In this document: positions 1 to 32,677 of the stretch, piece after piece
How the letters are laid out: each line of letters opens with the position of its first letter
Position numbering within the stretch: position 1 is the first letter of the stretch
Program-made: the position numbers and the translations under genes
The notes under the pieces: generated by a model
Told to the model about the DNA's origin: nothing
What the model saw: only the letters and a program-made list of their open reading frames with translations
Database searches by the model: none
Virus record (IMG/VR): IMGVR_UViG_3300025319_000071
Location: 1 to 32,677 of that record
Reading direction: 5' to 3' (one strand)
Source of the DNA: a virus
Length of the DNA: 32,677 bases

Positions 1-100
1 TGATGAATTGAGCCATCTCTCCAAACGGCTTACTAACCGCTTGCAAATATGGCTGTAGATGTTGGTACTTAAAGAATTGCATTAAATAATCTGTTTTCAC
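1..100 (-). CDS. Acb2/Tad1-like cyclic oligonucleotide sponge, N-terminal part (runs off window)
   Basis: The first 33 codons of a minus-strand gene are visible; the rest lies beyond base 1. It starts at GTG (98-100), preceded by AAAGGAGAG with a good spacing of about 5 bases. The peptide begins MKTDYLMQFFKY and continues with QHLQPYLQAVSKPFGEMAQFI. The pattern is an aromatic-rich start, then L..LQAVSKPF..(L/M)A, followed in the family by a Pro and a second amphipathic helix. I know it from a widespread set of roughly 65-75-residue phage proteins that I associate with the Acb2/Tad1 hairpin family. Characterised members bind cyclic di- and trinucleotides and blind CBASS or Thoeris immunity. 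The second half, with the expected acidic and A-rich helix, is off-window, so the family assignment rests on about 30 residues and memory of the motif. A tRNA-like element lies directly upstream. Confidence 0.5.
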   Translation of the reverse strand, partial: MKTDYLMQFFKYQHLQPYLQAVSKPFGEMAQFI

Positions 101-126
101 TTTACTCTCCTTTCTTTCTTTCGTTA

Positions 127-233
127 TTGCGAGTGCAGGACTTGAATCAGCGACCTTCAGGTTATGGTTTCAATCTCTTTCAGAGTTTATGGGCTTTTGA
201 GACCTGACGAGCTGCCAACTGCTCTAACTCGCT
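127..233 (-). tRNA. Degenerate or interrupted tRNA-fMet-like element
   Basis: On the minus strand almost every arm of an initiator tRNA can be drawn. The acceptor strands are AGCGAGT (233-227) and ACTCGCA (134-128), with six pairs and an A1-A72 mismatch; an unpaired 1-72 is the mark of bacterial fMet tRNA. TA follows, then a perfect D stem GAGC/GCTC, G26, and anticodon stem TCAGG (207-203) with CCTGA (161-157). The variable region is AGGTC, and the T arm is GCTGA-TTCAAGT-CCTGC with two mispairs. The 3' side of the anticodon loop reads CATAA, as in CAU-anticodon tRNAs. The loop is 41 nt instead of 7, a 34-nt insertion that is too short for a group I intron. No CCA is encoded. It may be a decayed tRNA, a processed one, or a tRNA mimic in the leader of the gene at 1-100. 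Confidence 0.45.
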
Positions 234-244
234 ATGACTCGTTA

Positions 245-302
245 CTGGGTGAATCCAGCGTTAAGCCCTCTGATTAATGAAGGCTTAAGGGTAGGTTCTA
301 TC
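245..302 (+). repeat. Two-hairpin leader element, copy 1
   Basis: Hairpin 1 is CTGG (245-248), loop GTGAAT, CCAG (255-258). CG follows, then hairpin 2, TTAAGCC (261-267) with GGCTTAA (282-288), seven perfect pairs. The tail GGGTAGGTTCTATC (289-302) is single-stranded. A second copy at 844-900 keeps the first hairpin, CG and the whole 14-nt tail but has a different stem sequence in hairpin 2. It lies 51 nt before the start of the gene at 354. The function is unknown; a leader RNA or protein-binding site is an inference from position and structure. Confidence 0.55.
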
Positions 303-353
303 ACTGATTTGATTTGTTTGATTCATTTTATGCGTCTAAGGTAAAAATACAAC

Positions 354-752
354 TTGAACGAACAATTCAAACATAAAAAACCACTTAAACTAAACATATC
401 TTCCATAAATAAAACTTTGTATTATAATATAGAAAGAAATGTTATTGTTATAGATGAGGCTATTTTGAAAAATAAACTTTATGCTTTCGAGAAGGCTGCC
501 AAATATGAAGGTCAATTAATATCTCTTTTGGGGATATTTATTACCTGTGTGGCATCTACTGTAACAGCTAGCAATTCTTTATTTTTCAACATTTGGCTTT
601 GTGCATCAGGTGCAAGTGCATCTTGGCTTTGGATAGCTTTTCGAGAAAGCCGCCAATTAAGAAGACTTGGTATTCAGGATTTAATTGACGATTTAAAACG
701 TCGTTATCCTGAAGTTTCTGAATCTTCAGCAGTACCAAAAGACATTCCCTAA
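354..752 (+). CDS. Small inner-membrane protein, possible lysogenic-conversion or exclusion gene
   Basis: This is a 132-residue protein starting at TTG, with AAGG (CTAAGGTA) about 12 nt upstream. The first 50 residues are polar and Lys/Asn-rich. Two closely spaced hydrophobic segments follow at about 54-73 (LISLLGIFITCVASTVTAS) and 75-96, then a charged C-terminal tail with RESRQLRRLG and IDDLKRRYPEV. It would be a two-pass hairpin membrane protein with both ends on the same side. I do not recognise the family. The context is a stand-alone cassette: leader element copy 1 upstream and terminator 774-796 downstream, next to a second cassette of the same design. That arrangement and the membrane topology fit a prophage accessory (moron) gene such as a superinfection-exclusion factor, but nothing in the protein proves this. 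Confidence 0.6.
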   Translation: MNEQFKHKKPLKLNISSINKTLYYNIERNVIVIDEAILKNKLYAFEKAAKYEGQLISLLGIFITCVASTVTASNSLFFNIWLCASGASASWLWIAFRESRQLRRLGIQDLIDDLKRRYPEVSESSAVPKDIP

Positions 753-773
753 GTCGCAAGACATACCCTGATT

Positions 774-796
774 AAAAAGGGATTGAAACCTTTTTT
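774..796 (+). terminator. Intrinsic terminator after the 354-752 gene
   Basis: The stem is AAAAAGG (774-780), the loop GATTGAAA, and the other strand CCTTTTT followed by T. An A-tract before and a T-tract after the hairpin allow it to work on either strand. It separates the two membrane-protein cassettes. Confidence 0.65.
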
Positions 797-843
797 CCAA
801 TATTCAGTTTTCAATGTTCATATCCCCTTCACAGGGGTTATTG

Positions 844-900
844 CTGGTGAACCCAGCGTTGAAGGTTCATTCTCACGAACCCTCAAGGGTAGGTTCTATC
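844..900 (+). repeat. Two-hairpin leader element, copy 2
   Basis: Hairpin 1 is CTGG (844-847), loop TGAAC, CCAG (853-856), extendable by one G-C pair. CG follows, then hairpin 2, TTGAAGGTTC (859-868) with GAACCCTCAA (877-886), nine of ten pairs. The tail GGGTAGGTTCTATC (887-900) is identical to copy 1. Hairpin 2 differs from copy 1 on both strands yet still pairs, which suggests the structure is under selection. It ends 48 nt before the preferred start of the gene at 949. Confidence 0.55.
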
Positions 901-948
901 CTTTCGTTCCGTTCCGGTGTATGATCGATCAAAATGAGAGGTGTTTTC

Positions 949-1497
949 ATGACGTTTATTGGTGTTCTTATTTTGATTTTTTTCATTGTTATCGCAATAA
1001 GATTTGACAAAATAAAACATTCGTTTCCTCCTAATGAAAGGCGAAAAGTATATTTAATTTTTTCTGGTATAGCAATCTTCGGTTTATTTCTCACTTGCAG
1101 GGGAATTCCAAATTACTCAGATGCACCAACAAACAATGTTGCAAACCAAGTTTTTTCAAAGAAAAAACAACAAAGTAAAAACAATCCTCCACCTGAAACT
1201 AAAAAAGTAAGAACATCAATAGAAGTAAGTCAGTCTCAATATGGAGCGAATTGGCCATTTACTGTTGGAAAAGGTTTACTTGGTTGCATAAATCATGGGG
1301 AACATCCTTATGCTAATATACAAGTAAAGTCCGTTTATTTTAAAGCAAATGGTATTACATATGCTGTGAATGGAGCTGCTACTGATCAAAAAATAGGAGT
1401 TGATATTGACCCTATTTGGAAATCAAATCCTTCAATACCAGGTACTAAAATTAATATAGGGTCAATCATTGATAAAGGCTTAAGTCTCTGTCAGTAG
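949..1497 (+). CDS. Membrane-anchored DUF2511 (YebY-like) protein
   Basis: The preferred start is ATG 949, which has AGAGG seven bases upstream; an ATG at 934 would add five residues. The product is about 182 aa. Residues 1-18 form a hydrophobic segment (TFIGVLILIFFIVIAI), and a second lies at about 36-52. A Lys/Pro/Gln-rich linker follows. The C-terminal 90 residues carry the DUF2511 pattern: S.YG.NWPFTV..G.L.C, then a YFKANG.TYAVNG core, then IW near the end and a final GLSLC. Two cysteines (in LLGC and LSLC) could form the disulfide usual in such small periplasmic domains. The predicted topology puts this domain outside the inner membrane. It is the second cassette with the repeated leader, and terminator 1575-1595 follows. 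The role of DUF2511 is not established; an envelope-level accessory function is an inference. Confidence 0.7.
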   Translation: MTFIGVLILIFFIVIAIRFDKIKHSFPPNERRKVYLIFSGIAIFGLFLTCRGIPNYSDAPTNNVANQVFSKKKQQSKNNPPPETKKVRTSIEVSQSQYGANWPFTVGKGLLGCINHGEHPYANIQVKSVYFKANGITYAVNGAATDQKIGVDIDPIWKSNPSIPGTKINIGSIIDKGLSLCQ

Positions 1498-1574
1498 TAT
1501 TCAATATTTAGTTGTCAAGGTGCGTTTGAGGCACACAAACTTTTTTGTTAAACTTAAGATAGTAAATTATTATC

Positions 1575-1595
1575 TGCCCTTTTTAGGGCATTTTT
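1575..1595 (+). terminator. Intrinsic terminator between convergent genes
   Basis: TGCCCT (1575-1580), loop TTTT, AGGGCA (1585-1590), then TTTTT. It stops transcription of the 949-1497 gene just before the 3' end of the repressor. The preceding stretch 1498-1574 includes AGTTGTCAAGGT (1510-1521), repeated at 4460-4471, and a weak hairpin GTTTG/CAAAC. Confidence 0.75.
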
Positions 1596-1597
1596 AA

Positions 1598-1927
1598 TTA
1601 CCAATTAGCCACAAAAAGAATTTTATTTTCTTTGATCCAATCATCATATCTGTCTGTTGATATGCCAGAATCTTTTGCAGCTTTCTTGGTAAATAATTTA
1701 CCAATCTGTCCTAATACGTCCAAACTTGGCTCGTTTTTACCTTGTTCCCACTTCTGAACAGTTACAATTGAAACTCCTAGCTCTTCAGCTAATTCTCTTT
1801 GGCTCATTCCAAAAGTTTTTCTCAACTCCTGAAGGTGTTGAGGTGAATAAGGTATGTAACGCATAGGATCAAGTAATTCTTCTAATTCATTTTTTGATCC
1901 TATCGTATCAAATTGACTAACAATCAT
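1598..1927 (-). CDS. XRE-family transcriptional repressor (probable lysogeny regulator)
   Basis: A 109-residue DNA-binding protein. A helix-turn-helix of the Cro/CI (HTH_3) type spans residues about 30-78: LQELRKTFGMSQRELAEELG, the recognition turn VSIVTVQKWEQGKNEPS, then LDVLGQIGKLF. The C-terminal 28 residues are polar, and no LexA-like peptidase or sensor domain is present, so induction would need an antirepressor or loss of the protein. ATG 1927 has GAGG nine bases upstream. The gene is divergent from the early operon at 2063, and the 135-bp space between them holds three related operator-like sites overlapping both promoters. By layout it should repress the early operon and control its own expression, as CI/Cro-type proteins do. 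A short N-terminal extension of about 27 residues before the HTH resembles HigA/antitoxin-type XRE proteins, but no toxin gene adjoins. Confidence 0.8.
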   Translation of the reverse strand: MIVSQFDTIGSKNELEELLDPMRYIPYSPQHLQELRKTFGMSQRELAEELGVSIVTVQKWEQGKNEPSLDVLGQIGKLFTKKAAKDSGISTDRYDDWIKENKILFVANW

Positions 1928-1948
1928 TTGTGATAACCTCGGTTATTA

Positions 1949-1965
1949 TAGTATTATATATACCA
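1949..1965. promoter_or_regulatory. Operator-like site O1
   Basis: TAGTATT-ATA-TATACCA, an imperfect version of the perfect palindrome at 2015-2031 with the same 7-3-7 layout. It covers the -10 of the proposed repressor promoter. Confidence 0.5.
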
Positions 1966-1986
1966 TCTTCTTTATAAAAAAGTCAA
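1957..1986 (-). promoter_or_regulatory. Probable repressor promoter
   Basis: On the minus strand there is TTGACT (1986-1981), an 18-base spacer and TATATA (1962-1957), immediately before the XRE gene. Its -10 lies in operator O1, so the product can repress its own synthesis. Confidence 0.5.
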
Positions 1987-1989
1987 TAA

Positions 1990-2006
1990 TAGTATTGTAA
2001 AATTAT
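1990..2006. promoter_or_regulatory. Operator-like site O2 (half-site quality)
   Basis: TAGTATT-GTA-AAATTAT: the left arm matches O1 exactly, but the right arm matches poorly. It overlaps the -35 of the early promoter and lies just upstream of the repressor promoter. It would be the weakest of the three sites. Confidence 0.35.
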
Positions 2007-2023
2007 TTTATATGTGGTATTAT
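1995..2023 (+). promoter_or_regulatory. Probable early promoter
   Basis: TTGTAA (1995-2000), 17-base spacer, TATTAT (2018-2023). The -10 lies inside the perfect operator at 2015-2031 and the -35 inside O2, so repressor binding would block polymerase. It drives the gene at 2063 and probably those to 4241. Confidence 0.55.
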
Positions 2024-2031
2024 AAATACCA
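2015..2031. promoter_or_regulatory. Operator O3, perfect palindrome
   Basis: TGGTATT-ATA-AATACCA, seven-base arms with no mismatch around a three-base centre. It overlaps the early -10. It is the best candidate for the high-affinity site of the divergent XRE repressor. Confidence 0.65.
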
Positions 2032-2062
2032 TAAGATAATAATTTACTAAGGAGATTCCAAA

Positions 2063-2446
2063 ATGAAAACCAAGACAGTAACCCTAAGTAAAGACTGGGA
2101 AAGAAAGTATCAAACGACACACGACAAATGTCTATGTCCCGACTATCAACACCGTTCTTTCAACATTCCCTCCTATGTCTGCAAGCACATGAAAGAAAAG
2201 AAAAACCAAATAGCTCTTTTAGATGTCCAGATGCGAGCTGAAGAAAATATTACCCTGCTCTTTCCTCAACCAGCTCAAAATTACCACCACATTCCAACCT
2301 TCGATGAACTTCGATTTGAAAATCAAGAGCTGCGAGGTGAACTTCTCCAACTTAGAAAGCTCAATAAGCTCTTAACAGAACAGGTTAAAGAAGCAGTCGA
2401 TCATAACGAAGCTAAAGAATACCCGCTCCTGAGCTTATACAACTAG
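2063..2446 (+). CDS. Early SWIM zinc-finger protein
   Basis: A 127-residue protein and the first gene of the early operon. ATG 2063 has AAGGAG nine bases upstream. Residues 23-43 carry a SWIM-type zinc motif, CxC-x(n)-CxH: C-L-C-P-D-Y followed about 14 residues later by C-K-H. The CPDY and CKHM flanks are typical of SWIM domains. A Gln/Glu/Leu-rich coiled coil follows (about 84-112, FENQELRGELLQLRKLNKLL). SWIM domains bind DNA or protein and occur in recombination partners and transposases. Position directly after the repressor-controlled promoter suggests a regulator or recombination accessory made immediately on induction. The Rad52-like gene two places downstream makes a recombination role plausible but unproven. 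Hairpin 2456-2478 follows. Confidence 0.65.
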   Translation: MKTKTVTLSKDWERKYQTTHDKCLCPDYQHRSFNIPSYVCKHMKEKKNQIALLDVQMRAEENITLLFPQPAQNYHHIPTFDELRFENQELRGELLQLRKLNKLLTEQVKEAVDHNEAKEYPLLSLYN

Positions 2447-2455
2447 AAAGGAGAC

Positions 2456-2478
2456 GCCCCTCTGAAAAGGGGGGCTTT
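2456..2478 (+). terminator. Hairpin with short T-run (attenuator or weak terminator)
   Basis: GCCCCTCT (2456-2463), loop GAAA, AGGGGGGC (2468-2475) with one T-G wobble, then TTT. Only three Ts follow, so termination would be partial. It may set a lower level of the two downstream genes. Confidence 0.5.
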
Positions 2479-2575
2479 AAAGATGAAAATAATTAAAATA
2501 GGAAATCACATCATTTACTGTAACCTTCAGTCATTGATTAAAATACTTTTGACATCAATACTAAGGAGCAATTTT

Positions 2576-3643
2576 GTGCATGATAAAATGACTTTCATCA
2601 AACATCTTCAACAGATCTATGAGTCACTTGAAACAGAAAGAGTACTTACTTATTTAGATGGTTTTTTGACGGGATTGAAAGATCCCATTCTTCAAAATGA
2701 TACGGAAAGAACAAATGCTTGTGAAGAGATGTTCCAGATGGTGACAACTTCTTTCACTTCTTTTCACACTCTATCTTCAATAGAAAAAGAAATAGCTCAA
2801 TTAATTGATATAGATTCTATTTACGAGCAAAAAAATTATAATAGTCTCCTTAAACAGATTATAAAACATGAATATCTTAATAATTCTTCTGTTTTGAGAT
2901 CAAGTAGTTTAATTGTTCATTTCGTGAATTTCCATAAGAGACTCCGAAATTCTCTTAATCTGAGTAAGAAATATTTGATACCTGAGAAATTTGAAATGAT
3001 CGATGAATCACAAACACTTACTTTACAAATTGAAATGGGATCGTCAACTCTGAGTTTTGACGAAATAGCTCACTTAATTATTGATCTATCCAAGCTGTTT
3101 GAAAACCTCATCGGTTATGCAGGGTTTCAAAATAACGTCAGTACAGATATTGTTATTATTGAATCAGGGAGCTATTTAGAGATTATTGTTCAAATTAATG
3201 AATTAGTTTCTTCAATTGATTGGGGAGCTTTTTTCCAAGCTATTTCTTTTGTTATTGGTACTCCTTGGGCTGCAACAGTAGCTTATTCTGATTGGAAGAA
3301 TAAAAGACTCGATACGAAATTGAAACTGATCCAGCTTGAAAAATTAGAGGAAGAACGTTCTCAAAAAGAGAGTATAGAAAAAAGTGAAAATCTATTGGCA
3401 TCTGCTGATAAACAAAATCCTTATTATCACAAACTTTTAAATTCGTTACCTCATTTACTTAAGGATTATGATTTTATCCCTCTCATTTCAAAAGCTGAAT
3501 TTAAACAATTACTTGAAAAGGCTCAAGAGAAACAAATACAAGAAGCACCCTTAGCAAGGGTTGAATTAATCGAGTCACCTAAAGAATCGGAATCAACAGA
3601 AAGAGAAAAAAAGGAGGAGACAGAAAGTGACAGTGAATCTTGA
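2576..3643 (+). CDS. Unknown early protein with one central membrane segment and a charged tail
   Basis: I chose GTG 2576 because AAGGAG lies six bases before it; the in-frame ATG at 2483 has only a hairpin upstream and would add 31 residues. The product is 355 aa. The N-terminal 140 residues are helical and polar. At about 145-215 comes a beta-rich block ending SGSYLEIIVQINELV. A hydrophobic segment follows at about 216-237 (WGAFFQAISFVIGTPWAATV), then a basic turn WKNKRLDTKLK and a long coiled coil. The last 40 residues are Glu/Lys/Ser-rich and probably disordered. The order beta block ending in GS-x-EI, membrane segment, charged coiled coil resembles many unnamed defence-associated and signalling proteins, but I cannot place it in a family. 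It is co-directional with the SWIM and Rad52-like genes and overlaps the latter by 17 bases, so the two are translationally coupled. Confidence 0.6.
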   Translation: MHDKMTFIKHLQQIYESLETERVLTYLDGFLTGLKDPILQNDTERTNACEEMFQMVTTSFTSFHTLSSIEKEIAQLIDIDSIYEQKNYNSLLKQIIKHEYLNNSSVLRSSSLIVHFVNFHKRLRNSLNLSKKYLIPEKFEMIDESQTLTLQIEMGSSTLSFDEIAHLIIDLSKLFENLIGYAGFQNNVSTDIVIIESGSYLEIIVQINELVSSIDWGAFFQAISFVIGTPWAATVAYSDWKNKRLDTKLKLIQLEKLEEERSQKESIEKSENLLASADKQNPYYHKLLNSLPHLLKDYDFIPLISKAEFKQLLEKAQEKQIQEAPLARVELIESPKESESTEREKKEETESDSES

Positions 3644-4241
3644 GGAGTTAAAAAAAGAAATATCCTACAAGCTGAGGCAGGGACCCGGTGGTAAGCAATA
3701 TGCATACATAGACGCTAGACAGGTTGCCGATTTATTAGACGAAGTAGTGGGTCCAAGTAACTGGAAAGATGAATTCCAATTAATAGGGGAAAACCTTTTC
3801 TGTGGACTCTCCATTAAGATAGATAATGAATGGGTAACAAAGTGGGATGTCGGGACTGAATCTAACATCGAAGAAGAGAAAGGGCAAGCAAGCGACGCAT
3901 TTAAGCGTAGTGCGGTGAAATGGGGAGTGGGAAGGTTTCTCTACTCACTCGATACAAAGAACGGAAACGGACATTCACCAACTCTTAAACAGTCACCTGC
4001 CAAAGAGCATAACCCTAAGCCCGTTGCTGAGAGCAATGGCAAAGAATCTAATGAAGACAAGCTATGTTCCGATAAGCAACGCAAGATGATTTGGGCTTTA
4101 GTCTGTCAACGAGTGGGTAAAGAGAAAGCCAAAGGCTGGTTAAATGATTATTTAAGCATTAAGGAGTTACCTGCCAGAACCGATGAACTGACCTTTAAGC
4201 AAGCAAGCGAACTCATTCAACAGATTCAAGACATGCCCTAA
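3627..4241 (+). CDS. Rad52/22-family single-strand annealing protein
   Basis: A 204-residue recombinase that anneals complementary single strands during phage recombination and replication. It starts at GTG 3627 with AGGAGG nine bases upstream, inside the end of the preceding gene. Residues 14-112 show the Rad52/22 core: G.GGKQYAYIDARQVADLLDEVVGP-NW, then LSIKI..EWVTK.D-G, then the signature E...GQASDAFKRSAVKWGVGRFLYSL. A Pro/Lys/Asn-rich linker (about 113-145) leads to a C-terminal helical region (DKQRKMIWALVCQR to the end) like those that end other phage annealing proteins and may contact SSB. The length is short beside eukaryotic Rad52 but normal for phage members. No exonuclease or SSB gene is in the window. 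Terminator 4276-4299 closes the early operon. Confidence 0.85.
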   Translation: MTVNLEELKKEISYKLRQGPGGKQYAYIDARQVADLLDEVVGPSNWKDEFQLIGENLFCGLSIKIDNEWVTKWDVGTESNIEEEKGQASDAFKRSAVKWGVGRFLYSLDTKNGNGHSPTLKQSPAKEHNPKPVAESNGKESNEDKLCSDKQRKMIWALVCQRVGKEKAKGWLNDYLSIKELPARTDELTFKQASELIQQIQDMP

Positions 4242-4275
4242 TTTACAAGCTCAACGCCTATCGATCACTACTGCT

Positions 4276-4299
4276 AAGCCCTTCGGGGCTTTTCTTTTG
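4276..4299 (+). terminator. Intrinsic terminator of the early operon
   Basis: AAGCCC (4276-4281), tetraloop TTCG, GGGCTT (4286-4291) followed by TTCTTTT. The stem has a stable UUCG loop and a T-rich tail, 35 bases after the Rad52-like stop codon. Confidence 0.85.
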
Positions 4300-4327
4300 C
4301 CCGTGCATTTGTTTAAAACAAACATAA

Positions 4328-4411
4328 CCCACTCACTTAAAATTAGCTACAGTTAAAAGCATTCTCAACCAAGCTGGTTTAACTGTCGAAGAGTTCACCG
4401 ACCTGCTTTAA
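4328..4411 (+). pseudogene. Decayed coding fragment without a start codon
   Basis: Between two stops, the frame reads PTHLKLATVKSILNQAGLTVE and then EFTDLL. The second half looks like real protein (helix, turn GLT, helix EEFTDLL, typical of a small DNA-binding or coupling protein end), but no ATG, GTG or TTG precedes it in frame. It is either a remnant of a deleted gene or chance. The rest of 4300-4474 has only a hairpin at 4426-4444. Confidence 0.25.
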
Positions 4412-4425
4412 AAAGAAAAAGGTGA

Positions 4426-4444
4426 GGGCAGTTCCCTTCTGCCC
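4426..4444. other. Hairpin without T-run
   Basis: GGGCAG (4426-4431), loop TTCCCTT, CTGCCC (4439-4444). It has no T-tract on either side, so it is not a typical terminator. It sits between the decayed fragment and the promoter at 4475. Confidence 0.35.
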
Positions 4445-4474
4445 CCGTCAACGCTATTCAGTTGTCAAGGTACT

Positions 4475-4502
4475 TTGGCTAAGGTCTAAAGTACGCTATA
4501 AT
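4475..4502 (+). promoter_or_regulatory. Strong sigma70-type promoter of a short transcription unit
   Basis: TTGGCT (4475-4480), 16-base spacer, perfect TATAAT (4497-4502). Transcription would begin near 4509 and meet a terminator at 4528-4570. GGTCTAAA in the spacer (4483-4490) pairs as an inverted repeat with TTTAGACC (4518-4525), so a bound regulator could cover the promoter. Confidence 0.6.
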
Positions 4503-4525
4503 AGCAATTGAGTCTAATTTAGACC
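4483..4525. promoter_or_regulatory. Inverted-repeat operator set around the 4475 promoter
   Basis: GGTCTAAA (4483-4490) and TTTAGACC (4518-4525) are perfect inverted repeats 27 bases apart that bracket the -10. Within the right half, GTCTAA-T-TTAGAC (4512-4524) is itself a perfect palindrome. Three GTCTAA half-sites around one promoter suggest a dedicated regulator. The RHH protein at 4694-4853 and the MerR-like protein at 4889 are the nearest candidates. Confidence 0.5.
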
Positions 4526-4571
4526 ACACAAGCCCTTCCGATTTAGCGGTCAGTGGGGCTTGTCCCTTTTC
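4509..4571 (+). ncRNA. Candidate small RNA
   Basis: A roughly 60-nt transcript is predicted from the promoter above to the hairpin ACAAGCCC (4528-4535) with GGGCTTGT (4556-4563) and the tail CCCTTTTC. The 20-base loop contains a further small CCG/CGG stem. No start codon with a ribosome site lies in it. It could be a regulatory RNA, or simply an attenuated leader for the RHH and MerR-like genes downstream. Confidence 0.4.
4528..4570 (+). terminator. Terminator of the short unit, or attenuator before the RHH gene
   Basis: An eight-pair stem ACAAGCCC/GGGCTTGT (4528-4535 and 4556-4563), then CCCTTTTC. With the promoter only 26 bases upstream, most transcripts should end here. Bases 4571-4693 hold no gene, only the inverted repeat AGCACGT (4643-4649) and ACGTGCT (4666-4672). 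Confidence 0.6.
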
Positions 4572-4693
4572 TAACCAATACCAGATCTACAAAAATAAAT
4601 CAATACCCATAATCAGCACCATTATTCACTTTCACCACTTCTAGCACGTCTCAACACTAGAAAAAACGTGCTTACAGCGTGGAGTGTCAATTT

Positions 4694-4853
4694 GTGAAAA
4701 AGTTTACATCGATGAAAAAAGAAAATGATTTCTCTTAAACTTGCTCCTTGGGCTATTGCTACTTTGGAAAAACTCAGTAATGAAACAGGTAAAAGTCGGG
4801 CTGTTATTATTGAAGAGGCTTTGGAAAACATCACAGATAAATCTAAGTTATAA
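4694..4853 (+). CDS. Ribbon-helix-helix (CopG/Arc-type) DNA-binding protein, possible frameshift
   Basis: ATG 4725 to TAA 4853 encodes 42 residues, MISLKLAPWAIATLEKLSNE followed by TGKSRAVIIEEAL. This is the RHH layout: beta strand SLKL, helix A, turn TGKSR, helix B. That ATG has no ribosome site. A GTG at 4694 with GGAG nine bases upstream opens another frame (MKKFTSMKKENDFS) that stops at 4736-4738, inside the RHH frame. Reading through a one-base shift near TTTCTCTTAAA (4730-4740) would give KKENDF-SLKLAP..., a normal RHH N-terminus. So either the gene has a frameshift, or the 14-codon frame is a leader coupled to the RHH start. It lies 35 bases before the MerR-like gene and may form a small regulatory operon with it. 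Confidence 0.5.
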
Positions 4854-4888
4854 CACTTAAAATCAACCATAACGGAGGTGTAATATCT

Positions 4889-5353
4889 GTGTACTCAACC
4901 AGTGAAATTGCTGATAAGTTAGGCGTTGCTGCTTCTACCATTCGAGCATGGAGTATCCAATTCACTGTCCCCAAAAAGAAAAGACAAGGCAATTCTTTCT
5001 ATACAGAAGAAGCCCTCCAGACTCTCAGAACCATTAAGCAACTTAAGGAAGAATCAAGCGGGATGACCACTATAAAGCGTGTTATAACTCAGACACAACT
5101 TGACGAAAACTCAGATAACTTAGCTCGTCATGATTGTGAGGACATGGACAAGACAGATTATGCAAAACTCTATGCCGATGAGCGATACAAGGTGGGACAA
5201 TTAGAGGAAAAAATCAAAACGCTTGAAACGCAGCTCAAGCTTTTGCCCGCTCCTTCAGAATGGTATGAAGAACAAACCAAAATAGCTCAACTGGAAACGG
5301 AAAATAATCTACTTAGATCGAGCTGGTGGTATCGACTCTTTGGGAAGAAATGA
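4889..5353 (+). CDS. MerR-superfamily helix-turn-helix regulator with C-terminal coiled coil
   Basis: A 154-residue protein. GTG 4889 has a full GGAGGTG eight bases upstream. Residues 1-50 form a winged HTH of MerR type: MYSTSEIADKLGVAASTIRA-W, then the wing with RQGNSFYTEEAL and the helix QTLRTIKQLKEE. Residues 50-95 are a polar linker. Residues about 96-150 form a coiled coil (YKVGQLEEKIKTLETQLKLL, then QLETENNLLR), and the tail WWYRLFGKK is aromatic and basic, as in plasmid and phage HTH proteins that act as filaments or partition factors (KfrA or DUF3967 style). It could activate the late operon or act in plasmid-like maintenance. The bidirectional terminator 5352-5377 separates it from the convergent late operon. 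Confidence 0.65.
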   Translation: MYSTSEIADKLGVAASTIRAWSIQFTVPKKKRQGNSFYTEEALQTLRTIKQLKEESSGMTTIKRVITQTQLDENSDNLARHDCEDMDKTDYAKLYADERYKVGQLEEKIKTLETQLKLLPAPSEWYEEQTKIAQLETENNLLRSSWWYRLFGKK

Positions 5354-5377
5354 AAAAAGACCCCTCTTTCGAGGGGT
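5352..5377 (-). terminator. Terminator of the late operon, bidirectional
   Basis: ACCCCTC (5360-5366), loop TTTC, GAGGGGT (5371-5377). On the minus strand the hairpin is followed by CTTTTTTC, a good U-tract, so it ends the 27-kb late transcript. On the plus strand it follows the MerR-like stop codon but has no T-run there. Confidence 0.75.
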
Positions 5378-5409
5378 GGGGGCTTATCTATTGTGAACGA
5401 GTAAATAGA

Positions 5410-5817
5410 TCAAATAAATGGGCTTTTGCTTTCAACTACATTGAAAAATAGTTCGGCTATGCGTATCTCACCGATACCGTCACGATCAAATTTAAACTGT
5501 AAAGTATACTCTTTTCCCACTTCATACAGAACATTTGTCGTGTCAATCAAATGGGCTAACAGAATTCCTTTGATGCCTTTAGTAACATAATTCGTATTCG
5601 TATTTGAGGATATGTCTACATTTGATTCAATTAGATTTTCCAAGTCATTAGAGGGGTAGACATTGGCAACCTCATTTGAGATAGTCATTAGATGATCAAT
5701 AGGTTTCCCATCGTTATTCCTCTGTTTTACTACTATGCCAAGAAGCATCCTCTCACCTTTTCTTAAAGTGAGTGGCGTTGCTTGCACTACATCAACTATT
5801 TTAAGAACAGCCGTCAT
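5410..5817 (-). CDS. Hypothetical late protein, last gene of the operon
   Basis: A 135-residue soluble protein, alternately beta-rich and polar, with no signal peptide or membrane segment. The first residues (VLKIVDVVQATPLTLRKGER) and the block LQFKFDRDGIGEIRIAELFFNVVE suggest an all-beta fold. The start ATG overlaps the previous stop as ATGA, so it is coupled to the gene at 5814. Its place at the 3' end of a fibre and accessory block, with six other small beta-rich proteins, suggests a virion decoration or fibre-associated protein. I do not recognise the family. Confidence 0.6.
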   Translation of the reverse strand: MTAVLKIVDVVQATPLTLRKGERMLLGIVVKQRNNDGKPIDHLMTISNEVANVYPSNDLENLIESNVDISSNTNTNYVTKGIKGILLAHLIDTTNVLYEVGKEYTLQFKFDRDGIGEIRIAELFFNVVESKSPFI

Positions 5818-6101
5818 AACTTGATTGTCTTCTCTTCAAAGAGCAAATCATTTTGTTTATCACACAGTAGCAGCTCCTCTTTTTTCAATTCAATCTCAAG
5901 AGGATTCACCGTCACTTCTGCTTCCAAATCATCCTTTTTATTTTCCATTTCAATCCCTTTTTTCATTTTGCAGAACAACAAACTAGGATTCATTTGCTCT
6001 GCCATGATTCTTTTATTCAATAGCTCTGAAATGCTCACCAATATTAACGTTTTTTCACTTGCTTCAATCGGATATGTATTGAGTACAGCAATAGCAGTCA
6101 T
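5814..6101 (-). CDS. Hypothetical late protein, charged coiled-coil tail
   Basis: A 95-residue protein. The N-terminal 35 residues are hydrophobic and helical (TAIAVLNTYPIEASEKTLIL). The C-terminal half is rich in Glu and Lys (MENKKDDLEAEVTVN, then EIELKKEELLLCDKQNDLLF) and probably forms a helix. The start overlaps the preceding stop as ATGA and the stop overlaps the next gene in the same way. The family is unknown; a chaperone or linker for neighbouring structural proteins is only a guess. Confidence 0.55.
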   Translation of the reverse strand: MTAIAVLNTYPIEASEKTLILVSISELLNKRIMAEQMNPSLLFCKMKKGIEMENKKDDLEAEVTVNPLEIELKKEELLLCDKQNDLLFEEKTIKL

Positions 6102-6433
6102 GAATCGATTTTTCTCGCTGCGTACTTAATACCCATCGGCATTTCAATAAGCTGAGCATTTTTTAACTCACAATAAAGCTGTTTCACGTCATCACCAATC
6201 AGGGTTTTATTGAGTTTAATATTGCGGTCACTATAAGCTGAAAAAATAAGATCTGAACCAAAATAAATAGCAGCATAGCTCAACTCGTCCGTGGGAACGG
6301 AGGTGACCACCTCCGTTATTTCCCACGATTCCCCTTTCGGAATCGTTTGAGGTTCTATAGTGGTCTGAGTGGAGGATGCTACAAGTGCCGTGTAGTAGTT
6401 TTTACTACGATCATTGTTTTCAGTACTGATCAT
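6098..6433 (-). CDS. Hypothetical beta-rich structural protein
   Basis: A 111-residue protein with alternating hydrophobic strands (YYTALVASSTQTTIEPQTI, then ESWEITEVVTSVPT, then YAAIYFGSDLIFSAYS) ending MPMGIKYAARKID. It lacks cysteine-rich, membrane or catalytic features. The Q-T-I-P-K-G-E motif followed by W-x-I resembles the strand order of phage proteins that carry a small jelly-roll or Ig-like module, as in the gene just upstream (T-L-T-S-G-K-Q-C-T-I). The two may be diverged copies. ATGA junctions on both sides show tight coupling. Confidence 0.55.
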   Translation of the reverse strand: MISTENNDRSKNYYTALVASSTQTTIEPQTIPKGESWEITEVVTSVPTDELSYAAIYFGSDLIFSAYSDRNIKLNKTLIGDDVKQLYCELKNAQLIEMPMGIKYAARKIDS

Positions 6434-6861
6434 TCTATATCCTCTTCATAACCGATATATCCTGCGCTCAGCCATAGAGTTGCCGTGGTTCCATTTTTTA
6501 TTTCAATACGAATTGTTTTATTAGAGCCAATGGCCTGAAATGTTTTTTCAAGAGGGCCTGCATAAATATCTCTTCCGATCTCAAAAACGGATTCATCAAC
6601 TTGACCAGGTTGGAAAATATAACGAGTCAACACATCTTGATTACCAGTATCCGTACTTGCCAAACGTCCGAAAGTTTGAGTAATTGTACACTGCTTGCCG
6701 CTTGTCAATGTCTTGTCTTTCGTGACTGTATTGTTATTTGCAATAGAGACTGTCAGGACATCGCTAAAGGTAGTTGTTCCTTCTGGTGGTGGCGGTTGCT
6801 CAAAAAAGACTGGCAGTACAACACCAGATAAGACGCTAACAATATCAATATCCATGCCCAT
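6430..6861 (-). CDS. Hypothetical beta-rich structural protein
   Basis: I prefer ATG 6861, which follows the previous stop (TAATATG) and has GAGG six bases upstream; longer frames would overlap the upstream gene by almost 100 bases. The product is 143 aa. The N-terminus has a short hydrophobic stretch (IDIVSVLSGVVLPVFF) followed by a proline-rich EQPPPPEGTTT linker. The rest is a beta-sandwich-like domain: TVTKDKTLTSGKQCTITQ, then DVLTRYIFQPGQ and TIRIEIKNGTTATLWLSAGY. The proline linker suggests an anchoring peptide plus an exposed domain, as in capsid or fibre decoration proteins. The family is unrecognised. Confidence 0.55.
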   Translation of the reverse strand: MGMDIDIVSVLSGVVLPVFFEQPPPPEGTTTFSDVLTVSIANNNTVTKDKTLTSGKQCTITQTFGRLASTDTGNQDVLTRYIFQPGQVDESVFEIGRDIYAGPLEKTFQAIGSNKTIRIEIKNGTTATLWLSAGYIGYEEDIE

Positions 6862-6862
6862 A

Positions 6863-7471
6863 TTATGCCTCACTCCATTTAAACAAAGCACTGGCTTTAG
6901 CATCCTGATTCTTGTCATCATTGGTAAAGACAACATCAAAGCGATTATCAACAGCATCCCCTACCAATTGATTTTTAGCAACATTTTCAAATTGCACTTC
7001 TACTTGTCCCCCTGTTGCGGGGATATAGGTGATCATTAGTGTTACGGGTGTTGTTCCGTCATCTTTCCTTATTTCTGCTGTCATACCCACTCTTGCAGCC
7101 ACCAAGACACTTGTAAGTGTTCCTGTAAGTAGATTGGTAATCAATGCTGATTGTACTGTCTGAGTAGCCGTTTGATTTTTAGGGACAACGGCCGCTGTTT
7201 CGGTATATGTTTCCTTTTCTGATCCAGTCGATGCAACGATCTCGACTTTACCGATTGTATTACTGCCGGCGGGTAAAGAGGCAACGAGTTGTACCCCATT
7301 CTCTGATCCTGATTGGCTCACTTTGATAGTATTAGCAGCTGTATCTATACCGACTTGGCCGATAATATTAGTACCTGCGGGTATGGCACTCGCAAGATCC
7401 ACGTCTCCGATATTGTTGACACCTGCTGGTAGCTGTTCCGCCACTCTTATATCTACTTGTGCAAAAGCCAT
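6863..7471 (-). CDS. Structural protein with PAG-N-IG repeats
   Basis: A 202-residue late protein. ATG 7471 has GGAGG nine bases upstream. Residues 14-25, 30-43 and 66-78 carry three copies of a short repeat, (L/I)PAGxNxIGxVxI; such repeats occur in phage tail-fibre and decoration proteins and form beta turns. Residues 85-130 are Thr/Ala/Val-rich. The C-terminal 70 residues hold strands VTLMITYIPATGGQVEVQFE and a polar end. No enzymatic motif is visible. It belongs to the block of small structural proteins downstream of the lysis genes and is probably exposed on the virion. Confidence 0.6.
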   Translation of the reverse strand: MAFAQVDIRVAEQLPAGVNNIGDVDLASAIPAGTNIIGQVGIDTAANTIKVSQSGSENGVQLVASLPAGSNTIGKVEIVASTGSEKETYTETAAVVPKNQTATQTVQSALITNLLTGTLTSVLVAARVGMTAEIRKDDGTTPVTLMITYIPATGGQVEVQFENVAKNQLVGDAVDNRFDVVFTNDDKNQDAKASALFKWSEA

Positions 7472-7472
7472 C

Positions 7473-7754
7473 TTATTCGCCTCCTAAATACTGTTCAATT
7501 TCTGTAATTTCGTCATGTTTTGTCTTGATTTCATTTTCAAAATCAGCAATACTGAAGTGATATTTCTCAATCGACTGAAACATCAAGGCTTGCTCCTTTT
7601 CAAAATCGATTTTCTTTTTTTTCAGAGAGTATTCCTGTCTCTTGATATTGGCTCTCGTTTCTTCTATTTTTATTTCGAGGTTTTCTATCTCAAGATCCAG
7701 TTCTAATTTCATTTTAGGTAAATCACTGACTTTATATTTGCTATAATCTTTCAT
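7473..7754 (-). CDS. Small coiled-coil protein
   Basis: A 93-residue protein from ATG 7754; a TTG two codons earlier is possible. It is almost entirely one heptad-rich helix: LELDLEIENLEIKIEETRAN, then IKRQEYSLKKKKIDFEKEQ, then FENEIKTKHDEITEIEQYL. It ends GGE. No partner motif or membrane segment is present. A rod or trimeric coiled coil linking a fibre or decoration protein is plausible. The start follows the previous stop (TTGAATATG) with a weak purine-rich site. Confidence 0.6.
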   Translation of the reverse strand: MKDYSKYKVSDLPKMKLELDLEIENLEIKIEETRANIKRQEYSLKKKKIDFEKEQALMFQSIEKYHFSIADFENEIKTKHDEITEIEQYLGGE

Positions 7755-7756
7755 AT

Positions 7757-8227
7757 TCAAATTCTCTCAAGCCAGATCATTCCCCTATAATCAGCAGCAC
7801 CAATCCCTATGTTCGTCAATTCAAGTCTAATATTGACTCCGATAGGAACAATCAGAGGTCTGGGTAAATGATAAATGGGAGCTCTTTTTGTTACGCTCAA
7901 AATGCTCTCTCCTGCCCATAGACTATCGATATATAGGGTTGCACGGGCATCTGTATCACCCGAAAAAGCAAATCCATAAATTTTGGTTCTGGCTGTAGCT
8001 GATTGATTATAGAGATTAGCTGTGTCTCCGACTGATAAAGCAAGGATTGTTCCCTGTCCATCGTTTTCAATCTCACCCGATTCAGTGACATGCAGTCGCC
8101 ATTTACTGTCATTGTCTTGCGTGATGTCCAAATCATGAGCCGTTGCACTTTTGATAAAGCGAAGAGCAACACCATTATTGAGTAATTCATTGAGTTTCGA
8201 TAGGATTTCTTCACAACCACAGGACAT
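7757..8227 (-). CDS. Probable decoration or fibre-tip structural protein
   Basis: A 156-residue protein. ATG 8227 has AGAGG seven bases upstream. The N-terminus (MSCGCEEILSKLNELL) has a short helix with a Cys pair. The rest is beta-rich: WRLHVTESGEI, GTILALSVGDTANLYNQ, TKIYGFAFSGD, ATLYIDSLWAGESIL, LIVPIGVNIRLELTN. Such jelly-roll-like proteins at fibre loci often cap fibres or bind carbohydrate. I see no catalytic residues and no family I can name with confidence. Confidence 0.55.
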   Translation of the reverse strand: MSCGCEEILSKLNELLNNGVALRFIKSATAHDLDITQDNDSKWRLHVTESGEIENDGQGTILALSVGDTANLYNQSATARTKIYGFAFSGDTDARATLYIDSLWAGESILSVTKRAPIYHLPRPLIVPIGVNIRLELTNIGIGAADYRGMIWLERI

Positions 8228-8260
8228 TTAAAACCTCTAAGATCATCATAAAGCAATCGA

Positions 8261-8401
8261 CTACACTTTATTTGAGTTGCTGATTTGAGATAATATTTTA
8301 TCTCTGATGTGATCGGCGACCGCTTTCATCATGAGCGGCGGTACAGAATTGCCAATTCTGGCTATTCCATTTTCGCTTTCTGCTCTGCGACAAACCAGCA
8401 T
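8261..8401 (-). pseudogene. Remnant of a C5-cytosine DNA methyltransferase (C-terminal motif X)
   Basis: A 46-codon frame from ATG 8401 reads MLVCRRAESENG, then IARIGNSVPPLMMKAVADHI, then RDKILSQISNSNKV. The core RIGNSVPP..M..A.A..I is conserved motif X at the C-terminus of Dcm-type methyltransferases, which closes the AdoMet-binding fold. Motifs I (FAGIG), IV (PC) and the target-recognition domain are absent from the window, so it cannot be an active enzyme. It looks like the end of a methyltransferase gene that once stood between the lysis and accessory genes and was lost by deletion. The small membrane frame at 8362-8472 overlaps its 5' end. There is no clear ribosome site, so translation is uncertain. 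Confidence 0.6.
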
Positions 8402-8472
8402 GTCAGTTTATAGGCAATCAGAGTTAGATAGAAAATGATACCTTGTAAACTAGACTGTTCAATCGGTTCCAC
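8362..8472 (-). CDS. Candidate 36-residue single-pass membrane protein
   Basis: GTG 8472 lies seven bases past the stop of the holin-like gene, with GGGAGAGAG about 11 bases upstream. The peptide is MEPIEQSSLQ, then GIIFYLTLIAYKLTCWFVAE, then QKAKME. It has a short acidic N-terminus, one transmembrane helix (about residues 11-29) and a basic C-terminus. Size, topology and position directly after the holin-like gene fit a second small lysis protein such as a holin partner or pinholin-type peptide. It overlaps the methyltransferase remnant in another frame. It could be chance, since short hydrophobic frames arise easily. Confidence 0.4.
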   Translation of the reverse strand: MEPIEQSSLQGIIFYLTLIAYKLTCWFVAEQKAKME

Positions 8473-8478
8473 CTATTT

Positions 8479-8868
8479 TCACTCTCTCCCTTTTAGATTG
8501 TTGATTTCCGCTGTAAGTCCTAGTATCCCCGATTCCACAGCACTTAATCGGTTATTTTGTTTGCGAAAAATCGCATGTACTTCATTTGCTAGATTGTTGT
8601 GAGGTCGTGCGAAAGACTCGTTAATAAATGATTTCAGGTCATTAAAGTCCTGACGAGATACAGTATTGGGATCTTCAGAAGGCTTGACAACGAGTAAAGT
8701 TAGCTCTTTTAATCGCTCCTCTTCCCTTGCTATACGAGGTTTCCATACCGTTCTCCAGCCAATTTCAGCTACTGTGAGGAAAACGATACCTGAAATAGCC
8801 CCAAAGCTAAATGACACAAGCAATAGAGTCGATAAATCAGCAACAAGATTCAAGATCCATTTGTTCAC
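8479..8868 (-). CDS. Holin-like membrane protein
   Basis: From GTG 8868 (GTGA overlap with the amidase stop) the product is 129 aa; ATG 8886 would add six residues. A hydrophobic segment spans about residues 8-33 (LVADLSTLLLVSFSFGAISG, then IVFLTV), long enough for one membrane span or a tight hairpin. A basic patch (WKPRIAREEERLK) follows, then a soluble helical tail that includes a heptad-like end (AVESGILGLTAEINNLKG). It overlaps the endolysin gene and is transcribed right after it, the usual holin place. Holins of this layout oligomerise in the inner membrane to release the endolysin. The soluble tail is long for a holin, so a spanin-like or virion role cannot be excluded. Confidence 0.55.
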   Translation of the reverse strand: MNKWILNLVADLSTLLLVSFSFGAISGIVFLTVAEIGWRTVWKPRIAREEERLKELTLLVVKPSEDPNTVSRQDFNDLKSFINESFARPHNNLANEVHAIFRKQNNRLSAVESGILGLTAEINNLKGRE

Positions 8869-9521
8869 AAATTGACTTGCACCCATTGCCGCAAAGCCTG
8901 CTCTGTATTGTCTCCGAAAAGATAGCCAGGGCATTGAGTGACAACCTTTCTTCCGAAGTCTGTAAAGCGGTGTCCTGTCACGTGATCCTTAGAGATATTG
9001 TATGTTTTCATTAGATACCTGCAGAGAGCAGCACTGGCTTCACTTTGAGAGCGAGTAAGTTGATCGCCATGCCTTGCCTCGTGTTCGATTCCGATAGAGA
9101 TAGGGTTTATGATGCCGCAATGCCAAGCATTATCTTTATCTTTGACCAATTGATAGATAACACCTGTTTTCAGGATTAAATAGTGTGCGGATACTCCAGA
9201 AACTGGATTACATAGCCAGTTTAAAGCCCCTATTCCGTCGCCAACTGTTTGGTGCAATACAATATAGTCGATCTCATTGATATTGCGATAGGAATAATTA
9301 GGAGATGCAACCCAATTCACTTGAGGTTTCTGGGGCTCACTCTTGCTTGGATTAGGACGTATTGTGAGATTGGGAGCAAGCACTAAGTTGCCAGGCACCT
9401 GAAAGTCCTTAAGCAATTCAGCGAGGGGGAAAGCACCGCCAGTTTTAGGCAATGATCGCACGACTTTACCTTCTCCGTCATTCAATTCAAGTCCGTCTTT
9501 ACACACTCTAACCCATGTCAT
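8865..9521 (-). CDS. N-acetylmuramoyl-L-alanine amidase endolysin (Amidase_2)
   Basis: A 218-residue zinc amidase that cuts the bond between N-acetylmuramic acid and L-alanine in peptidoglycan to lyse the host. Residues about 75-205 form the Amidase_2 (T7 lysozyme/PGRP) fold. Zinc ligands are H90 (VLHQT), H184 (VTGHRFTDFG) and C197 (TQCPGY). The supporting residues are HYLI, AWHCG and IGIEHE. The first 70 residues are a separate Gly/Pro-containing region, perhaps a targeting domain or tail-associated segment. No signal peptide is seen, so export should depend on the holin. The start overlaps the preceding gene by 14 bases and the stop overlaps the holin-like gene. Confidence 0.9.
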   Translation of the reverse strand: MTWVRVCKDGLELNDGEGKVVRSLPKTGGAFPLAELLKDFQVPGNLVLAPNLTIRPNPSKSEPQKPQVNWVASPNYSYRNINEIDYIVLHQTVGDGIGALNWLCNPVSGVSAHYLILKTGVIYQLVKDKDNAWHCGIINPISIGIEHEARHGDQLTRSQSEASAALCRYLMKTYNISKDHVTGHRFTDFGRKVVTQCPGYLFGDNTEQALRQWVQVNL

Positions 9522-9873
9522 GATTGGTTTTTATCCTCTTTAAAATAGATTCATCCATATCAAATTCATGACTTATTTGATCAGAAGAAGGCTGCAAGTC
9601 TTGATTTGATTGATTTTTGTAGTCTGGATTGGCATCTAAAAAACGATAAACGAATTCAACAAAGTTAGGAATAACAACCTCTTTAGCCCATTTGTCCGTT
9701 TTCTCATCTAAAATAGCACCATCACCGATCAAATGATCAGCAAAGTTGTAGGCGTCTTGAGCGAATGTTACCGCTGCTTTGCGTCTCTCAGTACCCGCTG
9801 CTCCCGAAAATTCAACAGAAGCCCACAAAACAGCATCAGAACAGACTTTGAATAGCTTTGATAAATCAAACAT
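9508..9873 (-). CDS. Hypothetical protein in the lysis region
   Basis: I chose ATG 9873 because AAAGGA lies five bases upstream; a longer frame would overlap the protease gene. The product is 121 aa. It is helical, with the pattern GTERRKAAVTFAQDAYNFAD, then HLIGDGAILDEKTDKWAKEV, then VIPNFVEFVYRFLDANPDYK. No membrane segment is present. The R-R-x-A-V and D-x-W-A-K-x-V-x-P arrangement resembles soluble proteins found beside phage holins, but I cannot assign it. It lies between the papain-like protease and the amidase, with short overlaps or spacing, so it is probably co-expressed for lysis or virion entry. Confidence 0.5.
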   Translation of the reverse strand: MFDLSKLFKVCSDAVLWASVEFSGAAGTERRKAAVTFAQDAYNFADHLIGDGAILDEKTDKWAKEVVIPNFVEFVYRFLDANPDYKNQSNQDLQPSSDQISHEFDMDESILKRIKTNHDMG

Positions 9874-9886
9874 AATAATCCTTTCT

Positions 9887-10738
9887 CTATTTGGACAGAT
9901 CAATAAACTGATTGGTATCAATAAACTCTTGACTTAAAGCAGTCCAGACGTCCACGGCAAGCCCGTTTAGAATATAATCGTATGGCAAATAACCATAACC
10001 GTTATAACCCCATTGAGTACCCCAACTATTTTTAAACTTAAGCACACCCTTATTTTTGGACTTTAAAGCCATATTGTCATCGTAACCAACAATATGCACC
10101 GCATGACCACCGATGATGGCTTCCGTTGGCTCTGGATATTGGATACAGCCCGTTCTATTCGTAAAATCACTTTGCAATGATTCATAGCAATTAAATCCAA
10201 AAACCATTGTGATTCCAGATTTTAAGTGCTGTTTCATTATTTGCAATATCTGATCAGGGGTACGATCAGGGGTATCTAATCGGTAGTACCTAATCGGTTG
10301 AAATGACTGAGCGAGTTGATATACAAATGATTCAGGTTCTTTCTCAAAAGCCTCGATTGCATAGGGATAATATTTTTCAGGGGGGACTCCAAAAAATGCT
10401 AAAGCCCCCATCATTGCTCGTAAATAAGCCCCTGTATCCCCGCTCCACTGAAGTAAAGATCGGGTCAATTTGTACAGAAAAAGCTCACTTGCATCAAAGT
10501 CTTTTTTGTGTGCTTTTTTAATCAAGTTTTCTATTAAAGAACAACCAGCGAAAGCAGTACAAGAGCCTAGCTGTAATTGGTTTTTAACAGTTGTACAGCT
10601 CGGACTATTATCACAAGATGATGGTAAATTGGGAATCCAAGCTGATGTTTTCAAAATTAAATTATTGATCTTATAATGATCAGTAGTGTAATCCCTTGCG
10701 TCGCACGGATCGATCATCCAACCCTTTATATTATTCAT
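9887..10738 (-). CDS. Papain-like (C1 family) cysteine protease
   Basis: A 283-residue protein with the whole papain catalytic set in order. The oxyanion Gln is Q54, six residues before the nucleophile C60 in NQLQLGSCTAFAG. The catalytic His is H212 in IGGHAVHIVGYDD, and the Asn is N237 in FKNSWGTQWGYNGYGYLPY, the classic C1 signature. Four to five further cysteines (C42, C48, C66, C184, C198) could form disulfides. It has no signal peptide and only about 45 residues before the core, so there is no full inhibitory prodomain. It is encoded between fibre-associated genes and the amidase. Possible roles are cleavage of virion proteins, degradation of host-surface or cytoplasmic protein during entry, or help in lysis. 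Phage C1 peptidases are uncommon and their substrates unknown to me. Confidence 0.85.
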   Translation of the reverse strand: MNNIKGWMIDPCDARDYTTDHYKINNLILKTSAWIPNLPSSCDNSPSCTTVKNQLQLGSCTAFAGCSLIENLIKKAHKKDFDASELFLYKLTRSLLQWSGDTGAYLRAMMGALAFFGVPPEKYYPYAIEAFEKEPESFVYQLAQSFQPIRYYRLDTPDRTPDQILQIMKQHLKSGITMVFGFNCYESLQSDFTNRTGCIQYPEPTEAIIGGHAVHIVGYDDNMALKSKNKGVLKFKNSWGTQWGYNGYGYLPYDYILNGLAVDVWTALSQEFIDTNQFIDLSK

Positions 10739-11318
10739 GTTTACTCACTCCACCTGATAATTGAAGCGAAATATCACTAAAAATAATATCCATATTGGCT
10801 TTATCATCTGTCATGTTGAGCAATGATTTTTGCCCACCATTCAGCCCCATTGCATCCCTCTCTAAATTCATGCGAAAATAAAATCCTTCTTGTTCTTCAA
10901 GATCTTTTTGAGAATAATTTTCAGGAAATTTTTGTAAATATCCATACAATAGATCAATTTCGAGCTTCAAATCATTGCATAGCTTTAAAAATCGATCATA
11001 TGATAATTCTGTCTCAAGTAATTTAAGATCAATTCTTTCAATCTCGAATTCATTTGTTTCTGATTCTCGCTTGCACTTCATTTCACGAATATTTATATCC
11101 GTCTCTTTGACCCTGAACATATTGTATTTAAAGGCTTCTAACCGTGTATCGAGTTCGATGATGACAGATCGGTACATACGACCCGGCGTGATCTGATTTG
11201 CGATCACAAAATTCTCAATTTGAAATTTAGAAAAACCAAAGGAAATGCTTTTGTACCGTTTTTGATATTCGCTAAAAACTTCATTGAAATATCTATTAAA
11301 TTCAATAATATCGCTCAT
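10731..11318 (-). CDS. Hypothetical helical late protein (possible fibre chaperone)
   Basis: A 195-residue, mostly alpha-helical protein. It has long helices (IEFNRYFNEVFSEYQKRYKS, then INIREMKCKRESETNEFEIE, then LEIDLLYGYLQKFPENYSQK) and a Gly-rich motif near the end (RDAMGLNGGQKSLLNM). No membrane or catalytic motif is visible. It lies directly after the Kelch-like fibre gene with an ATGA overlap. Small helical proteins in that position are commonly fibre-assembly chaperones, so this is my best guess. The family is not recognised. Confidence 0.5.
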   Translation of the reverse strand: MSDIIEFNRYFNEVFSEYQKRYKSISFGFSKFQIENFVIANQITPGRMYRSVIIELDTRLEAFKYNMFRVKETDINIREMKCKRESETNEFEIERIDLKLLETELSYDRFLKLCNDLKLEIDLLYGYLQKFPENYSQKDLEEQEGFYFRMNLERDAMGLNGGQKSLLNMTDDKANMDIIFSDISLQLSGGVSKHE

Positions 11319-12640
11319 TCTTTACCAATACACCCTGTTTTCCTTTTTTGCGGTTGCGTCAGATGTGTATACAGCACCCGCACTACCTCAGTCGAGTGAT
11401 CAAATTCTCTCACTATTGCTGTTATAAAGCCATGTGCAGCATAACCGCCACCGAACCAGTATGATGCCCCCGTTTTGTCAATTGAAGAGCCACCGTACAT
11501 GTCGCTCTCCAAGTTTTTAGTGAGTGTCGCTGTTACTTCGCCTGAGAATGTAAGTGTACCCGTTGTCGATAAGTTAGAACCCACGGAATCATTTGTGCCA
11601 GAATGCGTATAGCCCTTTGTTGTTGAAGACATACTAACTGTTTCACGTCGTGCTGTAATTGTCCCCGCTATAGTCGTTGCGGTATCTGTAGCTCGTTCTA
11701 TGCGTTGAACAGCAGTTGTATGCACAGCTCCTGTATATCCATTTGCAATATACCCGAAAGTACTTGTATTCATTGTTGCAGAATGATTGACGGCTGTTCC
11801 GAGTGTGGTAACGGCACTCGTGAGTACTTCAGCACTTGTGAATTTATCGATTGTATTAATCACTGTATCTGATGCGTTTTCACCGCCCGCAATGTGACCG
11901 ATAGTCGTATTGGAGGAGCTGGCGGCTCTTGCTCTTGCAGAAGCGAGAACAGTCGAAAAAGTGGCGAATGTTTCAGTTGCAAAAGTGAATTTTTTAATAG
12001 TGCTAATCTTGTCAAAGACACTCGTAGTGCCGATCCCATCGTATTTGTAGCCTCCGAATGTGTACCCTTGCGTTGCAAAAGAAATACCTGTACTTTGAGT
12101 GATATTGGTAGCCAGTGTCTCGGATAATAAATAGATCGTTTTTGTTGTGTAATCCAATTTGTCAATGTGACGATATGCAAAACTCGCAACACCTTGAATA
12201 TTAGTCAGATCGTCAACTGTGGTGGGAGCTAGAGTCCCTGTCAACGATCCAATACCGATACCTCCCATGAGATATGCACCTACACCAAGAGTAGATGCGG
12301 CAACAGTTTCAGCCGTTGATCTTATTTTATGAGCAAATCCATATCCGTAAAAAAATGTCCCTGCTCCTGCAAACCCAATCGACAATACCGTTTTGGGAAA
12401 TACAGGGAAGCGATCAATCAAAGTCCCGTTTATAGCACCCGAGGCATAGATCGGGCGATGATTGGCATAAAATGTCACATTGCCTGTCACATTACCCCTG
12501 ATCGTGACAAGATCGTGGTCGTTAGGATCTGTGCTATCTGGACCGACATGGATAGCTGATGGTACAAGTCCCCCAGAATTTCCGATATACAGGGATCCTT
12601 GATTGCCAGAAGCCAGTATTGATGAGCGTCTATAGTCCAT
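11315..12640 (-). CDS. Tail fibre with Kelch-like beta-propeller repeats
   Basis: I chose ATG 12640, which has GGAGG six bases upstream, rather than a frame opening at 12730. The product is about 441 aa. Residues 1-100 are Gly/Ser/Thr-rich with fibre-like turns (LYIGNSGGLVPSAIHVGP). From about 130 to 430 the sequence shows repeated blades of about 50 residues. Each has an ID.F-type strand, Thr/Ala-rich strands, an R or AR pair, and a GY or GG turn (GYIANGYTG, GHIAGGEN, YWFGGGY). That is the pattern of galactose-oxidase/Kelch propellers. It ends with a basic tail RKTGCIGKE. It would be the receptor-binding fibre, downstream of the shorter fibre at 12630 and overlapping it by 11 bases. Thr/Ala bias and repeats make it a fast-evolving host-range gene. 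Confidence 0.65.
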   Translation of the reverse strand: MDYRRSSILASGNQGSLYIGNSGGLVPSAIHVGPDSTDPNDHDLVTIRGNVTGNVTFYANHRPIYASGAINGTLIDRFPVFPKTVLSIGFAGAGTFFYGYGFAHKIRSTAETVAASTLGVGAYLMGGIGIGSLTGTLAPTTVDDLTNIQGVASFAYRHIDKLDYTTKTIYLLSETLATNITQSTGISFATQGYTFGGYKYDGIGTTSVFDKISTIKKFTFATETFATFSTVLASARARAASSSNTTIGHIAGGENASDTVINTIDKFTSAEVLTSAVTTLGTAVNHSATMNTSTFGYIANGYTGAVHTTAVQRIERATDTATTIAGTITARRETVSMSSTTKGYTHSGTNDSVGSNLSTTGTLTFSGEVTATLTKNLESDMYGGSSIDKTGASYWFGGGYAAHGFITAIVREFDHSTEVVRVLYTHLTQPQKRKTGCIGKE

Positions 12641-13271
12641 TGAGTGCCTCCACTTGTGTAAAATCCATAGCTGTTTGGCGATCCTGAACCGATACCCAAT
12701 TAACACCATCGTAATATTCAACAAAGCCAAGAGTTGTATTGAAGATAGTCATACCCTGAATAGCAACAAGAGCGTCTCTTTCAGCCGTTGTGATGGCGGG
12801 TAATGGCAAAGTGACTGTGAGAGCATCTTTGATAACCGTAACCCAAAGATACACATTGTTTTGCCACCAATTAAAAAAGCCATCGGGTGGTTTTTCAGGG
12901 GAGAGCCAGCCTTGCTCTTTTTTAGCCGTTGATGGCTCTTGGATCACTGCCCCTGAACTAATTGCATCGGCACTGGCAGGACTAGAAAGCTCATCATCAG
13001 AAGCATTGCTACGTGTACCATTCGTCACATCAACATAATCCAAAGTGTTATTAACATTGGTGACTGGAAAAGTTCCATTATTGCTTGAATTGGTCGCTCC
13101 TGTAACCACTAAACGATGACCAATGGTAACGCTTGAGAGATCAGGAGAGCCACTGAAAAAATAACGAATTGTACTTCCAGACTGCCACACAATATCAGAG
13201 ACATTAAGCCCTGTCTCGATTGTAGAACCTATATCAGTGGCCCAAATTGGTAAAGTTGTAGGTAATGGCAT
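12630..13271 (-). CDS. Short tail fibre or baseplate-to-fibre adaptor with a duplicated module
   Basis: A 213-residue protein. ATG 13271 has AGGAG eight bases upstream. Residues 23-102 form a Thr/Asn/Gly-rich beta module (IVWQSGSTIRYFFSGSPDLS, then LVVTGATNSSNNGTF, then DYVDVTNGTRSNAS). A close copy sits in the baseplate J protein at 14653-14892. Residues 115-150 include a WWQNNVYLWVTV segment. The C-terminal 50 residues carry ITTAERDALVAIQGMTIFNTTLGFVEYYDG, cut here as ITTAERDALVAIQGM and FVEYYDGVNW, the usual C-terminal motif of phage fibres that ends in a YYDGTNW-type repeat. It sits directly after the DUF2612-type gene and is probably attached to it. Confidence 0.65.
   Translation of the reverse strand: MPLPTTLPIWATDIGSTIETGLNVSDIVWQSGSTIRYFFSGSPDLSSVTIGHRLVVTGATNSSNNGTFPVTNVNNTLDYVDVTNGTRSNASDDELSSPASADAISSGAVIQEPSTAKKEQGWLSPEKPPDGFFNWWQNNVYLWVTVIKDALTVTLPLPAITTAERDALVAIQGMTIFNTTLGFVEYYDGVNWVSVQDRQTAMDFTQVEALNGL
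12966..13205 (-). repeat. Shared beta module, copy in the fibre gene
   Basis: About 80 codons (residues 23-102 of the 12630-13271 product) with strong protein and visible DNA similarity to 14653-14892. Shared positions include WQ.GSTIRY.F.GSPDLS, VTG.TN.SNNGTF, and NNT.DYVDVTN..RSNA.D. It is a duplicated domain within one operon. Confidence 0.75.
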
Positions 13272-13300
13272 TTAAATTCTCCTAATTACTAGAATAATAT

Positions 13301-13891
13301 CTAACTGGTAGAGCCTATTTCTCCTATTCCAAATCCAAAAGCCGTAGGGTCACCGGCAAAACCAAACGGAGTAGCGGTATAAAAAGACACGTCTAATTCA
13401 ATAGGAGCGGTGGCACGAATGAGAATTTCTCTTATCTCGCTAACGGTAAAAAGAGGAGTACCGGTATATTGAATTTCAGCAGCAGCATGAGGAATTTCCG
13501 TAATAATAATATCTGAACACAGCATGGAAAGGAGAATTGCTATAGCCTGTTCAATGGTTCCATTGGAAGTGTTCTCGACAATTTGGCCGTATATCAGTCC
13601 ACGGTACACATTATCATCGGTTGCAGCAAGACCCGAAATAGGGCGAGATTGCCCCACCAGTTCACCATAGCGTTCTAGGGTTTCTCCCGTTGCATCAGCC
13701 AGTGATAAATGACCTGCCATATCGAAAATAATATTTTCAAGTTCTTGAACTTTTTCAGTGAGCTTTGTAATTAAATCTGTAATGTTATTCGTGGGAGCAA
13801 TGATTCTTCTGAACTGATCAGGTAAACGGTCAATAGCATCAGCTACATGAGTTGTTATCTGTTCAGCGTTCACTAATATCTGGTGTGTCAC
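13301..13891 (-). CDS. Baseplate/tail protein of the gpI or DUF2612 type
   Basis: A 196-residue protein. GTG 13891 overlaps the baseplate J stop as GTGA. It has a helical N-terminus (ADAIDRLPDQFRRI, then ITDLITKLTEKVQELENIIF). The motif DATGETLERYGELVGQSRPI is the signature of the family: an L.. A.G..L...G...G..R step followed by DD.YR..I...I. Next come NGTIEQAIAILLSML and a beta-rich end PFGFAGDPTAFGFGIGEIG. The family links baseplate J to tail fibres at the periphery of contractile baseplates. The Gly/Phe-rich end is normal for it. Position between baseplate J and the fibre gene agrees. Confidence 0.75.
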   Translation of the reverse strand: MTHQILVNAEQITTHVADAIDRLPDQFRRIIAPTNNITDLITKLTEKVQELENIIFDMAGHLSLADATGETLERYGELVGQSRPISGLAATDDNVYRGLIYGQIVENTSNGTIEQAIAILLSMLCSDIIITEIPHAAAEIQYTGTPLFTVSEIREILIRATAPIELDVSFYTATPFGFAGDPTAFGFGIGEIGSTS

Positions 13892-15336
13892 GAATTCACC
13901 ATGATATTAGTGGCATCTATATTGGCTCTATCTGTGGCAGCAATGGAGATATTATTGGATGTGGTAGGACTCGGTGAAAGACCTTGCAGGATGACAACCG
14001 TTAAAATACCGGGTATTTCTCCTAAAGCACACACTAAGCGGTGGTTCAAAACATCCTCGCCATTGGTAAGCCCTTCGCCGTAATCAACAAGGGCCTGCTC
14101 AACTAAGTTATCCCCATCTACTGGATAATTGCCGTCAACTGTTAAATTAACGATTAGGTAAATGTCAACCTCAGTAATACGGCTAAATTTGATGTTATAA
14201 CTATTCCCTTGTGAGTCTGTCACTGGTACAGTTTCAGTTCCATATGTTTCAATACCCAAAGGCTTACTTAATTTAATAGCGTTGGCAATATCAGCATCTA
14301 AACCACCTAGCACGATGGATTCAAAGGAGTGGGGAGGTAAGCCATTAATATCTGTTACGGCTGTCCGATTCTCTTGGACATAGACGAATTGCACTCCGGC
14401 CACTTGAGATATAGCGTTTTCTACTGCAATTGATGTTCCTGCCGTTGAAATGACGGTACTATTACCTGCTCTGGTTCTTAGTTCAGAGTCGGTTTCCTCA
14501 TCTCGACCTTCAATAGCCACCGTCAAATTGATAACGCTATTCCATCCAGATAATGGCGTAACGATGATGTTAATAGATCCGATGACAGCACTGAAGTTTC
14601 CTTTATTTTCACTTCGAGCTTGACCCGTAGCCAGTATTTCAGTGTCTTTAATATCAGCAACAGCAGGGCTACCCGTTTCATTATCTGTTGCATTACTCCG
14701 AGCCGTATTGGTGACATCCACATAGTCACTGGTATTATTGACATCAGTAATCGTAAATGTCCCATTGTTGCTTGCATTAGTCGTCCCAGTGACAATAAGC
14801 TGATCACCACTCACAACAGTTGACAAATCAGGGCTACCATTAAAGGAATAGCGAATGGTGCTGCCTATTTGCCATGTAATATTGGCAACATCCAAAGCCG
14901 TAAATAACAAGCCACCAGCTCCGCCAATCAGAACATCCTCAGTCAGTACCCATTGAACATTAGTTGACGATTGACGGGTAATGCTCCCAGTTAATATCGT
15001 AATGGGTGAAAGAGATACGTTACCCAGTGTCAATTCTGAGGTACTGTAAGCTGCTTGAAATCGTTGAATACCAATTAAGCTCACTGCATTATCCAATGCT
15101 ACACCTAAAGCATTATCAGGGAAAAAGTTTATATAAAGGTCTTCTAATAAGTCCCATAGCTCTGACTCCCTGTCAGCCAAGATTCCCACCAGTTTCCTTG
15201 CCAGTGATTTACCCTCATGTTCTGGACCTACTTTAACATCATTACCAAAGACAGCACGAAAATCAGACTCTATTTCTGCTCTTACTTGCGTGGCATCTTT
15301 CTTGATAAAACCTAGCTCAGTCAATCCAAACGTCAT
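13888..15336 (-). CDS. Baseplate J-like wedge protein with inserted module
   Basis: A 482-residue protein of the P2 gpJ / Mu gp47 family, a wedge component that triggers sheath contraction. The N-terminus (EIESDFRAVFGNDVKVGPEH, then ELWDLLEDLYINFFPDNALG, then LDNAVSLIGIQR) is canonical. The middle has the ETDSELRTRAGNSTV motif and AISQVAGVQFVYVQENRT. The C-terminus includes HSFESIVLGGLDADIANAI, PLGIETYG, and a beta domain. Residues 149-228 are an extra module not normally needed, nearly repeated in the fibre gene at 12966-13205. The start is ATG in an ATGA overlap with the gp25-like gene. Confidence 0.85.
   Translation of the reverse strand: MTFGLTELGFIKKDATQVRAEIESDFRAVFGNDVKVGPEHEGKSLARKLVGILADRESELWDLLEDLYINFFPDNALGVALDNAVSLIGIQRFQAAYSTSELTLGNVSLSPITILTGSITRQSSTNVQWVLTEDVLIGGAGGLLFTALDVANITWQIGSTIRYSFNGSPDLSTVVSGDQLIVTGTTNASNNGTFTITDVNNTSDYVDVTNTARSNATDNETGSPAVADIKDTEILATGQARSENKGNFSAVIGSINIIVTPLSGWNSVINLTVAIEGRDEETDSELRTRAGNSTVISTAGTSIAVENAISQVAGVQFVYVQENRTAVTDINGLPPHSFESIVLGGLDADIANAIKLSKPLGIETYGTETVPVTDSQGNSYNIKFSRITEVDIYLIVNLTVDGNYPVDGDNLVEQALVDYGEGLTNGEDVLNHRLVCALGEIPGILTVVILQGLSPSPTTSNNISIAATDRANIDATNIMVNS
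14653..14892 (-). repeat. Shared beta module, copy in baseplate J
   Basis: Codons 149-228 of the baseplate J gene. It matches 12966-13205 along its length (ITWQIGSTIRYSFNGSPDLS, then TNASNNGTFTITDVNNTSDY). It interrupts the baseplate J core between the NVSLSPITI strand and the QARSENKGNFS region. Confidence 0.75.
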
Positions 15337-15680
15337 ACATTCACCTCGATAACCCCTTCTTCTGTATCAGCAATAAAATCAATGGTAAACACACCTGTAT
15401 GTTGATCCGCCTTAGCATTGTATTGATTGATCCCGATGACCCCTTTTGTATCGGATATTTCAGTCCTTATTTCCCTATGCCCTTCTGCTATTCGAGGAGG
15501 TATGGCAAAGAAAGTGCCGTAATAATCAATGCCACGTCTATTATCAAGAAACCACTCCCCACGAAATAGTTTCAGCCTGATTTGCAACTCTTGTCTGATT
15601 TCATCGGCTCCCGTGACTAAAGCCAAATCGCCATCCACAATGGCTATCCCGCCAAGCGAATCTAATTGAATATCACTCAT
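15333..15680 (-). CDS. Baseplate wedge protein, gp25/gpW-like
   Basis: A 115-residue protein from ATG 15680, which has AGGTG seven bases upstream. It follows the T4 gp25/P2 gpW pattern: G.I.IVDGDLALVTGADEIRQELQIRLKLFRGEWFLD, quoted in parts as LALVTGADEIRQELQIRL and FRGEWFLDNRRGIDYYGTFF. E-I-R-T-E-I and a beta end follow. This protein joins the wedge to the inner tube and sheath in contractile tails. Overlaps of 8 bases with the spike gene and 4 with baseplate J fit the usual cluster spike, gp25, J, I. Confidence 0.8.
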   Translation of the reverse strand: MSDIQLDSLGGIAIVDGDLALVTGADEIRQELQIRLKLFRGEWFLDNRRGIDYYGTFFAIPPRIAEGHREIRTEISDTKGVIGINQYNAKADQHTGVFTIDFIADTEEGVIEVNV

Positions 15681-16422
15681 CAATTTTCACCTTCATTGAC
15701 TTAGCTGTTCCGCTTGCAGCGCTGAACCCTAATCCTGTAATGGGATCTTTGCCACCCGCTAAAGGATTGGGCAGTAAGAGGGGAGGAGGGAATGGGTTTA
15801 TATCGCCATGAACATGAGTCCCCATGAATGATTCTAATGCAGTTAACCGAGCCTCTATATTTGTTCCATGCCCCACAGGGATAGACGCATTATGACCTCC
15901 TAACTTAACCTCAGTGGCTTTCATACTGACAACACCCTCTTTATCGATGTGCATTTCAAACTTACCCGATTCATGCCCAATGACCATCTTTTCAGGGTCA
16001 ACATTGGGGATAGGGTCACGTCGGTAAATACTGGCAGGAATCGCCACGGCATCGGATAGACTGTGCTTACGCAAATCTCTTGGCACTATCACTTCTTGAG
16101 TGGTACTCTCTACTAGCTCGTCAATAGATCGATCTAAAAAGAGCAGTAGAACTGAATCACCTCTCTTTAAGGGCAAAGAAATAAAAAAATCGTTTCCTCT
16201 TGGGAAAATAACAGGAACGCTAGAGATAACAGCGTATTTAACTTGTTCAGACTGACCTTCAATGAATTCGTAATTATCAGAGAAGAGCGGCTTTACAGTC
16301 GCCGTCTGTTTATCAGGGTCATAACTTTCAATAAGAGCTGGCATTGATACAAACGTATTCGCCAACGAATAATCAAGTATTCTCGACAGAGCTTCTTGTA
16401 AACTGACTTCACGCTTTGCCAC
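15673..16422 (-). CDS. Membrane-puncturing spike protein, Gp138-like
   Basis: A 249-residue protein. GTG 16422 overlaps the hub stop. Residues about 20-130 form an OB-fold-like domain of the Gp138 N-terminal type (VSMPALIESYDPDKQTATVK, then VIFPRGNDFFISLPLKRGDS, then VLLLFLDRSIDEL). Residues 150-195 are a beta-helix-like segment (HESGKFEMHIDKEGVVSMKA). The motif HVHGD at about 200-204 lies near the C-terminus; in such spikes His residues bind a metal ion at the tip. A Pro-rich PFPPPLLLPNPLAGG stretch and LGFSAASGTAKS follow. It is the central spike that pierces the outer membrane. This favours a Gram-negative host. Confidence 0.8.
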   Translation of the reverse strand: MAKREVSLQEALSRILDYSLANTFVSMPALIESYDPDKQTATVKPLFSDNYEFIEGQSEQVKYAVISSVPVIFPRGNDFFISLPLKRGDSVLLLFLDRSIDELVESTTQEVIVPRDLRKHSLSDAVAIPASIYRRDPIPNVDPEKMVIGHESGKFEMHIDKEGVVSMKATEVKLGGHNASIPVGHGTNIEARLTALESFMGTHVHGDINPFPPPLLLPNPLAGGKDPITGLGFSAASGTAKSMKVKIDE

Positions 16423-17231
16423 TACCCTACTCTCCTAATCGCTTCGATTTCACTATACCAATCATTGCCCATCGTATTGCCCTTGTGTACTATTTTACGG
16501 GCTATGTAATCACCCTCTATTTCACGACTTTTGATTTGGATAATCTTACCGGGATCTAAATCATAACGGAGTAAAGAAAGTATTTTTATTCCTTCCTCTG
16601 TCACTTCAGGAGAACCTATCATTCCCGTATTTGATGTTAACAAGATAGCATTTTGGGAAATAGCCGAATCATTGGGAAGTACATACAATTGACCATTGAG
16701 AATAAACCAGTACAGATTGAATGATTTACAAATAGTATCCATCACTTCTTTAAAATACCCATGTAAGACACTCCCTTTGTTCCATTTAAAGTCCTCTTTG
16801 ATGCCTTGCAATTTGCCTACATCAACACCGACTTTTTTAGCAGCTTCTTGCAAAATACTCCGTTGACTGGTGTCATCTTCAAAAGAAAGAGAAATGACTG
16901 TTCTTTGTTGAGTTAATCCGTCTTTAGCTTCGATCTCACTCACCCATTCGGTATCTTCTTTTATATGACTAACCAGCTCCAGTTCCCCTTTAAAAATGAG
17001 CCCAGAGTTATCTTTGTAACCAGCCTCCAATAGCACAATATTGCCTTTGCGTTGTATTAAACCCCGACTCGTAGGGTTAAGATTGAACATACTTAATTTG
17101 AGCTTATTAGGACTAGAGTCACCTGTCTTAGTTGCATCAAAGGAAATGTCTAAGTTGTTCCATGATTGCCCTGGTAAATTGGCAGGTCCAATAGTCACTT
17201 TATAGACTCGGTCGTAAAGATTAATTGCCAT
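16422..17231 (-). CDS. Baseplate hub protein, gp27/gpD-like
   Basis: From ATG 17231 the product is 269 aa; a TTG two codons earlier would overlap the plug gene further. The protein shows hub strands: YKVTIGPANLPGQSWNNLDI, then FKGELELVSHIKEDTEWVSE, then IEAKDGLTQQRTVISLSFED. A helical section follows (FKEVMDTICKSFNLYWFILN) and a C-terminal YDLDPGKIIQIKSREIEGDY. These are the landmarks of trimeric hubs that carry the spike below the tube. It lies between the plug and the spike genes, the usual order. Confidence 0.75.
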   Translation of the reverse strand: MAINLYDRVYKVTIGPANLPGQSWNNLDISFDATKTGDSSPNKLKLSMFNLNPTSRGLIQRKGNIVLLEAGYKDNSGLIFKGELELVSHIKEDTEWVSEIEAKDGLTQQRTVISLSFEDDTSQRSILQEAAKKVGVDVGKLQGIKEDFKWNKGSVLHGYFKEVMDTICKSFNLYWFILNGQLYVLPNDSAISQNAILLTSNTGMIGSPEVTEEGIKILSLLRYDLDPGKIIQIKSREIEGDYIARKIVHKGNTMGNDWYSEIEAIRRVG

Positions 17232-17550
17232 CGTCAAAAACGAGAATAATGTCAGAGCCTAACGTCTCATATGTGGGTTCTGCATTCCCTGCTATGTTGA
17301 TTGCCCATAGAGCACCATCTGAAAAACGCTCATCTGATATTCGCTTGCTTAGTTTGTAATTGCTGACTATTCTAATTCCTGTATGAATCGGATTTTTATC
17401 AATGTCATAAATGCCAAGCTGCCATGTCTGAGATCTGACATTAAATCGAAGTTGAAAAAGTAACCTCTTGCCTCCTAAGCTCATTTCAAAATCCTGACTG
17501 GCTTCAAAATTCGCTCTGTCGATACGAATGGGTATTTGCACCAATGCCAT
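17221..17550 (-). CDS. Baseplate plug protein, Pam3 gp18-like
   Basis: A 109-residue beta protein starting at an overlapping TAATG junction. Its signature is LGGKRLLFQLRFNVRSQTWQ, then LGIYDIDKNPIHTGIRIVSN, ending ETLGSDIILVFDD. I recognise this as the small baseplate plug domain described from cyanophage Pam3 (gp18), found in many short contractile-tailed phages. It closes the lower end of the tail tube with the hub. Length and position between the Dit-like and hub genes match the family. Confidence 0.75.
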   Translation of the reverse strand: MALVQIPIRIDRANFEASQDFEMSLGGKRLLFQLRFNVRSQTWQLGIYDIDKNPIHTGIRIVSNYKLSKRISDERFSDGALWAINIAGNAEPTYETLGSDIILVFDDGN

Positions 17551-18305
17551 TATGAGATAACCTCGTTAGCCCTATTGGATTGAGAATCTGTCAAAGGAAG
17601 TGTTGTTTTATCTGAGACAAATTGTCCCTTTTGATTACGTTTCTTGTCCACAACCTGTTTTTCATTGGGTTTGACAAGCTGATCTTTAAGGGATGTTTGC
17701 TTGCCAAAATTGACTGATGGTACAGTGATCGTTTGCCCACTCACCTTGCGTATTTGAATCATTTCAATACTGAACTGGAGAGCATCCCCTAATTGAGCCT
17801 CAATAGGAGCGTCTAATTTCCGTATGAGCATATCTTTGTACACTTTGCGGCGAGTAAACACCTTACACAGTGTCCCAAGATCCATCGCTTTATTGATTTT
17901 CTCAAAGGCTTGAACATGGGAGCCATCTTTACGAAACCATTCATCCATATCCCGTTGCAAGCGTTCCATCACAACAGGAATACTGGAGGTGCTAAAAACA
18001 TCCCCTAGTACTTTGGAACCAAAATCAAATGAAGTGCCAAATACGGTCTCAGCTTCACGAATGTTTGTAACCAATCCTGTGAATGAAAGTGCTTCGGGCT
18101 TCACAACAATATGATCGGTTATTTGGATCCCTTCTTCTACTTTGTGAGCGGTAATATCCTGTTCCCTAATATCGGAATAGCTAATGAGTGCATCTAGTTC
18201 AATGAAATCAGAGGGACCGATAATATTAGGAGGGTTATCAAACTCTATTCGTAAGGGTTCGCAATTCCTTTTGTTCCTGAACGTATTGAGTAAGAAGTCA
18301 CCCAT
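17550..18305 (-). CDS. Dit-like baseplate protein
   Basis: A 251-residue protein with TAATG junctions on both sides. The N-terminal domain has LELDALISYSDIREQDITAH-like strands, written in the sequence as IELDALISYSDIREQDITA, then the conserved VEEGIQITDHIVVKPEALSF and TGLVTNIREAE. A helical section follows (VMERLQRDMDEWFRKDGSH), then LCKVFTRRKVYKDMLIRKL and ALQFSIEMIQIRKVSGQTI. This is the pattern of phage Dit-like N-terminal domains adjacent to tape measures. The C-terminal 60 residues are polar and Lys/Gln-rich. It probably forms the first ring below the tail tube. Confidence 0.75.
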   Translation of the reverse strand: MGDFLLNTFRNKRNCEPLRIEFDNPPNIIGPSDFIELDALISYSDIREQDITAHKVEEGIQITDHIVVKPEALSFTGLVTNIREAETVFGTSFDFGSKVLGDVFSTSSIPVVMERLQRDMDEWFRKDGSHVQAFEKINKAMDLGTLCKVFTRRKVYKDMLIRKLDAPIEAQLGDALQFSIEMIQIRKVSGQTITVPSVNFGKQTSLKDQLVKPNEKQVVDKKRNQKGQFVSDKTTLPLTDSQSNRANEVIS

Positions 18306-20461
18306 TAGGCGTTCGCAGTTCGCAGTGGGAAGTTGCGAGCCACTGAAGCAAAGGCATCGGTAATTCCATCGGAACTACCCGCCCTTGCAGCAGCAGCCAA
18401 CTGGAGAGGAGTAGAGCCAGTTTGACCATTGACGGTAATATGAGTTTGATTGGTAACACCCCCTGCATTAAATGAGTTGCTAGAGCCTACAGGACGAATG
18501 ACAGGCATTGTTGCAACCATATTGGCAGCCATATTCTCCATGAGAGCAATAGGAATATCCATACGCTGCATAATCCCTTTAGCAAGAGTAAGGGGGATGG
18601 ATTGCCCTGAAGCTGTCAGGTTGGACAATGGACCTTCTTTGGCATCAGAATGAGGGAGTTTAGCAGCAGCAGCAGCCACACCTGCACCGACAGCGTTTCC
18701 AATTTCCCCAGCTCTTGCTTTAATACCACCCACTAAACTATTTATAAAGCGACTGGCTGCATTAGCACCGATAGAAGCTAACTTATCAGGCAACCCAGTA
18801 AAGAAACCGACAATGGTATCAATAATTCCACTGATAAAAGATGCAATGGAATTAAAAGCATTCGTGAATTCTTCTTTGATTAGATTAATTGTATTGATGA
18901 CATTCTGCTTCCAGTTATTAAAATATTGAATCGCAAGCTGAACAAAAGCAGCAATGTGTGCGATAATCGATACAAGTATACTTGTAATTACAGCCATTAT
19001 AGAGTTCCAAACATTCCCAACAACTTCTTTTATCAAATTCCAAGTGTTGGTCATATTCTGTCCAATGGAAGACAAAACTCTTTGAACAGTTGAAGAAATA
19101 GATTCCCACACTTCAATAGCTATTTGTTGCCATCCCAGGAAAGCATCACTCCAAAATGCAACAGCTCTGCCAATTTGAGATTCAGAGCCATTAGCAAAAT
19201 TCATAATATCGCCAATTACTAAAGCCAATGCGATAATTAATAAACCGATTGCAATGGGTAAAAGCAGAAAGCCTAATTGAGCAATTACAGCAGCGGCACC
19301 CATAGAATACAATGCTGTCACGACACTCACCGCCCAACTTGCTATAGCAATAGCCTTCAATCCAATCAACCTAGCTCCTAAAATTAATAAAACACCATTC
19401 AGTCCTGATACAATCCCTTTTGCTCCGCCTAATTTATCAAATAGAAAAGTAAAGGCATTTTTGACCGCATCAATCTTTTCCTTAATGCCCTGAAAACCGC
19501 CCAGTGATATAATAAATAGCTTGGCTTGTACAATAGCTTGTTTTGCCACACCGATAAAAAAGTTAAGACCATCACCAAGTGCCTGTCCTATTTTTGTTGC
19601 ATTATTTTTCCTAAAAATATTTATACTTTTCAATAACTGAAGAAGACCTGTTGCTGCTCCTGCTTTTAAATTGGAATTATAAACATCATCTGCAAAATTT
19701 TTAAACGAATCAGTTATGTTGGAAAGGATGCCATTAACTGTTTTTGATTGTCTTAGCATGCCACCTGCAAAATTAGCCTCAAAAATCTGATACAAGCCTT
19801 CTTCTATTGCCTTACCTTCTTTTTTGACTGTCCGTGTTATACCTTTAAAAGTAATTGCTACTTGATCACCTGTTACTTTGAACTGAAATCCTAGATTGCG
19901 TAGAATTCTGAAGTTGCCTGCTGTTGCATTAGCGACTCCTAGAGCAAAGGCTTCAAACGGTCGCTTCAATGATGAGGCTGCATCACCTATTGCCAAAAAA
20001 GCCCTTTTTGAAGTATCAAGTCCTCTCGCTTTAAGTAGAATAAAAGCACTGGTCAATTTATCAACTTCAAATGGTGTTTCAGTAGAAAAATCTTTGATAA
20101 ATTCAAACGCTTTCACTGCATTTTCTGCACTGCCTGTCACTGTTACTAGACTCGCTCGTAATTGTTCAAAAGCTGCACCCGTTGCAAAAATAGATTCTGC
20201 TAGACCACTGAATATCTGAAATCCGCCAAAAGCAGCCATCTTAAGTGCTGCTTTTCCAACAGAAACAACCAAATTTCTTATTTTGTTAGTTAACAGATCT
20301 ATACCGGAAGTATTTATTGGACCAATTCTTATTCCCTGTATTGCTTTTGCTTGAATAGCTCTTAATTTAGAATCCAATTGCGTCAATTTTATCCCCAATT
20401 GTTGGAGTGTTTGGCTTTGAGAAATAATTTTGATCCTTGCAACTAATTCAGCCAGTGCCAT
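18305..20461 (-). CDS. Tape measure protein
   Basis: A 718-residue protein that sets tail length and is ejected with DNA. ATG 20461 has AGAGG nine bases upstream. The N-terminus is a coiled coil (about 1-50). The tape measure domain spans about 75-230: FEQLRASLVTVTGSAENAVK, then FSTETPFEVDKLTSAFILLK, then AFALGVANATAGNFRILRNL. Hydrophobic segments lie at about 355-420 (AIASWAVSVVTALYSMGAAA, then FLLLPIAIGLLIIALALVIG), and an amphipathic repeat-like region lies at 440-560. The C-terminal part has PHSDAKEGPLSNLTASGQSI, typical of these proteins, and ends in an Ala/Arg-rich tail. The length suggests a tail of roughly 100 nm by the usual rule of about 1.5 angstrom per residue, an estimate only. 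Confidence 0.9.
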   Translation of the reverse strand: MALAELVARIKIISQSQTLQQLGIKLTQLDSKLRAIQAKAIQGIRIGPINTSGIDLLTNKIRNLVVSVGKAALKMAAFGGFQIFSGLAESIFATGAAFEQLRASLVTVTGSAENAVKAFEFIKDFSTETPFEVDKLTSAFILLKARGLDTSKRAFLAIGDAASSLKRPFEAFALGVANATAGNFRILRNLGFQFKVTGDQVAITFKGITRTVKKEGKAIEEGLYQIFEANFAGGMLRQSKTVNGILSNITDSFKNFADDVYNSNLKAGAATGLLQLLKSINIFRKNNATKIGQALGDGLNFFIGVAKQAIVQAKLFIISLGGFQGIKEKIDAVKNAFTFLFDKLGGAKGIVSGLNGVLLILGARLIGLKAIAIASWAVSVVTALYSMGAAAVIAQLGFLLLPIAIGLLIIALALVIGDIMNFANGSESQIGRAVAFWSDAFLGWQQIAIEVWESISSTVQRVLSSIGQNMTNTWNLIKEVVGNVWNSIMAVITSILVSIIAHIAAFVQLAIQYFNNWKQNVINTINLIKEEFTNAFNSIASFISGIIDTIVGFFTGLPDKLASIGANAASRFINSLVGGIKARAGEIGNAVGAGVAAAAAKLPHSDAKEGPLSNLTASGQSIPLTLAKGIMQRMDIPIALMENMAANMVATMPVIRPVGSSNSFNAGGVTNQTHITVNGQTGSTPLQLAAAARAGSSDGITDAFASVARNFPLRTANA

Positions 20462-20535
20462 TTGTACGTACCTCTATTACTATCGTAAAGGCTGAACTAT
20501 TGGGATTATTTTTTTCCCGATGGGAACTAAGGGGA

Positions 20536-21185
20536 CTAACGTTTACCCCTACTCTTCTCCATGTCCTTCTCCATCTTCTTGTTCATCTTGTATTGAAGAT
20601 CTTCTTCTATATCAAGGGCTTCATTGGCCAGTATCATGTCTTTATAACTCCAATGATTCTTTATTTCCCATGGTTGAGCAATGCCTTTGATAACGAGTCG
20701 GTAGATTTGCCAAGGGAGATCGGGGGGGATGGAAGTGGTTATGCTGTCAGATGATTTGCAAGAAGTTCGGTAATGCTTTCTAAAAAACCGTTATGCTCGA
20801 TAACCTCCTTGAGCAAGAAGAAAATAGCATCATACTGTTTTATAAAAATGGCATCAAACATTTGGTTGACTGGAGTGTTGTTGAGGTAAACAACGGATAA
20901 TAATTCTTTTACTAAGTTAGGGAATTCTTTTTTGTTCATATTCTTGAAGAACAAGGAGGCTGCATTGGAGAGCATATCGGAGCTAAAGGAGGACTCTTGT
21001 ACTTTGGATTTAATATCCTCAAGAGCGTTTGTGCTGTCAGTAGCAACCAAAGCACACAGAGCAGGGGCGATGAGCTCACCCAAAACGGCTACATAATAAA
21101 GTCCTTTGGTGGGACTATGCAAGCCTATTTGATAGGTTTTGCCTTTATAGGTGACTGATTTAAGATCTTCGTTAGGGGTTGTCAT
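20536..21185 (-). CDS. Tail assembly chaperone frameshift fusion (G-T type)
   Basis: Reading the chaperone from ATG 21185 and slipping -1 at TTTTTTA (20787-20781) gives a 216-residue fusion: 135 residues in frame 0, then 81 in the -1 frame to TAG at 20536-20538. The frame-0 codons at the slip are GGT TTT TTA, so the site is the canonical X XXY YYZ heptamer U UUU UUA. The -1 frame has no stop from there and encodes SSDSITTSIPPDLPWQIYRL, then VIKGIAQPWEIKNHWSYKDM, then ILANEALDIEEDLQYKMNKK and a basic end. The W/Q/E-rich part is typical of the T half. The extension has no start codon of its own. The place, just before the tape measure, is where nearly all tailed phages make this fusion, which chaperones the tape measure. 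Confidence 0.8.
20739..21185 (-). CDS. Tail assembly chaperone, short form (G type)
   Basis: A 148-residue protein in frame 0, made by ribosomes that do not slip. It starts VTYKGKTYQIGLHSPTKGLY (after MTTPNEDLKS) with a small beta hairpin, followed by helices: GELIAPALCALVATD, SDMLSNAASLFFKNMNKKEF, NQMFDAIFIKQYDAIFFLLK. It ends ELLANHLTA. The short and long forms act together in roughly fixed ratio to coat the tape measure during tail assembly and are absent from the virion. The start lies 3 bases after the tube gene stop. Confidence 0.8.
   Translation of the reverse strand: MTTPNEDLKSVTYKGKTYQIGLHSPTKGLYYVAVLGELIAPALCALVATDSTNALEDIKSKVQESSFSSDMLSNAASLFFKNMNKKEFPNLVKELLSVVYLNNTPVNQMFDAIFIKQYDAIFFLLKEVIEHNGFLESITELLANHLTA
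20781..20787 (-). promoter_or_regulatory. Programmed -1 ribosomal frameshift site U UUU UUA
   Basis: TTTTTTA on the minus strand, phased as GGT TTT TTA in the chaperone frame. I see no strong hairpin directly after it. The codon after slippage is AGA, and the -1 frame is open for 81 residues. Confidence 0.75.
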
Positions 21186-21188
21186 CTT

Positions 21189-21635
21189 TTATCCGCCCAG
21201 ATCGGCACTTCCTGCTAGATTCATGACCAATTCAGGAACCAGTATGACCCATTCTCTGGAAGGCACTTCATCTTTACCAGCAAAAGTAACAGGGGGAGGT
21301 TTCTCAATGAAAGAGGCGATTCCTAACACCGTATCACCTAGAGGCAATTCAACAATCAGGATATTAAAACTGCCTGCATTGGCTGATTCATCTGCTTTGC
21401 GGAAAGCATCCAGTACAGCATTTGAATCCGATGTCTTTTGGAGTGTCAGGGTAATAGTCCCTGATTTGTTATTGTTTTTAATCCGTGTTATGCAGCCATC
21501 AGCACCGCTAACCATTGTCCAAGTTGATTCATTGCGTTCTGCATTAATAAATTCGTCCTCGACAAATCCCTCAATCACAATCCCATTCGCACGAACGAGA
21601 ATACTTTTGGGATCAAATGTTTTTTTACATGGCAT
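21189..21635 (-). CDS. Tail tube protein (DUF3277)
   Basis: A 148-residue protein starting MPCKKTFDPKSILVRANGIV. ATG 21635 has AGAGG nine bases upstream. It has the DUF3277 pattern: VIEGFVEDEFINAERNEST, DGCITRIKNNNKSGTITLTL, ADESANAGSFNILIVELPLG, and FIEKPPPVTFAGKDEVPSRE. Six-fold rings of this protein make the inner tube inside the sheath. It follows the sheath gene by 13 bases, the standard order in myoviruses. Confidence 0.85.
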   Translation of the reverse strand: MPCKKTFDPKSILVRANGIVIEGFVEDEFINAERNESTWTMVSGADGCITRIKNNNKSGTITLTLQKTSDSNAVLDAFRKADESANAGSFNILIVELPLGDTVLGIASFIEKPPPVTFAGKDEVPSREWVILVPELVMNLAGSADLGG

Positions 21636-21648
21636 TTCTATTTACCTC

Positions 21649-22956
21649 TTAAACCTGAATTAATCCGTTGATGATAATTTTATGGATACCGCCTGCATAC
21701 GTGGCAGTGAACTCCACATCGGGTAACAATTGATTGGCTTTATCAACTGTTGAGACATCAGCCACTTTAGGAGCGGTAACAGTAAAATCAGTAACAACAC
21801 CGTCATCAATACGTTGCTGTAGACTCGCTTCAATTTCTCCAACCAGTGTTCGTACACCTGCATCTGTATAGGGGATTTTTTCCACTCTCGTAAATAAATC
21901 AAAAATGGCTTCCGTAAGCCGTACCTGAAGGTAGTCAATATCTCTGACTGTATCGATAAAATCACCGCCAGACGTTTTTCCCTCTTGAGTGATCCCTTTG
22001 CCGCCCACTTCGGTATAAGTGTTGGCGTTTTTATCATGCACTGCCGATTTGGCAGTGTCATTGAGGTTATCAACTGTAACCCCTGCTAATTCCCGCAGTG
22101 CGAAACGACTACTACCAGGATTAATAGGAAAAGTGCGACCAACCCACGCAGCATCGGGATAGTCCGTGATATTTCCTTGGGCATACATCAAGGCAGCTCT
22201 GTTGAGAGCAGCGTTATCGAGGCGTTTTGCTAAATCGGTAGTAGATGAGGGACTATCAATTCCTGATTCATCGCTCCGATAGAAGCCTAATTTGATTTCA
22301 GCTTCCATCCTATTGGCTGCTGCAAGTATGGCTCCTTTATTGGTTGTCGTTAATAATAAACCATACCAGTCATTGTTTTCGTCAATAACATCATCAATGT
22401 CATCCTGAACAGTTCTTCCTGTGACAGTTGTGGCATTGGTTACTGTGGGAGGAGCTGTCCCAGTCACCGTAAATGTTCCTACTGTTAAGACCCATTCTGT
22501 GACGGCTGTAATGGTGATGAGATTGGTTCCGTTACTGACTGCTGTGACCACGCCTTCATCGGCTTGAATAGCGGCTGCGATATTGGCTAACGTGGTTGCA
22601 TTATCGGTATCAAAAGCCTCGCTCACAGGAGTTGTATTAACCGTCCCTGCGACAACATGAGTTGCAGCAAGAGGACCAGAAAAAGTCAATGTGACAACAG
22701 TGGCAACGGCTGCTGTACGCTTACCAATAAGGATAGAGGGCGGTCTGGGGGTTTGTCCAAACAGCTTCTGAGCCATTTTGTACTCATCAGTACTGGTAGC
22801 AAAATCATCCGTAACACCTGTTAAATTAGTGTACTTTCTGGCTCTTTCTGCAAACACGGCTGCTAACCCTAAAATGAGAGGTAATCCAAAACCAGCAGCC
22901 GTTACCGCTTTTGTTTCTCTTGTAATCGTTACTTGTACTATTTCTTCAACACCCAT
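21649..22956 (-). CDS. Tail sheath protein (DUF3383)
   Basis: A 435-residue sheath subunit. ATG 22956 has GGAGG eight bases upstream. The N-terminus VQVTITRETKAVTAAGFGLP and FATSTDEYKMAQKLFGQTPR and the C-terminal FIDTVRDIDYLQVRLTEAIF, YTDAGVRTLVGEIEASLQQR, and IHKIIINGLI identify the family. Residues 86-173 form an Ig-like insertion domain that also occurs in the capsid decoration protein at 25933-26271; it lies on the outside of the sheath in such proteins. Contraction of this sheath drives the tube through the envelope. Confidence 0.9.
   Translation of the reverse strand: MGVEEIVQVTITRETKAVTAAGFGLPLILGLAAVFAERARKYTNLTGVTDDFATSTDEYKMAQKLFGQTPRPPSILIGKRTAAVATVVTLTFSGPLAATHVVAGTVNTTPVSEAFDTDNATTLANIAAAIQADEGVVTAVSNGTNLITITAVTEWVLTVGTFTVTGTAPPTVTNATTVTGRTVQDDIDDVIDENNDWYGLLLTTTNKGAILAAANRMEAEIKLGFYRSDESGIDSPSSTTDLAKRLDNAALNRAALMYAQGNITDYPDAAWVGRTFPINPGSSRFALRELAGVTVDNLNDTAKSAVHDKNANTYTEVGGKGITQEGKTSGGDFIDTVRDIDYLQVRLTEAIFDLFTRVEKIPYTDAGVRTLVGEIEASLQQRIDDGVVTDFTVTAPKVADVSTVDKANQLLPDVEFTATYAGGIHKIIINGLIQV
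22438..22701 (-). repeat. Ig-like surface domain, copy in sheath
   Basis: Codons 86-173 of the sheath gene: VVTLTFSGPLAATHVVAGTV, FDTDNATTLANIAAAIQAD, LITITAVTEW, TFTVTGTAPPTVT. It is the same type of domain as 25933-26271. It is inserted outside the conserved sheath core. Confidence 0.5.
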
Positions 22957-22974
22957 AATGTGCCTCCAATTTAA

Positions 22975-23499
22975 TTAAACACCGACTGTAAATATCCTTG
23001 TTCCAGTAGCAACCGTTTGTTCGATCTCTCCAGTGATTTCCACTTTATCAAAATATCCAACGTCATCAATGATGGTATTTCGACTATGCAGCATAATATC
23101 CATTTGAGAACGCTCTTTAAAACGATCTGCTTCAATAAATGTAAGGTCCCTAATTTCGCTTGTCATTAGAGCTAAACATTCCACCTCAAAAGTGGCATAA
23201 ATAGAAGGCCGTTCCAGACCATCTTGCACTTTGCTCATTGATTTGAGTGCCTCTTTACCCCAACAATTAAGAGAAAAAATCACCTTGCGGTACTGGGTTA
23301 CATCCATTTTGCCATCCGTTCGCCATTGCTTTTCATCTATGCCTACTCTCATCACAGAGCGAGGGTTCAGGGTAAAGTAAGGGGTCTGGGGGCGAGGATC
23401 ATTTTGATATGAGAATATAACCTTATCTTCAGGAAACCCGGAAGATGTTTTAATCCAGTTGCGAAGGAGAGGTTCAATAGTTGTCCAAGGTATACCCAT
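22975..23499 (-). CDS. Neck/head-tail joining protein, LIC_12616-like
   Basis: A 174-residue protein in a TAATG overlap with the previous gene. It shows the pattern I associate with the LIC_12616 / tail-terminator family: WTTIEPLLRNWIKTSSGFPE, VIFSYQNDPRPQTPYFTLNP, VIFSLNCWGKEALKSMSKVQ, and a C-terminal NTIIDDVGYFDKVEITGEIE. Such proteins end the tail tube and join it to the head. The position directly before the sheath gene agrees. Confidence 0.7.
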   Translation of the reverse strand: MGIPWTTIEPLLRNWIKTSSGFPEDKVIFSYQNDPRPQTPYFTLNPRSVMRVGIDEKQWRTDGKMDVTQYRKVIFSLNCWGKEALKSMSKVQDGLERPSIYATFEVECLALMTSEIRDLTFIEADRFKERSQMDIMLHSRNTIIDDVGYFDKVEITGEIEQTVATGTRIFTVGV

Positions 23500-23876
23500 T
23501 AACAGTCCGTCCCCTCATCAGTCTCCTCAATTCTTCTTGCAATAGTATGGTAATGTTCAGTTCGTTTAAGCCCTTTATTCCAATTGCTGGTATCAAATAC
23601 TTCATAAGCTGATCCATTCCAAGTCACTCGATCAGAGCGTGTGAGGGTGTTGTTTTGTATAAAAGTGTAAAGCGGTTCTTTTGTGTAGATAGCGATCAAG
23701 CCAGTGAGTCCAGCTCCACCATCATTCACAAGTCTTTCTCTTTCTGCTGTCGTTGCTTGTACAGAACATTTTTTTATTTCAATTTCTGTAGGAACTCCAT
23801 CGACATAAATACCGTTGACATAATCCCCTACAGGATACCGAGTGACTGCAATCTTATCTTTCCAAAGTGCTAACAC
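23499..23876 (-). CDS. Head-tail connector / neck protein
   Basis: A 125-residue protein starting at GTG 23876, overlapping the previous stop (TAGTG). It is beta-rich: LALWKDKIAVTRYPVGDYVN, IEIKKCSVQATTAERERLVN, LTRSDRVTWNGSAYEVFDTS, and KRTEHYHTIARRIE. The combination V-x-W-N-G-x-x-Y-x-V and a final HY-type strand is typical of small phage head-closure or neck proteins. The position between the gp10/gpG-like and tail-terminator genes supports the call. The exact family is not certain. Confidence 0.6.
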   Translation of the reverse strand: MLALWKDKIAVTRYPVGDYVNGIYVDGVPTEIEIKKCSVQATTAERERLVNDGGAGLTGLIAIYTKEPLYTFIQNNTLTRSDRVTWNGSAYEVFDTSNWNKGLKRTEHYHTIARRIEETDEGTDC

Positions 23877-24298
23877 TAAATAACCTCAAAGTTGACACTG
23901 GCTCTCATTTGTCCCGTATCAATAAGTGGTTTGCTACTGCCTTTGGCTTTAATGGTTGATGCTGCTAAGGGAGGAGATAATTTTTCACTAATGATTTGTT
24001 GAATTTTCCCTTTTGAGAAATTGCCGACTCTATTGAGAGCGGTAACAGCACTACCACCCTGTAAAACACCGTTAACCTCAGATTGAATTCTTGCTTTCAC
24101 TTCACCCTGATGCTCTTCGAGCAAAGGACGAATAAAAGGACGTTCAGGGATACCTCTGGAAGTTCCGAACTCCTGATAGCCTCCCCTTTTCACAATATCG
24201 CTTCCTGCTGAACCCAACAATCCTACCTTTATTTCCTTACTTTCAAGGATATGTAACTCTTTAATGAGCTTGCGTAAGTTAGTATCAATAAGGGTCAT
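23876..24298 (-). CDS. Virion morphogenesis protein, HK97 gp10 / Mu gpG-like
   Basis: A 140-residue protein. ATG 24298 overlaps the DUF4054 gene by 4 bases. Its marks are VGLLGSAGSDIVKRGGYQEF, then GTSRGIPERPFIRPLLEEHQ, and the C-terminal LAASTIKAKGSSKPLIDTGQ with MRASVNF. The segment G.S..IP.RPF.RP and the end LIDTG.MR.S are the signature of the family, which completes the neck or tail end during assembly. Length and position are normal. Confidence 0.8.
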   Translation of the reverse strand: MTLIDTNLRKLIKELHILESKEIKVGLLGSAGSDIVKRGGYQEFGTSRGIPERPFIRPLLEEHQGEVKARIQSEVNGVLQGGSAVTALNRVGNFSKGKIQQIISEKLSPPLAASTIKAKGSSKPLIDTGQMRASVNFEVI

Positions 24299-24648
24299 AC
24301 AAGCATGGGTCTGTGAGGGATAGATTTAAGTAGACTGAGGAAAAGTCTACCGTACTTTGTTTCCGAGTATACCCCTTCTGTACCTGAACTACTTTTGTAG
24401 CTAATAGCAACATCCCTAGTCCTTTCAGAAGTGACTTCACCCCCTGAACTACTCAATTGAGCTGTATCAGCCATTGTCATCTCATGAGCTGCTTTTAATG
24501 CCACCGCCCGATCATATTTATCACCGAATCGGGTCTTGTTGACATCTTCTTTTGCATACTCAATAAAACGATCAATGCGAGCGAGTTCAACACTATTTTG
24601 TGTGACAAACTCAGGAGCATAATCAAACAAAATATCTCGGATACTCAT
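24295..24648 (-). CDS. Head-tail adaptor (DUF4054)
   Basis: A 117-residue protein with the DUF4054 pattern: IRDILFDYAPEFVTQNSVEL, ARIDRFIEYAKEDVNKTRFG, VALKAAHEMTMADTAQLSSS, and YSETKYGRLFLSLLKSIPHR. It is a helical adaptor that binds below the portal. A small overlap with the capsid gene (24645-24648) shows tight coupling. The terminal Y-G..F..L motif is the family hallmark. Confidence 0.8.
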   Translation of the reverse strand: MSIRDILFDYAPEFVTQNSVELARIDRFIEYAKEDVNKTRFGDKYDRAVALKAAHEMTMADTAQLSSSGGEVTSERTRDVAISYKSSSGTEGVYSETKYGRLFLSLLKSIPHRPMLV

Positions 24649-25610
24649 GGGTCAAGATCTGCAGCTCCGATTGCAAAAGCTGAAAAGTTTTTAATTTCAA
24701 CACCTGCAATATCTCCTGTCACATCCCGTGCAAAAAGCATTTTACGACGCTCTAAAGGATGTTGCAAGAAGGGTACAGGCACTTTGTATTTAAGTACCAT
24801 AGGGTCTACTTTATAGGCACAGATAAAGTTTTTATTAGTGAAAGTACCACTTGCAAGTGTAAATGTTCGTCCTTTGACCTTACTTGTTCCCACAAAGCGA
24901 ACTTCAGGATAATTGGCACGCAAGAAATTCATCACGCTCATGGCTGAACCTGATAAAATAGCTCTTTTAAAATGCGATTCAACATGAACGGGAAGAAGGC
25001 AAACATTAGCCCTATGTCTACGTTGCGTTGTATCGTACACGTTATCGATCAATTCTCCAAATATCTCGACAAGTTCTTCAGGAGTCTTGGACAGAAGCCC
25101 ACCGGCTGCGATAGTCACTTCAGGATAATTGTTTGCATTGGTGAACAAGCCTGGCACATCGTGAGACGTAATGCCATCAAAGAAACCATCATCTAGTAAT
25201 AATTCCATTGCGTCCCTTGCATCCATCGCCATATCTGATTCTAATGGCATTGCCAAGCGCTGTGCTTCTTTCAGAGTCCAATAATCCCACCCATAACAAG
25301 CCCCGTAGTGATATACAGGAAGCGTTTGCTTCGTCATCTTAGCATTTAAATTAGGCAGGTCATCAGCAGCACTCGATAAGATTTTCGCTTTCCCTGATTT
25401 ATTGCGTTGGAAATAGCCTACCGACTGAAGCCCTTCACCGTCAGAAACAACGGGAGACAATTCTTTGTATAAATAGCCTTCGTACTCAATTTTATAAATT
25501 TGTTCTTCATAAGCAACCAATTGTTCAGAGAGCCACATACTTTCATTGGCATCAAAGCGTTCTTTCAGTACGTTATAGGCAAATTCTTGTCGATCATATT
25601 TTAATTCCAT
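24645..25610 (-). CDS. Major capsid protein (DUF2184)
   Basis: A 321-residue protein. ATG 25610 is preceded by GGGAGAAAA. The HK97-fold DUF2184 pattern is clear: FLSEQL-like WLSEQLVAYEEQIYKIEYEG, YHYGACYGWDYWTLKEAQRL, ESDMAMDARDAMELLLDDGF, and ELVEIFGELIDNVYDTTQRR. The C-terminus has FLQHPLERRKMLFARDVTGD and AGVEIKNFSAFAIGAADL. No removable N-terminal scaffold domain is present, so scaffolding must come from another gene; the nested start in the DUF2213 gene is a candidate. It follows the decoration protein by 13 bases. Confidence 0.9.
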   Translation of the reverse strand: MELKYDRQEFAYNVLKERFDANESMWLSEQLVAYEEQIYKIEYEGYLYKELSPVVSDGEGLQSVGYFQRNKSGKAKILSSAADDLPNLNAKMTKQTLPVYHYGACYGWDYWTLKEAQRLAMPLESDMAMDARDAMELLLDDGFFDGITSHDVPGLFTNANNYPEVTIAAGGLLSKTPEELVEIFGELIDNVYDTTQRRHRANVCLLPVHVESHFKRAILSGSAMSVMNFLRANYPEVRFVGTSKVKGRTFTLASGTFTNKNFICAYKVDPMVLKYKVPVPFLQHPLERRKMLFARDVTGDIAGVEIKNFSAFAIGAADLDP

Positions 25611-25623
25611 CTTATTTTCTCCC

Positions 25624-26436
25624 TTACGGTTGGTTCAGTTCAAGTTGATTGAGTTCGTTGGCGGCTGCACTACCACGGTATTTTGCTCCCGCAGCTACCA
25701 GTGTTGCTACGGTGGGGCTTGTACCAGAAGAAGCTCTTAATTGACCTCTGTTCGTGGGATCAAAATTGGCATACACATCACTGTTCGTATTGGTTGCCTC
25801 GGTAGGCTTTACCCAAAACGTACCTTTTGTAGCGAGATTAACAGCCGATCCTTTTTCATACTTAGCGGTTTCATTTTGGTCAGGTGGCACACGATGCTGA
25901 TGGAGGGCAATCCCTCGTACCTGATGGGTTGTGTCCCTACTAGGTGTTACAGTAGCCTGAGAAACACCCCCAGTAACGACAAAGGCAGTAGCCCCAATTT
26001 CAAGCTGATACCCTTCTTGGGCTGTAATTTGAACCGCACGATTATTAACAGTATCACTCAGTACAACATCAGTAGCAGCAACAGCCGTTGCTAATTCGGT
26101 TTCAATTTCAGACTTTAGGTCATTCATTGTTGTGTCGTGATCTGTATTAAACGGAACTGGTCCAATCGTTTTCTCTGTAAAAGACGTATCATTCAAATGT
26201 TTGTACTTGATGGTACCAGTTAAGCTATTTCCAGTAATAAGATCAGCATTTAAAGTGAGTGTTAAACGATTTTGCAGGAGTTTGAAAACTTCATCTCCTG
26301 CGGCATTTTCGGTGAGCAAATCCCCGAAATTAATATCTTCGGCTGCTTGACGTGTCAGCACTCGCTTATCTGACCAATCGGCACATTGACCGATGTAACC
26401 GAGTTCAGGTGTTCTGGTAGTAGTTAGTTGGGACAT
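25624..26436 (-). CDS. Capsid decoration / head stabilising protein with Ig-like insert
   Basis: A 270-residue protein. ATG 26436 overlaps the previous stop as TAATG, with GGAG upstream. The outer parts (residues 1-55 and 170-270, SQLTTTRTPELGYIGQCADW, then VRGIALHQHRVPP, GSAVNLATKGTFWVKPTEAT, TVATLVAAGAKYRGSAAANE) resemble DUF2190-like cement proteins that sit on the capsid. Residues 56-168 are an inserted Ig-like domain with the same strand pattern as residues 86-173 of the sheath: TGTIKYKHL, FNTDHDTTMNDLKSEI, VQITAQEGY, FVVTGGVSQATVT. The gene lies between scaffold/protease and capsid genes, as expected. Confidence 0.7.
   Translation of the reverse strand: MSQLTTTRTPELGYIGQCADWSDKRVLTRQAAEDINFGDLLTENAAGDEVFKLLQNRLTLTLNADLITGNSLTGTIKYKHLNDTSFTEKTIGPVPFNTDHDTTMNDLKSEIETELATAVAATDVVLSDTVNNRAVQITAQEGYQLEIGATAFVVTGGVSQATVTPSRDTTHQVRGIALHQHRVPPDQNETAKYEKGSAVNLATKGTFWVKPTEATNTNSDVYANFDPTNRGQLRASSGTSPTVATLVAAGAKYRGSAAANELNQLELNQP
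25933..26271 (-). repeat. Ig-like surface domain, copy in decoration protein
   Basis: Codons 56-168 of the decoration gene. The motif order (TLTL...G.I..., D..TT...L...I, ITA, FVVTG...ATVT) matches 22438-22701 in the sheath gene at the protein level, though identity is modest. Confidence 0.5.
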
Positions 26437-27026
26437 TATTCTTTATCTCCTTCTTTGGTAATCATGACAGGTGCTTTACCATAATGGGCTGTTTTTTGCC
26501 ATGCGTTGCCCATAGTTTGGATCATGTCCATGCGGGCATTTGTGATAGAGTCATTTTTGTCACTGGGTTTCCCACCCAATGATTTCAAAGCTCTGTCGTA
26601 ACTATCTGTTCTTTTTTTACCGGGATCAGATGCTTTCGCTCCACTGGCTACTAACTCATACCCAGCATTGATATAAGCATCTTCTTTGTCATCAAATTTC
26701 ATTTCGGGATAAACGCTTTTTAGAACAACCTCTTTGACCTGACGATCTGTTAATCCATCAACAGAATCTTTGACAAAACGACTAGCCGTCTTTTCAAGTG
26801 CCAAGCGCTCCTTTACTAAAGCACCGACATTAACAGAGTCATTTTTTTCCTTAAGTTGTTTGGCTTCCTGTTCTTTCGTATCAAATTTCCCTTGCAGTTC
26901 ACTCACTTTCGTTTTTAAGGCTTCAAGATCGTCTTTATCCTGTTTGACTTTTTCAAGATGAACAGAATAGGCGACTTCAACCGCTTCATCGACATCGAAA
27001 CGGCGACCATTTATTTCAATTGGCAT
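26436..27026 (-). CDS. Nested scaffold protein from an internal start (candidate)
   Basis: Inside the DUF2213 gene, ATG 27024-27026 (codon 331) is preceded by AAAGGAG (27044-27038) with an 11-base spacer. The frame is the same as the long protein, so it would give its C-terminal 196 residues: MPIEINGRRFDVDEAVEVAY, the coiled coil, then a tail ending KAPVMITKEGDKE. This matches the scaffold half exactly and resembles lambda C/Nu3, where an internal start makes the scaffold. The capsid protein here has no built-in scaffold domain, which adds weight. Use of the site is not proven. Confidence 0.5.
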   Translation of the reverse strand: MPIEINGRRFDVDEAVEVAYSVHLEKVKQDKDDLEALKTKVSELQGKFDTKEQEAKQLKEKNDSVNVGALVKERLALEKTASRFVKDSVDGLTDRQVKEVVLKSVYPEMKFDDKEDAYINAGYELVASGAKASDPGKKRTDSYDRALKSLGGKPSDKNDSITNARMDMIQTMGNAWQKTAHYGKAPVMITKEGDKE

Positions 27027-28016
27027 TTTTTTCTTTTCTCCTTTGGTTTCAAAATTATCATCAACTTGATAGGCATCAAAGCGGTATTCGTTAGAATCCA
27101 GATGCACTTTGCAATCTCTTCCAGCTCGTCCTTTGTCAACAAGAGCAAGGTGGTTATATCGAATATTTCTTTGAATGGCATCATAGTGTTTACCATCACG
27201 TGTCACTCCAGAAGTCCATTCCAGATCACATTTGTAGCCACAAGATACCTCTGTCATCTTTTTGCTTTCCATATACTCAATGGCTTCTGAATCTGTAACC
27301 ATCACGGAAGTAGTGACATAGTTATCTTGTTTTCCCACGTCCGAACTAACAAAACCTCGTTGATATTTACGAGTATTTTTAGGGGTTAACATGGTGGGGG
27401 GATGCCCTAATGTAAATGGTTTTTTGGCTAATGTTTTCATGGAATTATCGTCATAGACTTCAGAAGGAGGACGCCATTCTCGTCTAGGTTTCCCTGTCTT
27501 TGAATCGACATAAACAAAGACATCGGAACGAGTCGCAAATACAGGTACTTCCAAATACCCCTCATCCGTTCGTTTCGTTCCATCCATCCTGACCCTACAC
27601 TCACTGATACGAGTTTGAGAGTCCATTTTACGTGATGAGTTAAGTTTCTTTTTGACAGAAGAACTCGCATATTCAAGAACACCACTGGACTCACTTGGGG
27701 TAATTCCATCTTGTAATTCAGCCTCTACAATGCGATCAGCAACAATCGTTCTTCCTTTTGGGTCATCAGAATAGCGAGTAGTAGCGAATTGTGAAAACCT
27801 GACAGCAGCATTACGAAGCCTTTCAAGAGGGGTTAATGGGAAAGCGAGATTGACAGGGTCAGCATAATCTTCTTCATCCTGTGGGAAATCAGCAGGGGGG
27901 GTTAGACGTGCATCTTCTTGGGCTTTAATGCCCCACTTCTTGGCACGTTTGGCTTGAGCTTCCCGCTTTTCGTCACTGGCAGCATCTTTATCGGGTAGTT
28001 GATCGAATCGTGGCAT
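26436..28016 (-). CDS. DUF2213 prohead protease-like protein with scaffold tail
   Basis: A 526-residue protein. ATG 28016 has AGGAG six bases upstream. Residues about 140-320 form the DUF2213 domain: GYLEVPVFATRSDVFVYVDS, KTLAKKPFTLGHPPTMLTP, MTEVSCGYKCDLEWTSGVTR, AIQRNIRYNHLALVDKGRAG. The last resembles the U35-type prohead protease end (H-x-A-L-V-...-G-R). Residues about 345-400 are a coiled coil (LEKVKQDKDDLEALKTKVSE, LQGKFDTKEQEAKQLKEKND). The order protease then scaffold in one chain is common. The first 130 residues are charged and Ala/Pro-rich. An internal start at 27026 could make the scaffold alone. Confidence 0.8.
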   Translation of the reverse strand: MPRFDQLPDKDAASDEKREAQAKRAKKWGIKAQEDARLTPPADFPQDEEDYADPVNLAFPLTPLERLRNAAVRFSQFATTRYSDDPKGRTIVADRIVEAELQDGITPSESSGVLEYASSSVKKKLNSSRKMDSQTRISECRVRMDGTKRTDEGYLEVPVFATRSDVFVYVDSKTGKPRREWRPPSEVYDDNSMKTLAKKPFTLGHPPTMLTPKNTRKYQRGFVSSDVGKQDNYVTTSVMVTDSEAIEYMESKKMTEVSCGYKCDLEWTSGVTRDGKHYDAIQRNIRYNHLALVDKGRAGRDCKVHLDSNEYRFDAYQVDDNFETKGEKKKMPIEINGRRFDVDEAVEVAYSVHLEKVKQDKDDLEALKTKVSELQGKFDTKEQEAKQLKEKNDSVNVGALVKERLALEKTASRFVKDSVDGLTDRQVKEVVLKSVYPEMKFDDKEDAYINAGYELVASGAKASDPGKKRTDSYDRALKSLGGKPSDKNDSITNARMDMIQTMGNAWQKTAHYGKAPVMITKEGDKE

Positions 28017-28058
28017 AGGGTTCTCCTATGACCAATGGTAAGGGGAAAAGAGGAGGGC

Positions 28059-28304
28059 TTATTTTGAGACAGGGTGTTTTACTTTTTTGTCTTCAGATCT
28101 TTGAAGAGCTTTTTTAATAGTTTCTTCAGCTCTATTTGAATGAAATGAAACTTTATCAGCTAATCTCTTTAAATATTCATCTTGTTGCTCAGAGGTCATT
28201 TTATCAAACTCTTGCTTCTTTTTTGCCATACTTTCTTCATATCCTTTTAAACGAACGGCTGTACTATCAAATAGAAGCATTTCACCATTGAGACCTGTTG
28301 CCAT
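28059..28304 (-). CDS. Small protein after the toxin-like domain
   Basis: An 81-residue protein. ATG 28304 overlaps the previous stop as TAATG, with GGAG seven bases upstream. It is polar and helical: DSTAVRLKGYEESMAKKKQE, then FDKMTSEQQDEYLKRLADKV, then ETIKKALQRSEDKKVKH. No family is recognised. Its place directly after the toxin-like domain and the coupled start make an immunity or chaperone role possible; a small head-assembly protein is an equal alternative. Confidence 0.5.
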   Translation of the reverse strand: MATGLNGEMLLFDSTAVRLKGYEESMAKKKQEFDKMTSEQQDEYLKRLADKVSFHSNRAEETIKKALQRSEDKKVKHPVSK

Positions 28305-28909
28305 TACTTTACTCCTTTAATACGCTCTACAGTATATTTTACATTAAATTTTGCAGATAATTCAACATTTATACGGTGCATTACCTCAAATAAAACCAAA
28401 CCTTTATCCAGTTTACCTGTGCTTACTTCAAAATCAATCACACCATCATGTTTTATTTGTAAGTCACTAAACAGAGATCTTAAATCATCTGAAGGAATCC
28501 TAGCCCATCCGTTAGAAGGTCTTTGAATTTTATATCGGTAGTATTTCCCATCTCTTTCACCTATAGCAATCAATTCAGCTACATTTTTGTCCATTGCTTC
28601 AACCCAATCTTCATCGGAAAAGCTCTTGCCAAAAACATGATTATGTCCGAGTGAGACATCCCCACGCTGACGGAAGATATTGGCATAGTTCTTAGGAATA
28701 GTGACCACATAAGTATTTTTCTCTTTTGAGAACTTACCAAGAATGTTAGGCATAACTATCTTTCCATCTTTATCCCATGCCGTTGCCATTTCGTTTTCTA
28801 ACGAAGTTCCTTTTACCCGTTTTGTAAACTTTACCAATCCTTGCTCAAACGAATTTAAGTCTTTAAAATCAACAGTTTCGACCTTATATTTCGGGTTTCC
28901 AATGGTTTC
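28304..28909 (-). CDS. Toxin-like domain in frame with MuF, separated by one stop codon
   Basis: After the MuF stop TAA (28912-28910) the same frame stays open for 201 codons to 28304. The first possible start is TTG 28837, with AGGA touching it and no proper ribosome spacing. The domain (about 178 aa from 28837) carries GHNHVFGKSFSDEDW (H65, H67, S74, D77 from that start), preceded by ENEMATAWDKDGKIVMP and followed by AELIAIGERDGKYYRY. This is the HNH-type, JAMM-resembling motif (HxH then FS..D) that I know as a C-terminal domain fused to MuF head proteins in other phages. It may be made by read-through or reinitiation, or may be silenced by a nonsense mutation. The lack of its own ribosome site favours dependence on MuF translation. 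Confidence 0.6.
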   Translation of the reverse strand, partial: ETIGNPKYKVETVDFKDLNSFEQGLVKFTKRVKGTSLENEMATAWDKDGKIVMPNILGKFSKEKNTYVVTIPKNYANIFRQRGDVSLGHNHVFGKSFSDEDWVEAMDKNVAELIAIGERDGKYYRYKIQRPSNGWARIPSDDLRSLFSDLQIKHDGVIDFEVSTGKLDKGLVLFEVMHRINVELSAKFNVKYTVERIKGVK

Positions 28910-29794
28910 TTATCGAACATTTAGAAAGAGTCTTTTCCCATCTTCTCCAAAGCCTACCCCAAGCGGTTCTCTTAGTTCAGATAATCCAGTAGATTCCACT
29001 TCTTGAGAAGGGACATTCGATTCTGATTCATCATCAAAGTAAGGCAAAGCGACGCACCTGCATTGAATAGGTTGACCGGGATGACCATCAGAAGGGGGCT
29101 TATCCCAAGAGAAGATTTTCTTGTTACGTTTTCTATGCTGGGGTCTCACTCGTTCATCTTGAGCGGTTTGCCAGATGTACTTATCAATACCTGCTTCCAG
29201 ATGTTGTATCTGAGTCAGATTACCATGAAACTTACCCACTTGATCTCTAGCAATGAGCTTGGCTTTATTCTCTCCAAATCCAAATTCTGTTTTGAGATGC
29301 TCTTTGATTGTTTTGATAGATTGCCCTTGTCTAATAGAGTCGTTAACCAGTGTGGTTAAACGATCTGCAACCTGATTCCCAAAATTCTTGATCAGTCTTA
29401 CATTCTCACTGACAAAATCATTTATCGACTGGGACACTTTGGGGTTATTGATAAACGGATTGACTTCCAGTTCTTTTTTGTTAACAGATTCCATTTGCCT
29501 ATTGAAATTCCGTGTTGTGAAATCTTTAACAAATACCGCAATAGACCTTACTTTAGAGCTAAAGCCATCCACTAATTGACCCCATTTCTGCTTAGTAGAT
29601 TCAAAAATCGAATCGATTTGAGAATCATCAAAGCGTGGATAAATAAGGATTTCGAGATCCTTTACCATTTCAGAAAACCATGACTTATACAGTTTTAAAA
29701 GTTGACTGCGGTAATCTCTCTCCACTCCGAGAGGGTACTTCGTAAGTGGCATCTTCTTCTGTCTCGGTGGCTTTCTCTTTGCTAAAGTCGGCAT
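28910..29794 (-). CDS. MuF / SPP1 gp7-like minor head protein
   Basis: ATG 29794 has GGAGG upstream; starts at 29815 and 29752 are also possible. All of them overlap the portal C-terminus, by 69 to 131 bases. The product is about 294 aa. The N-terminal two thirds are helical (LYKSWFSEMVKDLEILIYPR, then FFRQMES-like FNRQMESVNKKELEVNPFIN). The MuF domain ends the protein: KTIKEHLKTEFGFGENKAKL, WQTAQDERVRPQHRKRNKKI, HPGQPIQCRCVALPYFDDE. The CRC motif and DERVR..H are hallmarks. The protein sits at the portal and is injected or used in head assembly. The frame continues past the TAA into the toxin-like domain. Confidence 0.85.
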   Translation of the reverse strand: MPTLAKRKPPRQKKMPLTKYPLGVERDYRSQLLKLYKSWFSEMVKDLEILIYPRFDDSQIDSIFESTKQKWGQLVDGFSSKVRSIAVFVKDFTTRNFNRQMESVNKKELEVNPFINNPKVSQSINDFVSENVRLIKNFGNQVADRLTTLVNDSIRQGQSIKTIKEHLKTEFGFGENKAKLIARDQVGKFHGNLTQIQHLEAGIDKYIWQTAQDERVRPQHRKRNKKIFSWDKPPSDGHPGQPIQCRCVALPYFDDESESNVPSQEVESTGLSELREPLGVGFGEDGKRLFLNVR

Positions 29795-31070
29795 CTGTTG
29801 GGATCTCCTCCCCATCTATGTTGTAAGTTCCTCTGGATGATAATTCTTTTCTGATTTCCTCAACACCTAACACACCATATTCTAGATAGCCCTTGTCAGT
29901 TTCCATATCCAGCTTATTGATTTCAGCTTGTTCTTTGCGTGTCGGTTGCCAGAGAGAATGGAACTCAAAATAAATGGGTTCTTTGAGATCAAGTTCAGCT
30001 TGAAGATAAGAAAAAAACAGTTCCAGTTCTGGGCGTAAAAGATTTTCTTGTGCTGATTTAACTTTGTCGTACCAATCTCTTGATTGACTCCCTCCAGACT
30101 CTCCGAGACTCGAACCGGGTGATTCGTTAAATAGCTTTGTATGGGGAGTATCTGACGTTGCAACGAGATGATCTTTAGAGAGTTTAACCAGTTCTGGCAT
30201 CCCTGAAACCGTTGTTGATTTACGTTCATACGAATCTTCAGCATCTATTACAATAGCGTTGAAATTGCTACGCCCTGCATCAATACATTCTATTTTTGCT
30301 TTTATGGCTTCTTCCGCTTCTTCCTTGTTACTTGCAATAGCTGCGTTAAAGCCCAAAAACTTATACACCGTTTGGGCAATATCTTGAATTAAATGACTGA
30401 CATTGCGTAAATTTGACCCATAGGCTCTCAGAGGCTCATAGTTCCGTTCCATGATTGAAGATGACCAACCCCGATTTTCACACCGATCCTCTTCTGTAGT
30501 TGTTGTTCCCTCAAAAATGAGGAGGCGTGAACGATGTATTTTAGCGTATTTATCTCTGGAGAGTTCGTAGAATTCAGGTCTGCGAAACCTGCCGTAATCA
30601 CTTGGATAAATCCATTGTGCATCGATAGCAGTAGCTTCATTGATTCTCATAATACGATCTAAGGCAACGGGTTGATCAAGAGTCTGTCCATCATCTATGT
30701 CGAGGAGTATAACAGCACCACCAAAGAGTCTCGCCCATTTCATCGCTTGATTACACAAGGGCAAAATGTGCAGCTCGTTGAGCCGCTTGTCGATAATACC
30801 GTCTGGATCATTGGTAATTTTGAGGGGTTCACGGGTCATATCGTTTGGCAAAAGATCGATGATTTTAGAACAGATACCGTCTGTCCGGTATAAATTTCGT
30901 AGCTCTTGATAGGTGAGTTGGGGACGGTAGGAGAAGAAGGTGCGAGCCAATTTATCTTTAAACGTACCGAGTCCTGTGAATAAGTTCGTCCATCCGTCTA
31001 ATCGCCGACTTGATTTGACTTTAGCTGCTTGATAATCAATTGATTTGTTTGTTTTAAATGGCCAGATCAT
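29685..31070 (-). CDS. Portal protein (DUF1073 type)
   Basis: ATG 31070 overlaps the terminase stop as ATGA. The 461-residue protein has the DUF1073 landmarks: YQELRNLYRTDGICSKIIDL, CNQAMKWARLFGGAVILLDI (then DDGQ), ARINEATAIDAQWIYPSDYG-like INEATAIDAQWIYPSDYGRF, SRLLIFEGTTTTEEDR, SSIMERNYEPLRAYGSN, and TPHTKLFNESPGSSLGESGG. The C-terminal clip and barrel follow, ending in an acidic tail. Twelve copies form the DNA entry ring. The last 100 bases overlap the MuF gene in another frame. Confidence 0.9.
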   Translation of the reverse strand: MIWPFKTNKSIDYQAAKVKSSRRLDGWTNLFTGLGTFKDKLARTFFSYRPQLTYQELRNLYRTDGICSKIIDLLPNDMTREPLKITNDPDGIIDKRLNELHILPLCNQAMKWARLFGGAVILLDIDDGQTLDQPVALDRIMRINEATAIDAQWIYPSDYGRFRRPEFYELSRDKYAKIHRSRLLIFEGTTTTEEDRCENRGWSSSIMERNYEPLRAYGSNLRNVSHLIQDIAQTVYKFLGFNAAIASNKEEAEEAIKAKIECIDAGRSNFNAIVIDAEDSYERKSTTVSGMPELVKLSKDHLVATSDTPHTKLFNESPGSSLGESGGSQSRDWYDKVKSAQENLLRPELELFFSYLQAELDLKEPIYFEFHSLWQPTRKEQAEINKLDMETDKGYLEYGVLGVEEIRKELSSRGTYNIDGEEIPTDADFSKEKATETEEDATYEVPSRSGERLPQSTFKTV

Positions 31071-32473
31071 TTTTTCTTCACCCAATTTAATAATGGATTA
31101 TTTTTGACCCCGCTTAATTCGTTGAAAGCTCCACTGGCTGCATCCACTTGATCATCATGAGAGCCATTGGGGAAATCTTCCAGTTCCGATATAAAGTCAT
31201 CATTCCAATCACCCTCAAGCATATCCACATTCCCAATTTCTGCTTGGCTTGATAAGGGTATAGCTCTCGTTTCTTTGTTTTCATCAGAGCGAATCATTTT
31301 TACGTCAAAGCCGGCGAGGAATCGTATGAGATCTTCTGCCTCTGTTTTACCGCTGGCACCCGGTTCTTGTTCTCCACGTAACTTGTATTTACTCCCAAAA
31401 AGAGAATAATCTTGAGCAGCTACCTGCTTTATCATTTGCCTGATTGCCCCAGACTTTTTACGGTCTTTTTTGCGATCCAGAATAATGAAACGTCCATTGG
31501 CTCTTTTTCCCATAAGGACACCTGCTGTCCAGTCTGGATCAGGATTCGATTGACTCGGTTCCGTAGCCGCTCTATCCCAGTAGCGAACTACAGCGATTAA
31601 ATCAGTGGGAATCGATTTAACAATGGGAAAATAGTAGTCTCTGAAGTATTCCCCTTTTTCCTGATCAACATTCCAATTACCCTTAAGCAAACGTTCCTTT
31701 TCACTTACCGTTTGGGCGTCCAAATTACCTTCATAGCCGGGGTCAACTTGCATGAGTATTTGATTATCTTCCAGACGAGCGGGAATGAACGTGAGTGATT
31801 TGATGTGTTCTGGTTTCTTGTATGCGTATTTATGCAGCAGTTCCTCTTTAGAATCACCCCAAATAAGTTCACCTGATTCTCTGAAAAAGTGCCTCAACAC
31901 ACCTGATTTACTGTAATCAGGGTAAACCCCATCTGCATCGAGCCACCAACGAATGAGCTTTTTAACCCAGCTCTTTTTACTCGGGTTTGTTGCTGCCGTA
32001 ATATAGGGCTGTAGACCACAAACAGAACGATTACAGGACACAAGCCCCCAAAATTGCTTTTCCGTAAACTGAATCAGTTCATCAAAAGCGATAACTGCGT
32101 ATTCTGCACCGTCATGTAGTTCGACATCGTTCTCATGCTGCAATCCATCGAATTTTATCTTAGCTCCAGATGCCCATTGATAGTGCAACTCAGTAAGATT
32201 TTCGATGCCGGCGAAGAGTGGGTAAATTTGTCGAGCCTTATCCCAAAGTCCACCAGGGTTTTTGAGTTGTTTGCGAGTGCGACGAAAAAGAACAGAGTAG
32301 AATAAGGGATTATTGCGATACCGTAGCAAGTCAAGTAGCATCCCATATGATTTTCCACCTCCTTTTTGTCCACCGTAGATTTTTATATCAGCATTGCAGG
32401 CTAAAAAATCCCATTGTGGTCCTGGTTGCGGTCGAATTATTTTAACTGTACTAAAGGATTCCCCCACGAGCAT
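31067..32473 (-). CDS. Terminase large subunit
   Basis: I prefer ATG 32473; a TTG at 32491 is possible, and no good ribosome site exists for either. The protein is 468 aa. The ATPase domain has Walker A GGQKGGGKS (residues 34-42) and Walker B YAVIAFDEL with catalytic DE at 131-132, plus coupling motif TAATNP. The nuclease domain begins VVRYWDRAATEP (D300) and ends DFPNGSHDDQVDAASGAFNE with the final acidic pair. It cuts concatemeric DNA and drives it into the prohead. It overlaps the small terminase by 23 bases and the portal by 4. Confidence 0.9.
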   Translation of the reverse strand: MLVGESFSTVKIIRPQPGPQWDFLACNADIKIYGGQKGGGKSYGMLLDLLRYRNNPLFYSVLFRRTRKQLKNPGGLWDKARQIYPLFAGIENLTELHYQWASGAKIKFDGLQHENDVELHDGAEYAVIAFDELIQFTEKQFWGLVSCNRSVCGLQPYITAATNPSKKSWVKKLIRWWLDADGVYPDYSKSGVLRHFFRESGELIWGDSKEELLHKYAYKKPEHIKSLTFIPARLEDNQILMQVDPGYEGNLDAQTVSEKERLLKGNWNVDQEKGEYFRDYYFPIVKSIPTDLIAVVRYWDRAATEPSQSNPDPDWTAGVLMGKRANGRFIILDRKKDRKKSGAIRQMIKQVAAQDYSLFGSKYKLRGEQEPGASGKTEAEDLIRFLAGFDVKMIRSDENKETRAIPLSSQAEIGNVDMLEGDWNDDFISELEDFPNGSHDDQVDAASGAFNELSGVKNNPLLNWVKKK

Positions 32474-32677
32474 TATCCGGTATTTCAGCAACTATTTTAA
32501 CTTCTGAAGTACTCTCTACTTTTGCGTGTATATCCTGTTCTATTTTTTCTTGAAATCCCTTATGTTTGCCTTTCGTTTTGAGGTAAAAGGTAACAGCAGT
32601 TTTGCAAGGTGGATATTTGTACACAATCCACTCTTTTTTTACTGGGTCATACTCTTCTTTTTTAACACCTTCAATCA
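32451..32677 (-). CDS. Probable terminase small subunit, C-terminal part (runs off window)
   Basis: The last 75 or so codons of a gene that begins beyond base 32677, ending at TAG 32451-32453. The visible peptide includes IEGVKKEEYDPVKKEWIVYK, YPPCKTAVTFYLKTKGKHKG, FQEKIEQDIHAKVESTSEV and ends ARGGIL. No DNA-binding motif is in view, so the call rests mainly on its place upstream of and overlapping the large terminase. The K-rich, beta-strand-containing end fits small-terminase C-termini. Confidence 0.5.
   Translation of the reverse strand, partial: IEGVKKEEYDPVKKEWIVYKYPPCKTAVTFYLKTKGKHKGFQEKIEQDIHAKVESTSEVKIVAEIPDNARGGIL

Follow-up and report, generated by a model that had tools for sequence, protein, structure and literature searches.

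What does a papain-type cysteine protease do in a tailed phage when its gene lies among the lysis genes? The question is raised by the window, the whole 32.7 kb stretch of DNA analysed here, which is the record of an uncultured contractile-tailed phage. Its late module lies on the minus strand and contains terminase, portal, head protease, major head protein, sheath, tape measure, baseplate hub, and wedge genes. These are followed, in order, by fibre-like genes, a 195-aa gene, the protease, a 121-aa gene, an Amidase_2 endolysin, a membrane protein, and a 36-aa ORF. The early region on the plus strand encodes a DUF2511 protein (934-1497, 1.9e-08) and a Rad52/22-family protein (3627-4241, 1.1e-11). 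In fragments from other samples (L015-L019) the capsid or baseplate protein that was queried has 100% identity to that of the window, so one virus population had been assembled repeatedly. The major capsid protein, used as a search seed, retrieved solely identical fragments from this population, and the 195-aa gene as a seed retrieved no viral relatives.

The protease ORF occupies exactly 9887-10738 on the minus strand, as an earlier sequence-only reading had delimited it, and many stop codons interrupt the plus strand at this position. The 283-aa product matches PF00112 Peptidase_C1 over residues 39-250 (E-value 3.7e-16, 60.3 bits against a gathering score of 20.7), which bears out the papain-type assignment made in that reading. 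Its residue numbering was also right: Q54 (oxyanion), C60, H212, and N237 are invariant across 39 aligned relatives, and the predicted NSWG..WG end is NSWGTQWG (N237-G244). The Q/C/H/N motifs are kept in all 68 non-redundant relatives. Peptidase_C1 models alone matched the window protein, with no I29 propeptide detected, and no NCBIfam model matched it. Searches against Pfam and PHROG found no peptidoglycan-hydrolase or wall-binding domain in it (NlpC/P60 and CHAP were without a match). No structural, receptor-binding, fibre-anchor, or carbohydrate-binding domain was found either, unlike in the relatives L056 and L075. Judged by sequence, the gene is apparently intact and its product is a predicted active protease. 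A Kyte-Doolittle scan detected an N-terminal hydrophobic segment in 0/68 non-redundant relatives, and the window protein has no signal peptide, in agreement with the earlier claim.

The window protein belongs to the short, xylellain-type C1A peptidases. This assignment follows from the profile match to 3ois, the superposition of the model, and a common N-terminal motif. When a profile of the relatives was compared with solved chains, xylellain of Xylella fastidiosa (PDB 3ois) was matched at 3.3e-86 over nearly the whole chain and the next chain at 4e-18. The structure prediction which the sequence-only reading had proposed as a check gave a confident AlphaFold2 model (38 sequences, pLDDT 92.1, pTM 0.91). 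It superposes on 3ois with a Z-score of 31.2 (2.1 A over 245 residues, spanning residues 1-271, 33% identity) and on many cathepsins with Z-scores of 22-24, showing a papain fold. Structure matches among viral proteins carry the names peptidoglycan binding, N-acetylmuramidase, and copper amine oxidase. Papain and the cathepsins (eukaryotic C1A) have the same fold and catalytic tetrad, but the window protein lacks their signal peptide and I29 inhibitory propeptide.

The earlier statement that there is little prodomain is correct in that the catalytic domain begins near residue 37 and I29 is absent. It missed that the preceding segment (residues about 1-36; 10630-10738, minus strand) is conserved and shared with xylellain. 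The segment has the motif GW..D..D.RD, with D13 and D16 invariant and R15 present in at least 90% of the 39 aligned relatives, and the 3ois alignment spans it. In xylellain this segment is said, in work attributed to Leite et al. in 2013, to cover and regulate the active site. Xylellain differs from the window protein in being a bacterial enzyme, while the window gene lies in a phage lysis cluster and its product has a longer C-terminal tail (about 15 residues).

The gene and its family were already known, and the window protein adds a member. A search with five query sequences showed that at least 389 viral stretches encode a relative. Annotated phages with one include THSA-485A, MMB025, FLC9, and the Prevotella Lak phages, and plasmids of Sporomusa, Rhizobium, and Sinorhizobium also have relatives. 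Large phages have one C1 gene each; a tandem pair of C1 peptidase genes was seen on one viral contig (L077, record G037:66290-67809). In 2023, peptidases of the same short xylellain type were reported in Myoviridae and Siphoviridae as independent acquisitions from bacteria (PMC10380794). This kind of enzyme is therefore known in tailed phages, and the sequence-only reading overstated its rarity there. Its passages on these enzymes deal with horizontal transfer and not with their function or with a lysis or fibre setting.

Between 11318 and 8479, neighbouring genes either overlap or leave a gap of 13 nt, and a weak scan of the minus strand from 13.2 to 6.8 kb found no terminator-like sites. Upstream on the same strand are the fibre-like genes (11315-12730 and 12630-13271; phrog_19111, 2.1e-10; phrog_30742 tail fiber, 1.2e-07). 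The 195-aa phrog_1409-like gene (10731-11318, minus strand, 6.9e-17) overlaps the protease start by 8 nt. The 121-aa gene (9508-9873, minus strand) starts 13 nt past the protease stop and is preceded by AGAAAGGA; its product has only weak similarity, to L020 14273-14602. The N-acetylmuramoyl-L-alanine amidase gene (8865-9521, minus strand; PF01510, 8.1e-31; phrog_1493 endolysin, 2.2e-23) overlaps the 121-aa gene by 14 nt. The protease had been described as lying between fibre genes and the amidase; the fibre-to-lysis position is right, but the 121-aa gene intervenes and the neighbours are not adjacent.

The 135-aa membrane protein (8479-8886, minus strand) has one or two TM segments and a charged tail and is a candidate holin or spanin. 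Its LapA_dom-like match (0.003) was under the cut-off, the PHROG search gave no match, and searches of the window's membrane proteins against holin and spanin families left none assignable. Directly after it, the 36-aa ORF (8362-8472, minus strand) was read from the sequence: it has a GTG start, a ribosome-binding-like site upstream, and a hydrophobic segment, and is too short for a family search. It is possibly a small lysis protein.

In two phages with a related baseplate J, a 261-aa protein that has a HEIGH zinc-peptidase-like motif and no Pfam match is encoded between the fibre genes and the lysis-type genes (L020 13466-14251; L101 5151-5936). The L020 protein was ruled out as a C1 homologue (hhalign 0.3%), and unrelated putative peptidases may thus fill the same slot.

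The sequence-only reading would have taken a lack of homologues in other phage late operons, together with a lack of proteolytic activity, as a sign of a captured, inactive gene. Homologues are in fact widespread in the late regions of phages, where some adjoin endolysins or holins and others lie among tail-fibre genes or are fused to them. Thermoanaerobacterium phage THSA-485A has a C1 gene (Tsac_2838) directly adjoining an annotated GH25 endolysin. It was found with the L042 protein as the query (27% identity) and resembles the window gene in being a stand-alone gene beside an endolysin, downstream of the late region; it differs in endolysin type, Bacillota host, remote sequence, and long branch. 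In Alicyclobacillus phage MMB025, one 753-aa endolysin (XXN61434.1) joins a C1 domain from this family, 26% identical to the window protein, to Rv2525c-like glycosidase and PG_binding_1 domains, unlike the stand-alone window protein. C1 genes also adjoin SLT in L049, an M15_3 peptidase in L083, and, by reading, DUF5675 in L072. In L038 a C92 amidase-like gene is two genes away, in L042 the C1 gene is downstream of Amidase_2, and in L044 and L095 it is downstream of LLH holins, with L069 similar in appearance. Contig L115 has a baseplate-J gene in common with the window (41% over part of its length). Here a remotely papain-like protein (14644-16493, hhalign 96.8%) is fused to a Cu_amine_oxidN1 domain, and its gene immediately precedes an Amidase_2 gene that includes an SLH (S-layer homology) domain; its single-sequence structure prediction reached a pLDDT of only 31.5.

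Among the 68 relatives, neighbour reading placed a lysis-type gene within three genes of C1 in about 10 and a tail-fibre gene in about 19; the nearest relatives (L021, L022, L023, L024, L004) have unrelated surroundings. On 50 contigs, the distance from C1 to the nearest of five lysis-enzyme families was compared with a null of uniform placement. The C1 gene was nearer to a lysis enzyme than expected (14 contigs, Fisher P = 0.034; 4/14 within 3 kb), and the terminase control gave P = 0.91 (12 contigs; 0/12 within 3 kb). Two of the lysis matches are long tail-type proteins, and without them P = 0.013, a choice made after the data were seen. Small membrane proteins within two genes of C1 were not enriched (25/188 vs 54/506, P = 0.35), and a holin-like motif scan near C1 genes gave only 2 matches. 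The proximity signal is modest and the set is small. The association with lysis genes, the newer part of the finding, is backed by several separate loci and modest statistics.

The gene, its intact catalytic residues, its fold, the lack of an export signal, its position, and the recurrence beside lysis genes are what the analysis shows. The best explanation, held tentatively, is that the window protein may be a leaderless lysis-stage protease which reaches the envelope with the amidase and cleaves envelope proteins. It would be expressed late from the closely packed cluster and translated together with the amidase, then fold and wait in the cytoplasm. Once the membrane is permeabilised it would gain the envelope as leaderless endolysins do, presumably by holin-dependent release. 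There it would cleave proteins that join the envelope or retain progeny, for example wall- or outer-membrane-linked lipoproteins, S-layer, or phage receptors. The lack of an export signal, the intact site, the amidase cluster, and the linkage or fusion to wall and surface modules suggest that the target is an envelope protein, quite plausibly reached at lysis and less probably from the virion. More doubtful is a widespread, unrecognised proteolytic step in lysis, in which phages of several lineages would supplement the holin/endolysin cassette with a leaderless papain-like protease that cuts envelope proteins beyond the reach of peptidoglycan hydrolases.

The protease could instead be a virion enzyme, which the sequence-only reading had favoured. 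Carried at the fibre or baseplate, it would cleave proteins of the host surface (or process fibres) while the phage adsorbs and enters. The gene does lie just downstream of the fibre-like and phrog_1409-like genes. A clade of 15 T4-like relatives has the C1 gene among tail-fibre genes (neighbour reading and PHROG tally), and C1 is fused to Laminin_G_3 in L056 and to collagen repeats in L075 and carries an N-terminal extension in the fibre cluster of L084. In L002 (5723-6478) a fatty-acid-desaturase-like ORF was read directly 3' of C1, among tail-fibre genes. The proposed phylogeny, however, separates the window protein from this group: 15/17 tail-fibre proteins fall into one clade (99/98), the window protein is sister to a Geobacter MAG protein (96/63) on a branch of 1.26 changes per column, and the other viral members of its clade have unrelated neighbours. 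Lysis-type loci occur at scattered points of the tree and do not make up one clade, which counts in favour of the lysis reading; two of them, L117 and L012, have very long branches and an unsure position. The window protein also consists of the catalytic domain alone, lacking both a fibre anchor and a carbohydrate-binding domain, and the amidase is one gene away. Fibre-gene homologues exist, but a virion role for the window protein is unlikely. Since its ORF stands alone, packed with the amidase, and the tail-fibre homologues form a separate T4-like clade, the lysis cluster is a slightly better fit.

Many other homologues have neither a lysis nor a tail-fibre context and are found in variable regions. 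Together with the single copies in large phages, this favours an intracellular protease for host takeover or counter-defence, which would degrade a host defence protein or free amino acids. The lack of a signal peptide means that the protease is made in the cytoplasm and counts for the same role. The window gene, however, is in the late structural and lysis region and not in the early region, and the repeated linkage or fusion to wall-binding and lectin modules implies extracytoplasmic substrates, so this role is rather improbable.

Murein hydrolases belong to NlpC/P60, CHAP, and related families, and to our knowledge no C1A papain is established as one. The papain domain might nevertheless be a peptidoglycan peptidase, a second endolysin cutting stem or cross-bridge peptides. 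The MMB025 fusion, the THSA-485A tandem, and the C1 genes ending holin operons in L044, L069, and L095 are in its favour, as is the finding of 0/5 of the lysis-enzyme families searched on the L044 contig. Since the window protein matches neither NlpC/P60 nor CHAP and the window already has an amidase, such an activity is improbable. It is very improbable that the gene is a functionless passenger captured from a host, as the long branch to its Geobacter MAG sister and the patchy distribution might suggest, given the intact catalytic residues, full-length frame, ribosome-binding-like site, packing with late genes, and conservation over the 68 non-redundant relatives. A head-maturation role was rejected: the slot between portal and major capsid holds another protease (26436-28016, minus strand; phrog_530, 4.2e-86), and with this dedicated head protease in the phage, capsid processing by the C1 enzyme is unlikely.

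Models of lysis are built around holins, peptidoglycan hydrolases, and spanins. Neither papain nor C1 peptidases appear in the main text of a recent survey on viral lytic proteins (PMC12596118), and what xylellain cleaves is, according to PMC12090721, not known. The present results suggest that some phages cut envelope proteins besides the peptidoglycan wall on leaving or entering the cell. If true, a protease that recurs in lysis cassettes would bring proteolysis into lysis models as a further step, give a reason to seek protein barriers at release (S-layers, lipoproteins, receptors), and provide a testable role for xylellain-type enzymes.

What the first reader, a model, noticed from the sequence alone, without database searches (positions are those of the whole stretch)
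28304..29794. MuF head protein and a toxin-like domain in one frame, separated by a single UAA
The MuF-like minor head protein ends at TAA 28912-28910. The very same reading frame then stays open for about 200 codons and encodes a domain with GHNHVFGKSFSDED, the HxH...S..D pattern that other phages fuse directly to MuF proteins. The downstream part has no proper ribosome site. This suggests either read-through or reinitiation giving two forms of the injected head protein, or a recent nonsense mutation that disarms a virion-carried effector. A small coupled gene at 28059-28304 could be its partner.
Basis: partly seen in the sequence, partly recalled or inferred. Interest (0 to 1): 0.8.

Follow-up and report, generated by a model that had tools for sequence, protein, structure and literature searches.

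The report
Phage head-protein effector, twice disconnected
A phage head protein that in related phages carries a RadC/JAB-like enzyme domain, probably injected into the bacterium with the DNA, has been cut off from that domain in both known variants of this phage, by a stop codon in one and a lost base in the other.

Summary
MuF (28910-29815, minus strand) ends at TAA 28912-28910; the frame then stays open for 201 codons, encoding a domain under purifying selection with no good start or ribosome site. Relatives show what it is: in a Sericytochromatia MAG, a Dorea phage, a gut phage and many IMG/VR contigs the domain shares one open frame with MuF or another head protein (of 80 contigs, 30 match Pfam MuF and 14 Phage_min_cap2). 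The family keeps E, HxH, S and D; a confident AlphaFold model and profile comparison place it nearest RadC-type JAB domains. A small coupled gene follows it more often than short MuFs (33 of 51 against 5 of 53), as described for MuF toxins. The stop: L002 shares the TAA; L003 and L004 have a Glu codon there, but a one-base deletion 38 codons earlier splits the gene anyway. Codons between the lesions changed almost only synonymously. So the ancestor was probably fused, and two alleles were disconnected independently and recently. Programmed read-through or reinitiation is not supported. Injection, activity and immunity are inferred. The domain is an unnamed, widespread addition to the MuF effector repertoire: a new variant of a known kind.

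The parts
29685..31085 (-). portal protein, directly upstream; listed TTG start is doubtful
   Evidence: ORF; matches portals of L021 and L019 at 32%
28910..29815 (-). MuF-like minor head protein, 301 aa
   Evidence: PF04233 E 1.1e-20; PHROG 324
28910..28912 (-). in-frame TAA between MuF and the effector domain; same in L002, a Glu codon in L003/L004
28913..29023 (-). 37-codon linker between the two lesion sites, conserved in the fused frame (L003/L004 lack one base at 29025)
   Evidence: 9 syn / 2 nonsyn, omega 0.06, p 1.4e-4
28304..28909 (-). RadC/JAB-like effector domain, 201 codons plus stop; E40 at 28792-28790, H89 at 28645-28643, H91 at 28639-28637, S98 at 28618-28616, D101 at 28609-28607
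   Evidence: family alignment, independent profile, AlphaFold pLDDT 93.6, fold and profile comparison
28059..28304 (-). small coupled gene, 81 aa (76 aa in L003/L004); candidate immunity or partner protein, untested
   Evidence: TAATG overlap and SD -8.2; omega 0.27; similar layout in relatives

Best explanation
The ancestor of this phage made one head protein of about 500 residues: a MuF domain for mounting near the portal and a C-terminal RadC/JAB-like hydrolase domain, followed by a small coupled partner gene. By analogy with MuF toxins the domain would ride in the virion and enter the cell with the DNA. In the window lineage a nonsense mutation now ends the protein after MuF; in a sister allele a one-base deletion does the same a little earlier. 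Each leaves a short MuF of normal length and an effector that is unexpressed or barely expressed: recent, independent disarming. Shown: fusion in relatives, two different lesions, selection in the fused frame, conserved catalytic set, fold. Inferred: injection, hydrolase activity, toxicity, the role of the small gene, and that losing the effector was favoured.
For: Two alleles, two different lesions. Linker and domain evolve as coding sequence in the fused frame, and not in the other two frames (p). L021 (same gene order, terminase 40%) has MuF and the domain in one 689-aa frame; Dorea phage DO134P1 and gut phage MT837107 too. Of 80 IMG/VR relatives 30 match PF04233 and 14 PF06152 in the same ORF. 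Short MuFs are common elsewhere: most of the 61 MuF ORFs end within 20 aa of the last CxC, so a MuF cut there should still work. No good SD for the domain. A second lineage, L121, has frame changes in its MuF-domain gene.
Against: Only two alleles are known and both come from metagenome contigs. Both are broken, which could also mean that the split state is useful. The domain has kept its catalytic residues in both alleles, so no decay is yet visible. Injection and activity are untested.
Confidence: 0.72

Rival explanations
1. Programmed recoding: low-level read-through of the TAA (and frameshifting in the other allele) makes a few fused copies per virion, tuning the effector dose.
For: The domain keeps its catalytic residues and shows omega 0.22; both alleles are split, so the split might be useful.
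Against: Two unrelated lesions would need two mechanisms. I saw no slippery heptamer by eye at the L003 lesion. The stretch after the TAA folds to only about -11 kcal/mol over 80 bases, without a shuffle control. The relatives listed under Best explanation are simply fused.
Confidence: 0.08
2. Separate gene: the domain is translated on its own by reinitiation or coupling and acts as a stand-alone protein.
For: Solo versions of the domain exist (Aphanizomenon phage CL131 gp44, Hymenobacter plasmid; 21 of 80 IMG/VR ORFs are under 400 aa, some cut by contig ends or, as in L121, by frame changes).
Against: No start with an SD; the first ATG loses E40; the linker upstream of the TAA is conserved as part of the same frame. 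In L003/L004 the first listed start is a GTG.
Confidence: 0.12
3. Sequencing or assembly error: the stop and the deletion are not real and the phage makes the fused protein.
For: Metagenome contigs only; strain mixtures are visible here.
Against: The TAA is in two contigs that differ at 5 other bases (window, L002), the deletion in two contigs from differently numbered datasets (L003, L004). Independence of the assemblies was not tested.
Confidence: 0.06

Closest known systems
MuF polymorphic toxins (Jamet et al. 2017, PMC5576092; section 7 and passages read)
   Same: MuF N-terminus encoded next to the portal, variable C-terminal enzyme domain, small gene just downstream (89.4% of toxin MuFs against 25.5% of short MuFs in that paper).
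   Different: JAB and RadC are not mentioned in the main text; here the gene is split by a lesion in both known alleles.
Bxa, a MuF-ADP-ribosyltransferase of a Bacteroides prophage (PMC11699363; passages read)
   Same: MuF fused to an enzyme domain, neutralised by adjacent small ORFs; shown to be antibacterial.
   Different: Different enzyme domain; intact gene.
RadC-type JAB domains, incl. those of polyvalent proteins (PMC5512222; passages read)
   Same: Profile match 95% with E, HNHP, S and D aligned; Foldseek's best five PDB rows are chains of one RadC entry.
   Different: No Pfam RadC hit; [quoted passage not shown] here it sits on phage head proteins.
Tox-JAB-1/2 of polymorphic toxins (PMC3482391, section 26 read)
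   Same: JAB-fold domain as a C-terminal toxin, proposed to be a nuclease.
   Different: Described with RHS and other systems in that section, not with MuF; no direct sequence comparison made here.
Cap3 / JAMM isopeptidases
   Same: Fold: Cap3 9ild Z 6.4, PfJAMM1 Z 6.4, Rpn11 and AMSH 5.7-5.8.
   Different: Z under 8, 8-11% identity; cytidine and DNA deaminases score nearly as high (5.6).

Membership tests
MuF polymorphic toxins | MuF domain encoded next to the portal gene | tested here: met
   PF04233 E 1.1e-20; portal directly upstream
MuF polymorphic toxins | C-terminal effector domain in the same polypeptide | tested here: not met
   Split by TAA in the window and L002 and by a deletion in L003/L004; met in relatives L021, L082, L086. 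The present gene is therefore a disconnected descendant, not a working member as it stands
MuF polymorphic toxins | small downstream ORF, candidate immunity gene | tested here: met
   28059-28304, TAATG overlap; 33 of 51 relatives against 5 of 53 short MuFs; function untested
MuF polymorphic toxins | toxicity neutralised by the partner | not testable with these tools
   needs expression tests
JAB/JAMM superfamily, RadC-like | E, HxH, S-x-x-D residues (motif recalled) | tested here: met
   E40, H89, H91, D101 invariant and S98 at least 90% in 71 sequences; window has Val for the usual Pro after HxH
JAB/JAMM superfamily, RadC-like | JAB fold | tested here: inconclusive
   Model pLDDT 93.6; RadC best in Foldseek but E 4.4e-3 and none at 0.001 or better; JAMM enzymes fill the top of VIA-align at Z 5.7-6.4, under 8, with deaminases at 5.6; hhalign to RadC 95%. 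The lines agree but each structural score is modest
Pfam RadC (PF04002) / Prok-JAB (PF14464) | score over the curated cut-off | tested here: not met
   neither family listed at E 5 for the window domain, L021 and L019 or L082 and L083
Ct_MAD of Jamet et al. | match to the Ct_MAD profile | not tested
   profile is in a supplementary file that was not available

The most novel reading that the evidence does not exclude
The MuF-borne JAB domain is an injected hydrolase that undoes ubiquitin-like conjugation in host anti-phage defence (the job that Cap3-type JAMM enzymes do for CD-NTases), so that phages carry a ready-made counter-defence in the head; this population has lost it twice because it pays only against hosts with such a defence.
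Probability: 0.1. Interest if true: 0.85.

Novelty: new variant of a known kind. Interest (0 to 1): 0.55.

Why it matters
It reveals an unnamed, widespread RadC/JAB-like domain (128 confirmed relatives in one IMG/VR scan) attached to phage head proteins and often followed by a small coupled gene, and a natural case in which one phage population has disconnected it in two ways. That makes testable whether such injected domains cost a phage more than they bring, and whether RadC-type JAB domains, whose activity is disputed, are nucleases or peptidases.

Tried and rejected
Chance open frame: rejected by homology, shuffles and selection. A recoded TAA: not pursued, since the domain itself ends in TAA. 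Pfam, PHROG, NCBIfam and PADLOC gave no convincing family for the window domain (best PHROG E 0.24); the gut-phage copy hits phrog_12001, unknown function, E 9.8e-8. The hits of the two-row profile to designed PPR proteins add up many copies of a 27-residue repeat outside the HxH core. The first AlphaFold job, with two sequences, failed (pLDDT 37). Viral scans with close sequences found only L002-L004 plus two chance hits, L009 and L010. A genome-contig scan with the domain found no relative. The A5 profile rang only in the two genomes whose sequences are in it: 2 of 292 in the phylum of G001 and 2 of 18 in its class; 0 of 299 in the phylum of G005 (the tool warns that this shows nothing). L019 was first seen by motif only: neither the two-row profile nor tblastn reached its tail; the 67-row profile does (E 3e-8). 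PADLOC gave JukA at E 0.021 for the small gene, taken as chance. Paper searches listed no description of a MuF-RadC/JAB fusion in the open-access library; subscription papers were not searched. PMC10449767 was seen only in a search listing.

Limits of the small-gene count: 80 contigs, 59 with an ORF of 400 aa or more, plus L019, L021 and L086 make 62; 53 after removing identical ends; 51 with 200 bases downstream. Not all are proven MuF fusions. The 51 split into 33 small, 6 large, 12 none; the 53 controls into 5, 19, 29. Of the 61 MuF loci I set aside L019, L021, L025, L040, L045, L077 and L079, and one more fell to the same filters. Three MuFs with other tails (L025, L040, L045) all had a small ORF. 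Only ATG starts counted; a looser count of 81 rows, solo ORFs included, gave 61. The groups differ in host taxa, so p 3e-9 overstates independence. In one search only 4 of 8 RadC and 6 of 8 Prok-JAB loci passed my extraction. The 67 rows were trimmed with a profile that included the window.

Full report
What is there. On the minus strand the order is terminase, portal, MuF, TAA, open frame, small gene, then a protein of 526 aa and the capsid genes. The record is a 32,677-base virus contig. MuF ends at 28912-28910 and the frame stays open to 28304.

The nearest relatives. The scan of IMG/VR gave three close contigs. L002 is identical over this stretch and differs from the window at five bases in the terminase gene. 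L003 and L004 are identical to each other over 3,371 shared bases. They differ from the window by about 2.5 to 28% per 200 bases in a block from about 31,057 to 27,790, while the flanks are identical or nearly so. In L003/L004 the codon at the TAA is Glu, but one base is missing at window position 29025, so MuF ends right after its domain (PYFDDE) and the effector lies in another frame. Both known alleles are split, by different lesions.

Selection. In the fused frame the 37 codons between the lesion sites show 9 synonymous and 2 nonsynonymous changes; the domain shows 43.2 and 42.8 (omega 0.22; MuF 0.21); codons 76-130, which hold HxH, S and D, show 10 and 2. In the other two frames omega for linker plus domain is 0.86 and 1.36 (p values). 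This is what a long-fused protein that was broken recently would show. With two alleles I cannot test for relaxation after the lesions. Codons 26-75 are much more diverged (dS 1.45), as if that piece had been exchanged with a third allele; this is inference.

The family. A scan for MuF in genomes gave 61 loci. L021, in a Candidatus Sericytochromatia MAG, has MuF and the domain in one 689-aa frame; the two-row profile of the domain hits it at E 4.4e-7, and its terminase (40%), portal, head and capsid genes match the window in order. L019, another Sericytochromatia MAG with terminase 53%, has a more diverged HxH...S..D tail. A weak phage hit (E 6) proved real: in MT837107 the domain is fused to MuF. 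From there came Dorea phage DO134P1 (fused, behind terminase and the next gene), Aphanizomenon phage CL131 (solo gp44), a Hymenobacter plasmid (solo, next gene after a Fic-family protein) and, in IMG/VR, 128 relatives of which the best 80 were kept. All 80 match the family profile. By Pfam, 30 of the 80 ORFs match PF04233, 14 PF06152, 2 PF06381, 1 PF05136 and 1 PF04860 (the last three are portal families; overlap between the lists was not shown). A profile of 67 of these domains, without the window type, scores the window at E 2.3e-12, L003 5.6e-11, L021 1.6e-12 and L019 3e-8 at a database size of 1e6; the best of 1,000 shuffles has 69. Across 71 domains E40, G49, H89, H91 and D101 are invariant, and E22, G58, T88, N90, P92, F97, S98, E112 and R114 are at least 90% conserved; the window and L003 have Gly, Val and Ile at 88, 92 and 114.

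Fold. With the 71-row alignment AlphaFold2 gives pLDDT 93.6 and pTM 0.89. HxH sits at the end of a strand (86-91) and S-x-x-D at the start of a helix (99-107). Foldseek's five best PDB rows are chains of one RadC entry (E 4.4e-3 and weaker; none at 0.001). VIA-align's top rows are Cap3, PfJAMM1, proteasome lid/Rpn11, BRCC36 and AMSH, all with Z under 8, with deaminases close behind. Among predicted viral structures the best named match is a 'Minor capsid protein' (E 6.3e-9, probability 1.00). Profile comparison with RadC gives 95% (E 4e-8), with Prok-JAB 2.9%, and with MuF as a control 0.9%. I call it RadC/JAB-like; it passes no Pfam JAB cut-off.

Partner gene. A coupled ORF of 30-110 aa follows 33 of 51 long ORFs bearing the domain, against 5 of 53 MuFs without a tail, in line with the 89.4% against 25.5% of Jamet et al. 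(PMC5576092, passages). By eye the small proteins fall into several unlike sets. Immunity is plausible but untested, and taxa differ between the two groups.

How it most likely works. The fused form would be mounted by MuF and enter with the DNA, as proposed for MuF toxins (PMC5576092; in PMC11699363 a MuF-ADP-ribosyltransferase is antibacterial and is neutralised by adjacent genes; passages). Whether the domain cuts nucleic acid, as proposed for RadC and toxin JAB domains (PMC3482391 section 26; PMC5512222), or removes ubiquitin-like tags, as Cap3-type enzymes do (recalled), is open. In the present phage both known alleles have lost the connection, while the terminase, portal and capsid ORFs are open over their length in the window. 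Of ten other proteins scanned, one is HTH repressor-like, one Erf-like and one a tail sheath. This fits a temperate contractile-tailed phage, but no integrase was found among the ten.

Verdict. The wider result is an unnamed RadC/JAB-type addition to the MuF effector repertoire. [quoted passage not shown] the paper searches named in Tried and rejected listed no report of the MuF fusion.

Noticed in passing
window 27,790-31,057 against L003/L004: Portal, MuF, effector and small gene form a diverged block between flanks that are identical or nearly so: a swapped cassette in one phage population, or strain-mixed assembly.
   Followed up: partly
L121:2324-4009: A second lineage with a broken MuF-domain gene: it aligns to the intact L097 protein in frames 2, 3 and 2, with one change between MuF and the domain and one inside the domain.
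   Followed up: partly
L101, L104, L108, L131, L135, L136, L141, L152, L155, downstream of the domain ORF: Recurrent small Cys-containing protein of about 62-88 aa (pattern like C..C...C.AFP.GIP) coupled behind the head-protein fusion; looks like one family of candidate partner proteins.
   Followed up: no
L007:2899-4374, L025:3557-5041, L040:3617-5041: MuF fused to what look by eye like ADP-ribosyltransferase domains, from a Manatee Spring phage, Avibacterium and Pelistega.
   Followed up: no
L083:3887-4456 (Hymenobacter plasmid NZ_CP040937): A solo copy of the domain lies next to a Fic-family gene, with a conjugative DNA transfer gene nearby.
   Followed up: no
window 28,685-28,834 (effector codons 26-75): A sub-stretch of the domain with dS 1.45 between alleles against 0.22-0.35 on either side, hinting at exchange with a third allele.
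   Followed up: no
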